From the NCBI RefSeq assembly GCF_021083645.1, contig NZ_JAJNRQ010000001.1:186001-250000 (forward strand): a stretch of DNA of 64,000 nt, read 5' to 3'. The position numbers and the translations under genes are program-made. Below, piece after piece: positions 1 through 64,000 of this stretch; the first letter of the stretch is position 1; each line of letters begins with the position of its first letter. The stretch comes from Schaalia sp. lx-260 (GTDB lineage: Bacteria > Actinomycetota > Actinomycetes > Actinomycetales > Actinomycetaceae). Under the pieces are notes generated by a model. That model worked only from the letters and a program-made list of their open reading frames with translations. It searched no databases and was not told the origin of the DNA.

Positions 1-746
1 TGACGCTCATTACCTGTAATAAGTGCAGTAGGGAGGGCTCCACGTTCATGGGCGTCCATGAGCCACTGATACCCGGCAAAACGCGAATAAGCCTGCCACG
101 TGACTAATGCAGAATCAGCGTCATAACCGGTTGCCTGACACCAGCCACGTAAACGCAGATGTGAATTCCATATGCCGCCTGGCCCTGTCATCATTGCAAT
201 ATGCTCATGGCCGTGTCCTTGTAAATGCTCGGCAAGCTGTTGGACGGCAAGTGCCTCATCAATTTGAACGGAAGGAAATCTCCCGTCAAGACGTGAATCT
301 TCAAAGACAACCACGCGAACAGGAGAATGACTCAGAAGGTCAAAAGCGAGTTTTTCGGTGGTCCCCATGTAAAAAATACCATCGACCTGGTGTGCGAAAA
401 ACTGTTCAAGAAAGCGGCGTTCACGTGCAGGGTCGTCAGCAGAGTCTCCAAGCAACAGGGTGTAGCCCTCGTGGTGTACGCGCGCTTGGACTGCGTGAGC
501 AATTTCTGAAATAAATGGGTTTGTAATATTGGGTAATATCAGGCCGTAGGTTCCGGTTTTTCCCATCGCAAGTGCGCGTGCTGCTCGGTTAGGTTGATAC
601 CCCAGTTTCTTGATTGCGGCGAGAACTCGTGCTCGTGTGTGAGGTGCGACAGGCCGTGGCCCGTTATTCACGGTGTAAGTGACAACAGCTACAGATGTTC
701 CGGCTTCGCGTGCAACATCTTCGCGGGTAGGGCGTTTATTGGGCAT
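1..746 (-). CDS. LacI-family transcriptional regulator, 3' end cut by window edge
   Basis: An open frame runs from an ATG at 746 to the left edge without a stop, giving about 248 residues. The N-terminus (MPNKRPTREDVAREAG) is the LacI helix-turn-helix, followed by a hinge region (RARVLAAIKKLGYQPNRAARALAMG) and the periplasmic-binding-like effector domain (TGTYGLILPNITNPFISEI). A GGAG site lies 5 bases before the start. The recognition helix reads TSVAVVTYTVNNG rather than the usual SxxTVSRVLN, so its operator may be atypical. It follows the MgtC-like gene by 72 bases on the same strand and probably belongs to the same run as the MFS transporter, so control of that transporter is a reasonable inference. 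The effector is not identifiable. The C-terminal ~90 residues lie outside the window. Confidence 0.93.
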   Translation of the reverse strand, partial: MPNKRPTREDVAREAGTSVAVVTYTVNNGPRPVAPHTRARVLAAIKKLGYQPNRAARALAMGKTGTYGLILPNITNPFISEIAHAVQARVHHEGYTLLLGDSADDPARERRFLEQFFAHQVDGIFYMGTTEKLAFDLLSHSPVRVVVFEDSRLDGRFPSVQIDEALAVQQLAEHLQGHGHEHIAMMTGPGGIWNSHLRLRGWCQATGYDADSALVTWQAYSRFAGYQWLMDAHERGALPTALITGNER

Positions 747-818
747 TCGTACTCCACAAACTCTTAGGCGCCGATTCTTATTATGACCTATTGAGTGTGG
801 TCAGATGCGAGTGGGAGA

Positions 819-1508
819 TCAGTCATCATCTGTTTCAGCAAGACTGACAGCATGTATTCCTTCAATATCGGCAACAGCGGCGATGAGAGTGGAAATATTG
901 AGGCCGCGGTCAGAACGAACCGTCAGGCGAGCAGTGACATCATTTTCCTGACGGTCACGTGTAGAAGAAGCGGTGACAATTGACCAGCCAAGTAGAGTGA
1001 TATGACTGATGGTGTTGCCGAGAACTCCGTGTCCTTGCGTGTATTCGACGAGGAGAGTGTGGGTGTCAGGCATTATCCGTGCGGTCAGGTAGATCAGTCC
1101 TGGTGCTATAGCGAAGACAACGAGGAAATGCAGGGCTGTGCCAGCTAGTGCGAGCCACCACAGCCCTGCTCCGCAGGCCATTCCAATAGCGGCGGTTTCC
1201 CAGATAGTTGCAGCAGTCGTTAAACCTTTGATGGTGCCGTGGCGCGTCAGGATGATACCTGCGCCAAGGAAACCGATACCGGAGACGATTTGTGCGGCTA
1301 CACGCGAAGGATCAAGTTTTGTGATCCCATCGCCAACAACGTCAAGGAAACCGTATTTGGAAATGAGCATCATGATTGCCGCCGTGAAGCCAACGATTGC
1401 TTGGGTTCGGATTCCTGCGGATTTCCCGTGTTGTTGGCGTTCCAAACCGATGCAAGCGGAAAGGACCAGTGCCAGCAGGACGAGTCCCAGCTGCACGGCG
1501 TAGATCAT
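819..1508 (-). CDS. MgtC/SapB-family membrane protein
   Basis: A 229-residue protein. Its N-terminal half matches the MgtC/SapB family: a first hydrophobic segment, then GLERQQHGKSAGIRTQAIVG, a second segment, and VSGIGFLGAGIIL...GLTTAATIWETAAIGMACG. About four membrane segments are visible up to residue ~135, followed by a soluble C-terminal domain that looks ACT-like (TLLVEYTQGHGVLGNTISHI ...). Family members are linked to growth at low Mg2+ and to modulation of the F1Fo ATP synthase; the function here is inferred from family only. AGGAG sits 5 bases before the ATG. The upstream 2H-phosphoesterase-like gene ends 15 bases away, so the two are probably co-transcribed. Confidence 0.9.
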   Translation of the reverse strand: MIYAVQLGLVLLALVLSACIGLERQQHGKSAGIRTQAIVGFTAAIMMLISKYGFLDVVGDGITKLDPSRVAAQIVSGIGFLGAGIILTRHGTIKGLTTAATIWETAAIGMACGAGLWWLALAGTALHFLVVFAIAPGLIYLTARIMPDTHTLLVEYTQGHGVLGNTISHITLLGWSIVTASSTRDRQENDVTARLTVRSDRGLNISTLIAAVADIEGIHAVSLAETDDD

Positions 1509-1523
1509 GATTTCTCCTGTCTT

Positions 1524-2156
1524 TTATATGAGGGCTACTCGATTCAACGTGTCGAATAGGTAAGTGCCTTCGCTGATTTTTTGGTGAACTGTGACAATAT
1601 CAAGATGATCGAGGGGTTGGCTATAGAAAGTATTCTGTGTGCTGAGTCCCTCATGTGCAGTGATATTGCGGAGTGTTTTTTCCAGTTCTGTTGAATCACC
1701 AGTGCCAATACCGTAGGCCAATGTGATGTGAGGTCGAGGAACAGGACCAAAATGTGTGCCTTCCGGTCCGAAAACCTCTGTTAAACATTGACGTATCCGA
1801 CTGGTGTAGCGTCCCCATATGTCTAGGTTGTCTGAGGGGCAAAGCACCGAGTCCTCGGTGACAATGGGCGCTGTGAACGTGATTGCGGGCGCGTCCCATT
1901 CACAGAAGGCAGCGTGGAGCGCAGCAATATATTCATCAATCCGCTCGGCTTGAGGTGAATCTGCGAAAAACGGAAGGCGTTGAGCAGTGGCGTGGAGTGC
2001 TTGCGAAGGTTGCAATGCGACAAGCTCACTGGCTTCAAGGGCTTCCTCGTAGGGATGTACCAGGGCAGCAAAATCCTCGCGCGGTGTGAGGTAGAGGTGA
2101 AGCTGCCCTGCGGGGTGTGTCCAGTCTTCTTCGGTTGTTTCAAAAAAACTACGCAT
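1524..2156 (-). CDS. 2'-5' RNA ligase-like (2H phosphoesterase) protein
   Basis: A 210-residue protein with one clear 2H-superfamily motif, H143-I-T145 in RPHITLAYG. A second, weaker candidate lies near the N-terminus (H20 in LHLYLTP), where the usual HxT is not intact. Family members hydrolyse or ligate 2',5' or cyclic phosphodiesters; the substrate here is unknown. I chose the ATG at 2156 although the frame continues upstream, because the extension lies entirely within the MFS gene. The start and the upstream stop share the octamer ATGCGTAG (8-base overlap), which suggests translational coupling. Residues 85-130 (VLCPSDNLDIWGRYTSRIRQCLTEVFG) are unlike the common LigT/ThpR proteins, so this may be a divergent subfamily. 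Confidence in the superfamily call is moderate. Confidence 0.75.
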   Translation of the reverse strand: MRSFFETTEEDWTHPAGQLHLYLTPREDFAALVHPYEEALEASELVALQPSQALHATAQRLPFFADSPQAERIDEYIAALHAAFCEWDAPAITFTAPIVTEDSVLCPSDNLDIWGRYTSRIRQCLTEVFGPEGTHFGPVPRPHITLAYGIGTGDSTELEKTLRNITAHEGLSTQNTFYSQPLDHLDIVTVHQKISEGTYLFDTLNRVALI

Positions 2157-3528
2157 GTGTGGGTACTTCTTTCCACCCATTATTTGCGAGTTCTTCGAGT
2201 TCTTCCAGTGATTTACCTTGAGTTTCTGGGGCCATGAAGAAGGAAATGATAAGGCCGAATATGGCGACTCCAGCAAAAAGCCACGTTGAATTCGCCATAC
2301 CCCACTTTGAAACCATGATGGGGAATACGGTGACTCCGAGGATCGCTCCGATTCGGCTGATTGAGCCGGCAAATCCTACGCCGGAAGCGCGTAAACGTGT
2401 GGGGAATAGTTCGTTGGGGTAAACCATGTTGAGAACGCCTGGACCGAGGTTTGCTAAGAGGATAGCGCTCGATAGCAGCACAATAAGTACGATCATTGAA
2501 GGGTTTTGGATGAGTGCGAGTGTTGCGAGCACGATAACCATACCGACGAAGCACCAGAGGATTTGTTTGCGTCGACCGATTTTTTCAACGGTTACCATGC
2601 CGATAGCTGCGCCGAGGACACCGAGCAGGGCAATGACTGAGGAACCTACGTAGGCGAGGACAGGGTTGCCGCCGGTGAATGGTTTGAGTATGGAGGGCGT
2701 GTACATCTGGATACCGTAGAACGAAACTGCGAAAGCGAACCAGAATGTGCAGCAAAAGATTGTTGAACGAATCATGTGAGGCGAGAACAGTTCCCACCAA
2801 GTGCCGTGTAGGGCGGATGTGCCTTTATGAGCGCGAGCGGCTTTTTCACTGCTGTTATCAAAGTAGTTGCCTTGGAGGTGCTCAATATTTGCCATGATTG
2901 CGTTGGCTTCTTCGATACGTCCGTGTTGGCGTAGCCAGCGGGGAGATTCTGGAACATCGTGCCGTAAGACGAGGACGATGGCGGCAAGGAGTGCGCCTAG
3001 TCCGAGCATCCAGCGCCATGCGGAAGCGCCGATGGGGAACATTGCGATACCTGTGAGGTAAGCGAAGAATGCGCCTGCTTGCCATAGGAGTGACATGAAG
3101 ATGATGAAACGGCCACGGCGTTCAGGGGCGGTGAATTCGGCGGTAATGGATGAGGAAATGGGGTAGTCGGCTCCGATGAAAAGTCCAAGGAGGAAGCGTG
3201 TCGCAATGAGTTGCCATACGTTTTGTGTGAAAGCGGCAAGGAGGGCAAAAATGATGAAACCTGAAAGGTCAATCATGTACATTTTGCGTCGGCCGAATGT
3301 GTCGGTGAGTTTGCCGCCGAAAAGCATGCCGAGGAACATGCCGATAATGGCTGAACCTGCGACTATGCCTTCCATAGTGCCTGTGATTTCCCACTGTGCT
3401 TTCAGTCCGGGTAGGGCTACGGCGATAACGGATACGTCAAAGCCGTCAAGGAACATTCCTGCGCCAGAAAGAACGGCCACACGATTTTGGAACCGTGAGC
3501 CGGTGGATTTTGTGCGAGATGTGCTCAT
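2149..3528 (-). CDS. MFS metabolite:H+ symporter (sugar-porter/YgcS-like)
   Basis: A 459-residue transporter with 12 predicted membrane segments. Family marks are GMFLDGFDVSVIAVALPGL in segment 1, the loop motif GGKLTDTFGRRKMYM, GADYPISSSITAEFTAPERRGR at segments 4-5, and a matching C-terminal-half motif (VEKIGRRKQILW). The D-Y-P-I/S element resembles the E. coli YgcS/YdjK metabolite transporters; the substrate cannot be read from sequence. The start at 3528 is chosen over an upstream ATG at 3561 because GAGGAG lies 8 bases before it. Two palindromic sequences lie just upstream (3553-3576 and 3583-3606). The downstream 2H-phosphoesterase gene overlaps by 8 bases. The LacI-type gene three positions down is a plausible regulator. 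Confidence 0.9.
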   Translation of the reverse strand: MSTSRTKSTGSRFQNRVAVLSGAGMFLDGFDVSVIAVALPGLKAQWEITGTMEGIVAGSAIIGMFLGMLFGGKLTDTFGRRKMYMIDLSGFIIFALLAAFTQNVWQLIATRFLLGLFIGADYPISSSITAEFTAPERRGRFIIFMSLLWQAGAFFAYLTGIAMFPIGASAWRWMLGLGALLAAIVLVLRHDVPESPRWLRQHGRIEEANAIMANIEHLQGNYFDNSSEKAARAHKGTSALHGTWWELFSPHMIRSTIFCCTFWFAFAVSFYGIQMYTPSILKPFTGGNPVLAYVGSSVIALLGVLGAAIGMVTVEKIGRRKQILWCFVGMVIVLATLALIQNPSMIVLIVLLSSAILLANLGPGVLNMVYPNELFPTRLRASGVGFAGSISRIGAILGVTVFPIMVSKWGMANSTWLFAGVAIFGLIISFFMAPETQGKSLEELEELANNGWKEVPTHA

Positions 3529-3820
3529 GGGTTGATCTCCTCGTCGAGTATCTGTATTCATTGTTGGATGAATACATGGATTCTACGCGCGTAGTCTACG
3601 CGCGTCAACCCTTTATATTCTGCGAAAAATCATTCTTTCTTTCGGAAATAAAAGAACTGTGCCACGCCCTCAAAAATATCGAAAAAGCTTGGGGATACTT
3701 TCACGACATAAATCCGGAAACACCTAAGCTGATGCTGTTAAACACAGTGCGCATGAGACAAGAATGCCCACGTGATGAATAAGAACCTTCTCACATGCTC
3801 ACACAAGCTACTCTGGTGGC
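3529..3820. other. Divergent intergenic region (MFS operon / purD)
   Basis: Apart from the palindromes next to the MFS gene, I see no gene here. The purD-proximal half is AT-rich near 3610-3680. No clear riboswitch or PurR-type box could be recognised by eye. Both divergent promoters must lie in this stretch. Confidence 0.5.
3553..3606 (-). promoter_or_regulatory. Candidate operators upstream of the MFS operon
   Basis: Two palindromic elements are visible. TGTATTCAT-N6-ATGAATACA (3553-3576) is a perfect 9-base inverted repeat. CTACGCGCGTAG (3583-3594) is a perfect 12-base palindrome whose CTACGCGCGT half is repeated at 3596-3605. They lie 25-78 bases before the MFS start. The second is CG-centred like many LacI-family operators, which fits the LacI gene in the same run; this link is inference. 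Confidence 0.5.
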
Positions 3821-5137
3821 GTGAAGGTCCTTCTCGTAGGAAATGGTGGGCGCGAACATGCGCTAGCCCGAGCAATGGTTCGTACCTCCCCTAACCTTGA
3901 CTTGTATGTGCAAGCAGGAAACCCGGGCATAGATGCCCTGGGGCAACCCATAACATTCGACCCATGTGACCCGAAACACGTAAGTGCTCTGGCTCAAGAA
4001 CATTCCATTGACCTTGTTGTTGTCGGCCCAGAAGCTCCCCTAGTTGCCGGAGTCGCTGACGCTGTACGAGCAGCAGGAATTGCCTGTTTTGGCCCCAGCA
4101 AAGCAGCCGCCGCACTTGAAGCCTCAAAATCATTCGCTAAAACAGTAATGAATGAAGCAGCAGTTGCCACCGCCCGCGCATACACATGCGCAAGCGAAAC
4201 AGAAGTGGAAGCTGCTCTTGATAACTTTGGTGCCCCCTACGTGGTCAAAGATGACGCCTTAGCAGCAGGTAAAGGCGTTGTCGTAACCGATGACCGACAC
4301 ACCGCTTACGCACACGCGTCCTCATGCCTAGCGCGCCCAGATGGGCGAGTAGTCATCGAGGAATACCTAGACGGCCCAGAAGTTTCACTCTTTTGTCTCA
4401 GCGACGGCACAACCGTTGTGCCACTGGTGCCTGCGCAAGACTACAAACGTTTACTTGATGGGGGACAAGGCCCAAATACAGGCGGTATGGGCGCCTACAG
4501 TCCATTACCGTGGCTGCCAAGCGGACTCGTTGACGAAGTGGTACGCGAAGTAGCCCTCCCAACCATCACACGTATGGTCGAACGCGGAACACCTTTTATC
4601 GGCCTACTGTACTGTGGCCTCGCCCTGACGAGCGCAGGAACACGCGTCGTTGAATTTAACGTGCGTTTTGGTGACCCAGAAACCCAAGTAGTCCTCGAAA
4701 GACTTGAATCCCCTCTGGCTCCACTTCTTTACGCGGCAGCAACAGGAACACTCATTGACCATCCGAAACTCGAATGGTCAAAAGAAGCCGCAGTGACCGT
4801 TGTCATGGCTTCTGCAGGATACCCTGGGACGCTTCGCACAGGAGAAACCATCACAGGAATCGAAACAGCTGAAACAATTGACGGTGTTCACGTCATTCAC
4901 GCTGGAACACGTTTGCGCACCGATGAGCCAGATCCACAAGGCTCAGGGAACTGTTGCGGCACAGAAAGTGAAACAGTCCTCGTAAATACAGGCGGTCGAG
5001 TACTTGACGTGACCGCGCGCGCCACAACTGTAGAAGAAGCCAGAAAACGCGCCTATCGTGCTGTCAATGCCATACGCTTTGACGGCGCACACTACCGCAC
5101 CGACATCGGCACATGGCCAGACAGCTTGAATAGCTGA
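3821..5137 (+). CDS. purD: Phosphoribosylamine-glycine ligase
   Basis: A 438-residue ATP-grasp enzyme that makes GAR from phosphoribosylamine, glycine and ATP, the second step of de novo purine synthesis. The N-terminus MKVLLVGNGGREHALA is the PurD signature. VVGPEAPLVAGVAD, KDDALAAGKGVVVTDD (ATP-grasp lysine) and RFGDPETQVVLERLESPL (metal and ATP-binding end) follow in the expected order. A short insertion near residues 370-390 (DPQGSGNCCGTESETV) is longer than in typical members. The start is GTG at 3821 with only a weak GGTGG sequence before it; no better in-frame start exists. purC follows 28 bases downstream, so the two form one transcription unit. Confidence 0.96.
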   Translation: MKVLLVGNGGREHALARAMVRTSPNLDLYVQAGNPGIDALGQPITFDPCDPKHVSALAQEHSIDLVVVGPEAPLVAGVADAVRAAGIACFGPSKAAAALEASKSFAKTVMNEAAVATARAYTCASETEVEAALDNFGAPYVVKDDALAAGKGVVVTDDRHTAYAHASSCLARPDGRVVIEEYLDGPEVSLFCLSDGTTVVPLVPAQDYKRLLDGGQGPNTGGMGAYSPLPWLPSGLVDEVVREVALPTITRMVERGTPFIGLLYCGLALTSAGTRVVEFNVRFGDPETQVVLERLESPLAPLLYAAATGTLIDHPKLEWSKEAAVTVVMASAGYPGTLRTGETITGIETAETIDGVHVIHAGTRLRTDEPDPQGSGNCCGTESETVLVNTGGRVLDVTARATTVEEARKRAYRAVNAIRFDGAHYRTDIGTWPDSLNS

Positions 5138-5165
5138 AGCTCTGACACTACCGGAGGATACGCAT

Positions 5166-6092
5166 ATGAGCACACGCCCACTCACCATCACCGGATGGGA
5201 ACATGTATCCTCCGGAAAAATACGAGACATCTACGCGCCTGCAGGAACACTAAGCTCAGGAAAAACACCTGATCGCTACCTCATGGTCACCTCTGACCGC
5301 ATTAGCGCCTACGACTACATCATGCCCAGCCTCATACCAGATAAAGGTAAAATACTGAACCAATTAGCTATCTGGTGGATGGAACAGCTCAGCGACATCA
5401 TTGACACTCACCTGCTACGCGATCAAGATGGCGAACTGTTACCCGTGCCCGAAAATGTGCGAGGACGAGCAGTGATCTGCCGCGCGCTCAACATGATCCC
5501 TGTCGAATGTGTTGTTCGAGGCTACCTGACAGGCTCAGGCCTTGCAGAGTATGAGGCCACAGGTTCAGTCTGCGGTATTCCCCTTCCAGAAGGCCTCAGT
5601 GAAGCAAGCGCCCTCACACCCCCGATTTTTACCCCTGCAGTCAAAGCAGACATCGGCAAACACGATGAAAACGTGTCATTTCAACACGTAGCCGACATGA
5701 TCGGAACCGAACTCGCAGAAAAACTCCGCGACACCTCACTGGCCCTATACGCGAGAGCGCGGACACTCGCTGCTGAACGCGGCATCATCCTAGCTGACAC
5801 CAAATACGAATTCGGATGCGACCCACAGACAGGTACCCTAGTCCTCGCTGACGAAATACTCACCCCAGACTCGTCACGTTTTTGGCCTGCCGACCAATGG
5901 CACCCAGGGCGTAAAACCCCAAGTTTTGACAAACAATACCTACGCGATTGGCTCACTTCACCGCAATCCCACTGGGACAAAAACACAGGAGAAAAACCAC
6001 CGCACCTACCAGAACACATCATTACTGCCACACAAGAACGCTACTGTGAAGCATTCCGTAAAATAACAGGAAAAGAGCCACAGCTCTCATAA
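5166..6092 (+). CDS. purC: SAICAR synthetase
   Basis: A 308-residue phosphoribosylaminoimidazole-succinocarboxamide synthase, which joins aspartate to CAIR using ATP. Diagnostic stretches include SSGKIRDIYAP, VTSDRISAYDYIMPSLIPDKGKILN, PVECVVRGYLTGSGLAEY, ADTKYEFGCDP (active-site aspartate and glutamate) and DEILTPDSSRFWP. It is of the longer (~300 residue) actinobacterial/eukaryote-like type rather than the ~240-residue form. GGAGG lies 8 bases before the ATG. It sits between purD and purS. Confidence 0.97.
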   Translation: MSTRPLTITGWEHVSSGKIRDIYAPAGTLSSGKTPDRYLMVTSDRISAYDYIMPSLIPDKGKILNQLAIWWMEQLSDIIDTHLLRDQDGELLPVPENVRGRAVICRALNMIPVECVVRGYLTGSGLAEYEATGSVCGIPLPEGLSEASALTPPIFTPAVKADIGKHDENVSFQHVADMIGTELAEKLRDTSLALYARARTLAAERGIILADTKYEFGCDPQTGTLVLADEILTPDSSRFWPADQWHPGRKTPSFDKQYLRDWLTSPQSHWDKNTGEKPPHLPEHIITATQERYCEAFRKITGKEPQLS

Positions 6093-6156
6093 GTGAAATA
6101 CCACCGCATAAGCGCATATCTGACCCAGCATATCCAACACACTACAGGAGGACCCC

Positions 6157-6447
6157 GTGGGGCGAATCATCGTTGAAGTCATGCCGAAACCTGAAATCTT
6201 AGACCCCCAAGGAAAAGCTGTCGGCTCAGCCCTACCTAGGCTCGGAATCACCACATTCACCTCCATCCGACAAGGAAAATGCTTCCACCTGACATGTGAA
6301 GGACCCGTCACACAAGAAGCGTTGGAACAGGCACGCCGCGCCGCAGAAAATGTCCTATCCAACCCGATTATTGAAGATGTTGTACGCGTTGAAGCCCTCC
6401 CTGAAACAGAATGTGGCACCGCATGCGGATGCGGAGGTGCCCAGTGA
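6157..6447 (+). CDS. purS: FGAM synthase subunit PurS
   Basis: A 96-residue small subunit of the three-part formylglycinamidine ribonucleotide synthase (PurS-PurQ-PurL). [21 protein letters not shown] is the characteristic N-terminus and [16 protein letters not shown] the mid-region. The start is GTG at 6157 with AGGAGG 5 bases upstream. The C-terminal tail carries an unusual cysteine pattern ([12 protein letters not shown]). The stop overlaps the purQ start by four bases (GTGA), typical of coupled translation. Confidence 0.95.
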
Positions 6448-7154
6448 CCCGTATCGGAGTTGTCACATTCCCCGGCACACTAGATGACCGTGACGCAGCG
6501 CGCGCCGTGCGCCTCGCAGGAGCCGAAGCAGTTAGCCTCTGGCATAAAGACACGGACCTGCGTTCAGTAGATGCGGTAGTGCTTCCCGGCGGTTTTTCAT
6601 ACGGTGACTACCTGCGCTGTGGGGCAATCGCCGCTGTCGCACCTGTGATGACTGAGGTAGTGCGTGCAGCACACGCTGGAATGCCGCTCCTTGGTATTTG
6701 TAACGGTTTCCAAGTACTCTGCGAAGCACACCTGCTCCCGGGGGCACTCATCCGTAACGACCATCAAAAATTCCTTTGCCGCGACCAGATCCTGCGCGTT
6801 GAAAATACGAGCACTGCATGGAGTAACGCTTTCACGCAGGACGCTCAGATCACAGTCCCACTGAAAAATGGGGAAGGAAATTTCCAAGCGGACCCTGAAA
6901 CCTTAAAAGAACTCGAAGGCGAAGGACGAGTCGTTTTCCGCTACGTGGATTTTAACCCTAACGGTTCTGCCCATGACATCGCCGGTATCACAAATGAGCG
7001 TGGAAACGTCGTTGGCCTCATGCCACACCCCGAACACGCAGTCGAAAAAGGTTTCGGCCCTGCCCGCACCTACCCAGATGGCAGTTTAGCCGGACACGAC
7101 GGAACAGACGGGCTGACTATTTTCATCTCTGTCCTCAACGCGCTCGCGGGATAA
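6444..7154 (+). CDS. purQ: FGAM synthase glutaminase subunit PurQ
   Basis: A 236-residue class I glutamine amidotransferase that feeds ammonia to PurL. The N-terminus [21 protein letters not shown], the nucleophile elbow [12 protein letters not shown] (catalytic Cys) and the PHPEHAVE motif (His and Glu of the triad) are all present. The start is the GTG at 6444, which overlaps the purS stop; GGAGG at 6433-6437 gives ideal spacing. An in-frame ATG 33 bases upstream lies in purS and is rejected. purL begins 92 bases later, with a hairpin in the gap. Confidence 0.96.
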
Positions 7155-7158
7155 AGCA

Positions 7159-7192
7159 CCGTCAAAAAGTGGATACGTTCTTCTTTTGACGG
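7159..7192 (+). promoter_or_regulatory. Hairpin between purQ and purL
   Basis: CCGTCAAAA (7159-7167) and TTTTGACGG (7184-7192) form a 9-bp stem with a 16-base loop, directly after the purQ stop. It could be a weak terminator or processing site that tunes purL relative to purSQ, or an operator. No long U-run follows it. Confidence 0.4.
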
Positions 7193-7246
7193 CGAACCGC
7201 AACCCTGCGAAACCGCATATTCTCGCGCTACACAGACCACAACTGT

Positions 7247-9661
7247 ATGAGCACTCCGATAAACCCACCATTCCTTTCACCGATGGAAAAACACATGAGC
7301 ACCACAGCCACTGTTCCACATGAAATCCCCGATACCGTCGCAGACGCTACCGCCACACCCACCAAAGAAATGCCGTGGGCTGAACTTGGCCTCAAAGCTG
7401 ATGAATACCAGAAAATATGTGACATCCTTGGGCGCAGACCAACAAATGCAGAACTCGCCATGTACTCCGTTATGTGGTCTGAACACTGCTCGTACAAGTC
7501 CTCCAAAAAACACTTGGCCGAACAATTCGGTGCACGTACCACTGACGATATGCGCCGCCACCTACTGGTCGGCATGGGACAAAACGCTGGTGTTGTGGAC
7601 ATCGGTCAAGGATGGGCGGTCACTTTCAAAGTTGAATCCCACAATCACCCCTCATTCGTTGAACCCTACCAGGGTGCAGCAACAGGTGTCGGCGGCATTG
7701 TGCGTGACATTATCTCTATGGGCGCACGCCCTGTTGCCGTCATGGATCAACTGCGTTTTGGTGCCCCGCAGCACCCAGACACTGCGCGTGTCGTCCACGG
7801 AGTCGTCAGCGGGGTTGGAGGATACGGGAATTGCTTAGGCCTGCCCAATATTGGAGGGGAAACAGAATTTGATCCGTCCTATCAAGGAAATCCACTGGTA
7901 AATGCCCTATGCGTCGGGGTTTTACGTCACGAGGACATTCACCTTGCGAATGCTACCGGTGAAGGAAACCTTGTGGTTCTTTTTGGTGCGCGCACCGGTG
8001 GGGACGGTATCGGAGGAGCCTCGATTTTAGCTTCGGAAACCTTTGAAGACGGTATGCCAACAAAACGCCCCTCCGTGCAAGTCGGTGACCCTTTCATGGA
8101 GAAAGTCCTCATCGAATGTTGTCTTGAACTTTTCCAAGCAGGGGTCGTCCAAGGCATTCAAGACCTTGGTGCTGCCGGTATTTCCTGCGCAACCTCAGAA
8201 CTGGCCTCGAATGGGTCATCAGGTATGCACGTTGATTTAGAAAAAGTACTTCTGCGTGACCCTACCCTGACAGCAGGCGAAATCCTCATGTCAGAATCAC
8301 AAGAACGCATGATGGCAATTGTGACCCCTGAAGATGAAGAACGATTCTTTGACATCATCAACAAATGGGATGTCGAAGCCTCCGTTATCGGTGTTCTCAC
8401 AGGGGACGGGAAACTCACAATCGACCATTACGGCCACCGTATCGTAGAGGTAGATCCAAAGACTGTAGCTCATGACGGCCCTGTGTATGACCGTCCCTAC
8501 GCGCGTCCACAATGGCAAGACGCTCTTGTTGCCGATACGACATGGGGGTTAGCGCGTCCAAGTGACGCGGCACAGCTGATTGATGCCATTAACCGTGTGA
8601 TTTCGGACGTGAATCAGGCATCGAAATCATGGATTACCGACCAGTACGACCGTTACGTTCAAGGTAATACGGCTTTAGCTCAACCTGATGATGCGGGTGT
8701 TATCCGCGTAGATGAGGAAAGTCATCTGGGAGTTGCCTTATCAACAGATGCGAATGGGTGGTACACCAAACTTGACCCCTATCAGGGGGCGCAGCAGGCG
8801 CTCGCAGAATCCTACCGGAATGTTGCAATTGTGGGGGCGCAGCCTTTAGCGATCACTGACTGTCTGAACTTTGGTAATCCGGAGGACACTGACGCGATGT
8901 GGCAGTTAGTGACAGCAATGACAGGGCTAGCTGATGGGTGTATTGAGCTGGGAGTACCGGTGACCGGCGGTAATGTGTCCCTGTATAACTCCTCTGGCAC
9001 AGTGAAAGGTCAGCCGAATTCCTCTATTAATCCGACACCTGTGGTCGGTATGTTAGGTGTGCTCCCTGATGTGCGTCGTGCGAATCCGTCTGGTTTTACC
9101 GAAGATGGTTTAGCAGTCGTTTTGCTGGGTGAGACTCGTGAGGAACTGGATGGTTCCGCTTGGGCGCGTATTTGTCACAATCATTTAGGAGGCGTCCCGC
9201 CGCGCGTTGACTTGGGTGCTGAAGTGGCGCTGGGCAATGTGGTGCAGGCGCTTTCGGCCGCTGATGGTCCTGATGGCGCTCCGCTTGTTCGTGCTGCTCA
9301 TGATGTATCCACTGGTGGTGTGGCGCAAGCGTTGGTGGATATGGTTGTGCGCTTCGGTGTGGGCGGGTCTTTTGACGTGTCGGCTGTGGTGGGGCGCGAT
9401 CAGATCGACGATTTCACGCTGTTGTTTTCTGAATCTCAGGCGCGAGCCATTATTGCTGTGCCCGAAGGGGCGATACCTGCGGTCTTTGCTGCTGCTGAGG
9501 CTGAGGGTGTGCCGTGTGCGCGTATTGGTACGACCGGTGGCGGCATGATGATTGTGCATGGGAATGATGTGCTGGCTGACGCGGGTAATGGAGCGGGCTG
9601 GTGTGTTGATGTAGAGGACCTGCGTACCCGCGTGGAATCGCCTTTACGTGAACTGTTCTGA
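7247..9661 (+). CDS. purL: FGAM synthase large subunit PurL
   Basis: The synthetase subunit of FGAM synthase, 804 residues if started at the ATG at 7247. Family marks are [22 protein letters not shown], the glycine-rich [41 protein letters not shown], and the repeated AIRS-type halves ([50 protein letters not shown]). Start choice is uncertain: ATGs at 7247, 7283 and 7295 are in frame and none has a clear ribosome binding site; conserved sequence begins well after all three. Codon use becomes richer in GC-ending and T-ending codons in the last third. A strong terminator closes the unit. Confidence 0.95.
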
Positions 9662-9733
9662 AGTGTTCTGTGCGGTAAAGATTAGGTGACTTTGTAGGAG
9701 CCTCCTAGTTATTTCCGTTGACATATATTGATG

Positions 9734-9769
9734 CCGAGGGGTGTCAGGAAGTGACCTGACACCCCTCGG
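9734..9769 (+). terminator. Strong terminator after purL
   Basis: A perfect 15-bp stem, CCGAGGGGTGTCAGG / CCTGACACCCCTCGG, with the 6-base loop AAGTGA, followed by a T-rich tract. It lies between purL (plus) and a convergent small gene (minus) and may serve both. Confidence 0.9.
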
Positions 9770-9791
9770 TGTGTTGTGCTTGTGTTTTTGC

Positions 9792-10025
9792 TTATGACGC
9801 TGGCGTGTTGCTCGGGTTTTCTTTGGTGTCTTTCGTATGCGTGCATGAGCGTTGCAGAAAAAAAGACCCAAGGTATCCGCAAACTATGCATCCCGCTAGG
9901 AATTTGTTTGCAACAGTGGTGTGTATGTCGCCGAAAATAAGTGCTAAAGCTAAAGAAAACGCAATAGCCATCAGCAGTATCCCAAGAACACTGTTGCGAG
10001 AAATCTTTTTCCGATATGACGTCAT
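9792..10025 (-). CDS. Small two-segment membrane protein, unknown function
   Basis: A 77-residue protein with two hydrophobic stretches (VLGILLMAIAFSLALALIF and FLAGCIVCGYLGSFFL) and a charged tail (TKDTKENPSNTPAS). The N-terminus MTSYRKKISRN is basic, so the ends probably face the cytoplasm. I recognise no family. Support that it is real: AGGAG 8 bases before the ATG, membrane-typical composition, and a position ending at the shared terminator region. The upstream 380 bases carry a G11/C11 homopolymer. Confidence 0.6.
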   Translation of the reverse strand: MTSYRKKISRNSVLGILLMAIAFSLALALIFGDIHTTVANKFLAGCIVCGYLGSFFLQRSCTHTKDTKENPSNTPAS

Positions 10026-10409
10026 TGTTCGCTCCTACCCGAGAGGATTACATACGGTACAGAGGCAGGGCTTTCATGCGTGTTTTCATGGCACTGAGCC
10101 TCTCAGATGTGTTCAATGTGGAAAATATGCGTGTTCTTTTCTGTGAAAAGAACAGTAGTACGGTGTCGCGCAGCGGAGCTTTGCTCAACGCTGAATTTAA
10201 TTCTACGTTATTTTGATGCACGAAATTGTTATTTTGACGCGTGAATCAAAGGGATTTTTGCGTATGAATGTACTTTTATGCGGGGGGGGGGGATCTCTGA
10301 GAACGCCAACAAATACAGGCACACGACATGGTGAATGTGACATGTAAAAGCCTTACGAATGAGCGTCCTCTGACATGCCTGACGAGGGCCTATCTACCTA
10401 AAAGGCCCC
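10026..10409. other. Intergenic region with poly-G tract
   Basis: No gene recognised between the small membrane protein and the end of ptsI. Short frames on both strands are interrupted. The notable content is the G11 run at 10282-10292; a candidate minus-strand promoter spans it (see findings). Confidence 0.5.
10282..10292. repeat. Homopolymer G11 (C11 on minus strand)
   Basis: Eleven consecutive G residues in non-coding DNA. On the minus strand, TTCTCA and CATAAA flank the tract at a 17-base spacing (GAGAT + C11 + G), which is the optimal distance for a housekeeping promoter facing the small membrane protein gene. The hexamers are only partial matches. Confidence 0.85.
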
Positions 10410-12095
10410 TCAGATACCTAAAGCTGCGCGCGCGCGAACACGCGCATCACCTGCATCACGTGCCCCCGCCACAGCCTCGGCTGCTGCGCGACACTGCGCG
10501 AGACTCACCTGACCTAAAGCCGCACCTACACCAGCAATAGCGCCAGCGGCCATTGACAGGGAAGTGACACCCATACCTACCAGAACACACGCCAAAATTG
10601 GATCAGAAGCAGCCTCCCCGCACACTCCCACGGGCTTATGATGCTCCTGCCCACTACGAGCTACACGAGCAATTAAAGCCAAAGGCGCAGGCTGCCACGG
10701 GTCTGAATACTCCGCTAAATCAGCAGATAAACGATCTGCTGCCATCGTGTACTGAGTCAGATCATTTGTTCCAATCGACACAAAATCAACTAAAGGCATG
10801 AACTGGTCCACAAGTACGGCAACAGAGGGGACTTCCACCATAATGCCGGCACGCAAAGAAACTCCCGCAGCTTGTGCCCGTTCACGTACCAATGATGTAA
10901 ACCACTGGGCCTCAGGAATCGTTGACACCATGGGCGCCATCACCCACACATCTGTCTGAGGATTGTGTTGAGCAGCAAGAGCCAGCGCATCAATTTGATG
11001 GTCGAGCACTTCAGGATGAGGCCCAGTTGTACGTACCCCACGCACACCAAGAGCAGGATTTGGCTCATTATCCAAAGTCGCATAGTGTACGGGCTTATCA
11101 GAACCGGCATCTAAAGTCCGCACGACGACCTTATGGCCAGCAAAAACCTCAAAAACTTCCGAATAAATATGAACCTGCTCATGGATACTCGGTTCAAAAG
11201 GAGCATCCAAGAAAGCTAATTCTGTGCGCAGTAAACCCACACCCTCTGCAACACTTGACTGCGCTGCTGTGCGAGCGGCCGCTCCGTCACCAACATTTGC
11301 TAGTAATTGCACAGCATGGCCATCGCGTGTTCGACCGGGGCCTTGCCACTGATGTATCAGCTGGTTACGCTTGGCGTCGGCTTGTACCAAGGCTTCAGCT
11401 TCAGCAGGATCTACTCCTAGGGTGAGTGTGCCTGCATGTGCGTCAACAAGGACGGGACTTTCAGAGGTAATGAGGCTGAGCTGGCGTGCTGCGACGATGC
11501 AGGGGATTCCTAATTGGCGAGCAATAATAGATGTATGTGAAGTGGGGCCACCAAGTTCTGTTACCATCGCAACACATGCGCGAGGGTCCAGCCCAGCGGT
11601 GTCAGCGGGAGTCAGGTCATCTGCTAAAAGAATATAAGGGGTGTCACGCTGAGGAATTCCCGGTTCAGGTTCCCCTTGGAGATGCGCCAAAATACGGTCA
11701 CGCACATCTTTTAAGTCAGTGGTTCGTTCAGCCATCAGCCCGCCTGCTGCTTCAAAAGCAGCGACGAATTTGTTGGTTGAAGCAATAACGGCATGAACAG
11801 CGGATGCACCTGATTGGATACGGGCCGTAATGTCTTTCACCCATGCGCGGTCTGTGGCAAGTGAAGCGGTCACAATGAGGACATCTGCGGCCTCGCCTTG
11901 TGCGCGTGCGGCGCGGGCAAAAAGATTATCAGCGACGGTGCGCGCACATTGCGTAAAATGTTCGATTTCGTTGGAGCGTTCACTTTCAGGCAAGATCGTA
12001 TCTGAAAGTTCAGGTAGTTCAGGGCGACGGACCCACACTGCAGGAGCGTATGCAATACCTTGGACAACTGGTGTTCCAGTAATTGTTGTACTCAT
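10410..12095 (-). CDS. ptsI: PTS enzyme I (PEP-protein phosphotransferase)
   Basis: A 561-residue enzyme I that moves phosphate from PEP to HPr. The phosphohistidine site is in ELGGPTSHTSIIARQLGIPCIVA. The PEP-binding barrel shows LRTELAF, VVVRTLDAGSDKP, GVRGVRTTGPHPEVLDHQ, MVEVPSVAVLVDQFMPLVDFVSIGTNDLTQYTMAADR, and GVCGEAASDP with the catalytic Cys. The start at 12095 has GGAAAG about 10 bases upstream. No HPr or sugar-specific EII gene is adjacent, so it is a stand-alone general PTS component here. The C-terminus is alanine/arginine-rich. Confidence 0.95.
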   Translation of the reverse strand: MSTTITGTPVVQGIAYAPAVWVRRPELPELSDTILPESERSNEIEHFTQCARTVADNLFARAARAQGEAADVLIVTASLATDRAWVKDITARIQSGASAVHAVIASTNKFVAAFEAAGGLMAERTTDLKDVRDRILAHLQGEPEPGIPQRDTPYILLADDLTPADTAGLDPRACVAMVTELGGPTSHTSIIARQLGIPCIVAARQLSLITSESPVLVDAHAGTLTLGVDPAEAEALVQADAKRNQLIHQWQGPGRTRDGHAVQLLANVGDGAAARTAAQSSVAEGVGLLRTELAFLDAPFEPSIHEQVHIYSEVFEVFAGHKVVVRTLDAGSDKPVHYATLDNEPNPALGVRGVRTTGPHPEVLDHQIDALALAAQHNPQTDVWVMAPMVSTIPEAQWFTSLVRERAQAAGVSLRAGIMVEVPSVAVLVDQFMPLVDFVSIGTNDLTQYTMAADRLSADLAEYSDPWQPAPLALIARVARSGQEHHKPVGVCGEAASDPILACVLVGMGVTSLSMAAGAIAGVGAALGQVSLAQCRAAAEAVAGARDAGDARVRARAALGI

Positions 12096-12429
12096 AGCAG
12101 GCTGCTTTCCGTGAGTTCCCGCGCAGACGGGAAAGGATACGGCGCACTTAGGTGCATTGATTTGAGTCTAAGCGACTTTGCATAGCTGTGAGTGGGAAAT
12201 GACTTTGATAATGCGTAACAATGTCAAGAGAAAACAAATGTATTTGCTGTACGTGTGGCCGTATTTTCTGTATGCGCCGCCACGCCCTCGCAGATGAAGT
12301 ACGACTTTTTAAAGATGAGGATGAATACGCTGAAGTGCCCGTATCGCGGTCATGAGTTTGCGTATGTGTGTGAAACTCTAGGATAAATAGACGATCCAGA
12401 TACATGATGGCTAAGTCAGAGGAAAACTT
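12096..12429. other. Divergent intergenic region ptsI / lysC
   Basis: 334 bases between two divergent starts, with no gene of its own. It must hold both promoters. I see no lysine (L-box) riboswitch consensus and no strong hairpin next to lysC. Confidence 0.45.
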
Positions 12430-14869
<2,440 letters not shown>

Positions 14870-14892
14870 TTGAGAACTGATCTTATATATGT

Positions 14893-14937
14893 TTACGCCT
14901 GCTGGGAGAAAGTGTTTCTTCTTCCCAGCGGGCGTAA
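14893..14937. terminator. Bidirectional terminator between asd and trxA
   Basis: Arms TTACGCCTGCTGGGA (14893-14907) and TCCCAGCGGGCGTAA (14923-14937) pair over 15 bp with one G-T wobble. It lies between convergent genes. Confidence 0.85.
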
Positions 14938-14958
14938 CGTATGTGTAGCGGAATCGTC

Positions 14959-15318
14959 TTAGTTATTTTGAGCGATTTCTTCGCGGACCTTATCCATATC
15001 GAGATCACGAATTTGCTGGATGAGGTCCTCTAATGCGGGACCTGGCAGCGCACCTGATTCACGGAAAACTGCTACTCCGTCACGGAAAGCCATCAGGGTA
15101 GGGATAGAAGAAATCTGAGCGGCAAGGGCGAGTTCCTGTTCGGCATCTGTGTCGATTTTGCCGAAAACAATGTCAGGGTGTTTTTCGGAAGCTGCCTCAA
15201 AAATAGGGCTAAACTGACGGCAAGGGCCGCACCATGTTGCCCAGAAATCAACTAGCACGATCGGGTTGCTGGTCACTGTTTCTTCAAAAGTGTCCTTGGT
15301 GAGGTTAATAGTGCTCAT
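14959..15318 (-). CDS. trxA: Thioredoxin
   Basis: A 119-residue thioredoxin with the redox motif WCGPC at residues 29-33, preceded by PIVLVDFWAT, and the cis-proline region SSIPTLMAFRDG. Length is as expected for a single-domain cytosolic thioredoxin. The start at 15318 is chosen because AAGGA lies 5 bases upstream; the longer frame begins with an unrelated basic stretch. A TetR gene lies upstream on the same strand but 138 bases away, so independent transcription is likely. Confidence 0.96.
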   Translation of the reverse strand: MSTINLTKDTFEETVTSNPIVLVDFWATWCGPCRQFSPIFEAASEKHPDIVFGKIDTDAEQELALAAQISSIPTLMAFRDGVAVFRESGALPGPALEDLIQQIRDLDMDKVREEIAQNN

Positions 15319-15456
15319 GTGTTTCCTTGAAATCTGACGGTGGCATATTCGGTTAATATGCCTTGTCTTAACCATGCACTATTTATGGGCAGTACGCATG
15401 GGCTAACACAGTGGTAGTGGACACCAAAAGAGGAAACATTTATGAAAAATGCGGCT

Positions 15457-16155
15457 TTAATGTACGGGGCAGCGCAGGAAAGCTGCTTGTGAACGTGTGT
15501 TGTCTGGGGATGTGCGCATATGCTGTGGGCCTTGGTGTGGAGCAGGTATTTCAGGAAGGTCTGAAGGGGCTGCGCCGACGCCGCGCAGAATAAAAAGTTG
15601 TATTTGCTGGATGCTGGATTCGCGCCGTGCAGGTGAGGAAGGTAAATGGTGCCCAGCTAAAGCTGAATGTATGAGTGCTACTAAAAAATCAGGATTTTGA
15701 TGGGGGATACGGTCAGTTTTCATTGCTTCTAAGAGGATGTGACGCAAGATTGAGGCGATTAAGTCGGCGTGATGATGCAGGCGATGGCTGGTTTCGCGGG
15801 ATACGTGTTGACGTAAGTTCAATCCTGCGGCTAGGTGATATTTGTCAGTCATTTCAATATGCGCACGCACGTAAGCGATGAGTTGGGTAATCGGATCGTC
15901 GTGATCTTTGATTGCTTGAGTGAGCAGCTCAGAAAAGTCGGCCGTGGTCTGTTCCATGAAAGCGAGGAGGAGGACTTCTTTATCAGCAAAATGGTTGTAC
16001 ACGGCAGTGCGTCCAACTTCTGCGCGATTCGCGATCATTGACATTGTGATCATATTGAATGGTTGCTCTGCCATGAGTTCACGTAAAGCGGTAAATAGGC
16101 GTGCTCGTGTCATTTCGCGATGGTCAGTGAGTGTGTGACCCAGAATTTTCGGCAT
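15457..16155 (-). CDS. TetR-family transcriptional regulator
   Basis: A 232-residue regulator. The N-terminal helix-turn-helix is visible at residues ~18-58 (RLFTALRELMAEQPFNMITMSMIANRAEVGRTAVYNHFADKEVLLLAFME), matching TetR. The C-terminal ligand domain is not recognisable. The last ~40 residues (SDLPEIPAPHQGPQHMRTSPDNTRSQ) look disordered. No transporter or enzyme is adjacent in an obvious target position; the Nudix gene upstream or the gene itself are candidates. Short repeats of TTTTC/GAAAA and CTGA elements occur just upstream of its start. Confidence 0.88.
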   Translation of the reverse strand: MPKILGHTLTDHREMTRARLFTALRELMAEQPFNMITMSMIANRAEVGRTAVYNHFADKEVLLLAFMEQTTADFSELLTQAIKDHDDPITQLIAYVRAHIEMTDKYHLAAGLNLRQHVSRETSHRLHHHADLIASILRHILLEAMKTDRIPHQNPDFLVALIHSALAGHHLPSSPARRESSIQQIQLFILRGVGAAPSDLPEIPAPHQGPQHMRTSPDNTRSQAAFLRCPVH

Positions 16156-16162
16156 AGGTATA

Positions 16163-16205
16163 TTCTGACAGATTTTCGTTCAGTGTCTGAAAATTCTGTT
16201 GTATC
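16163..16205 (-). promoter_or_regulatory. Candidate TetR operator region
   Basis: Just upstream of the TetR start, the sequence holds TCTGACAGATTTTCG and TCTGAAAATTCTG, which contain an ATTTTC...GAAAAT inverted repeat. Autoregulatory sites commonly lie here in TetR genes, so this is a guess from position and symmetry only. Confidence 0.3.
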
Positions 16206-16333
16206 AGAGGTGTTTTCTAAACAAAATCTCACAATGAGGATGCCTCATGACTTAGTGCAGCCCTTTATTTTGTGAAAAGTATGTCGTCACACGTGTTGAG
16301 TCGACGAAATATGCCAACAGGTGACTACATGCG

Positions 16334-16837
16334 TTATCTCTGGGCGCGTATTTGTTCGCATACCCGCGTAATTTCACGCACAATCGTTAAATTAGCGGGA
16401 ATCCACGGGAGTGTTTCCACAGTATGCAGTGGTTGCCATCGGATATCTACATGTGCTTGTGTGAGTGTGGGAAGCTGAGGTAAAGAAATGAATTCTTTTG
16501 CAGGACGCTCGGAAAGATCCGGTGAGGCGTATTCGCTAAGCCATACACCCATATGTCGTTGAGGCCCGATTGGCCACCATGCGCCTGACGAGTCGCATAT
16601 TTCTTTCCCGTAGGTGAGTTCCCATCCTAGTTCTTCGCGTATTTCACGAGCGAGTGCTTGTAGGGGACTTTCATTTTCTTCTATTTTTCCTCCGGGAAGT
16701 TCATATAAACCGCGTAAGTGTTGTGGATATGATCGAGCGGCGCATAAAAGATGTGTGGGGCAGTGTAAAGAATTAACGATTGCTGCGGCTACTACGGGGC
16801 GCGGGAGTCGAGTGCTTTCGTTAAGGAATACGGTCAT
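16334..16837 (-). CDS. Nudix (MutT-like) hydrolase
   Basis: A 167-residue protein with a complete Nudix box at residues 50-72 (G-x5-E-x7-REIREELGW), preceded by GLYELPGGKIEE. It most resembles MutT/8-oxo-dGTP diphosphatases that protect against oxidised nucleotides, for which the LRGLYELPGGK context is typical; exact substrate is not certain. AAGGA lies 6 bases before the ATG. Downstream lies the TetR gene (178 bases), upstream the terminator of a surface protein gene. Confidence 0.92.
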   Translation of the reverse strand: MTVFLNESTRLPRPVVAAAIVNSLHCPTHLLCAARSYPQHLRGLYELPGGKIEENESPLQALAREIREELGWELTYGKEICDSSGAWWPIGPQRHMGVWLSEYASPDLSERPAKEFISLPQLPTLTQAHVDIRWQPLHTVETLPWIPANLTIVREITRVCEQIRAQR

Positions 16838-17042
16838 TATTTTCCTTGGGCTTTTCTTTGAGTCCTTAAGGGGCTTGTTAAAAGAAGGGTGCGTTCGCCT
16901 GTGAAAACTTTGCTTACATACTCAGGATAAAACACCAACGCGGAAAGAACGCATACCGCCCCTGAAAGAAATGTGAAATATTGTGCTCTAGGGCATATTC
17001 AGTGAATCTGAGCGGGGAGGCGAGAGGCTACAAGAAGAAAAA

Positions 17043-17079
17043 GAAGTGAGCGAGTATCACAGGGGTACTCGCTCACTTC
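17043..17079 (-). terminator. Terminator of the 17-19 kb surface protein gene
   Basis: A 14-bp stem, GAAGTGAGCGAGTA / TACTCGCTCACTTC, with a 9-base loop. Reading on the minus strand it is followed by TTTTTCTTCTT, a proper U-rich tail for the surface protein transcript. Confidence 0.88.
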
Positions 17080-17094
17080 AAGGGTGAAAATAGG

Positions 17095-19293
17095 TTAGCG
17101 CTTCATGTGACGGCGCAGGAAAATACCTGTGCTACCAAGCGCAATGACAGTCATCATGAAGGCTGCCGCAAGGAAGGAAAAGCCTACACCTGTATGAGCC
17201 AGTTGCTGTGTGGTTTGAGGAACAGGATTGCCTGCCCCCTGCGGTGCTCCAGGTCCGTATGTCGTATCGGATGTGGACATCCCATCATCTGCCTGAGAAT
17301 CCGTGTCCTGCATACCAGGGGAGTCAAGGGCATCAGAGGCGTTATCTGCTGGATCTGTTGAGTTTTCTGTGCCCATTCCTGCGCTGTTTTCTGGTATAGC
17401 GTGGGTAGAATCATCACCCGTAGTACCGGGTGTGGAAGTGCCAGCCGAACCAGTGTTTTCCGTAGAGGCTGTGCCGCCTGGAGTGCCTGTATCTGATGAG
17501 GAATCATTCTCAGCGGAGCCGGTGCTTCCATTTTCATTTTCTGAAGAACCGGGTGTATCAGCAGAGCCGGGACCTTCAGGAGCGCCTTCTGAAGATCCAG
17601 AGCCTTCAGGAGTGCCTTCTGAAGCCCCAGGTGTGTGAGTGGAATCTTCGTCAGCTAAGCTGCCCCCACTGGGCTGAGTACCAGCGCCATTTTCTGGGGC
17701 AGGAGGAGTGCCTTCATGGTTTTCTGAGGAATCATTGTTTGAAGGCGGCTGCGGCTGAGGAGCCCACTGCGCGTAGAAAGTGACATTATCAGTCACCGTG
17801 TACTCAGCTTCAGGCTGGTAGGTATCGCCCATCCCATTAGCCTCAGTATTCCAACCGGTGAATGTGTAGCCCTCCCGATTAAAACCATTGGCAGGTAGTT
17901 TATGTACGGAATCAACTGGAGCTTCAATGTCTTCCATCGTGCCGGTGCCTTCATTTGCATCAAAAGAGAGGCGTGCAATGATAGGGACATCTGGCAGGGT
18001 TGAAATGGCTGAGCGTAAAACGATGGAATTTCCTTCCCGAGCAAGGGTGTATTCATCAGAGTCACGCCACAAAGTGACGGCAGTAGAATCCTGCAATCCT
18101 CCGTCAACTGTTACAAAGGTTTTATCCTCGTAGTCATCCAGATCCTCAGAGCTATTATCAACTTCAACGGCCAGATTCCCGGTGACGTTTCCTCTTATAT
18201 GCAGCGCAGAGTTAAGGGGCAGAGTTATTTTCCCGTTATTTGAATCAATGGCACCAAAAGTGATGGTGCGTGGTGTGTCAGATTCCGATAGTGTAACGGA
18301 ACTTGTTTCCCCATCAGAAGCAGCCAATGTCAGTGTGTCAGCTCCCGCGAAACCGTCAGCCATTCTTACATTCACACCCTCTAAATGAAGCTGATCCAGT
18401 GTGCCGCTCACTGTGAGTGTGGATGGCGTGCGACCGCTAAAAGCAAGTGAACTATGTGACGCGTTTTGTGCTCGATAAACGGAAATTTTGTTGTTCGAGT
18501 GTGAGCTAACCCGTGTGGCAGCGGTATTTTGGTGATTGTCGCCAGAAAGATCAACACCATTGGTGGCTGACACGAAAGCGTCAAGCTCAATGGTTGTAGG
18601 GAGAGTTTTATCTTTGTAGATATCACCGGCAACAATGCGTTGGAAAGCTGTTCCCGCGTTTCCTTGGATCGGCCGCGAATTCTTGAAAGTAATATGAGCG
18701 CCAGAACCGCCTTCGACACCACTATTAGGGCCAGCAACCAGAGTGGGAGGTGTTAAAACAGAAGCCGGTTTTGTTGTGACAGCATCAAAAGTAATGGTGT
18801 GATCGGAAGCAAAAATATACGCTTCACTGCTGCCATCAGGTGTAATCCCAAGGGTCAGGTTCTTCAGGGTAATATCGCCCAAAAGTTCCAGAGGAGAACC
18901 GCGGAAAGCCAGTTCATTTCCTTGGCCATTGATTGTGACAGATTGAGTGAGGGCAATACTGCCACGTGGCGTATTAGTGTCAGAACCTAAAGAAACATTA
19001 TCTAATAGGAGAATCTCATCCCCATCATGAGCAGCCTCTAAAGCACGGAAAAAACTCGTGTAGGGACTTTCTTGTGAGCCATCACCATCTGCTTGACCAC
19101 GATTTTCGCGGACGTATATTTGCCGTCCCGCAACAGCAGGAGGCTCTGAAGTATCCGCGCTTACAGAGCTTGCTGCTGTGTGAGTCAGAGAATCTACATT
19201 GGCGTAGGCTCCGGTCGGAGCTAACAAGACTATCAATGACGTTAATCCTGCAAGTGCAGATAAACGTCGTTTTTTGTGGGGGGACTTAAGCAT
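17095..19293 (-). CDS. Cell-wall-anchored surface protein with InlB-type repeat, LAHTG signal
   Basis: A 732-residue secreted protein. Residues 1-31 form a signal peptide (KSPHKKRRLSALAG... ending TGAYAN). A beta-rich region follows, with parallel-repeat character (VTINGQGNELAFRG, LEGVNVRMADGFAG). Near residues ~455-520 lies a Listeria-Bacteroides (InlB B) repeat: ARLSFDANEGTGTMEDI ... REGYTFTGWNTEA ... TFYAQW. Then comes a ~160-residue Ser/Gly/Pro/Glu/Thr-rich spacer, the sorting motif LAHTG at ~698, a membrane segment and a basic tail (RRHMKR). It is predicted to be linked to peptidoglycan by a sortase. The start at 19293 is chosen as the one directly before the signal peptide. Probably an adhesin; ligand unknown. 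Confidence 0.9.
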   Translation of the reverse strand: MLKSPHKKRRLSALAGLTSLIVLLAPTGAYANVDSLTHTAASSVSADTSEPPAVAGRQIYVRENRGQADGDGSQESPYTSFFRALEAAHDGDEILLLDNVSLGSDTNTPRGSIALTQSVTINGQGNELAFRGSPLELLGDITLKNLTLGITPDGSSEAYIFASDHTITFDAVTTKPASVLTPPTLVAGPNSGVEGGSGAHITFKNSRPIQGNAGTAFQRIVAGDIYKDKTLPTTIELDAFVSATNGVDLSGDNHQNTAATRVSSHSNNKISVYRAQNASHSSLAFSGRTPSTLTVSGTLDQLHLEGVNVRMADGFAGADTLTLAASDGETSSVTLSESDTPRTITFGAIDSNNGKITLPLNSALHIRGNVTGNLAVEVDNSSEDLDDYEDKTFVTVDGGLQDSTAVTLWRDSDEYTLAREGNSIVLRSAISTLPDVPIIARLSFDANEGTGTMEDIEAPVDSVHKLPANGFNREGYTFTGWNTEANGMGDTYQPEAEYTVTDNVTFYAQWAPQPQPPSNNDSSENHEGTPPAPENGAGTQPSGGSLADEDSTHTPGASEGTPEGSGSSEGAPEGPGSADTPGSSENENGSTGSAENDSSSDTGTPGGTASTENTGSAGTSTPGTTGDDSTHAIPENSAGMGTENSTDPADNASDALDSPGMQDTDSQADDGMSTSDTTYGPGAPQGAGNPVPQTTQQLAHTGVGFSFLAAAFMMTVIALGSTGIFLRRHMKR
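17573..17632 (-). repeat. 30-bp tandem repeat in the spacer of the surface protein
   Basis: CCTTCAGGAGYGCCTTCTGA recurs with a 30-base period (17573 and 17603), encoding the PEGSGSSEGAPEG-like spacer. Such repeats commonly vary in copy number. Confidence 0.75.
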
Positions 19294-19544
19294 CGGTTGC
19301 TCTTTCGTGAAACGTAAAAAACAGACAAACAAAGTGTACAGGTTTTCTTGCTATAAACATATTTCGGTGTGTACGTATGCGGGGGCTTCACAGGAAAATA
19401 TTTCGCAGAAAAGCGCAAATAAAATACGCAGGAAAATATGTGTCTACACGATCAAAAGTCATGTTTTATCGCGGGGACGTTACTTAAACTTACCTACCGG
19501 ACAGATCTGGCGCAGCAACATATGAACTGTTAGTCTCGCACTTT
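19294..19544. other. Divergent intergenic region
   Basis: 251 bases between the surface protein and the amidotransferase gene, both starting here. It is AT-rich near 19310-19460. No gene or known RNA motif is seen. Confidence 0.4.
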
Positions 19545-20261
19545 GTGAGGCCCTTTCTTGTAGCGGTAGCCCGCCCCTCGGGAAAAATCGCAAATGATGA
19601 GCAACGAGCTTTACGAAAGCTTGGACACCTGGATGCTTCTGGTCTTGTCCCCCTAACCCTAGACCAGCCATCCGTATCCCTACCGGACTTTTCCTTATAC
19701 TCTGGTGTCATCATTACAGGCTCACCCTACAATTTCCTTTCCACCGAAAAAACAGATGCGCAGCGTTGGACAGAAGAACACCTCTTACGCCTATGTGAAC
19801 GCCTCCTTGCCGCAGATTTTCCAACACTTGCACTGTGTTTCGGCCTGCAAATGCTTGCCGTAGCCGCAGGTGGAACGCTGACAAGCGCCCACCCTGAAAA
19901 TATGGGTGCTTACCCGATTACCTTGACAGAAGAAGGAAAAAAAGACCCTCTGACAGGACAGCTCCCGCCTTCTTTTTATAACTATGTCGCTCATGCGGAA
20001 TCACTTGCTGACATTCCGGACGGATTGACTGTTCTCGCATCCTCGCCCACAACTCCTGTGCACCTTGGACGTTTCGGCCAGAACATATACGGCACCCAGC
20101 ACCACCCCGAAATTGACACATACGGTATTCGACTGCGTATTGAACACTATGTAGGTGTCTACTTTGATCCCGCCGAATACGAGGACATTCTGAGCGCATG
20201 CACCTCAGTCCATACGGAACATGGACTCATCCCCGCTTTTACTCAAAGATACCAACGCTAA
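19545..20261 (+). CDS. GMP synthase-like class I glutamine amidotransferase
   Basis: A 238-residue protein of the GATase-1 family. The nucleophile elbow is ALCFGLQMLAVAAGG (Cys), the oxyanion region is GVIITGSPYNF, and GTQHHPEID supplies the catalytic His and Glu. It lacks a synthetase domain, so it is a stand-alone amidotransferase or gamma-glutamyl hydrolase-like enzyme. The start is GTG at 19545; no ribosome binding site is clear. The gene ends 14 bases before a GCS2-type glutamate-cysteine ligase, so the two are almost certainly one operon. A role in turnover of a gamma-glutamyl compound made by that ligase is an inference. Confidence 0.88.
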   Translation: MRPFLVAVARPSGKIANDEQRALRKLGHLDASGLVPLTLDQPSVSLPDFSLYSGVIITGSPYNFLSTEKTDAQRWTEEHLLRLCERLLAADFPTLALCFGLQMLAVAAGGTLTSAHPENMGAYPITLTEEGKKDPLTGQLPPSFYNYVAHAESLADIPDGLTVLASSPTTPVHLGRFGQNIYGTQHHPEIDTYGIRLRIEHYVGVYFDPAEYEDILSACTSVHTEHGLIPAFTQRYQR

Positions 20262-20275
20262 AGAGAGGGGAAACA

Positions 20276-21460
20276 ATGGAATTCGCACATTCTCCACAAT
20301 CATCAATTGGTATCGAATGGGAACTGCAACTCATCGATCAAGACTCCAATGACCTACGTCAAAGCGCCGCCTACATTGTTGATCGAGTAGCAGGAAAACC
20401 TTTCATACAAAGCGAAATGTTACTGAATACGGTGGAAGTCACTTCCGGTGTTCACAGGCATGTAGCAGGTTGTGTTGGCGACTTGCGTACAGGTTTAGAA
20501 ATACTGTCCGATATTACCGATGAATTACGTATCGAACTGGCTTCCGCAGGTTCCCACCCTTTTGCTAACCCGGCGTATCAGCGTGTTACTGACAAAGAAC
20601 GCTACACAGAACTAGTGGAACGCACACAATACTGGGGCCGACAGATGCTGATATTTGGCACCCATGTGCATGTAGGTATCGACCAGAGGGAAAAAGTCCT
20701 CCCCCTGCTTAAAGCTGTCCTTACGCGGGCCTATCACATACAAGCCCTTTCAGCTTCCTCGCCTTTTTGGAGTCGAACAGATACAGGTTATGCCTCGAAT
20801 CGTTCCATGTTTTTCCAACAGCTCCCCACGGCTGGTGTGCCACTGCAATTTGACCGCTGGGAAGAACTCGAACATTTTGCGCAGGGGATGCAACAAGCCT
20901 CCACAATACGTCATTTCAATGAAGTGCGATGGGATGTGCGACCAGCCCCAGGATGGGGGACGCTCGAAATCCGTGTGGCAGACGCAAATACGAATATGGC
21001 TGAACTGAGCTACATTGCCGCCTTGATTCACTGCCTCGTTGATTTTTACTCGAATGAATACGAAGCAGGGCGGGACCTACCTTCTGTGCCAAGCTGGTTC
21101 GTATCTGAAAATAAATGGCGTTCTGCGCGTTACGGTATGGATGCTGTGCTAATTATTGACGAACACGGTAACGAAGAACCTGTGAAAGACACTCTGAGGC
21201 AACTGATTGTGCAACTCGAACCCACTGCGGAAAAACTCGGCTGCCTGAATGAACTCGCTGGAACCTTGGAGATCATCCGCGAGGGCGCAGCTTATGAACG
21301 TTTGCGTCAGGTTGCGCAGCTCAATTCCGGGTCATTAGATGCTGTGGTGAGTCATATGCGCGCAGAAATGCAAGCAGAACGCCCACTTAAAGCACGTGAA
21401 TTATCTGCAGGGTCTACTGGGCGCTCGCTGCGGGGCAAGAGTGAAACAACAATGAGGTAG
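20276..21460 (+). CDS. GCS2-family glutamate-cysteine ligase (YbdK type)
   Basis: A 394-residue carboxylate-amine ligase. Family marks are SSIGIEWELQLID (Glu/Mg site), LLNTVEVTSGVH, HPFANPAYQRVTDKERYTELVERTQYWGRQMLIFGTHVHVGID, SASSPFWSRTDTGYASNRSMFFQQLPTAG, and the metal ligands in EVRWDVRPAPGWGTLEIRVADAN. The enzyme type joins glutamate to cysteine or another amine with ATP. The ATG at 20276 is preceded by GAGAGGGG; the longer frame overlaps the amidotransferase. The final ~36 residues are encoded on DNA that also codes, on the other strand, for the YjbR-like protein; they look unconserved. Confidence 0.93.
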   Translation: MEFAHSPQSSIGIEWELQLIDQDSNDLRQSAAYIVDRVAGKPFIQSEMLLNTVEVTSGVHRHVAGCVGDLRTGLEILSDITDELRIELASAGSHPFANPAYQRVTDKERYTELVERTQYWGRQMLIFGTHVHVGIDQREKVLPLLKAVLTRAYHIQALSASSPFWSRTDTGYASNRSMFFQQLPTAGVPLQFDRWEELEHFAQGMQQASTIRHFNEVRWDVRPAPGWGTLEIRVADANTNMAELSYIAALIHCLVDFYSNEYEAGRDLPSVPSWFVSENKWRSARYGMDAVLIIDEHGNEEPVKDTLRQLIVQLEPTAEKLGCLNELAGTLEIIREGAAYERLRQVAQLNSGSLDAVVSHMRAEMQAERPLKARELSAGSTGRSLRGKSETTMR

Positions 21461-21765
21461 GACTCGATCACAAGTTCAGTGACGAGCTGCCCGTCCAGAT
21501 CAGGGTCAGGGTGTAAGGAAATCCAGTGCTTCTTGTTCATGTGGTAGCCGGTGGTTATACCGGTGAATTCTTGGATAAGTGCGCGAGCTTCTGCGGGGTC
21601 AGCTTTGACGGTGACTAGGTGTTCGTTGTTAAGGATGGTGAACAGTGCGAACCATTTTCCGCCTACTCGTGCTGCTTTCCATTGGGGCGCGAAGTCGTAT
21701 ATTTCACTGCCCGGTAATTCCAGCGCTGTTTTTGTTGCAATCTGATAGAGGGCCTGCCCGTCCAT
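21352..21765 (-). CDS. MmcQ/YjbR-family protein
   Basis: A 137-residue protein of the MmcQ/YjbR (DNA-binding-like) family: KWFALFTILN, EHLVTVKADPAEARALIQEFTGITTGYHMNKKHWISLH and ESYLIVVSLLPRSER fit the family pattern (K-x-DP, GYHMNKKHW, SY-x-LV). The biochemical role of the family is not established. GGAAGG lies 6 bases before the ATG. The gene converges on and overlaps the glutamate-cysteine ligase gene by 109 bases. The last ~20 residues (PVDPADNSRALSGRSACISARI) extend past the usual family end and may reflect stop-codon drift. Confidence 0.88.
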   Translation of the reverse strand: MDGQALYQIATKTALELPGSEIYDFAPQWKAARVGGKWFALFTILNNEHLVTVKADPAEARALIQEFTGITTGYHMNKKHWISLHPDPDLDGQLVTELVIESYLIVVSLLPRSERPVDPADNSRALSGRSACISARI

Positions 21766-21919
21766 TTATAACCTTCCCTTAAAGCTGCGGTGTTTGCGCA
21801 TGTGTAGCTCAATCATGTGTCTTGATCTGTTGGCTTGACCTCAAGTGAGCTTTATGTTGTACGGTACCTGCATATAGGAATCATCATGTAACACATAATA
21901 GAATATAATGGAGGTTATA

Positions 21920-22993
21920 ATGACTGACTGTGTATGTTCAAAAGAATCCGTTACCATTCCAGAGGAAATGAAAGCCGTAATAATGCGTGCGCCAGGTGAC
22001 GTTGTTGTTGAAAAAGTCCCTGTGCCGCGCGTAGTAAAAGCAGGTGACGCAGTCATACGCCTTGCTGCTGCCTGTATCTGTGGTTCTGACCTGTGGCCCT
22101 ATCGTGACCTTGATGAAACTCCGGTGCATAACCGACCTATGGGACATGAATACGTTGGTACGGTCGTTGAAATAGGTGAAGGCGTGAAAAGCCTAGCAGT
22201 AGGTGATTTTGTTGTCGGTTCCTTTATGGTTTCTGACGGCACATGTGAAATCTGTGTAGCTGGATACCCTTCGCGTTGCGCTCACGCTGGATCCTACACA
22301 GGAAGTCAAGCCGAGTACATGCGCATCGAAGAAGCAGATGGCACTCTTGTTGTTATCCCCGGTGGAAAACCGGAGGATCCAGAACTTTTAGCTGACTATC
22401 TTGCGGCTTCTGACGTGCTGGGCACAGGATGGTTTTCAGCCGTAGCTGCACAAGCCGGTCCGGGAAAAACAATCGCAGTAGTCGGTGACGGAGCGGTGGG
22501 ATTATGCGCTGTTTTAGCAGCAAAAACCCTAGGGAGCGAAAAAGTTATCGTATTTTCTCGTCATGAGGACCGGGCTGCCCTTGCTCGTGAATTTGGTGCG
22601 GATGTTGTCATTGCTGAACGTGGCGCTGAGGGTGCGCAGAAAGTAAAAGAACTGACACATGGTTTAGGTGCTCACGGGGTATGTGAAGCAGTTGGGACGC
22701 AAGAATCAATGGAACAAGCACTTGCCTCTTGTCGTCCGGGCGGATATGTCGGATTTGTTGGAGTGTCTCACGATCAAATGATTAATGGATGGGACTTGTT
22801 CCTTTCTCAAGTGCATCTTTTAGGTGGGCCGGCACCTGTTCGTCGTTTTTTACCGGATCTTATTGCACGTATTCAGCGCAGGGAAATACAGCCAGGACGT
22901 GTTTTTACAAAGCGTATTCCTATTGATGAAGCCCCTGCAGGCTATAAAGCAATGGATGAACGCCAAGAAATCAAAGTGTTACTTGAAGTGTAA
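21920..22993 (+). CDS. Zinc-dependent medium-chain alcohol dehydrogenase
   Basis: A 357-residue MDR-superfamily dehydrogenase. The catalytic zinc site is ACICGSDLWPYR (Cys) and GHEYVGTVVEIGEGVKSLAVGDFV (His-Glu). The structural-zinc loop is reduced (CEICVAGYPSRCAHAG). The NAD(P) fold is TIAVVGDGAVGLCAVLAAKTLG followed by SRHEDRAALAREFGAD. The aldehyde or alcohol substrate is not identifiable. The start at 21920 has GGAGG 5 bases upstream. However, conserved sequence begins at residue 17 (MKAVIMRAPG), and TATAAT boxes at 21904 and 21915 could be promoters, so a start at 21968 is possible. Confidence 0.9.
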   Translation: MTDCVCSKESVTIPEEMKAVIMRAPGDVVVEKVPVPRVVKAGDAVIRLAAACICGSDLWPYRDLDETPVHNRPMGHEYVGTVVEIGEGVKSLAVGDFVVGSFMVSDGTCEICVAGYPSRCAHAGSYTGSQAEYMRIEEADGTLVVIPGGKPEDPELLADYLAASDVLGTGWFSAVAAQAGPGKTIAVVGDGAVGLCAVLAAKTLGSEKVIVFSRHEDRAALAREFGADVVIAERGAEGAQKVKELTHGLGAHGVCEAVGTQESMEQALASCRPGGYVGFVGVSHDQMINGWDLFLSQVHLLGGPAPVRRFLPDLIARIQRREIQPGRVFTKRIPIDEAPAGYKAMDERQEIKVLLEV

Positions 22994-23031
22994 GCAGGGG
23001 CGGGGCCTCTGAAAATTTTGAGCGCGTCCTC

Positions 23032-23063
23032 AACGTGTGACCTGCTATAGCAGGTCACACGTT
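23032..23063 (+). terminator. Terminator after the alcohol dehydrogenase gene
   Basis: A perfect 32-bp palindrome (arms AACGTGTGACCTGCTA and its complement) followed at once by ATTTTTC. Confidence 0.88.
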
Positions 23064-23148
23064 ATTTTTCTGCACTATGAAATTATCTGCGCATTGAGAT
23101 TCTCACATGCGGGTCTCCGATCGTAATGCTACAGCGTTTTATTGTTTA

Positions 23149-23340
23149 ATCTACTGTAGATCTTTCTAATTAAAAACTTTATATAATGAATTGAGGTTGG
23201 CATAATCGTCACTAATGATCTCTTTACATGTATTCACTGAGTGAGACGATTTCATACTTTCCCCACTACTAAGTCATGGTAGTAACCATGTTCTTTACCG
23301 CAGATAACTCCGCACCCACCGCAGGGCGCGTATATCTGCG
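23149..23340 (+). promoter_or_regulatory. metF promoter, candidate operator and structured leader
   Basis: ATCTACTGTAGAT (23149-23161) is a 6-bp inverted repeat with one spacer base. A perfect TATAAT follows at 23182-23187, so the repeat would overlap the -35 region. The resulting transcript would have a ~245-base leader with the hairpins CATGGT-AGTA-ACCATG (23275-23290) and CGCAGATA...TATCTGCG (23299-23340). No SAM-I, SAM-II, SAM-IV or cobalamin core is recognisable. Control of methionine synthesis by a repressor and/or leader RNA is an inference. Confidence 0.45.
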
Positions 23341-23441
23341 AATGCGAATGTGTAGCTCAAAGTAACTCGAACAGACCCAACAAATTCTTTCGGCTCTGTC
23401 CCGTACCCACTGAGCTTCTACTAGGTACTCCGGAGAAAACC

Positions 23442-24503
23442 ATGCCATCGCTGAACGTCACAGACGAGCATAACGCTATCCGTGATCTGAAAAATGAGCA
23501 TTTACAAAGTGAAACGCGTGAAAGCCCTTGCTTTGCCGCTGCTCCGACAATCTCATTTGAACTGATGCCACCGCGATCTGAAAATACGATTCCACAATTT
23601 TGGAACACAGTGGCAGCATTAGAAGAAACCCTCCCGGATTTTATTTCAGTGACTTACGGCGCTGGCGGACACAACCGCGGCAGCGCACAAGAAGTAATCA
23701 CTCGGCTTGTGCGCACTGCTCCTCAACGTTCACTTGCTCACCTAACATGTGTAGGTGCTTCGCGTGCAGAAACAACAGCCGTAATCGACAACTACCTTGC
23801 CAACGGAGTTCGCGCTTTCTTGGCGTTACGTGGTGACCCTCCCCGTAACGGTGTGCGCATGGCAGATGAACTCACGTCTTCCCTTGAACTCATCACGCTA
23901 CTGAAACAACGCGAATACTATCGCTGCCAATATTCTGCAAGTAACGTCCTGCGAGGCGTAATCCATCCCCTCATCATTGCAGTTGCCACATTCCCCGCAG
24001 GAAATCCTGCAGCAGGAACTACACCCACACAGGAAGTGGAACGACTTCTCTTAAAACAAGCGGCAGGCGCTTCCTTTGCGATTACGCAGCTTTTCTATCA
24101 CTCTGATATTTACATTGACTTTGTAAACGAAGCGCGCGCTGCCGGAGTTACTATTCCGATCCTTGCCGGCATTTTGCCTCCCACACACCCGCAACGCTTA
24201 CGACGTGTAGAAGAACTCACAGGAGTAAAAGCAGATGCGAAACTGCTGCGTCGTTTAGAGGAAGCAAATAAAGCTGATTGTTTCCACATCGGTGTGGAAG
24301 CCGCCGCAACCCTGATACGTGACATACTTGCTTCTGGTGCCCCCGGTGTACACCTGTACACCTATAACCAAGCTGAACCGACACTCGCAATTTTGCAACA
24401 TTCGCACCTCATCGGTGAAACTGTGTCACCGAACCTACAACCGCGCCGCTGCGACTGGACTCCGCATAGCGCAAACGACACTCCCGCTGCGGCGACTTAT
24501 TAG
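23442..24503 (+). CDS. metF: Methylenetetrahydrofolate reductase
   Basis: A 353-residue flavin-linked reductase that makes 5-methyl-THF for methionine synthesis. Family marks: SFELMPPRSENTIPQFWNTV, FISVTYGAGGHNRGSAQEV, LAHLTCVGASRAET, NGVRAFLALRGDPP, and GASFAITQLFYHSDIYIDFV ... IPILAGILPPTHPQRLRR. The N-terminal ~28 residues before the conserved core are unusually long and polar. CCGGAG lies 6 bases before the ATG. metE follows 94 bases later, giving the methyl donor and its user together. Confidence 0.95.
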   Translation: MPSLNVTDEHNAIRDLKNEHLQSETRESPCFAAAPTISFELMPPRSENTIPQFWNTVAALEETLPDFISVTYGAGGHNRGSAQEVITRLVRTAPQRSLAHLTCVGASRAETTAVIDNYLANGVRAFLALRGDPPRNGVRMADELTSSLELITLLKQREYYRCQYSASNVLRGVIHPLIIAVATFPAGNPAAGTTPTQEVERLLLKQAAGASFAITQLFYHSDIYIDFVNEARAAGVTIPILAGILPPTHPQRLRRVEELTGVKADAKLLRRLEEANKADCFHIGVEAAATLIRDILASGAPGVHLYTYNQAEPTLAILQHSHLIGETVSPNLQPRRCDWTPHSANDTPAAATY

Positions 24504-24597
24504 CCGAGGAGTCCTCCCTGTAATATCTACCCTGAACCGACCGTCCTTTACTCATACGTAAAAACTGTCCCTTACTCACAAGAAAGAAATAAGAAAA

Positions 24598-26922
24598 ATG
24601 AGCACGACATTCCCCGCCTCAACAATTGTTGGTTACCCGCGAATCGGTGCCAACCGTGAATTAAAACGAGCAGTTGAGTCTTTCTGGGCCGGTCGTATAA
24701 ACAGTGATGAATTAGAAACAATCGCTACGAATTTACGTATCGACACGTATCAACGTCTCAAAGAACTAGGACTTACAGAAGACAGCGCAATACCTGCTTC
24801 TTTCTCTTACTATGACCAAGTCCTCGACGCGACTTTCCTTTTGGGAGCTTTCCCTCAACGATTCCGTGCACAGCAAAAAAACACGGAGCTTGAACAATAT
24901 TTCCTCCTAGCACGTGGTGAAGGCGCGGTTGCCCCACTCGAAATGACAAAGTGGTTCAACACGAACTACCACTATCTTGTCCCTGAAATCGCTCCAGATA
25001 CGCCCATCTCCTATGCGTCAAACTGGCCAGTACAACGCTTCCTTGAAGCAAAGGAAGCAGGTTTCATTGTGCGACCCACAATCGTTGGGCCTTTGACATA
25101 CCTGCTGCTGTCAAAACCTGCTGCTGACGCTCCCCAAGATTTCCAACCGGTGTCACGCCTCGATGATGTCGTGAATGCTTATGAGGCTTTACTTGCTGAT
25201 TTAGCTGAAGCAGGTGTCCCGTGGGTTCAATTTGATGAACCAGCGCTGACCAGCGACAACTTAGGTGTGAGCGTTGAGCAAGCGTGCGACTTTGTACGTC
25301 ATACTTATGATCGTTTAGGGGCCGTCGCAACTCGCCCACATATTGTGGTGACCACGCCTTACGGTGAAGCTCGTCTAGCTGTCGAAGCCCTAGCGCATAC
25401 CCCAGTGGAAGCCATTCATGTGGATGCAGTTGCAGGACAATATCCGTCTTTCGCTGATTTTGCAGGAAAAACACTGGTTGCTGGCGTAATTAATGGTCGC
25501 AATATTTGGCGATCTGACCTGCGCGCCACCTTAGAGTCCGTTCGCACGGTGCGCGATGAACTTCCCGCAGGCGTGGCTTTGTCAGTGTCAACATCAACTT
25601 CCTTGCAACACGTGCCTTACACGACATCTGTTGAAAAATGGGAAGACGCTACTTTGGATCACCATTTACATCTGTGGTTGGCATTTGCGGAAGAAAAAGT
25701 ACGTGAAGTTGTGGCCCTTGCTCAAGGACTACACGAAGGGCCACAGGCAATTGCTGAGGATCTTGACATTGCCGATCAAGCCCAGCACACACGAGCCAGC
25801 GCCCCAGGAGTGCATAAAGCCGATGTGCGTGCTCGCGTAGAATCTTTGAACGAAAAAGATCGTGACCGCGGTGCCTACGACGTGCGTCGTGAAGCGCAAG
25901 AAAAACGCTTAAATTTGAGGCTCCTGCCCTCGACAACCATTGGTTCTTTCCCGCAAACCGTGGAAATTCGTCAGGCACGTGCCGCTCACGCGCGTCACGA
26001 ACTTGATGATGCCGCCTACCAGAAGGCCATGCGTGACGAAGTGACTCGCGTGATCCGTTTGCAAGAAGAACTGGATATTGATGTGCTGGTTCACGGCGAA
26101 CCTGAACGTAATGACATGGTTCAGTATTTCGCGGAACTACTTGACGGTTTCGACGTCACACGTAATGGTTGGGTCCAGTCTTACGGGTCACGCTGCACAA
26201 GGCCGTCAATTTTGTGGGGCGATGTGACACGAAGCGCCCCCATGACAGTCCAGTGGAGTACTTTTGCGCAGTCACTGACTGACCGTCCAGTAAAAGGTAT
26301 GCTCACAGGGCCGGTAACAATTCTTGCGTGGTCGTTTGTACGTGAAGATCTTCCGATTGCTCACGTAGCAGATCAAGTTGCCTTTGCTTTGCGTGATGAA
26401 GTGCGTGATCTTGAGGAAGCAGGGATTGCTATTATTCAAGTGGATGAGCCAGCTTTACGTGAACTTTTACCTTTACGTCACGCAGAACAAGAAGAATACT
26501 TGCGTTGGTCCGTGAACTCGTTCCGCTTGGCAACCAGCGGAGTACGACCAGACACGCAGATTCATACGCACCTGTGCTATTCCGAGTTTGGTGAAGTAAT
26601 TGATGCAATTGACGCTTTGGATGCGGATGTCACCTCTTTGGAAGCTGCACGTTCGCATATGGAAGTTCTGCCCGCAGTGGAAGCAACCGGTTTTGAACGG
26701 CAAATAGGCCCAGGTATTTACGATATCCACTCTCCGCGTGTGCCCACCGTTGAAGAACTCACAGAACTACTGCGAGAAGCGGTACAAGCAGTTCCAGCTG
26801 AGCGCGTATGGGTTAATCCTGACTGTGGCTTAAAGACTCGTAATTACGAACAGGTCATTGCTTCGCTGACTCATATGGTGGAAGCTGGGAAAGCAGTACG
26901 TGAATCTTTAGCGAACTCGTAA
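24598..26922 (+). CDS. metE: Cobalamin-independent methionine synthase
   Basis: A 774-residue enzyme that methylates homocysteine with 5-methyl-tetrahydropteroyltriglutamate. The N-terminal barrel begins TIVGYPRIGANRELKRAVESFW. The C-terminal catalytic barrel begins LPSTTIGSFPQTVEIRQAR. Zinc ligands are visible in IHTHLCYSEF (His, Cys) and in the terminal WVNPDCGLKTRNYEQV (Cys). Other marks are VLVHGEPERNDMVQYFAELL and GPVTILAWSFVREDLP. Full length, no truncation. AAGAAAG precedes the ATG. It acts with MetF, and the aspartate pathway genes lysC-asd elsewhere in the window feed the same product. Confidence 0.97.
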   Translation: MSTTFPASTIVGYPRIGANRELKRAVESFWAGRINSDELETIATNLRIDTYQRLKELGLTEDSAIPASFSYYDQVLDATFLLGAFPQRFRAQQKNTELEQYFLLARGEGAVAPLEMTKWFNTNYHYLVPEIAPDTPISYASNWPVQRFLEAKEAGFIVRPTIVGPLTYLLLSKPAADAPQDFQPVSRLDDVVNAYEALLADLAEAGVPWVQFDEPALTSDNLGVSVEQACDFVRHTYDRLGAVATRPHIVVTTPYGEARLAVEALAHTPVEAIHVDAVAGQYPSFADFAGKTLVAGVINGRNIWRSDLRATLESVRTVRDELPAGVALSVSTSTSLQHVPYTTSVEKWEDATLDHHLHLWLAFAEEKVREVVALAQGLHEGPQAIAEDLDIADQAQHTRASAPGVHKADVRARVESLNEKDRDRGAYDVRREAQEKRLNLRLLPSTTIGSFPQTVEIRQARAAHARHELDDAAYQKAMRDEVTRVIRLQEELDIDVLVHGEPERNDMVQYFAELLDGFDVTRNGWVQSYGSRCTRPSILWGDVTRSAPMTVQWSTFAQSLTDRPVKGMLTGPVTILAWSFVREDLPIAHVADQVAFALRDEVRDLEEAGIAIIQVDEPALRELLPLRHAEQEEYLRWSVNSFRLATSGVRPDTQIHTHLCYSEFGEVIDAIDALDADVTSLEAARSHMEVLPAVEATGFERQIGPGIYDIHSPRVPTVEELTELLREAVQAVPAERVWVNPDCGLKTRNYEQVIASLTHMVEAGKAVRESLANS

Positions 26923-26978
26923 GGTCCTGGCGTGGGTCGTAGGTGATACTGCCTATCGCTGCCCAAATGACGAATAGC

Positions 26979-27017
26979 GCAAGGTGCGGATCCATCTCAT
27001 GTGGGTTCGCACCTTGC
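26979..27017 (+). terminator. Terminator after metE
   Basis: GCAAGGTGCG (26979-26988) pairs with CGCACCTTGC (27008-27017), followed by TTTTA. Confidence 0.8.
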
Positions 27018-27094
27018 TTTTATGCTGAACATTTCAAGGAAATGAAGCGACGGAGGCTCCTAAGGTATAGTCCAAAGCACGTGAGGATGAGAAT

Positions 27095-27844
27095 ATGGTG
27101 TGTGTGACTTCGATTCATGAAACTTTCCTTGCGGCACTTAGCGCTTACGCGCATGATGAACGAGCACGTTTCAATGCGAAACTTGTTCCCACAATTGCTC
27201 CTGAACGCTTTGTGGGAGTATCTATGAGTAACTTGCGAAAAACCGTGCGAAATCTGCAAAAAGATTACAGCGATCAGGTGTTTCTTGCAGCTTTACCGCA
27301 TCCTGTTGTTGAAGCAGATCTGGTCCATATGATGCTGCTTAACGAAATAACAGATGCTGATATATGGGCACAGAAAATGGAAGAATTCTTGCCATATGTT
27401 GATAACTGGATGGTAGCTGACGCGGTAAATCCGCGTGTTGTATATGAGCGTCCAGAGAGCGTGCGCGCATATGCGTACCGTTGGCTTGAAAGCGGCGACT
27501 ATTATTCTGTGCGGGTCGGTATTGTTATTTTATTGCTTGCCGCGCAAAAAGGTTTCTTCGTAGATGAAGACATGAGCCGGATTATTCATTTATCGAGCGA
27601 TTTTTTCCGCGTCGGCACCCAACGCGATGGCAACTACTATGTGACAATGGCCTGCGCATGGTACTTAGCCACAGTCTTTGAAAAGGAACCGCTGCATATT
27701 CGTTCTTTCCTTGAAGGACCAAATGAGCGAATCGTATTGAAAAAATACACCCTCCGTAAAATTCTTGAAAGCCGTAAAACATCCAATGAAGATCGCATAT
27801 GGCTTAAAGAACTACGTTTGAGGATGAAAACGCGCAATCACTGA
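27095..27844 (+). CDS. AlkD-like DNA alkylation repair protein
   Basis: A 249-residue HEAT-like repeat protein of the AlkC/AlkD DNA glycosylase superfamily. Marks: VGVSMSNLRKTVRNLQKD, the mid-protein YVDNWMVADAVNPRVV (aligned with the YVDNW-x-x-D motif of the family), SGDYYSVRVGIVILLL, and YYVTMACAWYLATVFEKEP. Members remove alkylated bases without base flipping; activity here is inferred from family only. The start has GAGGATG upstream. The gene converges with a kinase-like gene and the two stops overlap by 7 bases. Confidence 0.85.
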   Translation: MVCVTSIHETFLAALSAYAHDERARFNAKLVPTIAPERFVGVSMSNLRKTVRNLQKDYSDQVFLAALPHPVVEADLVHMMLLNEITDADIWAQKMEEFLPYVDNWMVADAVNPRVVYERPESVRAYAYRWLESGDYYSVRVGIVILLLAAQKGFFVDEDMSRIIHLSSDFFRVGTQRDGNYYVTMACAWYLATVFEKEPLHIRSFLEGPNERIVLKKYTLRKILESRKTSNEDRIWLKELRLRMKTRNH

Positions 27845-28506
27845 TCGCGTAGGCTGATGAGTACTTTCTCAGCTTGTGTCAGGCTTGAAAGAGGCCGACA
27901 CCCGCGAGCAACCCAGTGGCGAATCTTTGACGGCTCCTCAAAAGCCAAACGGATCCCTCTGAAAAATAAAATATGCGGAGCTTTCCTGCCTTCACGCAGG
28001 TCACGTAGGAAACGAAACCACATGTTCCGTATGGGGGAACGCGAAATACATACAGCATCTGCTAATACGTTTGCATTGCGTAGGGCTTGCACCAAGTGGG
28101 AAGCAAAAATGCCTTCCGCGATGAAAACTTTTTCTTCAGGCAATAATGACCACTCATATGTGCCAATTCGTTGATTCAACGCAATATCGTATGTAGGGAT
28201 CTGCGCGTATCCGTTGTGACATATGTGTATGAGGGCTGCTAAAGCCTGTTCTTTATGCCACGAAGTAATGTTATCCCAGTCGATGAGTCCTGAACGTATT
28301 CGTGGCATATTCGGGTCTGTATCATTTTTGTAAAAATGGTCCAAAGAAAGACAGCGGATGCCGGTACGCGCGGCTATAGATGTTTTCCCAGATCCTGAAG
28401 GACCAGTAAGGATGATAACTTTCGCCCGAAGTGAGTGCTGACGCTCAGAATCATTACTGTGAGCAGGTGGAGTATCAACCATATGCGTATCGTATGCGCT
28501 ATGCAT
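27838..28506 (-). CDS. Uridine-kinase-like P-loop kinase
   Basis: About 222 residues from the ATG at 28506. The P-loop is KVIILTGPSGSGKTSIAART, followed by CLSLDHFYKNDTDPNMPRI and GLIDWDNITSWHKEQAL, then IPTYDIALNQRIGT and VFIAEGIFASHLV (Walker B-like); this order matches uridine kinase/phosphoribulokinase-type enzymes. The start is uncertain. The frame stays open to a TTG at 28713, but that region contains the lutC terminator. ATGs at 28506 and 28482 are better placed, and neither has a clear ribosome binding site. Nucleoside phosphorylation is likely; the exact substrate is unproven. Its 3' end overlaps the alkD-like gene by 7 bases. Confidence 0.78.
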   Translation of the reverse strand: MHSAYDTHMVDTPPAHSNDSERQHSLRAKVIILTGPSGSGKTSIAARTGIRCLSLDHFYKNDTDPNMPRIRSGLIDWDNITSWHKEQALAALIHICHNGYAQIPTYDIALNQRIGTYEWSLLPEEKVFIAEGIFASHLVQALRNANVLADAVCISRSPIRNMWFRFLRDLREGRKAPHILFFRGIRLAFEEPSKIRHWVARGCRPLSSLTQAEKVLISLRDQ

Positions 28507-28659
28507 GGGTGGCTGTGGATCGGCAGCAGAGTTCGTCACTGTTTGTGTGTGCCGCTGTGGAGTATGTTCCGGGGCTTTTGAAGGGGAGGCTGTGAAACGA
28601 AAGCCTATACGAGGGTGAAGGTAACGAAAATGAGCGGAACACATGCATATAAAGATAAA

Positions 28660-28694
28660 TGTGTGGGCGCATACATCATGTACACGCCCACACA
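28660..28694 (-). terminator. Terminator of the lutABC operon
   Basis: TGTGTGGGCG (28660-28669) pairs with CGCCCACACA (28685-28694). Reading on the minus strand it is followed by ATTTATCTTT, so it ends the lut transcript just after lutC. Confidence 0.75.
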
Positions 28695-28706
28695 CAGGAA
28701 CAAAAG

Positions 28707-29369
28707 TTAGCAATCTGTCACAAGGACGACTCGCAGTGTACGAGGACCGTGGACCCCATTGACACGAACCAATTCAATATCAGAGGTCGCTGAACCGCCT
28801 GCAATCCATGTGGTAGGACGTTCAGGATGCTTACTTAAAATACTGACAGCCTGAGCTACAGTGGGTTGCACGTCACTGCAGCGTACAACACATACATGTA
28901 CGTCAGGAAGCAAAGTGATAATGCGTCGCCCCTGATCGGGTTGTGAATCTAAAACAATGGAACCTGACAATGAAACAGCGGTCCGTGAAGCGGTAACAAC
29001 TGCATCAATATGTGCCAGATCCATTTTGTTGACGGGGTTTTCAGCACTATCAGTGCAGAGCGCGCGTCCATTACGCGCAGCAGCTTTCGCCCACTCAGGA
29101 TCCAAACCCTCGGGAACAACTACGCTGTGTGAGTGCGTATCAGTCAAGAACTGAGCAATTGCTTCGGGTACCTGTTTGGATTCTACTTGTAGTACTTGAA
29201 CGTCGTAATCTTCTAAAGCTTCGACAAATTCAGCAATCACCGCAGGTGAACCAGGTTTTTCATCGGTTTCTACACGGTAATCGCGGATAATTGTATCTGC
29301 TGGAGCAGCATCTGCGGATGCAGCCAAAGCCTGACGAATTGTTGCTAAAAATGTTGCTTTATCAGTCAT
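28707..29369 (-). CDS. lutC: Lactate utilisation protein LutC
   Basis: A 220-residue protein of the LutC/YkgG family, third part of the LutABC iron-sulfur L-lactate oxidase that yields pyruvate. Marks: the N-terminal helix region, the central AHIDAVVTASRTAVSLSGSIVLDS, and the C-terminal WIAGGSATSDIELVRVNGVHGPR. Its ATG overlaps the lutB stop by four bases (ATGA), so it is translated as part of the operon. Nothing is missing relative to the family. Confidence 0.95.
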   Translation of the reverse strand: MTDKATFLATIRQALAASADAAPADTIIRDYRVETDEKPGSPAVIAEFVEALEDYDVQVLQVESKQVPEAIAQFLTDTHSHSVVVPEGLDPEWAKAAARNGRALCTDSAENPVNKMDLAHIDAVVTASRTAVSLSGSIVLDSQPDQGRRIITLLPDVHVCVVRCSDVQPTVAQAVSILSKHPERPTTWIAGGSATSDIELVRVNGVHGPRTLRVVLVTDC

Positions 29370-30898
29370 TTTTGGCCTCCCTTATCAGAATCTGCACTAT
29401 GTTCACTGAACCACGAACGGAAGGTTTGTTTTGGCGGCGCAGGAATGTCACGTGTATCAGACCAAGCTGTTGCAGGCCACGGTAAATGAACGAAACGTTG
29501 GCCTTTCCCTGCGGCTGCGCGTGCTATAGGAAGTATCGCTCCTGCGCTACCTAAAATCCGGCCATTCGACATGGGGACTGATGCTGCTTTCATTGCGATA
29601 TCCCACGCAGTTGGTATGCCACCACGGTTAGCTTCAATAGCGCGATGACGTAGTTCCACGAGGACTTCGGGGATATTAATACGCATCGGACATGCATCAA
29701 AGCACGCGTTACATAATGATGAGGCGAAAGGTAATGTGGAAGCAGGATCATGATGTGTGAAAGCGCCACGTAACTGCGGGGTTAAAATTGCGCCGATTGG
29801 TCCAGGATAGACGCTCTGGTAGGCGTGCCCACCTACATGCTCATACACGGGGCATACATTCATGCAGGAACCGCAGCGAATACAATGCAAGGCTTGGCGT
29901 CCAACAGGGTCAGCGAGTACTTTTGAACGACCGTTATCCAGCAAAATCAGGTGGAATTCTTGAGGCCCATCACCCGGTGTGACACCGGTCCACAATGTTG
30001 TGTAGGGATTCATACGTTCACCGGTGGCAGAGCGCGGCAGGAGTTGCCCAATCACTTCAAAGTCACGGTATGTGGGAACGATTTTTTCAATACCAACAAT
30101 GGAAATGAGTGTATCTGGCAGTGTCAGACACATACGTCCATTTCCTTCAGATTCATAAACAACGAGTGTCCCAGAATCTGCGATCATCATATTGGCGCCT
30201 GATATTGCAACTTTTGCTTGCAAAAATTTGCGGCGTAGGTGTGCGCGTGCTGCTGCGGTCAGTTCTGCAGGATCGTCAGAGAGGTTTTCTGGCGCATTTT
30301 CCATACGGTCAGCAAAAATTGCTCGTACTTCAGAGCGGTTGCGATGGATTGCTGGAACAACGATGTGACTGGGCATATCGTCTGAGAGTTGGACAATCAT
30401 TTCAGCGAGGTCTGTTTCCCACGCGCGGATACCGCGTTTTTCAAAGTATTCGTTCAGCCCAATTTCTTGGGTAACCATTGACTTGACTTTAACAACCTCG
30501 TCAGCTCCGTGTGAGGCAGCAATTTCGTAGGCAATGCAGCGGGCTTCTTCAGCATCTTTTGCCCAGTGGACAATGCCTCCACGCGCGGTGACGTTCCTTT
30601 CCATTTCTTCGAGAAGTTCAGGCAGGTGCGTCATTGCATAGTTTTTAATGGTTGAACCTGCTACGCGAAGCTGTTCCCAATCGGGCATTTCGGAAACTCT
30701 GATGGCTCGCTTATTACGGATTGTGCGTGTCGCATGTCCGAGGTTGCGTCGCATCTGCGTGTTCCGGAGGGTACGTTGCGCTGCTTGAGGGAAGGGTTCT
30801 CCCCATTTCAGCGGGTCATCCGGTGCGGGTACTGAGGGTGCCCAATTTCCTGAGGGACGTTCCTGCAAGGTGTGGTTGTCATTTGATGTGCGTGTCAT
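29366..30898 (-). CDS. lutB: Lactate utilisation iron-sulfur protein LutB
   Basis: A 510-residue protein with the LutB order of motifs: an N-terminal DUF162-like domain (GIVHWAKDAEEARCIAYEI, SGANMMIADSGTLVVYESEGNGRM) and two 4Fe-4S clusters, CIRCGSCMNVCP near residue 338 and CNACFDACP near residue 395. It carries electrons from L-lactate in the LutABC complex. It starts one base after the lutA stop and overlaps lutC by four bases. The N-terminal ~30 residues (NDNHTLQERPSGNWAPSVPAP) are polar and probably disordered. Confidence 0.95.
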   Translation of the reverse strand: MTRTSNDNHTLQERPSGNWAPSVPAPDDPLKWGEPFPQAAQRTLRNTQMRRNLGHATRTIRNKRAIRVSEMPDWEQLRVAGSTIKNYAMTHLPELLEEMERNVTARGGIVHWAKDAEEARCIAYEIAASHGADEVVKVKSMVTQEIGLNEYFEKRGIRAWETDLAEMIVQLSDDMPSHIVVPAIHRNRSEVRAIFADRMENAPENLSDDPAELTAAARAHLRRKFLQAKVAISGANMMIADSGTLVVYESEGNGRMCLTLPDTLISIVGIEKIVPTYRDFEVIGQLLPRSATGERMNPYTTLWTGVTPGDGPQEFHLILLDNGRSKVLADPVGRQALHCIRCGSCMNVCPVYEHVGGHAYQSVYPGPIGAILTPQLRGAFTHHDPASTLPFASSLCNACFDACPMRINIPEVLVELRHRAIEANRGGIPTAWDIAMKAASVPMSNGRILGSAGAILPIARAAAGKGQRFVHLPWPATAWSDTRDIPAPPKQTFRSWFSEHSADSDKGGQK

Positions 30899-30899
30899 G

Positions 30900-31688
30900 T
30901 CAGATTCCCAACTTCGTTGTTGTCACAGGGGCTTCCCAAGGTTCTTCACGGGTGCCTGCAAGGATTTCTGCTAGGTGCATAGCGCGTATGCCGGCACGGG
31001 CGCGTGAAAGGCCGCCCGCAATATGCATGAGGCAGGAGTAGTCGCCTGCGGTAAGGATTTCTGCGCGGGTTGAAATGACGTTGCTCATTTTATCGGTGAG
31101 CATGGCGGTTGATGTTTGGGAATTTTTCATCGAGAAAGTTCCGCCAAAACCGCAGCAGCTTTTGGCTTCAGGAAGTTCAACGAGGTCAATTGCTTCAACT
31201 GCGCGTAGGAGCTGGAGAGGGCGGTCGCCTACACGTGTGATGCGTAGGGAATGGCATGTGGAATGGTATGTCACGCGGTGAGGGAAGTAAGCGTTGACAT
31301 CAGTTATTCCAAGGACGTCAACAAGAAATTCGGAGAGGTCGTACGTATGTTCAGCGATACGTGCTGCCATTCGTGCCATGCCGGGCATTCCTTGGTTTTT
31401 TGCGACCATTTCTTGCTGGTGACGTAGGGATCCTGTACATGATCCTGAGGGAACCACGATTGCATCCCATTCGCCGTCAAGTACGGGGGCGAAAGTTTTG
31501 ACGTGATTTTTGATGAGGGGGACAGATTCAGGGAAATATCCTGTGTTGATGTGCATTTGCCCGCAGCATGCTTGCGATATTGGGAAAACTACTTCATGGC
31601 CAAGTCGTTCAAGTAGGTGAGTAGTGGCCTGTGGTGCTTGTGGGAACATGGTGTCCCCAATGCACGTAGCAAATAATGCGATTCGCAT
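30900..31688 (-). CDS. lutA: Lactate utilisation protein LutA
   Basis: A 262-residue protein with two cysteine-rich CCG domains: CIGDTMFPQAPQATTHLLERLG ... SQACCGQMHINTGY and, in the second half, YHSTCHSLRITRVGDRPLQLL ... KSCCGFGGTFSMKN. It belongs to the LutA/YkgE family and is the first gene of lutABC. AAAGGA lies 6 bases before the ATG. A SorC-type regulator lies upstream on the same strand, 304 bases away. Confidence 0.95.
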   Translation of the reverse strand: MRIALFATCIGDTMFPQAPQATTHLLERLGHEVVFPISQACCGQMHINTGYFPESVPLIKNHVKTFAPVLDGEWDAIVVPSGSCTGSLRHQQEMVAKNQGMPGMARMAARIAEHTYDLSEFLVDVLGITDVNAYFPHRVTYHSTCHSLRITRVGDRPLQLLRAVEAIDLVELPEAKSCCGFGGTFSMKNSQTSTAMLTDKMSNVISTRAEILTAGDYSCLMHIAGGLSRARAGIRAMHLAEILAGTREEPWEAPVTTTKLGI

Positions 31689-31992
31689 ATTTTTTCCTTT
31701 GAGCCAGTCAACTCCCGTCTTGTGGCGGGGATAGCTTCAAAATAGCGCGTTATTTTTACATTTGTGTGCGCATATTTTTTGGTTGGAAAATCAATGTTTT
31801 TATCGCGCGTGCCTGTGCAGTGACTCGTGAAATAAGTATCACGGATGTTTTTAATAAAAGGTGAGTTTTGTAATCTGTTTTGACGTGCGCTCGTCCTCGT
31901 TGTGTGAAAATTCGAGAATCTGCGGGTAGGGCGTTTGATACGGAGGGGCAGGTAGTGCTCGTACTGCCTCTGTAAAAGAAAATACGGAGGTG
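31689..31992. other. Intergenic region upstream of lutA
   Basis: 304 bases between the SorC gene stop and the lutA start. It presumably holds the lut promoter. It is AT-rich near 31740-31860. I see no gene, strong hairpin or clear operator. Confidence 0.4.
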
Positions 31993-32985
31993 TTACAGCA
32001 CTGATCGGCGGTTGTGCTTTTGTGTTTTATATCGGACAAGGTCAAGGAGTTCGCGTGCTGCACCGTCGTCGAGAACAAGGTCGGTGACTACTCCTGAACG
32101 TAAAGCGGCAAGTAGCGGTAATGCTTTTGATGCTCCAGCAACTGCGCAGAGGCGTTTAGGTATTTTTTTCAAAGTATCAGGTGTCGGTCCTGAGGCGCGT
32201 TGATTTAGTTCGTGGTCTGTGGAGCCGTCTTCGCGTAAGAGTACGGTGCAGACATCTCCGACAAGTCCATCGGCTTGTGCAGCCGCTATTTCTTCGGGTT
32301 CAAGGAAGCCACCTGCGTACACGTGCGAGGGGAGTCTGGCAGACATTGAGCCAACGCCGAAAAGGGCGACGGTGCATTGGTCAATGGTTTTGAGGACCGA
32401 GGTGATGGCGCGTTCTCGCCACATGGCTTCTTTTGTTGAGGCGTAGTCAAAGAAAGCGGGGACGGGGAAGTGCACCATCCGTGCCCCGAGTGAGGTGGCT
32501 GCGCGCGAAATGATGGCATCAGCGTAGGGGACTCCGCTTTCTGTGGCGGTTGCTGCACCGTTGAGCTGTACAACTGTGGAGCCTGGGAAATGGACGTGCG
32601 GTAGGCATCGAGTGATTTCGGAAGTTGTATTTCCCCATGCTATTCCAAGTGTGGCTCCCGGTTCCATGAGGTCGATGAGTCGTTCGGCTGCGACAAGGGC
32701 CACATTGTGTAGGCGGTTGATTTCTGTGTGAACGTCATGGACGGGGACAACCGAGGTATTGACTGCGAATAGGTTGCTGATTTGTCCTGCGAGAGTTCCA
32801 CGAATACTGGGGGATGGGGGAACAGAGATGCGGACGAGTCCGGTGTCGCGCGCATGTGAGAGGAGGCGTGAAACGGAGGAGCGTGAAATTCCTAAGTGGC
32901 GCGCGATGGTTTCCATCGTTTGCCCTTGGAGGTAGTACATGGAGGCGGCTTCGTGTGCCTGTTCGTCTCTGGTGCTCACAGTCAC
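31993..32985 (-). CDS. SorC-family sugar-binding transcriptional regulator
   Basis: A 330-residue regulator. The N-terminal helix-turn-helix (EAASMYYLQGQTMETIARHLGISRSSVSRLLSHARDTGLVRI) is followed by the SorC sugar-phosphate-binding domain (GATLGIAWGNTTSEITRCLP, VALFGVGSM, GDVCTVLLREDG, KRLCAVAGASKALPLLAALRSG, LVLDDGAARELL). The start is GTG at 32985, with a second GTG two codons later; no ribosome binding site is visible. It is divergent from glpF-glpK, with 284 bases between, which makes control of glycerol uptake the simplest reading. It also sits upstream of lutABC on the same strand. Confidence 0.9.
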   Translation of the reverse strand: MTVSTRDEQAHEAASMYYLQGQTMETIARHLGISRSSVSRLLSHARDTGLVRISVPPSPSIRGTLAGQISNLFAVNTSVVPVHDVHTEINRLHNVALVAAERLIDLMEPGATLGIAWGNTTSEITRCLPHVHFPGSTVVQLNGAATATESGVPYADAIISRAATSLGARMVHFPVPAFFDYASTKEAMWRERAITSVLKTIDQCTVALFGVGSMSARLPSHVYAGGFLEPEEIAAAQADGLVGDVCTVLLREDGSTDHELNQRASGPTPDTLKKIPKRLCAVAGASKALPLLAALRSGVVTDLVLDDGAARELLDLVRYKTQKHNRRSVL

Positions 32986-33087
32986 ATTGTGTCATGCACG
33001 TGTGTGCTTATGCGTTGGGAAAACGTTCGTTTCTTCACTATGAGCACTGGGTCACATATGAGCGTTATACTTTCCCTGTCGTGAACA

Positions 33088-33124
33088 GTTGTGCAAATGG
33101 CATCGAATTCTTTCACAAATTGCG
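33088..33124 (+). promoter_or_regulatory. Candidate SorC operator upstream of glpF
   Basis: TTGTGCAAA and TTTCACAAA lie about 20 bases apart as an imperfect inverted pair, in the divergent region between the SorC gene and glpF. SorC/DeoR-like operators often contain TGTGCAAA-type halves. A second nearby feature is the 8-bp hairpin at 33209-33229, within the glpF leader. Confidence 0.3.
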
Positions 33125-33269
33125 ATACTGTAAGCGTTCACATTATTCACTTCCCATGATCGTGGACGGTTATTGGAAATGAATGATTGTTAGCACTTAA
33201 GGCTGACACAAGAAGCTCCTCGCTTCTTGGTGACCAGTGCAATGAAGCATTGGAGAAAGGTAGAACACA

Positions 33270-34028
33270 ATGCTGTCAATTTTCTTGTCGGAGTTCCTTG
33301 GAACTGCGGTGCTGTTGCTCCTTGGTGGTGGCGTCGTCGCAAACCATCTCCTTCCTAAGAGCAAAGGAAACGGTGGAGGATGGCTCCTCATCAACTTTGG
33401 GTGGGGTTTCGCTGTCTTTGCCGGTGTGTATGTCGCATACTCCACTGGCGGCCACCTCAATCCTGCGGTAACAATCGCTAAAGTTGTCGCCTACATGTTT
33501 GATCACACGGTGACACTTGGTGGTGACGTCCCAGTGACCGCTGCCAATGTTGCTGTGTACATCCTCGCACAATTCCTTGGTGCTTTTGCTGGTGCAGTCC
33601 TCGTATGGTTGACCTACAAGAAGCACTTTGATGAGAACTGCGACTCGGCACTTAAACTCGCTGTATTTTCCACAGGTCCAGAGATTCGTTCCTACGGTTG
33701 GAACGTCTTTACTGAAGCCATCGGTACAGCAGTCCTTATTATCTGGGTCTTTGTCTCAGGAGTCACACAGAACGCAAACGGTTTAGGTGCGCTTGGTGTT
33801 GCCGTCATCATTGTCGGCATCGGTATTTCCCTTGGTGGCCCCACTGGTTACGCAATCAACCCTGCGCGTGACCTTGGCCCACGTATCGCTCACGCAATCC
33901 TGCCGATTAAAGGCAAAGGTGGCTCAGACTGGGGATACTCATGGGTTCCTGTGGTTGGTCCGATTATCGGTGCAGTCATCGCAACGGTTTTCGTGTACGG
34001 CCTCGGAATTCTTGGCTTGGCCTCATAA
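33270..34028 (+). CDS. glpF: Glycerol uptake facilitator (aquaglyceroporin)
   Basis: A 252-residue MIP-family channel with six membrane segments and the two pore motifs: first NPA in GGHLNPAVTIAK, second NPARD in GYAINPARDLGPRIAH. The aspartate after NPAR marks glycerol facilitators rather than water-only channels. AGAAAGG lies 7 bases before the ATG. glpK follows, separated by a hairpin. Together they import glycerol and trap it as glycerol 3-phosphate. Confidence 0.95.
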   Translation: MLSIFLSEFLGTAVLLLLGGGVVANHLLPKSKGNGGGWLLINFGWGFAVFAGVYVAYSTGGHLNPAVTIAKVVAYMFDHTVTLGGDVPVTAANVAVYILAQFLGAFAGAVLVWLTYKKHFDENCDSALKLAVFSTGPEIRSYGWNVFTEAIGTAVLIIWVFVSGVTQNANGLGALGVAVIIVGIGISLGGPTGYAINPARDLGPRIAHAILPIKGKGGSDWGYSWVPVVGPIIGAVIATVFVYGLGILGLAS

Positions 34029-34040
34029 TATTTCGCAGGG

Positions 34041-34087
34041 TGAGGCTCACTTGCACATACCCCATACGGATATGTAAGTGAGCCTCA
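34041..34087 (+). terminator. Hairpin between glpF and glpK
   Basis: TGAGGCTCACTTGCACATA and TATGTAAGTGAGCCTCA form a ~17-bp stem with a one-base bulge. No long U-run follows, so it probably reduces or processes, rather than stops, read-through into glpK. Confidence 0.65.
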
Positions 34088-34134
34088 TCAATCCCTCAGT
34101 ATCACGATGACGTGGAAACGAGAAAGGTAACTCA

Positions 34135-35655
34135 ATGTCTGAAAAAAAGTACGTACTCGCAATTGACCAGGGCACAACATCGTCCCGCGCGATCTTATTC
34201 GATCACTCTGGACGTATCGTTGCAGTGGGCCAGAAAGAACACGAACAAATTTTCCCTCGTGCTGGCTGGGTTGAACACGACCCAGCGGAAGTATGGACAA
34301 ATGTTCGTGAAGTAGTTGCTCAAGCGCTCGCAAAAGGCGAAACAAATAAAGAAGAAATTGCCGCAGTCGGTATCACTAACCAACGTGAAACAGCGGTTGT
34401 ATGGGATAAAAATACTGGTGAACCTGTCTACAACGCAATCGTGTGGCAGGACACTCGTACACAGGAAATCGTCGATGAGCTTGGTGGCGCAGACGGCCCT
34501 GATAAATACAAAGATATCGTTGGCCTGCCTCTGGCTACGTACTTTTCTGGCCCCAAGGTCAAATGGATCCTTGACAATGTTGAAGGCGCACGCGAACGGG
34601 CAGAACGTGGCGACCTGCTGATGGGCACAATGGATACGTGGGTTGTCTGGAACCTGACAGGCGGTGTAAGCGGCGGTATTCACGTAACAGATGTCACCAA
34701 CGCGTCACGTACCCTCATGATGGATCTGAAGACCCTTGACTGGGATCAAAAGATCGTGGCAGATATGACCATTCCGCCCTCAATGCTGCCAGAAATTAAA
34801 TCATCCGCAGAAACATACGGTGTGGGACGACCACAAGGACTCCTCGCAGGTGTGCCAATCTCAGGTATCCTCGGTGACCAGCAAGCTGCAACTTTCGGCC
34901 AAGCATGTTTCGACGTAGGTATGGCAAAGAATACGTACGGCACGGGCTGCTTCATGATTATGAACACCGGTAAAGAAATCGTTCCTTCCAAGAACGGCCT
35001 GCTGACCACGGTTTGCTACAAGATCGGTGAAGCTGACACTGTTTATGCTCTTGAAGGTTCGATTGCTGTAACTGGCTCATTGGTCCAGTGGCTACGTGAC
35101 AACTTGAAGATGTTCGAAAGCGCACCGGAAATCGAAGAACTCGCAACCTCTGTGGAAGACAACGGTGGAGCATATGTTGTTCCCGCGTTCTCGGGCTTAT
35201 TCGCCCCCTACTGGCGTTCTGATGCGCGCGGCGCCATCGTTGGCCTGACACGTTACGTGAACCGTGGACATATTGCACGCGCAGTCTTGGAAGCAACCGC
35301 TTACCAGACACGTGAAGTCCTTGACGCAATGGAAGCTGATTCAGGTGTGAAACTCGCTGCCCTGAAAGTTGATGGCGGTATGACTGCAAATGAAACATTG
35401 ATGCAGTTCCAAGCCGATCAGCTTGGTGTCGATGTTGTTCGTCCAGTTGTTGCTGAAACAACAGCTTTGGGCGCAGCATATGCGGCAGGTATTGCTGTGG
35501 GCTTCTGGTCAGGTGAACAAGACGTGATCGACAACTGGGCTGAAGACAAACGTTGGAAACCTGCAATGGCACAGGACGAACGCGCACGCTTGTACCGCCT
35601 GTGGAAGAAAGCAGTGACACGCACATTCGACTGGGTTGACGAAGACGTGAAATAA
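34135..35655 (+). CDS. glpK: Glycerol kinase
   Basis: A 506-residue FGGY-family kinase. Marks: [18 protein letters not shown] (phosphate-binding), [77 protein letters not shown], and [27 protein letters not shown]. All are close to the consensus glycerol kinase. AGAAAGG lies 6 bases before the ATG. Full length. It makes glycerol 3-phosphate from glycerol delivered by GlpF. Confidence 0.97.
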
Positions 35656-35667
35656 CACGGAAAAAAC

Positions 35668-35749
35668 CATTGGATGCGGCGCTAAAATAATCCACCGCCG
35701 CATCCAATGACAGGTGTGCCCTGCCGTAAACAAACGGCAGGGCACACCT
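35668..35749. terminator. Two strong hairpins between glpK and the NYN gene
   Basis: First stem: CATTGGATGCGGCG (35668-35681) with CGCCGCATCCAATG (35696-35709), 14 bp. Second stem: AGGTGTGCCCTGCCGT (35712-35727) with ACGGCAGGGCACACCT (35734-35749), 16 bp and a 6-base loop. They separate convergent genes, one plausibly serving each strand. Confidence 0.85.
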
Positions 35750-35760
35750 ATACCTACTCA

Positions 35761-36354
35761 CTACAGGAAATCGAAAGGATCAAAATCATCCACATCAATG
35801 ATCTTCAAGCGCGGTAAATGCACTTGGAAGGCCTCTACGTCGTATTCCAAGTCAAGGATCTCTAAACCCTCCTCCTGTAAATCTTGCAGGTGACTTGAAA
35901 TAAATTCTTTGAAGCCCATGACCGCGACCCTGCGGCCCGAATGTAAAAGTTCCTCCAATTGAGGAACGAAATCCCCATCATGACTGGCTAAAATCACAGA
36001 ACCTGATTCAAGTTGCCCAATTGCTTCAAGGGTACGTTGAATACCCACATCAACTACTTTGATTTCTTCAGGCCCAGATAGGGGAATAGCTCGATAATTC
36101 ATTGCGGTAAGAGCCTGAACAAACCCCATCGGTAAAAAACCAGAAGATCCATTCAGAAAAAATAGTCCCGAAGCTGGCTGTCCCCATAGGTTGCTGGCCG
36201 CTTGAATGACCCGATCCCAGCGGGGACGTTCTTCAGAATTTGGTCGTCTTTCAAGGACGGATAGACCTAAAGTAGTGTCAATATTTTCGCCATCAATGAC
36301 CAGATATGTTTTTTCAGTCTTGTCCTCGAGGGAAGGCTGCCCACATGCGTCCAT
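35761..36354 (-). CDS. NYN-domain (PIN-like) ribonuclease
   Basis: A 197-residue protein with the acidic metal-binding residues of the NYN/LabA-like fold: YLVIDGENIDTTLG, KVVDVGIQRTLEAI, and VILASHDGDFVPQLEELLHSGRRVAVMGF. Such proteins are predicted Mg2+-dependent RNases. The C-terminal 60 residues are acidic (DLEYDVEAF, IDVDDFDPFDFL). The ATG is preceded by seven A residues; the nearest AGG is 14 bases away, so translation may be weak or the start different. It is convergent with glpK. Confidence 0.88.
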   Translation of the reverse strand: MDACGQPSLEDKTEKTYLVIDGENIDTTLGLSVLERRPNSEERPRWDRVIQAASNLWGQPASGLFFLNGSSGFLPMGFVQALTAMNYRAIPLSGPEEIKVVDVGIQRTLEAIGQLESGSVILASHDGDFVPQLEELLHSGRRVAVMGFKEFISSHLQDLQEEGLEILDLEYDVEAFQVHLPRLKIIDVDDFDPFDFL

Positions 36355-36746
36355 TATTTTTTTAACCTATCTCGCGTATATCGACACGTTTTATGTGCCG
36401 TATCTTTATTTATTTTTCATAACACGATGGCCTGAATGCACACCGCAGTACGATGGAGCATAGTTTACTGTAATGCCCTCTGACGTGGGTAATATTCCCT
36501 GTGAACTGCTGTGATAAAACGCTGAGATAGGTCCACACACTATTTTTTACGTGAATGGTGCGGCGAAATGATATATGTGATTGCGCACTTGCTGTGCTCA
36601 ATGCGTGCCCTGCACCTATCATTAATACGGAGTTTCAAGGCGGCCTTTCTGATGGCGGCTGTGAACAACCAGAAAAGACACCCTGGGTTCTTACCTAGGA
36701 CCCGGCGGGAAGCCCTCCTGCGGGGAGACGATGAGAGGAGGGCCAT
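36355..36746. other. Intergenic region / cold-shock gene leader
   Basis: 392 bases without a recognisable gene. The last 100 bases before the cold-shock gene are GC-rich and can fold: GGGTTC...GGACCC around 36684-36702, then CCTCCTGCGGGGAG. A structured 5' leader would fit a cold-shock gene, but no known RNA family is matched. Confidence 0.4.
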
Positions 36747-37124
36747 ATGCCCACCGGCCGGATTAAATTTTTTGATACAGAACGCGGTTTTGGTTTCATT
36801 GATGGTGATGATGGTGTTGAGGTATTCCTCCATGCTTCTGCGCTCCCTGTAGATTTGTCGGCACCTCGTAAAGGCGCGCGCGTGGAATACGGCGTTGCTG
36901 ACGGTCGTAAAGGTCCACAGGCCTTGTCAGTGAGACTCCTTGCAGAACAGCCTTCTGTTGCTCGTAATCAGCGGCGACGCCCAGAAGTGATGGTGCCTGT
37001 TGTTGAGGATCTCATTAAACTTTTAGACGCATCTTCAGGAGCGCTGCGTCGTGGAAAATATCCTGACAATGCCCCAAAGATTGCGAAAGTTTTACGGGCA
37101 GTAGCTGAGGATTTTGATGCCTAA
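36747..37124 (+). CDS. Cold-shock domain protein with C-terminal extension
   Basis: A 125-residue protein. Residues 1-65 are a cold-shock domain with both RNA-binding motifs (GRIKFFDTERGFGFI and VFLHASAL). A ~60-residue C-terminal extension (RRRPEVMVPVVEDLIKLLDASSGALRRGKYPDNAPKIAKVLRAVAEDFDA) is typical of the longer actinobacterial type. AGGAGGG lies 6 bases before the ATG. Its stop overlaps the next start by 8 bases. Confidence 0.93.
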   Translation: MPTGRIKFFDTERGFGFIDGDDGVEVFLHASALPVDLSAPRKGARVEYGVADGRKGPQALSVRLLAEQPSVARNQRRRPEVMVPVVEDLIKLLDASSGALRRGKYPDNAPKIAKVLRAVAEDFDA

Positions 37125-37875
37125 GACTAAGAGCGTGCGAAAAATTCGCATCGATGAAGTTTTAGCTTCGGCAACTTTAGTGGCACGTGAGGCTGTAGCT
37201 GAGTTTATTTCAGAGGAACACCTTGGCGACCATTGTGGTTTCGTCATGGAAGCTGAACGCCTGGGAACGCATTTCTTTCACTCTCTGAAACCCGGTTATC
37301 GTGGCTGGTGCTGGGCGGTAAGTGTTGCACGTGCTCCACGTTCGCGCACTGTCACAATATGCGAAATCGACATGCTGCCAGCCGAAGGTGCTCTTTTAGC
37401 TCCCGAATGGATACCGTGGGAACAGCGTTTACGTCCGGGCGACTATGGGCGTGAGGACACAATTCCCTACAACGCCCATGATGAGCGTCTTGAACCAAAC
37501 TACGAAAGCGCGGACGAAAATTTAGAGGTCTATGGCGCAAACGAACCAGGATACGGTCGTGTCCGTGTGCTTTCAGCTGAAGGAATCAGTCAAGCAGCTT
37601 CACGCTGGTACCGTTCAGATCAGGGTCCTCGGCGCGGTAGGCTACCGAAAGATACGTGCTCTACGTGCGGTTTTTTGATGAAAATGAGCGGTTCTATGCG
37701 TAGTGTTTTCGGGGTCTGTGCAAATGAGTGGTCGCAAGATGATGGTCGCGTAGTGAGTTTAGACCATGCGTGCGGCGCACATTCTGAGACGGATGCTCCG
37801 AAAACTCCTTCAGATTGGACGGTTCGCCCCTCACGTATCAACGATTTTTCAGTGGAAACTGAAAAGCTGAGCTAA
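37117..37875 (+). CDS. DUF3027-family protein
   Basis: A 252-residue protein matching the actinobacterial DUF3027 family: GFVMEAERLGTHFFHSLKPGYRGWCWAVSVARAPRSRTVTICEIDMLPAEGALLAPEWIPWEQRLRPGD. The C-terminus has four cysteines and a histidine (TCSTCGF ... FGVCANEWSQDDGRVVSLDHACGAH) that could bind zinc. No function is established for the family. The ATG at 37117 overlaps the cold-shock stop (ATGCCTAA), with GAGG upstream; tight coupling suggests joint action with the RNA-binding cold-shock protein. An alternative TTG one codon upstream exists. Confidence 0.88.
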   Translation: MPKTKSVRKIRIDEVLASATLVAREAVAEFISEEHLGDHCGFVMEAERLGTHFFHSLKPGYRGWCWAVSVARAPRSRTVTICEIDMLPAEGALLAPEWIPWEQRLRPGDYGREDTIPYNAHDERLEPNYESADENLEVYGANEPGYGRVRVLSAEGISQAASRWYRSDQGPRRGRLPKDTCSTCGFLMKMSGSMRSVFGVCANEWSQDDGRVVSLDHACGAHSETDAPKTPSDWTVRPSRINDFSVETEKLS

Positions 37876-37962
37876 GTGATATTGAGCACGACTTACGGTA
37901 TTGTCTCAGAAAAAGCTATGTGTGCCTTGCATTAGAAAACTAAAACGTGCACGATTTTCTTC

Positions 37963-39414
37963 GTGAGCACTAAGCAAAAGAACGCTCAATCCCAGAGCAA
38001 AGCGCCTGTCAATTCGATTGACAAGTTTTTCCACGTCTCCGAACGTGGCTCCACCATTGCACAAGAAATCCGCGGCGGTTTCGTCACTTTCTTTGCAATG
38101 GCGTACATATTGGTCGTTAATCCTCTGATCTTGTCGATTGCTTTACCAGAAGGTTCAGCCTTTGGAACGCAAGATATCGCTGCCGGCACCGCTCTCGTTG
38201 CCGGCATTGTTACTATCCTCATGGGTGTTGTCGCAAACTTCCCGATGGCTTTAGCGGCAGGCATGGGCCTGAACGCAATGGTCGCTTTCACCCTTGTTCT
38301 TGGTTCAGGTCTGACCTACCAGGAAGCTATGGGTCTGATTGTGTGGGAAGGTATCCTCATCACCCTCCTTGTGTTAACTGGTTTCCGTGAAGCAGTTTTT
38401 CGCGCAGTTCCATTGCAGCTTAAAACCGCTATTTCTGTAGGTATCGGCCTCTTTATTGCATTCGTCGGCCTCATCAATGCAGGCATTATTCGTCCGGGCG
38501 GAACACCTGTTCAGCTTGGTGTGAATGGGTCGCTAGCTGGCTGGCCAGCAGTCGTCTTTGTTATCGGCCTGCTGCTGACAATTGTTCTGTACATCCGCAA
38601 AGTCAAGGGCGCAATCCTGATCGGTATGCTGTCCTCAACAGTATTAGCGATTGTCTTACAACTACTTTTGCACTTAGGGCAAAAGACTAAGGAAAACCCG
38701 ACTGGTTGGGGTCAAACAATCCCTGAAATCACGGGTTCCCCTGTTGCTGTTCCTCAATTTGGAACGCTTGTGCAGGTTGACATGTTTGGGGCTTTCACAA
38801 AGATCGGCCCGCTCGCGGTTGTTCTGCTGATTTTCTCTCTCATGCTTGCTGACTTCTTTGACACGATGGGCACAATGGTTGCTATCGGCTCTGAAGCACA
38901 CTTGATTGATAAGGAAGGTAATCCTCCGCGTTCCAAGCACATCCTGTTCATTGACTCTATTGCTGCAATCCTTGGCGGTGTCGGCGGCGTGTCCTCTAAC
39001 ACCTCTTACATTGAGTCATCAGCAGGTGTCGGTGAAGGCGCGCGTACAGGTCTGGCTTCGGTTGTCACAGGTGTTTTATTCCTCCTGTCTACTTTCCTGT
39101 CGCCACTGGTTGAACTGGTTCCTACAGAGGCCGCCTCAACTGCACTGGTTTTCGTCGGATTCCTCATGATGACTCAGGTCCTTGATATTGAGTGGACAAA
39201 GCCTGAAATCGCAATCCCTGCGTTCCTCACGATTGCTTTCATGCCTTTCGCTTACTCGATCACGGTTGGCATCGGTATTGGTTTCATTACCTACTGCGTC
39301 ATCCAGGTTGCTCAAGGGCACTTAAAGAAAGTCCACCCGCTTATGTGGGTTGCTTCGCTGTTGTTCATCTTCTACTTCGTGCTTGGACCTATCCAACACG
39401 CTCTGCTTGGCTGA
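37963..39414 (+). CDS. NCS2-family purine permease (AzgA/PbuG-like)
   Basis: A 483-residue transporter with about 12-14 membrane segments. Marks of the AzgA/PbuG (guanine/hypoxanthine/adenine) branch: TIAQEIRGGFVTFFAMAYILVVNP, NFPMALAAGMGLNAMVAFTLVLG, ADFFDTMGTMVAIGSEAHL, and GGVGGVSSNTSYIESSAGVGEGARTGLASVVTGVLFL. It imports purine bases with protons. The start is GTG at 37963 with no clear ribosome binding site. The gap to the DUF3027 gene is 87 bases; I see no purine riboswitch core there. Confidence 0.93.
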   Translation: MSTKQKNAQSQSKAPVNSIDKFFHVSERGSTIAQEIRGGFVTFFAMAYILVVNPLILSIALPEGSAFGTQDIAAGTALVAGIVTILMGVVANFPMALAAGMGLNAMVAFTLVLGSGLTYQEAMGLIVWEGILITLLVLTGFREAVFRAVPLQLKTAISVGIGLFIAFVGLINAGIIRPGGTPVQLGVNGSLAGWPAVVFVIGLLLTIVLYIRKVKGAILIGMLSSTVLAIVLQLLLHLGQKTKENPTGWGQTIPEITGSPVAVPQFGTLVQVDMFGAFTKIGPLAVVLLIFSLMLADFFDTMGTMVAIGSEAHLIDKEGNPPRSKHILFIDSIAAILGGVGGVSSNTSYIESSAGVGEGARTGLASVVTGVLFLLSTFLSPLVELVPTEAASTALVFVGFLMMTQVLDIEWTKPEIAIPAFLTIAFMPFAYSITVGIGIGFITYCVIQVAQGHLKKVHPLMWVASLLFIFYFVLGPIQHALLG

Positions 39415-39431
39415 TGAACTAAACGTTATAT

Positions 39432-39468
39432 GTATGCCCCTTGTGACCAAATGGCGCAAGGGGCGTAC
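39432..39468 (+). terminator. Terminator after the purine permease
   Basis: GTATGCCCCTTG pairs with CAAGGGGCGTAC (one wobble), then TTCTTAT. Confidence 0.75.
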
Positions 39469-39797
39469 TTCTTATATTGGCGACTAAATCATGCTATTTC
39501 TTGGACATGGCGAACTGTCTGATTGCGAGATAAAACATTCAGGAAAGACACTGTGAATCATACTTCTGCTTCCCTTATCGTCGCCTTTCATCGGGTGGAT
39601 AGGTGAAACTTTCGCTGCTCGCTGGTCGTTACTCGTAGGGGTGTGAGCCTCTTTTACGGTGCCTGTCGTGGCAGCCTTGTAGGGAATGAAAAAACGAGGA
39701 CCTAGCCCGCACTGACAACACAAGTAACACTGTATTTCCCACAGTGTTATTGCCTGCGATCAGGCAATAAATGAATATTGCTGGGGCAGTAGTGGAG
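39469..39797. other. Convergent intergenic region
   Basis: About 330 bases between convergent genes. Two linked hairpins near its right end (39726-39748, stem AACACTGT; 39747-39770, stem TTATTGCCTG) probably terminate serC. A 79-codon minus-strand frame at 39484-39723 has no recognisable features and is not annotated. Confidence 0.5.
39726..39770 (-). terminator. Tandem hairpins after serC
   Basis: AACACTGT/ACAGTGTT and TTATTGCCTG/CAGGCAATAA share two bases and could be alternative folds. Reading on the minus strand they follow the serC stop by about 30 bases. Confidence 0.6.
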
Positions 39798-40946
39798 CTA
39801 CATGCCTTCGATGATGTACGTTATACAGGCAACTAAGGCTTCCACATCAGCAACAGAAGTTGAAGGGAAAGTCGCAATACGTAGTTGATTTCGACCCAGA
39901 CTGCGGTAAGGCTCAACATCAACAACACCATTGTCCCGCAGGATACGCGCGATATGGCCTGCGGATAGGGAATCGTTAAAATCTAAGGTTACGACGACAG
40001 GGGAACGCCATTCTTCCTTTTGTACAAAGGGGGTAATAAGGTCTTCTGAATTTTCTGCCCAGTTATACAACACCTGGGAAGCGGCACGACTGCGTTTTTC
40101 CATTGCTTCGAGGCCGCCTTCTGCAAGCATCCATTGAATTTGTTGATCCAACATAATCAACGTAGCTAAAGCAGGGGTATTGAGTGTCTGGTCTTTGACA
40201 GAATTATTGATAGCCAACGATAAATCTAAAAACTGAGGCATCCAACGGTCGCTAGCAGCATGTAATTCATGCGCTCGCTTTTGCGCTGCGGGGCTCAGCA
40301 ATGCAATCCACAAGCCCCCGTCCGAAGCAAAACATTTTTGAGGGGCAAAATAGTAGGCATCACAGAGAGTAACATCAACATTGATGCCTCCGGCAATCGA
40401 GGTGGCATCAACGAGGAGGAGCTGCTCGTTATTACCTATCCGACGTATTGGTGAAAGAGCGCCTGTTGATGTTTCATGATGTGGGTGCGCGAAAACATCA
40501 GGTGCTACAAAATCAGCGTGGAGGCCCGCGGGGGAATCAGATTTCTCATGCCCGCTGAGTAAGGCAACGTGGCCTGCTGGCGCCTCGACAATAATGGAGG
40601 GGTCCAGATGAGGGGCAGCCTGAGTTTCAGCAGCAAATTTTGACCCAAATTCACCGAAAACACCGTGGCATGCTTGCTGTTGAACCAAGGAAGTAGTGGC
40701 GATAGCCCAAAAAGCGGTTGCCCCACCGTTGCCAAGGACAACTTCCCACCCATCAGGCAGCGCATAGAGTTCACGGATACCTGCCCGCACAGAAGCAACG
40801 AGGTTTTTCACCGGGGCTTGACGGTGGGAAGTCCCCATTAGACCTGAATCATTAATGGCCTGAATATGCTGTGGAAAAATACGTGAAGGGCCGCACCCAA
40901 AGCGCCCATCGGATGGAAGAATATCGGCAGGAAGCGTCACAGTCAT
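39798..40946 (-). CDS. serC: Phosphoserine aminotransferase
   Basis: A 382-residue PLP enzyme that converts 3-phosphohydroxypyruvate and glutamate to phosphoserine. Marks of the actinobacterial SerC branch: RFGCGPSRIFPQHIQ, GTSHRQAPVKNLVASVRAGIRELYALPDGWEVVLGNGGATAFW, LLVDATSIAGGINVDVTLCDAYYFAPQKCFASDGGLWIALLSP (PLP lysine in PQKCF), and the C-terminal RSLGRNQLRIATFPSTSVADVEAL. The start at 40946 lacks a good ribosome binding site. It is divergent from the ideR-type gene. Confidence 0.95.
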   Translation of the reverse strand: MTVTLPADILPSDGRFGCGPSRIFPQHIQAINDSGLMGTSHRQAPVKNLVASVRAGIRELYALPDGWEVVLGNGGATAFWAIATTSLVQQQACHGVFGEFGSKFAAETQAAPHLDPSIIVEAPAGHVALLSGHEKSDSPAGLHADFVAPDVFAHPHHETSTGALSPIRRIGNNEQLLLVDATSIAGGINVDVTLCDAYYFAPQKCFASDGGLWIALLSPAAQKRAHELHAASDRWMPQFLDLSLAINNSVKDQTLNTPALATLIMLDQQIQWMLAEGGLEAMEKRSRAASQVLYNWAENSEDLITPFVQKEEWRSPVVVTLDFNDSLSAGHIARILRDNGVVDVEPYRSLGRNQLRIATFPSTSVADVEALVACITYIIEGM

Positions 40947-41170
40947 GTATCTGACTGTATCGCGCAGAGGCTGAGAAAGAATTGCGTGACACGGAGTGAT
41001 CGGATTTCCGTGTGCGGCTTTACTGTGCTTTTCGTAAATGAAATAACGAAAAGTCTTGATATTTCAATGAAAATACGTATTTTAAGAAAATGGAGATGTG
41101 ATAACTGACGAAGGGCTTTATTCTGTGCATAAACCTGATACAGCTGAAATGAGCGAAAAGGAGCCTTCTC

Positions 41171-41857
41171 GTGCCCGATCTCATTGACACTACAGAAATG
41201 TATCTGAAAACCATTTTAGAAATGGAAGAAGATGGTGTTACGCCTTTACGTGCGCGTATCGTTGATCGCTTAGGCCATTCAGGGCCAACCGTGTCGCAAA
41301 CTGTTGCCCGAATGGAACGTGATGGTTTGTTGCATGTGTTAGGGGATAGGCGTTTAGAACTGACGGAGCAGGGACGTGCTCGTGCTGTCAGCGTTTTACG
41401 TAAACATCGTTTGGCTGAGCGTCTTTTATCTGACTTTATTGGTTTAGATTGGACCGAAGTTCATGATGAGGCATGTCGTTGGGAGCATGTCATGTCAGAG
41501 CACGTGGAACAGCGTTTACATACTTTGTTGAACTCGCCGACATCTGACCCGTACGGTAATCCGATTGATGGGGAGTCGCACCCGGCAGAAGGTTTATCTG
41601 TTGAACTGGCTGTGAGGGCATCGGTACCTACACGTGGGCGAGTTGTACGCATTGGTGAGCCTATACAAGCGGAGCGTTCTATTCTTCAGGCTTTTGACGC
41701 GGCGGGAATTCGTCCAGGAAGCTGGGTAGAAGTTGAATCGGCTTCTGCTGATGAGGTGCTGGTCCGTAACTGTGAAGATGCGGATACTTTGGGTGAAAAA
41801 GCGGTGGTGTGTATTCCATTGGTCCTGAGTCCACATATGTTTATTGCCGTTGAGTGA
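41171..41857 (+). CDS. IdeR/DtxR-family metal-dependent repressor
   Basis: A 228-residue regulator with the three DtxR domains. The winged helix is LIDTTEMYLKTILEMEEDGVTPLRARIVDRLGHSGPTVSQTVARMERDGLL. The metal-binding and dimer domain is RLLSDFIGLDWTEVHDEACRWEHVMSEHVEQRL (Cys, His, Glu ligands of site 2), followed by NSPTSDPYGNPI. An SH3-like tail closes it. The length and TVSQTV helix fit the iron branch (IdeR) better than the manganese branch, but this is not certain. The start is GTG with AAGGAG 7 bases upstream. Confidence 0.92.
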   Translation: MPDLIDTTEMYLKTILEMEEDGVTPLRARIVDRLGHSGPTVSQTVARMERDGLLHVLGDRRLELTEQGRARAVSVLRKHRLAERLLSDFIGLDWTEVHDEACRWEHVMSEHVEQRLHTLLNSPTSDPYGNPIDGESHPAEGLSVELAVRASVPTRGRVVRIGEPIQAERSILQAFDAAGIRPGSWVEVESASADEVLVRNCEDADTLGEKAVVCIPLVLSPHMFIAVE

Positions 41858-41936
41858 GTGTTACGTAACATTACCGTTATAAAGATGTGACATTTACTGC
41901 TGCTGTCGCTACTATGTGTAGTAGTTCATTTGAACA

Positions 41937-42092
41937 GGCTTGTTTCCGGGTTACCGAAGTTGGACTACTGGAGAACAAGAAAATAAAAGTCCAACACGGG
42001 GGAACCACTGCGACCATTAGGTCTTGGGGTGAAGTTTGGGAAACCGAACCGGGCTCTCCTGCCCGAATCCGACAGCTTACCTCGTAGGGTGA
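41937..42092 (+). ncRNA. c-di-AMP (ydaO/yuaA-type) riboswitch
   Basis: The leader of the NlpC/P60 gene carries the conserved core of this riboswitch: CCGGGTTACCG near the 5' end, a TTGGACT/AGTCCAA stem, GGGGGAACCAC, GGGGTGAAG, and the 3' signature CCGAATCCGACAGCTTACCTCGTAGG. In actinobacteria this class commonly precedes secreted NlpC/P60 or resuscitation-factor genes and turns expression off when c-di-AMP is high. Boundaries are approximate; no covariance search could be run. Confidence 0.88.
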
Positions 42093-42107
42093 AAAAGGAG
42101 AAAACAT

Positions 42108-42863
42108 TTGACACAGCCTAAGTATCAGGCGCGACACCGCAAGGTTCGTCGTCCAGTGATGCCTATTGAAGTGCTCACTGACACTGTTACTTCATTGAAT
42201 CTGTCCTCATCACGATCAACTGCTGTTGCTTCTGTGACAGGTCTTGCTTTGACTGCCGTTGTAGGTGGGGCCGCCAATGCTGCGCCTGCTCAACAGGTAG
42301 GAGAGGCCGCTGTTAATCCTGCAACGGTGACGGCAACGCATGCGCCGGCAACGGTTGCTGTTCCTGATATCGCATGGACTGCTGCTGATGAGGTTTCTGC
42401 TTCTGCTGAAGCACCTACTGTGCAAGCCCCTGAAACTACGGCAGAACAATCTGTCGAAGCTGCTTCACGTGATTCTGTGCGCGCTGATGTGGCGCAGCAA
42501 GCTGCCACGGCACGAGCCGTAGCCGCAAATGCCGCAGGAGGCGATATCGTATCAATCGCCATGTCCTTGGTGGGAAGCCCGTATGTTTACGGCGGGAACA
42601 GCCCAGCTGGTTTTGACTGCTCAGGTTTCACACAGTATGTGTACGGTCTGGCGGGCATCGGTATTCCGCGTACTTCAGGTGCGCAGGGTGCTGCAGGAAC
42701 CAAGGTGTCCTATGCGGAAGCTAAGCCAGGTGATTTGGTATGGCATGCATATGGTCATGTTGGTATTTATGCTGGTAATGGCATGGTGATCGAGGCAACT
42801 GTTCCGGGTACAACCGTGACGCTTCAACCGATATGGGGATATGACAGTTTCGTTCGTTACTGA
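42108..42863 (+). CDS. Secreted NlpC/P60 peptidoglycan endopeptidase
   Basis: A 251-residue protein. The N-terminus is basic, followed by a hydrophobic export segment (AVASVTGLALTAVVGGAANAAPA), an Ala/Thr/Glu-rich linker to residue ~145, and the NlpC/P60 domain: IVSIAMSLVGSPYVYGGNSPAGFDCSGFTQYVY (catalytic Cys), GDLVWHAYGHVGIYAGNGMVIEA (catalytic His). It likely cleaves peptide stems of peptidoglycan outside the cell. The start is TTG at 42108, set by AAGGAG 8 bases upstream; the rare start and the c-di-AMP riboswitch together imply tightly limited output. Confidence 0.92.
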   Translation: MTQPKYQARHRKVRRPVMPIEVLTDTVTSLNLSSSRSTAVASVTGLALTAVVGGAANAAPAQQVGEAAVNPATVTATHAPATVAVPDIAWTAADEVSASAEAPTVQAPETTAEQSVEAASRDSVRADVAQQAATARAVAANAAGGDIVSIAMSLVGSPYVYGGNSPAGFDCSGFTQYVYGLAGIGIPRTSGAQGAAGTKVSYAEAKPGDLVWHAYGHVGIYAGNGMVIEATVPGTTVTLQPIWGYDSFVRY

Positions 42864-42884
42864 TGTGTCTTTCACTATTCTTTG

Positions 42885-42921
42885 CAAGGGGCTGGCCGTT
42901 GAGGTCAGTCCCTTGATTTTT
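42885..42921 (+). terminator. Terminator after the NlpC/P60 gene
   Basis: CAAGGGGCTGGCC (42885-42897) pairs with GGTCAGTCCCTTG (42903-42915), with wobbles, followed by ATTTTT. Confidence 0.85.
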
Positions 42922-43068
42922 GTCTGGATTTTTCTCTGGCTTATGCCGGTAATGTGGGCAAGCGCAGGAGGGTATTCATTTTTAACTGAAGCATTGGCAG
43001 TGCTGTTCTTGAGAGATTTTCAGAAAGATCAGGCACAATAGAATGACTTAGATCACAAGGAGGAGTTT

Positions 43069-44001
43069 ATGGCTACTACGGAAGTCGTCCTTGTCGGTGT
43101 TGATGGCTCGAAGGAGAGCCTTGATGCTGCATCGTGGGCAACGGCTCGTGCTTTACGTACAGGAGCTCGGATTCACTTGATGTGCACATACGCTGTTGCT
43201 TCGTATTCTGCTGCGGCACTTGATGCTGGTTATACGGTTATTGATGATGATGCTCTGAGGCGTGGTGCGCAGCAGGTTGTTGATGAGGCAATGGAATATG
43301 TTCGTGAACGTGGTGCTCAGCATGTGTCCTCCTCGGTAGAAGCGGGTGATCCTGCAGGTATTTTGGTGGAAATGTCCCGTGAAGTGGACTTGATTGTTGT
43401 GGGTTCGCGTGGTCGGGGTGGTTTTGCTGACCGCTTATTAGGTACAGTGTCTGCTTCTTTACCTGCTCATGCGCACTGTCCAGTAGTTGTTGTTCCACGG
43501 CATACTTCCGGAAAGAAATTCACACCGATTGAACGAATAGTTGTTGGTGTTGATGGTTCGGAGGCTGTTTCTGTTGCTTTGAAACATTCGGTTGCTGAGG
43601 CTGCTGTATGGGATGCGCGTTTGACAGCGGTTTCTGCGGTGCCTCTGGCTTCAGGGGGCACGATGATGTCATGGCTGCCGACGGCAGTTGATCGGCGTGC
43701 TCTTTTGGATGATATTCGTCAAAGCCTATCGCAGGCAGTGGATGCAGCGTGTGACGGTAAAGATATGAAGGTTGCGCGCCATGTGTTAGATGGTTCCCCA
43801 GCTTCGCTACTCATCGAATTTTCAACAGCAGTTGATTTGATTGTGGTGGGTACGCGTGGTCGGGGTGGTTTTGCTGGAGTCCTCCTTGGCTCAACTTCGC
43901 AAACAGTGCTTCATCATTCGACTTGCCCAGTCATGATTGTTCCTTCTCGTATGAAGAATCATGAACCTGTTCATCCAGGGACAGTGTGGGAACGCCGATA
44001 G
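43069..44001 (+). CDS. Universal stress protein, tandem UspA domains
   Basis: A 310-residue protein made of two UspA domains. Each begins with a VVLVGVDGSKESLDAA / IVVGVDGSEAVSVA motif and ends with the ATP-binding loop (VDLIVVGSRGRGGFADRLLGTVSASLPAHAHCPVVVV at ~100-140; VDLIVVGTRGRGGFAGVLLGSTSQTVLHHSTCPVMIV at ~255-295). Both loops keep G-x2-G-x9-G(S/T), so both domains probably bind ATP. GGAGG lies 5 bases before the ATG. Tandem forms like this are common in actinobacteria. The client or process is unknown. Confidence 0.93.
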   Translation: MATTEVVLVGVDGSKESLDAASWATARALRTGARIHLMCTYAVASYSAAALDAGYTVIDDDALRRGAQQVVDEAMEYVRERGAQHVSSSVEAGDPAGILVEMSREVDLIVVGSRGRGGFADRLLGTVSASLPAHAHCPVVVVPRHTSGKKFTPIERIVVGVDGSEAVSVALKHSVAEAAVWDARLTAVSAVPLASGGTMMSWLPTAVDRRALLDDIRQSLSQAVDAACDGKDMKVARHVLDGSPASLLIEFSTAVDLIVVGTRGRGGFAGVLLGSTSQTVLHHSTCPVMIVPSRMKNHEPVHPGTVWERR

Positions 44002-44263
44002 ATACTTTGTTCTGTTGATGGGGACTGCACATTCCCTTGCATGTGGATATGGAAACGTTGCGGGGGAGTGTGTAGTTTTCTGTTTGTGGTTTTGGCGTGT
44101 GTTTCAGGTGCTTTGACGATGAGCTGCTGCGTGGATGTGAGTATTGCACGGTGGCAAAGCGACTGAGGTATTTTGCTTGCGGCGCATGGAAGGGCAAGGA
44201 AAGAAAACTTTCTGAGGATGCTAAAATAGCTGAGTAATTTCTTCTGCGTAAGGAAATTGCAAG

Positions 44264-44336
44264 GCCCTCGTAGCTCAGGGGATAGAGCACCGCTCTCCTA
44301 AAGCGGGTGTCGGACGTTCGAATCGTCTCGGGGGCA
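44264..44336 (+). tRNA. tRNA-Arg (anticodon CCT)
   Basis: A complete 73-base cloverleaf: acceptor GCCCTCG/CGGGGGC (one G-T pair), D arm AGCTCAGGGGATAGAGCA, anticodon stem CCGCT/AGCGG with loop CTCCTAA (anticodon CCT, reading AGG), and T arm GGACG-TTCGAAT-CGTCT. The 3' CCA is not encoded. Confidence 0.96.
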
Positions 44337-44342
44337 CAAACT

Positions 44343-44380
44343 CCCAGTATTTCAATGTTTTACAATGTTGAAGTGCTGGG
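44343..44380 (+). terminator. Terminator after tRNA-Arg
   Basis: CCCAGTATTTCAA pairs with TTGAAGTGCTGGG (wobbles), then ATTATATTT. Confidence 0.75.
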
Positions 44381-44930
44381 ATTATATTTGCTAACAATCA
44401 AAAGTGTGCTCAGGAACTGAAGGCTCGTCCCTAGTAAGCCCTTGCGTTGCCTTTTGTATGGTTAGAACTGTGGTGCACGGGATGCAACTTATCTTTATTT
44501 GTGCAAGTGAACCGTCAGACTGCCCTCGTGAATAAGTTGAGTTTGCTGAGCGCAGTGAGTGCAATGAAGTTTTCGATCTGGGCAGGCGCTCGCAGCGCTG
44601 AATGACTTCTGTTTCATGCGCATGTTGTTTACCTAAGATATGAGGAAACATGATGTTGAATATTTGGTATGCGAACCCTCAAGGCCTTTACCCTTTACGA
44701 GGGGCAGCTCCCCCAAAATAAAAGTATAAATAATCTGTATTATGTATAAATAAGCATGCTATTTGATAGTTATTCCTTGTAAAGAAACAGAAATTATGTA
44801 TCACGTGTAAAAATTTTGTGTATATATGCGTATCTTATTGTAAGACATTCAATGCGTTATTCTTCAAGAATTATTAAAGTTGTCTTGTTCGATCAACCAT
44901 GCTCTAAGTTTCTACTTAAAGAAGGTGTAT
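44381..44930. other. AT-rich intergenic region before the surface hydrolase
   Basis: 550 bases without a gene I can support. Positions 44715-44880 are strongly AT-rich and presumably hold the promoter of the hydrolase gene. The position next to a tRNA would suit an integration scar, but no repeat of the tRNA 3' end or integrase fragment is visible. Confidence 0.45.
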
Positions 44931-47768
44931 ATGAAAAGGCAACTCCTTCGATTCACTGCAAGTGGCGCAGTATGCGCACTCGCTGCTTGCGGTGTGATGA
45001 CAACACACACTGCTTATGCTGCTGACAGCGAATCCGCTCCGCTTGTGACAAATAGTATGAGTGAATTCGTATCAGCACTCAACGAAAACTCTGATACAGA
45101 CGGAAGCACTGAATCCGAAACAAGCTCAGAAGATCCAGAATCGGATGCATCAAATGCTGACGACGAATCCGAACTGTCAGATACTGAAATGACAGATGAA
45201 GACAGCACTGAATCTGACGACGCTGAAACTCTCAATGAAGCAGAAGCTCAACCGAGTGCTGAGATCCCAAACCCACTGGATTTTTCCTCTTTCGCTGAAG
45301 ATCCGGATGACTACAAGATGCCTGAGTCTGCTCGTCGTTTCGGAACGATTGGTAACCTCGTGATTCCAGCCCCGCAGCCGGGCAGCTCAGCAACAGGAAA
45401 GGTTCCCGCTGGTCTGGAAGCCTACTACAGCCAGCGAATTGAATGGGGCGCATGTGAACCATTCGAGCAAACCAGCAGTAGGGGTATGTTCCAATGCGCA
45501 TACATTATTGTGCCGGTGGATTACAGTAAACCGGACGGCCAACGCGCAGCAATCGGTCTTCGCCGCTACCCAGCGTCGGGTGAATATAAAGGAACCATCT
45601 TCATGGATCCGGGCGGCCCTGGCTTTGGTGGCATGTGGATGGCAAGCCTTGGCATTCGGTCACACATGCGTGAACTCCACAGGAATTTTGACATCGTTGG
45701 TTTCGACCCTCGTGGAACTGGGGTGTCCTTGCCTCAAATTCGTTGCCAATCCAATGCTGCTACAGATGCGCAGCGACAAGGAAGCGACGGACTGAGCGGC
45801 GACAAACTCGATAAAATCCTCGAATACAATACCAACGAATGTTACAAACGTACCGGTGCAGGCTTTGCGAATTTTGATTCCACTGAATACCTTGCCAATA
45901 TTGGCACACGTAACGTCATCCAAGACCTTGACGTGATGCGCTCAATCGTTGGCGACGAAAAACTGAACTACATGGGATTCTCCTACGGGACCTCAATTGG
46001 CTACCAATACGTTCAAGCTTTCCGCGATAACGCTCGCGCAATCCTCTTGGATGGTGTGGTGAACCCTTATCAGAACAATAAAGCCGTCGCAGCCAAATAC
46101 GATGAATACTTCCCAACAAAGACAGGCTCTGAAGAAGTCGCCCAGATGATTGGCTTCCAAGGAACCTTTGAACAGTTTGCTTTACGTTGCGCCAAAGAAG
46201 AAGGCTTCACATACGGTGGACAAAAAGTGCCTTGTGCTTTGGGCGCAAAGAATGCTTCTCTTACTGAACTGACACAACGTTTCTATGAAATCACCCGACC
46301 CGCTTACGCTGCAGCAACTTTTGAAAATACGACTGATGGCCGTCATGTGAGCTGGGCGGATGTGAGTATTGGTGTTATTCAAGCCATGTACAGTGACGAA
46401 CTGTGGCCAACCCTGAACGCGGCTCTCACACAACTGGCTGATGGCAGCGGTAACGGAACCCTGATTCAAAGACTTGCTGACGAATATTGGGGACGCGATG
46501 CTGGTGAATACGAGTTCGGTCTTTCAGCTTTCCAAGTTATCAGCTGTGTTGACGATGGCACTGACTACAGTGACCGTAATACTTTAGCGGCTGAAGCCCT
46601 GGAGAAATATCAGAAAGCACCTTTCACAGACCCAGGTAAAGACCCACAAACTGGTAAACAACGTGAAGCAGAACAAAAGTACGGCTGGTGCCAGTACTTC
46701 AAGAAACGCGGCGACCTGCCCACAGGCGTTGAAGTAAAGAATGCGCCGAATGTACTAGTCATGTCCACAACTCATGACTCTGCTACGCCGTACCCGAATG
46801 GTGTTATCGCAGCAATGGGCCTGAAAGGTACTTTGGTGACGGTTTCAGGTGCACGTCACACCTCATACGGTTCCTCAGCCTGCGGCAATGAGATCGTCAA
46901 CAAGTACTTTATGGACCTCACTGTTCCTGCAGATGGAACCGAATCAGGACCAGAAATGGAAACGAAAGACCTACATTCCCGTACCGTGAACGGTCATGAA
47001 TGTCGAGTTAATCGTTTTGACACGCTTGAACGTCAACCATCTACTGTGAATGTTGATACCACCGAAACAACACAGGGTGCCACCCTTACTCTCACCGTCA
47101 CAGGTGGCGAACAAGGTGAAACCGTCACATTCACTGTGAACCCAGGTAACATCTCTGCCGGTACAGCCATTGTAGATGCAGAAGGCCGCGCAACAGCTAC
47201 GTGGAATGTTCCTGCTGATCTTGCAAGTGGTGAGTACAGCGTAGCTGCCGCATTTGGAACCACCGGTGAAAACGCGACAAGCCAAACCTTCAGCGTAACA
47301 GAAAAGCCGCAACGTGTTTTCGGTGTGAACCCTGACAAGGACACAGTGAAACAAGGCGAACAGATCACTTTTACAGCCGCAGGTGGTGATGAAGGTGAAA
47401 CAGTAACTTTCACTGTCCATTCTGATCCAGTTGTTGCGGGAACCGCAGTTGTTGAAGGTGGTGTAGCACGTTTGACATGGACTGTTCCTTCCGATTTTGA
47501 GGTAGGTTCGCATACGGTCACTGCTGAATTTGCAATGAGCCGTGGGGCAGCGACAAGTTCAGCTTTCAGCGTGATTGCTGCTGATGGAACACCTCAGGTA
47601 GAGCAAGTGATTGTGCCCAAAGATAAAGGAAAGGCTAAAGACAAAGACGGACAGAAACTGGCTCGTACAGGCTCCCAAGCCGTTCTTTACTCTTTCGCAG
47701 TAGGTGCTCTGCTTGCTTGTGCCGGTGCTATTTCCGCCGTATCACGTCGTCGTCAGAGTCACATCTGA
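44931..47768 (+). CDS. Wall-anchored TAP-like alpha/beta hydrolase (tripeptidyl aminopeptidase type)
   Basis: A 945-residue secreted enzyme. Order: signal peptide (1-31, ending TAYAAD); a ~80-residue Ser/Asp/Glu-rich acidic segment; an alpha/beta-hydrolase domain with IFMDPGGPGFGG (oxyanion), FDIVGFDPRGTGVS, and the nucleophile elbow MGFSYGTSIGYQY (Ser351); and a TAP-like C-terminal part with the Asp/His region (VLVMSTTHDSATPYPNGVI, SGARHTSYG). Two ~90-residue Ig-like repeats follow (each with GETVTFTV and a W-x-VP element), then LARTG at ~910, a membrane segment and RRRQSHI. It resembles Streptomyces tripeptidyl aminopeptidases, but anchored to the wall. Start 44931 is fixed by the signal peptide and AAGAAGG upstream. 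Confidence 0.9.
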   Translation: MKRQLLRFTASGAVCALAACGVMTTHTAYAADSESAPLVTNSMSEFVSALNENSDTDGSTESETSSEDPESDASNADDESELSDTEMTDEDSTESDDAETLNEAEAQPSAEIPNPLDFSSFAEDPDDYKMPESARRFGTIGNLVIPAPQPGSSATGKVPAGLEAYYSQRIEWGACEPFEQTSSRGMFQCAYIIVPVDYSKPDGQRAAIGLRRYPASGEYKGTIFMDPGGPGFGGMWMASLGIRSHMRELHRNFDIVGFDPRGTGVSLPQIRCQSNAATDAQRQGSDGLSGDKLDKILEYNTNECYKRTGAGFANFDSTEYLANIGTRNVIQDLDVMRSIVGDEKLNYMGFSYGTSIGYQYVQAFRDNARAILLDGVVNPYQNNKAVAAKYDEYFPTKTGSEEVAQMIGFQGTFEQFALRCAKEEGFTYGGQKVPCALGAKNASLTELTQRFYEITRPAYAAATFENTTDGRHVSWADVSIGVIQAMYSDELWPTLNAALTQLADGSGNGTLIQRLADEYWGRDAGEYEFGLSAFQVISCVDDGTDYSDRNTLAAEALEKYQKAPFTDPGKDPQTGKQREAEQKYGWCQYFKKRGDLPTGVEVKNAPNVLVMSTTHDSATPYPNGVIAAMGLKGTLVTVSGARHTSYGSSACGNEIVNKYFMDLTVPADGTESGPEMETKDLHSRTVNGHECRVNRFDTLERQPSTVNVDTTETTQGATLTLTVTGGEQGETVTFTVNPGNISAGTAIVDAEGRATATWNVPADLASGEYSVAAAFGTTGENATSQTFSVTEKPQRVFGVNPDKDTVKQGEQITFTAAGGDEGETVTFTVHSDPVVAGTAVVEGGVARLTWTVPSDFEVGSHTVTAEFAMSRGAATSSAFSVIAADGTPQVEQVIVPKDKGKAKDKDGQKLARTGSQAVLYSFAVGALLACAGAISAVSRRRQSHI

Positions 47769-47834
47769 CAAGGCAAAACATAGCAAAAGCGTATTCCTGC
47801 TAGGAATATAGCTGAGCGCTCAATCAATCACGTA

Positions 47835-47874
47835 TGAGGGCGTGGCGCCGAATAATTTCGATGCCACGCCCTCA
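47835..47874 (+). terminator. Terminator after the surface hydrolase gene
   Basis: TGAGGGCGTGGC (47835-47846) pairs with GCCACGCCCTCA (47863-47874), then TTCTTTTTAC. Confidence 0.9.
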
Positions 47875-48051
47875 TTCTTTTTACTTTTTATCCGACAATC
47901 CCTACTTTCATCACCAGCTTTTCATAGGCGTACTCATAAAGAAAAATATCTGTGTGTAGCCCACTCCATGCTTCCTGCCGATAGGGAAGGGTATGATGAG
48001 CCTACTTTTAGGCATACACGCTGGATACTTTATTGAAAGGAAAACCTGTCC

Positions 48052-48570
48052 ATGCGACTTGTCAAAGCCAGTGTCGAGGACGTGGAAACTATCCGCACAA
48101 TCAGTATTGAAACATTTACTGAAACTTTCGCTGCTGATAACACAGCCGAGGATATGGAACGATACATTGCTCATGCATTTCATACGGAAGTTTTAAAAAA
48201 AGAAGTCCAAAATCCAGATTCCCAGTTCTTCTTGGCTTTTCTTGACGAGGAACTTGCCGGCTATCTGAAAATTAATGTAGGGACTGCGCAAACGGAAGAT
48301 CGCGGCCCGCATTGCCTTGAAATTGAACGAATTTATGTGCGAAAAGCTGCAAAAAACCGAGGCCTAGGAAAGCTGATGGTCCATCACGCATGTGAACAGG
48401 CCCGTATCCTCAACCTCGGAGTAGTTTGGTTAGGAGTGTGGGAGCACAATAAAGCGGCTCAAACTTTTTATGAGAAGTTGGGTTTTCAGACCGTCGGAGC
48501 ACACACATTTGTTTTAGGCGATGACGTTCAAAAGGACTTAATTATGGAGCGTAACGTGGGGCGTCTGTAG
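48052..48570 (+). CDS. GNAT N-acetyltransferase (PaiA-like)
   Basis: A 172-residue acetyltransferase. RLVKASVEDVETIRTISIETFTETFAADNTAEDMERYI is close to the N-terminus of B. subtilis PaiA, a polyamine N-acetyltransferase. The acetyl-CoA site is LEIERIYVRKAAKNRGLGKLMVHHACEQA (R/Q-x-x-G-x-G/A), followed by WLGVWEHNKAAQTFYEKLGFQTVGAHTFVLGDDVQKDLIMER. Substrate by analogy is spermidine/spermine or another small amine. AAAGGA lies 9-10 bases before the ATG. It sits alone between two large surface protein genes. Confidence 0.9.
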   Translation: MRLVKASVEDVETIRTISIETFTETFAADNTAEDMERYIAHAFHTEVLKKEVQNPDSQFFLAFLDEELAGYLKINVGTAQTEDRGPHCLEIERIYVRKAAKNRGLGKLMVHHACEQARILNLGVVWLGVWEHNKAAQTFYEKLGFQTVGAHTFVLGDDVQKDLIMERNVGRL

Positions 48571-48596
48571 CCTGAAAGTAAGTCCTGAAGCATATA

Positions 48597-48650
48597 TTAA
48601 CGGGGGTGTGTTGTTCAGAATCATGATTCTGAACAACACACCCCCGTTAA
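48597..48650. terminator. Perfect 54-bp palindrome between convergent genes
   Basis: The two 27-base arms (TTAACGGGGGTGTGTTGTTC + AGAATCA and its complement) meet with no unpaired spacer. It lies between the acetyltransferase and the large adhesin, 14 bases from the adhesin stop, and most simply acts as a bidirectional terminator. Confidence 0.9.
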
Positions 48651-48663
48651 ATACCTCTAGGTA

Positions 48664-51600
48664 TCAGTACCTTGCGTGTCGAGCAGCAATATTCGTATGA
48701 CGGCGACGCTTTGTCATCATCATCCCGAGTAATGCCAGTGCAGAAGCGGTCGCACCTAGTGCTAGTGAATTCGTACCGGTATGTGCCAGCATCCCTGACT
48801 TCTTTGAAGGCTGGGGTGTTATTACTACTGGAACTTCTTCAACTTCTGGCGTTGAAGGTACCTCTAGCATTGGTTTTTCAACCGTCGGGTAATCACGTGG
48901 AACCTCACGGTGCCATTCCATGCTTGGCTTGTCAACCGTCGGGTAGTTATTTGGCAGTTCGTGATTCTTCAAACGGTACACGTATCGCACGTGAATGGTG
49001 CCTTCACGATATTCGCCGGATTCAGGTTCGCTATTGGCATGAATACGGACGAACTCGTAGTTCTTCTGGTTGAAGGTAATGTTCGTTGGTTTATCGTCTG
49101 AATTATCCGTGTTGTAAGTCTCGTGTGTGAAGACTGTGTCAGCCAAAGTGCCGTCGATAAAGGTTTTCGTGGCCACTAACCTTGCTGGTTTTTGATTATC
49201 AGCAGCAATTGGTTGATCTTCTTCATCGACGTAATGCACGATCAGATCACCCGAGACTTCTTCACTCGTGAGAACAGCAGTCGGTTTATCTTCAGTCAAG
49301 ATTGGCTTATCAACCGTCGGGTAGTCATTTGGCATTTCGTGATTCTTCAAACGGTACACGTATCGCACGTGAATGGTGCCTTCACGATATTCACCGGATT
49401 CAGGTTCGCTATTGGCATGAATACGGACGAACTCGTAGTTCTTCTGGTTGAAGGTAATGTTCGTTGGCTTATCGTCTGAATTATCCGTGTTGTAGGACTC
49501 ATGAGTGAGAACCTCATTCGTCAAAACATCATCGACAAATGTCCGTGTCGCAACCAATTTTGCTGGTTTTTGATTATCAGCAGCAATTGGTTGATCTTCT
49601 TCATCGACGTAATGCACGATCAGATCACCCGACACTTGTGTGACTTTTTGCCTTATTTCAGTGTTGGTTGCGGTGTAGTAGCGGGTGTTTGCTTGGGGGT
49701 TGGTGGTGGAGTTTGTTGTGTCTTCCACTGTTGCGGTGAACTTGGTTTCCCCTAAGGTGATTTTCCCGTCTGTTACGCCTTTTTCTGTAACCGTGTAGGT
49801 GATAGCTTCACCGTTTGCGTTGGTTGCGGGAAGATCATCAAAGCGTAGTGTTGTTTCGCCGGCGGCGAGTGTTTTTTCAACAGGGGTATCCCCGCCAGTG
49901 AGGACGAAAGTGACCTCGGCTTTGTGGGAATCATCTGTCACATTCCACACCTTTGACACCACAATATTTCGTGTTGGCTGGTACACCGCATACGTGTGAA
50001 GCGTATTCGCAGCAGCAACATTCAAAATATCGGTGATCTCATTACCGGCAGGATTCCACTCATGTGAGAATGTGCGCTCTTCAAAATTGTAGCGTGAAGC
50101 GTCACTAGGAGTCGCTGTATCAAAGCTGTATAAAGGATTACCTTTTTCGCTTGGCTCATGCCAATGACGGAAATCCCATTTCTTCCCATCTATCCGAAGG
50201 GTCGGCTTTGAATCAATAACAGTGAGCTCTGTTGCTGGCTTATTGTCAATGGAAACCTTGCCAGTGGCATAGAAAGTGTAATCCTGATTGAGTTTTTGAC
50301 CCGCAGGATCCGAATCAGCAACACCATCAGTGATGGTTGCATCCGCATGATTCGTATGGTAAACCATGCGGGCACGTTGCCCCAGAACAACGGTGGAAGC
50401 ATCAGGATCAAAGACATAATCCCACAAGGCAATACCCGTATGATCGCCATATGCGGCAATCTTTGACGATTCCACGGTATTTGATACGTAATGGAATGAT
50501 TGTGCATCTGCTGGGGTCACCGTGTAATTCGATGCCATGTCAGCAGGTGTTGACTCAGTTGAGAGGATATCTGACGACGTGAGGCCGCGAGCAACTAAAT
50601 ATCCAACATGGCGATGAGCATTCTCACCGAAGAAACGAGAGAAGAAACCGCCTCCAGCAGCATTTTCTTTCTCTGACAAAGATACATTGACCTGCGAGGT
50701 GCGAGGACCCGACAGGATCACACTCGACTGCCCTTCGATGACGCGCACATCATCGCGAGCATTTGTTGAGAACTTGGCATCTGATCCGATAATGACATCT
50801 TTACGAGCGTAAATGGTGCCACCTGAGTGTTCTCCTGACGACAGCTCATGATTACCCCCTGCAAAGAATGCGTCAGTTGTTTTTGAGTTATTTGAAAACT
50901 CAGCGGAATGCGCATTGAGGTAACCGTCATTGAAAATGCCGGCAGTCATCTGCGTGGCATTATTGCTGATAATACGAGCCTTATTCGTTAAGGTGAGTTT
51001 TCCGAGGTTGTAGACCGCGCCACCGTAATTTGCCTGAGCATCCGTAATGCTTCCACCACGAATTTCCACTTCAGAACCAGCTGCAATGTACAGGCCAGCA
51101 CCGGCACTATTTGCGTTCCACGTGTAGGCACGCGAATTGCTCAGAGTGGAATTTTCCAGAAGAAGGCGAACGCTTGTCTGACCCAGTGAAGCCCCAAGAT
51201 CGGAACCTGTGCGGTGACCAACAGCGATGATGCCACCAACATGATCGGTCGTGAAACCGGTAAAAGTTGTTCCACGAATATGCGCCCGAGCGGATGCCCC
51301 ATTCTCAAATGCAAGTGCGCCACCATATTTTGCAGATGAGCGCCAGGCTTCATTCCACCCAACACCATTACCGCTGAGGCGTGAATCAAAGAGATTCAGT
51401 TCACCGCCACCTACAACATCAATATGGCCACCAGCAAAAGCAACGGAAGGAATGTCCTTCATCGTAAATGTTGAACGCTCAATAGTGACGTAGGAGTTTT
51501 CAGTCATAATCGAGCCGCCAGAAGTACCAAAATACCCTGATGGCTCAGGCTGCTGCGGCAATTGTTTACCTACCAGCGTGAATGTGGAATCCGCGATGAT

Positions 51601-52530
51601 GTTATGCGTCGAAGAAGTACCAGAACCTTCAAATTTGATGGCGCCACCTGTGTCAAAACCACCGATCACAGTGAAATCAGCCCGTTGGATATTGACACGA
51701 GTGCCATCCCCTGTTACCTCAATTGCTCCACCTTGGAGGCCGCCATCGCCATTGCTGCTCTTGAAGGTGTGGTTCTTGTCAAAAACTGTTCGTTCGTCGT
51801 TAGCGTCAGGATTAATGGTTAATAGGGAGCCGCCTTCCATTTTGATGGCGCCGCCCTCACCGTAATAGCCGCTGACATTTTTACCTGAGACGTTATTGAT
51901 GAATTTGCCGCCGTGAACGGTGATCGTTGAGGTTCCTGAATAGATTGCCCCACCATGCGTATTTGTTGCAGGTGTTTTCCCTGCTTCCTGAACGGGAGCA
52001 TCAGTTTTTGTTGAATTGTTTTGGAAAATTGTGTCCGTCATATTCAACTTTGCGTGCAAAGCATATACAGCGCCGCCGTCATAGAACTGCTTATTTGTGC
52101 CGTCTTCCAGTTTCTTGTCAAAAAGCTGGGTAGAGCCATTTTCCACAGTCACGGACTGTAAATTGAGGGTCGCATCATTGGTCAAAAAGAATAAACGTCC
52201 CTGAGCGCGTCCATCGATAGTTCCATGTGACACGGATAAAGTTGCTTGTGCAGATGAGACTTCGAACATGTTGTCAATGCGAGCACCCAGACTCAAAGTG
52301 TGACCACCCAAGTCAAGAGATGAAGTACCTGCTGCGAAAACCAGAGGGCTGGTGATGGTGATATCGCTAGATAAAGCAATAGAGGTATCGCCGCGCGTCA
52401 AAGCTTCACGAAGCTCTTGTTCGGTACTGACATTTGTTTCAGCTAAAGCTGGTCGCATGTAAAGAAATAAAGCGACAAAAGCGAGTGCAATAGTGATACA
52501 CGTCGTGTAGGTAATAGATCGAGTTCTCAA
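48664..52530 (-). CDS. Large wall-anchored beta-helix/MucBP adhesin, LAHTG signal
   Basis: A 1288-residue surface protein. A signal peptide (1-30, ending PALAE) precedes a ~650-residue region of parallel beta-helix repeats with recurring GGAIY/GGAIK/GGAVY elements (e.g. NTHGGAIYSGTSTITVHGG, NYGGAVYNLGKLTLTN). Then come a Cna-B-like domain (NIVVSKVWNVTDDSHKAEVTFVLTGG ... AITYTVTEKGV), two nearly identical MucBP-like repeats of 126 residues (SGDLIVHYVDEEDQPIAADN ... NYEFVRIHANSEPESGEYREGTIHVRYVYRLKNHE), a Pro/Glu-rich wall segment, LAHTG at ~1248, a membrane segment and a basic tail. Mucin or glycan adhesion is inferred. The start is TTG at 52530, preceded by GGAG at 6 bases. A T11 run lies 76 bases upstream. 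Confidence 0.9.
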   Translation of the reverse strand: MRTRSITYTTCITIALAFVALFLYMRPALAETNVSTEQELREALTRGDTSIALSSDITITSPLVFAAGTSSLDLGGHTLSLGARIDNMFEVSSAQATLSVSHGTIDGRAQGRLFFLTNDATLNLQSVTVENGSTQLFDKKLEDGTNKQFYDGGAVYALHAKLNMTDTIFQNNSTKTDAPVQEAGKTPATNTHGGAIYSGTSTITVHGGKFINNVSGKNVSGYYGEGGAIKMEGGSLLTINPDANDERTVFDKNHTFKSSNGDGGLQGGAIEVTGDGTRVNIQRADFTVIGGFDTGGAIKFEGSGTSSTHNIIADSTFTLVGKQLPQQPEPSGYFGTSGGSIMTENSYVTIERSTFTMKDIPSVAFAGGHIDVVGGGELNLFDSRLSGNGVGWNEAWRSSAKYGGALAFENGASARAHIRGTTFTGFTTDHVGGIIAVGHRTGSDLGASLGQTSVRLLLENSTLSNSRAYTWNANSAGAGLYIAAGSEVEIRGGSITDAQANYGGAVYNLGKLTLTNKARIISNNATQMTAGIFNDGYLNAHSAEFSNNSKTTDAFFAGGNHELSSGEHSGGTIYARKDVIIGSDAKFSTNARDDVRVIEGQSSVILSGPRTSQVNVSLSEKENAAGGGFFSRFFGENAHRHVGYLVARGLTSSDILSTESTPADMASNYTVTPADAQSFHYVSNTVESSKIAAYGDHTGIALWDYVFDPDASTVVLGQRARMVYHTNHADATITDGVADSDPAGQKLNQDYTFYATGKVSIDNKPATELTVIDSKPTLRIDGKKWDFRHWHEPSEKGNPLYSFDTATPSDASRYNFEERTFSHEWNPAGNEITDILNVAAANTLHTYAVYQPTRNIVVSKVWNVTDDSHKAEVTFVLTGGDTPVEKTLAAGETTLRFDDLPATNANGEAITYTVTEKGVTDGKITLGETKFTATVEDTTNSTTNPQANTRYYTATNTEIRQKVTQVSGDLIVHYVDEEDQPIAADNQKPAKLVATRTFVDDVLTNEVLTHESYNTDNSDDKPTNITFNQKNYEFVRIHANSEPESGEYREGTIHVRYVYRLKNHEMPNDYPTVDKPILTEDKPTAVLTSEEVSGDLIVHYVDEEDQPIAADNQKPARLVATKTFIDGTLADTVFTHETYNTDNSDDKPTNITFNQKNYEFVRIHANSEPESGEYREGTIHVRYVYRLKNHELPNNYPTVDKPSMEWHREVPRDYPTVEKPMLEVPSTPEVEEVPVVITPQPSKKSGMLAHTGTNSLALGATASALALLGMMMTKRRRHTNIAARHARY
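48931..49634 (-). repeat. Two 378-bp tandem repeats encoding MucBP-like modules
   Basis: Matching blocks at 48931-49256 and 49309-49634 are offset by exactly 378 bases (126 codons) and are almost identical over long stretches, for example around ACGGTACACGTATCGCACGT. The high nucleotide identity points to recent duplication or ongoing homogenisation. Confidence 0.9.
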
Positions 52531-52605
52531 TGAAGACTCCGAAAACTAGCAAGGAAAAAGATTTAATACAGTGATACTTTACTTGAAAACTAAAGCTACA
52601 GGGCA

Positions 52606-52616
52606 TTTTTTTTTTT
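52606..52616. repeat. Homopolymer T11 upstream of the adhesin gene
   Basis: Eleven consecutive T residues (A11 in the adhesin's orientation) 76 bases before its TTG start. TTGAAT lies directly upstream on the minus strand, with TGTAGC 17 bases later across the tract; an AT-rich TATTAAAT lies nearer to the gene. The tract is thus in a promoter spacer or just upstream of a promoter. Confidence 0.8.
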
Positions 52617-53061
52617 CATTCAATGACGAAATCCACAAAATTATTGCCTCTTGATCTTTTTGTTGAGGCTTTAGTGTGCTAGAGGGTGCTTGATTCTTCC
52701 TTCTGCGCATTTCGCAGGAGGAAATATGCCCGCCGAAAGTTTGAAATGCGTCAAAATGAGCCGGATTATGCTCGCGAATAATGGGTATGGTCTATTGCGT
52801 ATTACGCGTAGCAGGGTGCCCGCTCGCTGGTAATGAGGGTAAAGAAAACGTATCGTGCCAGCTTTTATAGGGGCTTACCTGAGGATGTCAATATGAGGAA
52901 ATGATGTGGACTTTTGTTCACGTGTGGTAAAGCGTCATGACTCAAGGCAGTGGTGAAATGCGGCGATGCGCATGCAGATGCTCTGGCTCATCTGATATGA
53001 ATATCCACTAAAGCTACAATGAGATTATTATGTGTGCATAATAGGAAAATGATTAGCGCAA

Positions 53062-53178
53062 CGGCCAAGCTGATAGTATCACGCTTGGCCGGAACGCTAC
53101 GTGACCCTCACGGTGGCCTCACTTTCACGCAGGACCTCACAAAATGTTTACCTAATATGAAAGGAAGGCCCGTGAGGG
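53062..53178. promoter_or_regulatory. Structured region downstream of rpiB
   Basis: CGGCCAAGC/GCTTGGCCG (53062-53091) is a perfect 9-bp hairpin. CCCTCACGG (53105-53113) pairs with CCGTGAGGG (53170-53178) over a ~56-base interval, extended by GGCC/GGCC next to it. This could be the terminator of rpiB (minus) or an unannotated structured RNA. Confidence 0.45.
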
Positions 53179-53193
53179 CATCTGAAGGTCACA

Positions 53194-53643
53194 TTACTGG
53201 CCGCAAGTATTGTCATACTCAATGAGCATATCCACGCGGATTTGGTGACGGCCCCCCTCAAATTCCGTGGATAAGAACGAATCCATAATCATCGCGGCAA
53301 GTCCAGGGCCAACAACCCTTGCGCCCAAAGCCAGAGCATTCGCATCATTATGCTGACGAGATAGCTGCGCCGTAAAAGGCTCAGAACACACTACACAACG
53401 CACACCCGGCACAGAATTTGCAGCCAAAGAAATACCGACCCCTGTGCCACACACAATCACCGCACGATCAGCTTCACCTGCGGCAAGCACTTCAGCGGCT
53501 TGACGACCAAAAAGAGGATAGTGGACACTCTGATCGTCATGAGTGCCAATATCAATCACTTCATGACCGAGCTGCTGCGCATACTCACGCAAAAAATCTT
53601 TCAGTTCCACTCCGGCATGGTCAGCGCCAAAAACAATTTTCAT
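53194..53643 (-). CDS. rpiB: Ribose-5-phosphate isomerase B (RpiB/LacAB family)
   Basis: A 149-residue isomerase interconverting ribose 5-phosphate and ribulose 5-phosphate. Marks: KIVFGADHAGVELKDFLREYAQQLGHEVIDIGTH, AVIVCGTGVGISLAANSVPGVRCVVCSEPFTAQLSRQHNDANALALGARVVG, with the catalytic Cys in VCGTGVG and the active-site HNDAN. The start at 53643 is chosen because AAAGGA lies 8 bases upstream; five extra upstream codons are rejected. It is a single gene, with the ABC exporter ending 145 bases upstream. Confidence 0.95.
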   Translation of the reverse strand: MKIVFGADHAGVELKDFLREYAQQLGHEVIDIGTHDDQSVHYPLFGRQAAEVLAAGEADRAVIVCGTGVGISLAANSVPGVRCVVCSEPFTAQLSRQHNDANALALGARVVGPGLAAMIMDSFLSTEFEGGRHQIRVDMLIEYDNTCGQ

Positions 53644-53788
53644 GAGGTGTCCTTTCACTCAAATATGCAATACATGAGGCTCCGTAGCGCTCTTTCCGTG
53701 TGACAGCGTATTGGATGGGCGCCCCTTCAACGGATAGACACGTCGTTGAGGACGTGAGTGCCCTCAAAGAAACGAAAACAATGACCTG

Positions 53789-55741
53789 TCATACCCGCAT
53801 CAATAAACGCTGGAAAAAACCACCAGGAATTTCGCGTAACTGTGCGGCCGTACCATTTTCAACAAGGCGACCTGCATCAATAACAAGAACAGGGGCCTCA
53901 TCAGGAATACGATTCACATGATGCGAAATCTCAAGAACTGTCAAACGAGGATACGTTTGACGTAAACGCTGCCGAATAAGACGCGCAGTCTCCTCATCTA
54001 ACTGGCTGGTCGCCTCATCTAAAATCAGCACATCAGGGGCACAAACCAAAGCACGTGCAATAGCCAACCGCTGCATTTGGCCGCCCGACACATTCACACC
54101 CTCAGTAGCAATAGGCTGAAGCAAACCATCCGTATGGGAACGAACCCACTGGTCTAAACCGACAACATGGAGAGCTTCCCACAGTTTGTCCTCATGCGCC
54201 TCAGGATTGGACAGCAATAAATTCTCTTTCACAGAAGCTGATAAAAGCGACGGCCTTTGCACGACAAGAGCCACACGAGAGCGCAACTGTGCGAGCGGAT
54301 AATCAGACAATGCAATCCCACGATACGTAATTGAGCCACGTTCAGGATCCCAACCACGTGCCAAAAGCGCGCCGATCGTTGATTTCCCACTACCTGAAAC
54401 ACCAGCAACATACGTCCATGAGCCTTCAGGTAATTCCATAGAAATATCGTGCACATGTTCTGTACGGCCGTCATAACTAAAAAAGACAGAACGCATCGCC
54501 ATCACAGGTGAGCCCGGCTCAGTATCTGTGCTAGGAAAATCAGAAAGAGAAGGTGACACAGCAGCCCCACCCTTGCTGCCACAGGAATTCGTTACGCTAT
54601 TTTCCCCAGAAAAATGCGACTTAACGTCTACCGGCGGCTTATCGGTCACCAACGGAAGGGTTTCAATGGTACGGCGAACACGTTCAGCTGATGCAATGGC
54701 TTCATCTAAGCCATCAACGAAATCATCGACTCCACGCAAAGGCGCCCACAACGACACCCACATCAAAAGAAGCGAGACAAAATGTAAAGCCAACTCGGAC
54801 AAATGCGCCCCTTGAGACAGGGGAGCAGCATAGGCGCTGAAAGCCCCTACAAGAGCAATAAGAGCGCCCAATTCCACACTCAGCAGAAGGCCAGAACGCA
54901 CACTCGAACGTAAACGAATACGACGACGAACAGCCTCAGCTTGTTTTTCTGCGTGTCGCCACTGAGAAAGCCGGTGATCTTCCGCCCCGAAACTCAAGAT
55001 TTCACGCACCCCCTGAATGGAATCACCAAGGTGTGTAGCAATCTGAGCGTGACATTCAGCTAAAAGCTGCTGGTCGCGCCAAGAAAGAAGTCGTCCCACA
55101 GATGGTAAACACACCATCAGCAGCGAAGCTGCTCCCATGATTACTGCATATACCCAACCGTAGGTATTTCCTGCCCACACAATGACAATCGTGGGGACAA
55201 TAATGGCAGATAAAGCCGGTGGAATAGTATGAGCAAAAAAGACCTCAACGCGATCAATGTCGCGGGTAGCGCGTTCGCTGAGTTCGGCGGCAGCATTACC
55301 TTTCGTGATCGCAGGAGCTTGCGGAACAATCGCCCGGTAAAATTCGGTGCGCAACCGAGCCAACATCGTAAAAGCAACCCAATGCCCTGCGTAATGTTCC
55401 AGGTAACGCAGCAAAGCTTTGACCAGTGACAGGCCGAGCATCCACATCAGCACGGCAGATAAAGGTAAAGACAAAAGAGCTTCGTGTAACGAGGAAAGCG
55501 GCACATTCCCACGTGACGCAAAAACACTTTCAGATGAAAAAGTCCCAATATAATCCCAGTAGGCCTTGTACACAGAAAAACTGGCCAGCACGAGAATAGC
55601 GGTCATGAGCAGCTGATTTGCTATCCGCGCACAGATTGACAAGCCCCACATGAAACGAACGCCACCAGTGCGGGTGAGCAGCCACCCCAAAATGGACATC
55701 TGCGAACTACGCTCAGAAGCGGTTTGAAGGTTCTTATTCAT
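53789..55741 (-). CDS. ABC exporter half-transporter (permease + ATPase), second subunit
   Basis: A 650-residue fused membrane/ATPase protein. Six membrane segments occupy residues ~25-330. The ATPase shows Walker A GVSGSGKSTIGALL, Q-loop LVVQRPSLLSASVKENLLL, signature NVSGGQMQRLAIARAL, Walker B VLILDEATSQLDEET and the H-loop EISHHVN. A polar insert at residues ~380-420 (SHFSGENSVTNSCGSKGGAAVSPSLSDFPSTDTEPGS) joins the two halves. Its ATG overlaps the stop of the first subunit by four bases (ATGA), so the two are made together and probably form a heterodimer. Substrate unknown; CydDC-like, siderophore and drug exporters share this layout. Confidence 0.92.
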   Translation of the reverse strand: MNKNLQTASERSSQMSILGWLLTRTGGVRFMWGLSICARIANQLLMTAILVLASFSVYKAYWDYIGTFSSESVFASRGNVPLSSLHEALLSLPLSAVLMWMLGLSLVKALLRYLEHYAGHWVAFTMLARLRTEFYRAIVPQAPAITKGNAAAELSERATRDIDRVEVFFAHTIPPALSAIIVPTIVIVWAGNTYGWVYAVIMGAASLLMVCLPSVGRLLSWRDQQLLAECHAQIATHLGDSIQGVREILSFGAEDHRLSQWRHAEKQAEAVRRRIRLRSSVRSGLLLSVELGALIALVGAFSAYAAPLSQGAHLSELALHFVSLLLMWVSLWAPLRGVDDFVDGLDEAIASAERVRRTIETLPLVTDKPPVDVKSHFSGENSVTNSCGSKGGAAVSPSLSDFPSTDTEPGSPVMAMRSVFFSYDGRTEHVHDISMELPEGSWTYVAGVSGSGKSTIGALLARGWDPERGSITYRGIALSDYPLAQLRSRVALVVQRPSLLSASVKENLLLSNPEAHEDKLWEALHVVGLDQWVRSHTDGLLQPIATEGVNVSGGQMQRLAIARALVCAPDVLILDEATSQLDEETARLIRQRLRQTYPRLTVLEISHHVNRIPDEAPVLVIDAGRLVENGTAAQLREIPGGFFQRLLMRV

Positions 55742-57555
55742 GACTGGGCTCCATCAACTTCCGTCAAAGAACGATTACTGAGGGCATAGACGCGATCCGC
55801 GTCAGCAAGTGCGCTTTGCCGATGCGCAATCATCAGGACAGTGCGCTGATGGGCTACTCGCTGTAAAGCGTTGACGATCAGCGCTTCACCGCTCAGATCT
55901 ACTTGAGATGTTGGCTCATCCAAAATGATAAGTGGCGCATGTGTGAGGAATACGCGAGCGATAGCAAGACGCTGAGCTTGCCCACCTGACAGGCAAGAAC
56001 CACGATCACCAATGACAGTGTTCAAACCGTGGGGGAAAGCACGTACCTCATCGCCAAGATTCGCATAATCAAGCGCTTCGTATAGTTCAGCGTCACTGGC
56101 CTGTGGAGAAGCTAAACGCAGATTCTCTGCGATGGTGTCATTCAACAGGTAAGTGCGTTGTTCAACAACAGCAATCCGTTGAGCCAAAACGCGACGTGTC
56201 AGAGTAGTAATATCATCACCCTGTATGTAAACCTGTCCATGCGTGGGCTGAATATACCCTTGTATGAGGGAAGAAAGTGTTGATTTCCCAATTCCAGATG
56301 GGCCGACCAGCCCCACTTTTTGACCCTCGACAATTTCCCACGTCACATTTTCAAGTAGAGCAGGGGCCTCATCCCAAGAAACTGTCACATCCTGCAAAAA
56401 GACAGCAGGTGGTTCAGAAGAAAAATCTGCTGGCCTATCGTGCTGATTCTGAGAGGAAACACCAGCAGCGGAAGCAACATTTTCACGTGCAACACGAGGA
56501 ACAGCATCTGCTTCATACAAGAAAGCACTGAACTGTTTTTGAGTGGCACGCCCCCCGATACCGATATAGAAAAACTGGCCTATAAGATCAACAGGAGCTA
56601 CCAGAAGCACAGTCAAAATAAAGAAAGACAGGACTTGCCCGACGCTCAAACTTCCAGCAGAGATCCCGCGAACACTCAGCACAGTAACCAGTACGAACGC
56701 TGCCAATGAAAACACAATATCCATGAAGAAAATCAATAATTGATTACCAGCAAGCAACTTCATAATACGGATACGATGACGCTCATTTTCTTGCGCTAAA
56801 GAATCAGCGTAACTATCGCCAGCGCCAGCATAAACCAGTGACTCTAACGCATTGATACCCTGCAAAAATGATTGCCTGAGCTTCATCTGCGATTCACGGA
56901 ATTTTTGACCTGTGCGCGCTGTCGTATGAGTAAAAATTCGCACGAGAATAGGGCCAATAATGATGAGGGCCGCCATCAGTAGCGCAGGTATGAGCCCCAC
57001 GGTCCCAGCAATTGCGATACATACGATCAGAGGGGAAGTTAAAGAAGCAACAGTTGCCGACAAGAAACCACCACGATAACGAGCCGCCCGCATAGCTCCA
57101 TTCGTTGCAAGATCAAGGATTTGTCCCGCACGTTCACGGATACGCAACGGCCCTAATGTGAAACATGCGCGTTGGCTCAACTCTCGAAATACTCGCTCCG
57201 TATGCGATTGTGTGCGCAATGAATGAGCAGTAGCCAACGCTCCAGCACAACCCGCGACACTAACGGATAGGACGGCGAGCAACCACCAGAAAAAGGGCAG
57301 AGAATACCCATGCAATATGAAATCAAGACCCTGACCAACAAGAACCGCAAGGGAGCAGGAAGCTGAAACTGTGACCCATCGGTACGCGATTTGCCGGAAA
57401 TTTTCTTTTCGAGGAACAATCCCCTGAACTAAAGGATGCAAAGGAGTTTTTGCTGAACTCGTATCAGGCAAAGATGTTCTAGCAGCAGAATCAGACGAAA
57501 ACGCATGACGAGCAGATGAGCTTGCCGCCGGCATATGCGTACCATTGCGAGGCAT
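55738..57555 (-). CDS. ABC exporter half-transporter (permease + ATPase), first subunit
   Basis: A 605-residue fused exporter. The N-terminal ~50 residues are Ser/Ala-rich and cytosolic. The membrane domain spans residues ~60-330. The ATPase has Walker A GPSGIGKSTLSSLIQGY, Q-loop VVEQRTYLLNDTIAENLRL, signature CLSGGQAQRLAIARVF, Walker B LIILDEPTSQVDLSGEAL and H-loop LMIAHRQSAL. The start at 57555 is chosen for AAGGGAG 8 bases upstream, over a GTG at 57582. It is the upstream member of the pair. Both ATP sites look complete in the visible motifs, unlike many degenerate heterodimers. Confidence 0.92.
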   Translation of the reverse strand: MPRNGTHMPAASSSARHAFSSDSAARTSLPDTSSAKTPLHPLVQGIVPRKENFRQIAYRWVTVSASCSLAVLVGQGLDFILHGYSLPFFWWLLAVLSVSVAGCAGALATAHSLRTQSHTERVFRELSQRACFTLGPLRIRERAGQILDLATNGAMRAARYRGGFLSATVASLTSPLIVCIAIAGTVGLIPALLMAALIIIGPILVRIFTHTTARTGQKFRESQMKLRQSFLQGINALESLVYAGAGDSYADSLAQENERHRIRIMKLLAGNQLLIFFMDIVFSLAAFVLVTVLSVRGISAGSLSVGQVLSFFILTVLLVAPVDLIGQFFYIGIGGRATQKQFSAFLYEADAVPRVARENVASAAGVSSQNQHDRPADFSSEPPAVFLQDVTVSWDEAPALLENVTWEIVEGQKVGLVGPSGIGKSTLSSLIQGYIQPTHGQVYIQGDDITTLTRRVLAQRIAVVEQRTYLLNDTIAENLRLASPQASDAELYEALDYANLGDEVRAFPHGLNTVIGDRGSCLSGGQAQRLAIARVFLTHAPLIILDEPTSQVDLSGEALIVNALQRVAHQRTVLMIAHRQSALADADRVYALSNRSLTEVDGAQS

Positions 57556-57888
57556 TTCAGTGTCTCCCTTGGAATCAATCACCTAATGGTGGGGCGCTCG
57601 CACTATAGCCGCGTGCAAATGAGGCGTGTCCTCAGCGTTCACATGTGGGCCTTATGGAGGGTGACCTGCGCCGGTGCGATAGAGGCAGTAAGGACTTACC
57701 TATTTTTCTGCGTATCTACATACAAGGCTATGGTTACCCTCAGTACGAACCTTCCTAGGGTATCGTCTGAATGAGCCACGCGATAGTGCCCAAAAGCTAT
57801 TCTGACGTTCCGTAATAAAGTGTCTGAACAATGTCACAAAGACTAAGACTTGACATATGCGCATACCTGCGAGCTGATATATAAAAAA
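57556..57888. other. Intergenic region upstream of the ABC exporter
   Basis: About 330 bases with no recognisable gene. It must carry the promoter of the exporter operon on the minus strand. The only palindrome seen is the short TATGCGCATA (57856-57865). Confidence 0.4.
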
Positions 57889-57922
57889 CTTCCGTGTTTC
57901 CAAGAAACTGAAAACACGGAAG
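57889..57922 (-). terminator. Terminator of the DUF5067-like gene
   Basis: CTTCCGTGTTT (57889-57899) pairs with AAACACGGAAG (57912-57922). Reading on the minus strand it is followed by TTTTTTATATAT. Confidence 0.9.
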
Positions 57923-57938
57923 CTCACGTGGACAATTG

Positions 57939-58768
57939 CTACTGCAAGGGGAATTCCTTGGAGAATTTATCGCCAGAGAATGTCCCTGAAATCTTCACAG
58001 TTACCGGTGAAGTTTCATCTGAGAGCACGTAGCCTTTCACAAAGCCCAATGTTCCGCCCGGCTGAATTTCTTTCATCATGTCGGTAGCATCATAACCTTC
58101 AGGTTTTTCACTGAAATAGATGGCACTATCTAACTCAACACCATTTTGGAAGACCTGAATGCGGTAATCAAAAATATTGGATTCTTTATCCTTCTGATTA
58201 TTCGTTACTTCCAGCCCCACAGCGACAGTGGGCTTTGATTCATGGTCAGCAACTGACTTAGTAACGGAAGTAATCTTGATGTGGTACTTGCCGTCAGCAA
58301 CATCACCTTCAGCTGCCTCAGCGTCAGAAGCGGTTTTTGCTGCAGTGTTGGCTGGTTTTTCGGCAGGAGCAGACTCCGCCTTATCTGATTGAGCTGAGGT
58401 GCTTCGTGCAGAAACAGAGGACTGTAATGACTCTGCTGCTGAGTTCAATGCTTTAGCAAATAAATGCTGTGTGCCAAGGGTAATTGCGATACTCAAAACA
58501 GCTACGACAACAGTCGCGATAGCAAGGCCCCTGCCTTGACGCTTTCCTTGTGGTTTAGTGGCAATGACAGCGACAATGCCGAGGATCAGGGCAATCCCGC
58601 CAAGGAAGAAAGCGAAATTATTAATGATCGGAACCCAACTGATGACTAGCGCAAGAATGCCAAGGATGAGGCCAGCGATTCCAGAAACGGTTGTTGACTT
58701 GTGAGTAGCTCCATTGCTATACGTTGGTGAAACACCGCTCTCAGGAACTACAGGGGGGGGGTACTCAT
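57939..58768 (-). CDS. Phase-variable (OFF) membrane protein with DUF4190- and DUF5067-like parts
   Basis: The ATG at 58768 has GGAGG 8 bases upstream. Translation runs ATG-AGT, then a run of nine C residues, and meets TAG at codon 7. The frame one base over is open from the C-run to a stop at 57939. With ten (or seven) C residues the product is an intact ~276-residue protein: a proline-rich start (MSTPPPPVVPESGVSPTYSNG), three membrane segments (SGIAGLILGILALVISWVP; FAFFLGGIALILGIVAVIA; AIATVVVAVLSIAITLGTQ), a Ser/Ala/Glu-rich linker, and an extracellular DUF5067-like domain (YHIKITSVTKSVADHE ... VAVGLEVTNNQKDKESN ... QPGGTLGFVKGYVLSD). The body has no other defect, so recent or reversible inactivation is more likely than decay. 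Function unknown. Confidence 0.85.
58753..58761 (-). repeat. Homopolymer C9 (G9 on plus strand) in the coding start
   Basis: Nine C residues on the coding strand, beginning within codon 3. Count modulo three decides the frame: n = 7 or 10 is ON, 8 or 9 is OFF. In the present state no start codon exists in the open frame between the upstream TAA and the tract. Confidence 0.9.
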
Positions 58769-59017
58769 ATTGTTATCCTCCGAGGTCGAAAAGCCCTCAA
58801 AGCGTAGGGCTGTTAGTGAGTATAGTGTTTTTTCGCTGTACGGGAAAGTAAGAACAAAGTAAGAACGCTGTCTGAGCGAGTATGTAACGACGAGATTATT
58901 TCAGGCCCTGTGAAACAGTACGCAAAAACTTGGAAGAATCTCATGGGCTGAAAGTCCCAAAAAATCTGGATTGCGGTATATAGTGGACAAGTACGTTTCC
59001 CCTCAAGGAGGTCAAAG
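58769..59017. other. Divergent intergenic region upstream of putA
   Basis: 249 bases holding the ribosome binding site of the phase-variable gene (minus) and the promoter and leader of putA (plus). No known riboswitch or gene is recognised. Confidence 0.4.
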
Positions 59018-62000
59018 ATGTCTTTCTTGTCCGATCGAATCGATCGTGCAGTTACACAAGCTCACGCATGGATCGAGGCATCTCGGCAATATCCCACACC
59101 CCGCTCTGCGCAACTACTCGCGGAAGTACTCGACCACCCAGACGGCCTCGAATACACCGTCGCCTTCGTTGATGACGTGATTCGACCTGAAGACAAAAAA
59201 GTTGCAGCCGCCCACCTGAAAAACCTCGCACAGAAAGACACCTCTTTCTTACCTTCCTACCTGAGCGCCCCCGCAGCTATTGGCGGCCGCCTCGCTCCTT
59301 TAGCGCCCAAACTTGCCGCCGCAACAGCAAATAAAGTATTCGCTGCCCTCGTCGGAGATCTAGTCCTCGATGTCACACCCGACAAACTCGGCCGCGCAAT
59401 AGCGAAACTTCGTGCAGACGGCTCACGACTCAACCTGAACCTCCTAGGCGAAGCAGTCCTCGGTGACGAAGAAGCAGCCCGCCGTATGGCTGACACGCGA
59501 GAACTCATTGAACGAGACGACGTGGATTACGTTTCACTGAAAGTATCCGCAGTTATTGGCCCACACGCGCCTTTCGGACACGCCGCAGCAGTGAAAGACG
59601 CAGTTGAAAAACTGCTCCCCATGTACCGGATAGCAAAAGAAAAAAACACTTTCATCAACCTTGACATGGAAGAATACAAAGACCTCGACCTGACAATCGA
59701 TGTCTTTACACGCATCCTTGATATGGAGGAATTCCTACACTACCGCGCCGGTATCGTGCTACAAGCCTATTTACCTGACACTCTTGAACGCCTCAACTAC
59801 CTCACACAATGGTCTCAAGCTCGCCGCGCACGCGGAGGCGCTCCCATTAAAGTCCGGATCGTTAAAGGCGCGAACCTATCAATGGAACGAGTCGATGCCA
59901 TCATTCACGGCTGGGAACTCACAGTACAACCCTCCAAATGCGACACAGACGCGAACTACTTAACCGTCCTTGATACGGCCCTCACACCTGAACGACTGGA
60001 CGCAGTCAATATTGGAATCGCAGGGATGAACCTCTTTACCATCGCCTTCGGACTGGAAACAATGCGCGAACGCGGCGTAACCAGCGGTGTGGACTTCGAA
60101 ATGCTTTCAGGTATGGCAACACCACAATCTCACGCAATACGTGACACCGTAGGGTCGGTCCTGTACTACGTCCCAGTTGTCCGGCCAGAAGAATACGACG
60201 TAGCAGTGGCCTACCTTGTTCGACGACTCGAAGAAAATGCAACCCCTGATAACTTCATGTCGAATGTTTTTGACCTGGATACCGCCGACACGGTCCTCCT
60301 TGAAGAACAACGCTTCCGCCGAGCTGCCGACCAAGCGGAAAAACTCATCCACGGGCCTCGTCGTAAACAAAATCGCTGTGAAGGCACAGAACTTTTACCC
60401 GGTGTTGAGAACTCACGCGACACAGACCCATCACTGCACGCCAATATTGCCTGGGCAGAGGACATCGCGAGCCGAGTAACAACTTCACGTTTAGGTGAAG
60501 ATATTGTTGCTGAACACACCGTGAACTCCCCCGAAGAAGCAGAAAACCTTGTAGCCTCTGTAGCAAAAGCCGCGCAAAAATGGGCACAAACCCCCGCAGC
60601 GCAACGCGCAGAAATCCTACGGAACGTCGCGCAATCTTTCGAGGACCACCGAGCAGAACTCATCGAAGTCGCCGCAAGCGAAGCAGGGAAAGCTGTCGAT
60701 CAAGGTGACGTGGAAGTTTCTGAGGCCGTTGACTTTGCCACCTATTACGCGCAACTGGCTCTTGACCTTGAAGCCCTCGAAGGCGCTGAATACACGCCCG
60801 TCAAAACCACGCTCATCACACCACCATGGAACTTCCCGCTTTCCATACCTGCTGGTGGTGTACTTGCAGCTCTCGCATCAGGCTCAGGGGCCATTTTGAA
60901 GCCAGCGAACCTGACCCAACGCACTGGCGCCTACATCGCTCACCTGATGTGGGAAGCCGGTGTACCACGTGACGTTCTGGCCTTAGCAATTGCCGCTGAA
61001 AACGTGTGCGGACAAACCCTGGTTGAAAAATCCGATCAAGTAATCCTCACAGGATCTATCGACACCGCACGTCTTTTCCGCTCATGGCGACCAAACCTAC
61101 GCCTATTTGCTGAAACATCAGGGAAAAACTCAATCATTGTGACACCGCACGCAGATATCGACCTCGCGGTGAAAGACGTTGTTGCTTCCGCTTTCGGGCA
61201 CGCCGGACAAAAATGCTCAGCCGCGTCCTTAGTGATTCTCGTAGGCTCGGTCGGATACTCACGTCGCTTCCAACGTCAGCTCATTGATGCGGTTCGTTCC
61301 TTGAAACTAGGCTACCCTGATGATCTTTCAGCGCAAATGGGGCCAATGGTTGAAGCACCTCACGGCAAACTGCTCAGCGGCCTGACAACTCTAGGTGAAG
61401 GCGAAGCATGGGCAATCAAACCACGCCAGATCAGCGATACGCTGTGGAGCCCAGGCGTGCGCGTCAATGTGAAACCTGGCAGCGAATACCACCTGACAGA
61501 ATACTTCGGTCCGATCCTTGGTGTTATGCGCGCTGATACGTTAGAGCAAGCTATGCAATGGCAAAATGCGGTGGATTTCGGCCTGACAGCAGGTATCCAC
61601 TCGCTGGAGCCCACCGAAGTAGAAATCTGGCTTGCAGGTGTCGAAGCTGGAAACGTATACATCAACCGCACCATCACCGGAGCAATTGTGCGTCGTCAGC
61701 CCTTCGGCGGCTGGAAACGCTCATGCGTGGGGAGCGGAACGAAAGCTGGAGGGCCGAACTACCTGATCGGCCTCGGCCATGTCAAAGATGCTCCACTGGC
61801 ACCTACAGGACGTTCTTTGAATATCCCGATCTTCCGCAAGACTTTAAGTGCCATTACTCAATGCCCACATGCAGATACGGACCGTATAACAGCCATGCTT
61901 GAAAGCATGGAGGAAGCTATCGCCACGCATTTTTGTGCTGAAGATGTCTGTGCTTTAGGTGTAGAAAAGAACGTCCTGCGATATCTGCCAGAAGAAAATG

Positions 62001-62407
62001 TAGTGATCCGTGGCGGTGACAACCTCACCGATGCTATAGCTCTTGCGGTAGGCGCGTTAGCGGTCGGCGCAACACCAGTACTGTCATGTGCCACAGAGAT
62101 GCCACGCCCAATGGCTGAATTCCTACAAGAAAACGGGGTGAATGTGCTGACGGAAAGCGCTGAGGTTTTCCTGAACCGAGCAGCGGCTTTAGCACATAAC
62201 CCACGCGGTGTGCGCTACCGTGTACTCGATGGGCAAGCTGACGCTGTAGCACAAGCAGTTCAGGGGAGTGTTGATGTTGCTATTTACTCTGAACCGGTGA
62301 CTCACTGTGGTCGTGTTGAACTGTTGCCTTTCCTGAAAGAACAGTCAGTATCAGCAACAAATCATCGTTTCGGTAATCCGACGCAATTGCTCAACGGAAT
62401 TCTCTGA
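59018..62407 (+). CDS. putA: Bifunctional proline dehydrogenase / P5C dehydrogenase
   Basis: A 1129-residue enzyme oxidising proline to glutamate in two steps. The FAD proline dehydrogenase barrel spans ~90-440 (DYVSLKVSAVIGPHAPFG, FINLDMEEYKDLDLT, GIVLQAYLPDTLE, PIKVRIVKGANLSMERVD, VDFEMLSGMATPQSHAIRD). The aldehyde dehydrogenase part spans ~500-960 (TPPWNFPLSIPAGGVLAALASGSGAILKPA, FAETSGKNSIIV, and the catalytic Cys in FGHAGQKCSAASLVIL). A ~170-residue C-terminal domain completes it. No DNA-binding N-terminal domain is present, so it does not regulate itself as in E. coli. AAGGAGG lies 6 bases before the ATG. Confidence 0.96.
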   Translation: MSFLSDRIDRAVTQAHAWIEASRQYPTPRSAQLLAEVLDHPDGLEYTVAFVDDVIRPEDKKVAAAHLKNLAQKDTSFLPSYLSAPAAIGGRLAPLAPKLAAATANKVFAALVGDLVLDVTPDKLGRAIAKLRADGSRLNLNLLGEAVLGDEEAARRMADTRELIERDDVDYVSLKVSAVIGPHAPFGHAAAVKDAVEKLLPMYRIAKEKNTFINLDMEEYKDLDLTIDVFTRILDMEEFLHYRAGIVLQAYLPDTLERLNYLTQWSQARRARGGAPIKVRIVKGANLSMERVDAIIHGWELTVQPSKCDTDANYLTVLDTALTPERLDAVNIGIAGMNLFTIAFGLETMRERGVTSGVDFEMLSGMATPQSHAIRDTVGSVLYYVPVVRPEEYDVAVAYLVRRLEENATPDNFMSNVFDLDTADTVLLEEQRFRRAADQAEKLIHGPRRKQNRCEGTELLPGVENSRDTDPSLHANIAWAEDIASRVTTSRLGEDIVAEHTVNSPEEAENLVASVAKAAQKWAQTPAAQRAEILRNVAQSFEDHRAELIEVAASEAGKAVDQGDVEVSEAVDFATYYAQLALDLEALEGAEYTPVKTTLITPPWNFPLSIPAGGVLAALASGSGAILKPANLTQRTGAYIAHLMWEAGVPRDVLALAIAAENVCGQTLVEKSDQVILTGSIDTARLFRSWRPNLRLFAETSGKNSIIVTPHADIDLAVKDVVASAFGHAGQKCSAASLVILVGSVGYSRRFQRQLIDAVRSLKLGYPDDLSAQMGPMVEAPHGKLLSGLTTLGEGEAWAIKPRQISDTLWSPGVRVNVKPGSEYHLTEYFGPILGVMRADTLEQAMQWQNAVDFGLTAGIHSLEPTEVEIWLAGVEAGNVYINRTITGAIVRRQPFGGWKRSCVGSGTKAGGPNYLIGLGHVKDAPLAPTGRSLNIPIFRKTLSAITQCPHADTDRITAMLESMEEAIATHFCAEDVCALGVEKNVLRYLPEENVVIRGGDNLTDAIALAVGALAVGATPVLSCATEMPRPMAEFLQENGVNVLTESAEVFLNRAAALAHNPRGVRYRVLDGQADAVAQAVQGSVDVAIYSEPVTHCGRVELLPFLKEQSVSATNHRFGNPTQLLNGIL

Positions 62408-62439
62408 CCTTCATACTTCTGTTTTCCTTTGCACCGGTG

Positions 62440-62468
62440 GGGCAGGGTCCTTCGTGGCTCTGCCCTGC
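62440..62468 (+). terminator. Candidate terminator after putA
   Basis: GGGCAG pairs with CTGCCC (with an alternative GCAGGG/CCCTGC register), followed by TTCTTA. It is short, and its position 30 bases after the stop fits putA. Confidence 0.55.
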
Positions 62469-62657
62469 TTCTTACATTGATAGGGATTTTATGTGCCTTA
62501 AAAATGTACTTCCTCGGCGCTTCCAAGAGACTGAATGAATCAGGCGCACTACCGTTAAAGGGTGCCTACGTTTTTTTCACGTCCAACAAGTGTAAATACG
62601 CGACATGCAGATACAGCGGCCACTGAAAAAAGCCTGACATCTGATCGTCCTTTCGCT

Positions 62658-64000
62658 ATGAACAACGCCATTGAGCAATGGCGTGACGATCTTGCGCGCA
62701 TTACCGCAGATGAGGGAGGGGACAGTGCGCCACGCCTGACAATCGGTACTGCCCACCCCGGAGGATTAGCGCAACTATACGCACATCACACGACACGATT
62801 GTCTAATCTGGTGCGTGAACCCGCATCACAGCAACGCGCAATGGAACGGGCACGCACCATCATTGCGCGCGCAGAAGACCTCACCATTCATCACGGCGTA
62901 GGACCCGTCCACTTATCAATCGGCAGAGCCTCATGGACCCAAAACGGGCAACGCATGTCCTCAGCCGTATTCTTACGTCCACTCCATTTAGAAAAAGACG
63001 GAGACGATGTTCTTTTAACGCTTCGCTCCGGAACAACACTGGCTCCTGTGATTCATGAGGCCTTAACAGCTTCAGGTGTTCACATCGACTTAGAAAAACT
63101 TCTCACACAAGCCACAACAGTTCACGGTTTTTCTTCAACGAAGGCTCTTGCAGCACTACGTGAAGCAGCTTCACGCTTAGAAAACTTTAACTTAACAGAT
63201 GAACTGATTCTAGGAATCTTTGAGCATCCGGCTTCCACTTTACTTCGAGAACTGACCCAATCAAACCCGCTTTTGAGCACTCCACTTATCCGCGCCCTTG
63301 CAGGGGAAGTAGAAGCTCAAAAAAACTTCGCCGCGCCTTTACCTGAACCAAATCCTCATGATCGTGACCCGTGGAAAGAACGCGGCGCAGGTGACCTGAC
63401 ACCCCAACAACAAGACGTTGTAGAAACAGTGGCCGCAGGCCGTTCCCTCGTCATCAATGTTCCTGAAGGAGCCGACGGTGGAACAATACTTGGTGCCCTG
63501 CTTGCTGACGCTGCAGCGCACGGCCGAAGCACCCTCCATATCGCAGGCTCCCCCTCGCGAACAGCACGAGCTGAAGCACGATTACGTGAACTAGGCCTTG
63601 ACGAAATTGCTGTCCGCATTGACGGAAGCACCGAAAGCGCAGACATTATGCGTGACCGTTTAACCGGTGCAATCGTTGATACGACAGGGGTGGAAGACCC
63701 CGCTCAAGTAGATGACATGCGTAAGCAACTTGTTCAAGTACGACATATGCTTTCGCAACACATGACGCATTTACATAAACCCTTCCACGAATTTGGTGTG
63801 AGCGCTTTTGATGCACTTCAAGTCCTCACAGACCTCACAGGCGCACATCCGAAACCACGCACAAAAGTACGATTACGTGAAGAAGTCCTTTTAGATATTG
63901 CTTCAGACCGAGGCGAACGAGCACGTACCCTGCTGCACCGGGCAGCGACATTAGGAATTTTTTCTCGCTCAACCACGCACGGCGCGTGGAAAGGCATTGT
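62658..64000 (+). CDS. Large helicase-like protein, N-terminal part (open to the right edge)
   Basis: An open frame from the ATG at 62658 to the window end, about 447 residues so far. The N-terminal 230 residues (WRDDLARITADEGG, GPVHLSIGRASWTQNGQ, FLRPLHLEKDGDDVLLTLRSG) resemble the front domain of large actinobacterial superfamily 1 helicase-like proteins. Residues ~245-300 read LTPQQQDVVETVAAGRSLVINVPEGADGGTILGALLADA, which matches a Q-motif plus motif I in spacing, but the P-loop GxxGxGKS/T is replaced by VPEGADGGT. ATP binding may therefore be altered or lost. No ribosome binding site is obvious at the start, so the true start may differ. The helicase core lies outside the window. Confidence 0.72.
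   Translation, partial: MNNAIEQWRDDLARITADEGGDSAPRLTIGTAHPGGLAQLYAHHTTRLSNLVREPASQQRAMERARTIIARAEDLTIHHGVGPVHLSIGRASWTQNGQRMSSAVFLRPLHLEKDGDDVLLTLRSGTTLAPVIHEALTASGVHIDLEKLLTQATTVHGFSSTKALAALREAASRLENFNLTDELILGIFEHPASTLLRELTQSNPLLSTPLIRALAGEVEAQKNFAAPLPEPNPHDRDPWKERGAGDLTPQQQDVVETVAAGRSLVINVPEGADGGTILGALLADAAAHGRSTLHIAGSPSRTARAEARLRELGLDEIAVRIDGSTESADIMRDRLTGAIVDTTGVEDPAQVDDMRKQLVQVRHMLSQHMTHLHKPFHEFGVSAFDALQVLTDLTGAHPKPRTKVRLREEVLLDIASDRGERARTLLHRAATLGIFSRSTTHGAWKGI

Follow-up and report, generated by a model that had tools for sequence, protein, structure and literature searches.

The stretch of Schaalia sp. lx-260 analysed here, 64,000 nt in full length and called the window below, carries on its minus strand a membrane-protein gene that is in all likelihood a slipped-strand contingency (phase-variable) gene, sequenced in its OFF state. 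The original prediction, namely an actinobacterial membrane gene that is phase-variable, has a DUF5067 domain and is at present out of frame, is supported by the long G/C tracts found throughout the genome, by a relative in Canibacter zhuwentaonis, and by the conservation of the reading frame behind the tract.

At the locus, a tract of nine C on the coding strand (58753..58761, minus strand; read as nine G on the plus strand) falls in codons 3-6 of the ORF starting at 58768. The ATG start codon lies at 58766..58768 (minus strand), and a GGAGG ribosome-binding site is placed 8 nt before it (58777..58781, minus strand), giving the minus-strand order GGAGG-N8-ATGAGTA-C9-TG-TAG. At the present tract length the ATG frame reads ATG AGT ACC CCC CCC CTG TAG, and six residues are thus followed by a stop (58748..58750, minus strand). 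Direct reading bears out the predicted succession of GGAGG-N8-ATG-AGT and nine C, with an A ahead of the C9. The TAG, which had been described as immediate, does stand behind the tract but does not adjoin it, as two bases (TG) intervene.

The neighbouring frame opens inside the tract and runs for 271 codons plus a stop (57939..58754, minus strand; stop at 57939-57941), close to the roughly 270 codons expected, and it encodes three hydrophobic segments followed by the DUF5067 domain. The frame arithmetic of the original prediction is correct, since ten or seven C would restore the full protein. Within the open frame, no ATG, GTG or TTG occurs before the TTG at 58496, whose position, worked out from the segment prediction, falls within the last of the three hydrophobic segments. 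Starts of these kinds therefore cannot give the whole protein, in agreement with the claim that the open frame lacks an alternative start. Access to the frame thus depends on a long homopolymer early in the ORF, as in a slipped-strand gene. Apart from the frameshift at the tract no lesion was found, the start, the ribosome-binding site and a terminator-like hairpin all being present. The hairpin lies 3' of the gene (57886..57925, minus strand), and its stem of 18 pairs with a T-rich tail, read from 57925 to 57886, matches the good terminator that had been predicted. A consensus promoter scan of 57700-59100 found none before the gene, which counts against the contingency-gene reading.

As for the encoded protein, the DUF5067 domain (PF16729; 57987..58352, minus strand) was recognized with an E-value of 2e-25 and a score of 89.6 bits, above the gathering cut-off of 27, and it is predicted to lie outside the membrane segments. 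DUF4190 (PF13828) scored 25.5 bits against a cut-off of 35 (E 1e-5). Hence the DUF5067 part of the earlier DUF4190/DUF5067-like label stands, while the DUF4190 part is weak and below its cut-off. In a profile search against the PDB the two matches were weak, namely 2llg, aligned over the DUF5067 part (E 0.011), and 8s4d (E 0.87). Most probably, the gene encodes a small membrane protein whose DUF5067 domain would be exposed at the cell surface.

Relatives were sought in 84,980 species genomes by a scan that covers close relatives only and from which records very near the window genome may be absent. It returned two loci, one in C. zhuwentaonis lx-45 (82% identity, residues 5-271) and one in Weissella minor, the latter matching the membrane part (43% identity, residues 26-115). 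The Canibacter gene reads ATGAGTA, 11 C and three extra bases, and it is again out of frame; its start and start context are identical to those of the window gene. The common block (57855..58903 of the window, minus strand) takes in the leader, ribosome-binding site, start, tract, gene and terminator at 86% DNA identity; its 1,061 aligned columns begin some 135 nt ahead of the start and end with the terminator. The block occupies another locus in Canibacter: by reading of the ORFs, its neighbours there are a Dps-like gene and a large gene for an exported protein, and in the window it is flanked by putA and a pair of ABC transporter genes.

Of the 265 residues aligned behind the tract, 221 are identical; the sole gap is in frame (five residues), and there is no stop. 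The dN/dS ratio was 0.50 (bootstrap 0.30-0.84), with 0.31 in the first 110 codons and 0.64 in the rest. A ratio below 1 is in favour of the contingency-gene reading, but 0.50 is only moderately below it, which counts against. Meanwhile, tract length differs between the related alleles while the ORF is kept, 9 vs 11 C in a comparison with one relative of another species at one assembly per species. Neither further lesions nor neutral evolution, as expected of a pseudogene, was seen in the two copies at this dN/dS. Decay of the gene in other genomes by further disabling mutations, which the original prediction had named as evidence against itself, was looked for in this one close relative and not found. 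Because the ORF has been kept as a protein though both sequenced copies are out of frame, reversible silencing fits better than decay.

The tract is also one of a large set. Within the window, G/C runs of length 4 to 8 number 223, 42, 3, 0 and 0, followed by one run of 9 and one of 11. The second of these, a G11 at 10282-10292 (plus strand), lies between two convergent genes, of which the minus-strand one ends at 10410 and is PTS enzyme I-like by ORF reading; neither gene was assigned to this tract. The only A/T run of at least 9 in the window is a T11 at 52606-52616, and a c-di-AMP riboswitch (RF00379, 66.8 bits) was located at 41979-42105 (plus strand).

The whole window genome (G000; 1.93 Mb, 12 contigs) contains 15 G/C runs of length 7, two of length 8 and 24 of length 9-13, making 26 of at least 8. 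For comparison, two single genomes simulated with Markov models of order 2 and order 4 contained, respectively, 61 and 30 runs of length 7, 9 and 5 runs of length 8, and 3 and 1 runs of at least 9. As the counts in G000 fall and then rise again with length, composition alone does not explain its tracts. The tract in the gene is thus longer than chance would give and part of a genome-wide set (24 vs 3 and 1 at length 9 or more). Another genome of the same genus, G025 (one contig, 16S identity 98.2%), has 17 runs of length 7 and 26 of at least 9. At least one run of 9 or more was present in 33 of the 35 genomes of the genus, with counts from 0 to 146 that are not directly comparable across it, since composition varies much (GC of the homologue loci 52-71%). 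The 146 runs belong to G030 (2.6 Mb, 560 contigs), where they could reflect a peculiarity of the assembly or else an extremely large set of tracts.

The C. zhuwentaonis record (1.4 Mb) holds 37 runs of at least 8, with lengths of 8-14, including ten of 13, nine of 14 and none of 12. Four of its loci (L089:198, L108:989, L100:2534 and L104:2530) are copies of one upstream element and carry poly-G of 14, 14, 9 and 9, respectively, between identical 20-nt flanks. Of all the observations, this one comes closest to tract change within a single genome; the copies occupy separate places, in part near contig ends, and other causes could apply. In the same record, a C9 (L084:7027-7035) stands near the junction of two consecutive same-strand ORFs of 402 and 667 aa, the former with an exported-protein start and the latter with a wall-anchor end; the pair has the look of a single large surface protein interrupted by the tract.

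The surroundings of all 26 tracts of the window genome were assigned to genes by eye from ORFs and Pfam domains, and distances and N-termini were then checked. Thirteen tracts precede ten genes (L065, L070 with two tracts, L072, L074, L076 with two, L077, L078, L079, L080 with two, and L082), at distances of 9-207 nt from the chosen starts. With the exception of L065, the products of these ten genes have an export-type hydrophobic N-terminus, and five of the nine export-type products contain SHIRT, MucBP, FIVAR/GA/aRib or DUF1542 domains. Eight further tracts are intragenic. Downstream of the tract, the window gene, L062, L063 (SpaA-type pilin) and L068 (multi-spanning membrane protein) have a closed frame, and it is open in L066 (Eco57I-type methylase), L071 (BNR sialidase-like wall protein), L073 (phage portal) and L075. 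L068 resembles the window gene in that the tract comes after a proline-rich N-terminus. By this reading of the ORFs, 14 of the 26 tracts would be at genes for exported proteins, namely 12 upstream ones and those in L063 and L071. The five tracts with no gene assigned (L064, L067, L069, L081 and L083) and the one inside the phage portal gene L073 count against the contingency-gene reading.

An ending of L(P/A)xTG plus a hydrophobic tail was found in all six complete wall-type ORFs checked (L063, L071, L072, L074, L079 and L082), and in the same check L062 and L068 showed no such ending; the check took in complete ORFs, the others being cut by the fetched stretch. In G025, at least three of the 26 tracts precede wall-anchored-type proteins (L147, L155 and L164). 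Two other neighbours in the window genome deserve mention. The adenine methylase gene of the Eco57I type (L066:2385-4019; contig G000:C4, about 467 kb) contains its G9 in frame and is a candidate DNA-methylation switch (phasevarion), and a Lactococcin 972-like bacteriocin gene (L069:3683-4003; G000:C5) lies about 490 nt downstream of a G11.

To try a role of the tracts as promoter spacers, -35/-10 pairs spanning each tract were scored on the two strands and compared with those in 300 shuffled versions of its flanks, and the outcome was weak. L065 alone stood out in the window genome (p 0.023), and in C. zhuwentaonis L100 and L104 (0/300) and L088 (0.05) did so, with a few more near 0.05-0.1. 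Because more than 100 uncorrected tests were made, the claim for these tracts is limited to a position upstream of the start.

The following alternatives are not mutually exclusive, and their probabilities should be read accordingly. The one that survives best is an assembly or sequencing error, by which the true tract would have another length and the gene would be intact. Homopolymers are error-prone and both copies come from multi-contig assemblies. We nevertheless regard this as unlikely, because the long poly-C is real even if its count is off, the relative differs in tract length and has three extra bases alongside, and long tracts are over-represented in the genome, many of them at genes for exported proteins. 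A miscounted tract would, moreover, be compatible with a switchable gene.

Such tracts recur in a part of the gene family. We compared 37 homologue genes of the window's family, of which 27 came from the 33 matches of one search (including L059, a paralogue in the window genome) and 10 from another; the window gene itself, second pieces of one gene, repeats and three matches without a locus were left out. At least eight C around or before the start, all on the sense strand, were found in 8 of the 37 homologues vs 2 of 214 equal-sized control windows from the same loci (Fisher P 4e-6, an optimistic value because the homologues are not independent). In four of the eight, a nearby ATG precedes the tract, and the frame from that ATG ends shortly beyond it; these are G025 (L111), G171 (L131), G009 (L112) and G029 (L049). 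The last two also have a start further upstream in the open frame, and their ON/OFF state is unsure. The tract is in the leader in the other four (G028, G109, G107 and G160). Meanwhile, 29 of the 37 homologues are without such a tract, which counts against generality. The seven nearest same-genus relatives (L033-L039; 33-45% identity) are among these 29, and the tract is likewise missing from all nine homologues in the Canibacter family sample.

These homologues bear on a second alternative, in which the gene is expressed anyway because slippage of RNA polymerase or the ribosome on the poly-C supplies a certain amount of complete protein whatever the tract length. In principle, slippage can occur on C runs of nine or more, and in L111, L112, L131 and L049 the nearby ATG is out of frame, a state that constitutive slippage would permit. 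However, half of the tracts in the genome are upstream of genes, where the frame is irrelevant. The two closest copies are, in addition, out of frame in opposite senses, so that a fixed one-way slip would not serve both. Expression at every length is thus rather improbable.

The family is distributed in patches. Matches to the window protein at E <= 1e-15 were obtained in 18 of 213 genomes of the window's family, its own included, the next best being 42% identical; in the Canibacter family sample, matches at E <= 1e-10 occurred in 10 of 398 genomes, Canibacter included, with the next best at 40%. A fixed frameshift in a gene heading for loss would account for this patchiness and for both examined genomes being out of frame, but it is very improbable given two copies with no other stop or frameshift and one in-frame gap, a dN/dS whose upper bootstrap limit is 0.84, and the retention of the upstream region, ribosome-binding site and terminator.

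As a contingency gene, the locus would work as follows. Replication slippage would change the number of C just inside the start codon, and at one tract length in three translation begun at the ATG would run on into the membrane and DUF5067 parts, the other lengths giving a short peptide but not the protein. Both ON and OFF cells would then be present in a population, and the assembly would have caught the OFF state. The benefit may be bet-hedging against the host or phage. The tract, its frames, the conserved ORF, the genome-wide tract set and the different tract length in a relative were observed directly. That the switch moves cells between states is suggested by the anatomy of the locus and by comparison among relatives, and slippage rate, switching, surface display and benefit are inferred. 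A search for the MutS_V domain found none in G000, G025 or the C. zhuwentaonis record, and NucS was found in all three. NucS of Mycobacterium smegmatis does not repair indels of 1-2 bases (PMC11551767). Slippage at the C9 should thus go largely uncorrected.

The Canibacter copy further points to movement of the gene. The 16S identity between the window genome and C. zhuwentaonis is 87.0%, and synonymous divergence (dS) is 0.17 for the gene vs 1.35 for tuf, the one core gene compared, which indicates that the cassette moved horizontally. Low synonymous divergence relative to the core gene thus comes together with the patchy distribution described above. In a tree of 26 proteins the Canibacter protein stands beside that of the window (100/100), and the enclosing group, whose other members all come from the window's genus, has values of 82/94 and is not one of the forks with good support. 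The tree is midpoint-rooted, with long branches elsewhere. The likeliest course, as judged from these comparisons, would be that Canibacter received the gene from the window's lineage, or that both acquired it from a member of that lineage outside the sample. As to a vehicle, a repeat was looked for at the borders of the common block and not found, no plasmid gave a near match to 57900-59400, and among viral contigs there was no exact match to a 27-mer common to both copies and no confirmed homologue.

It is quite possible, though a little short of probable, that this is a portable contingency gene, whose leader, start, poly-C, membrane/DUF5067 gene and terminator travel as a unit between actinobacterial families. 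The switch would work in the new host, needing only replication slippage where NucS repair ignores small indels. If that reading is true, membrane genes of the DUF5067 type would be a recurrent and traded class of phase-variable surface proteins. More generally, the results suggest that a little-studied actinobacterial lineage has poly-G/C switches on its surface proteins, as in Neisseria, Campylobacter and Gardnerella, and that DUF5067, a little-studied domain family, is one of the switched classes. They also provide an example on which the movement of a switch together with its gene from one family to another can be tested, and they touch on whether the absence of MutS-type repair makes it easy for actinobacteria to evolve such switches.

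Among the papers listed by literature searches, none reported such switching in DUF5067/DUF4190 genes, Canibacter, Rothia, Schaalia, Actinomyces or Actinomycetaceae; one match on phase variation in Actinomyces concerned phosphorylcholine and not this gene. The poly-G/poly-C contingency genes of Campylobacter and Neisseria have Gram-negative hosts and belong to other gene families. They share the repeat-driven ON/OFF switching of surface genes (PMC6321876, PMC5953494). Phase variation by homopolymer indels is described for Mycobacterium tuberculosis (PMC11898584), i.e. the same indel-driven mechanism in an actinobacterium but in a different system, that of ESX-1-associated genes.

Closer parallels come from two other actinobacteria. 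Across 91 Gardnerella genomes, a median of 20 G/C tracts of at least 8 per genome was reported, about 70% of the G/C tracts lying upstream of ORFs and about a quarter of tracts inside, with GA, FIVAR, Rib and LPXTG surface proteins and methyltransferases among the tract genes; one tract was seen to vary (9 and 10) by Sanger sequencing of colonies (PMC11287997). Gardnerella is thus like the window genome as an actinobacterium with many upstream G/C tracts and with surface-protein and methyltransferase targets. It differs in lineage and in that within-strain variation has been seen there, while the window is known from one assembly. The available part of that account mentions neither a DUF5067 gene nor horizontal transfer of a tract-bearing gene. 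In Propionibacterium (Cutibacterium) acnes, 54 variable tracts were described, 96% of them G or C and 72% intergenic, the rest being inside genes, with some in promoters; tract lengths mostly follow clades, which its authors read as slow change (PMC4746626). C. acnes is likewise an actinobacterium with G/C tracts, but the genes named are others. Since G/C tracts at surface genes or promoters have been described in both, the mechanism is already known in actinobacteria, and the new part suggested by our comparisons would be the transfer of a gene together with its tract and the recurrence of tracts within one gene family.
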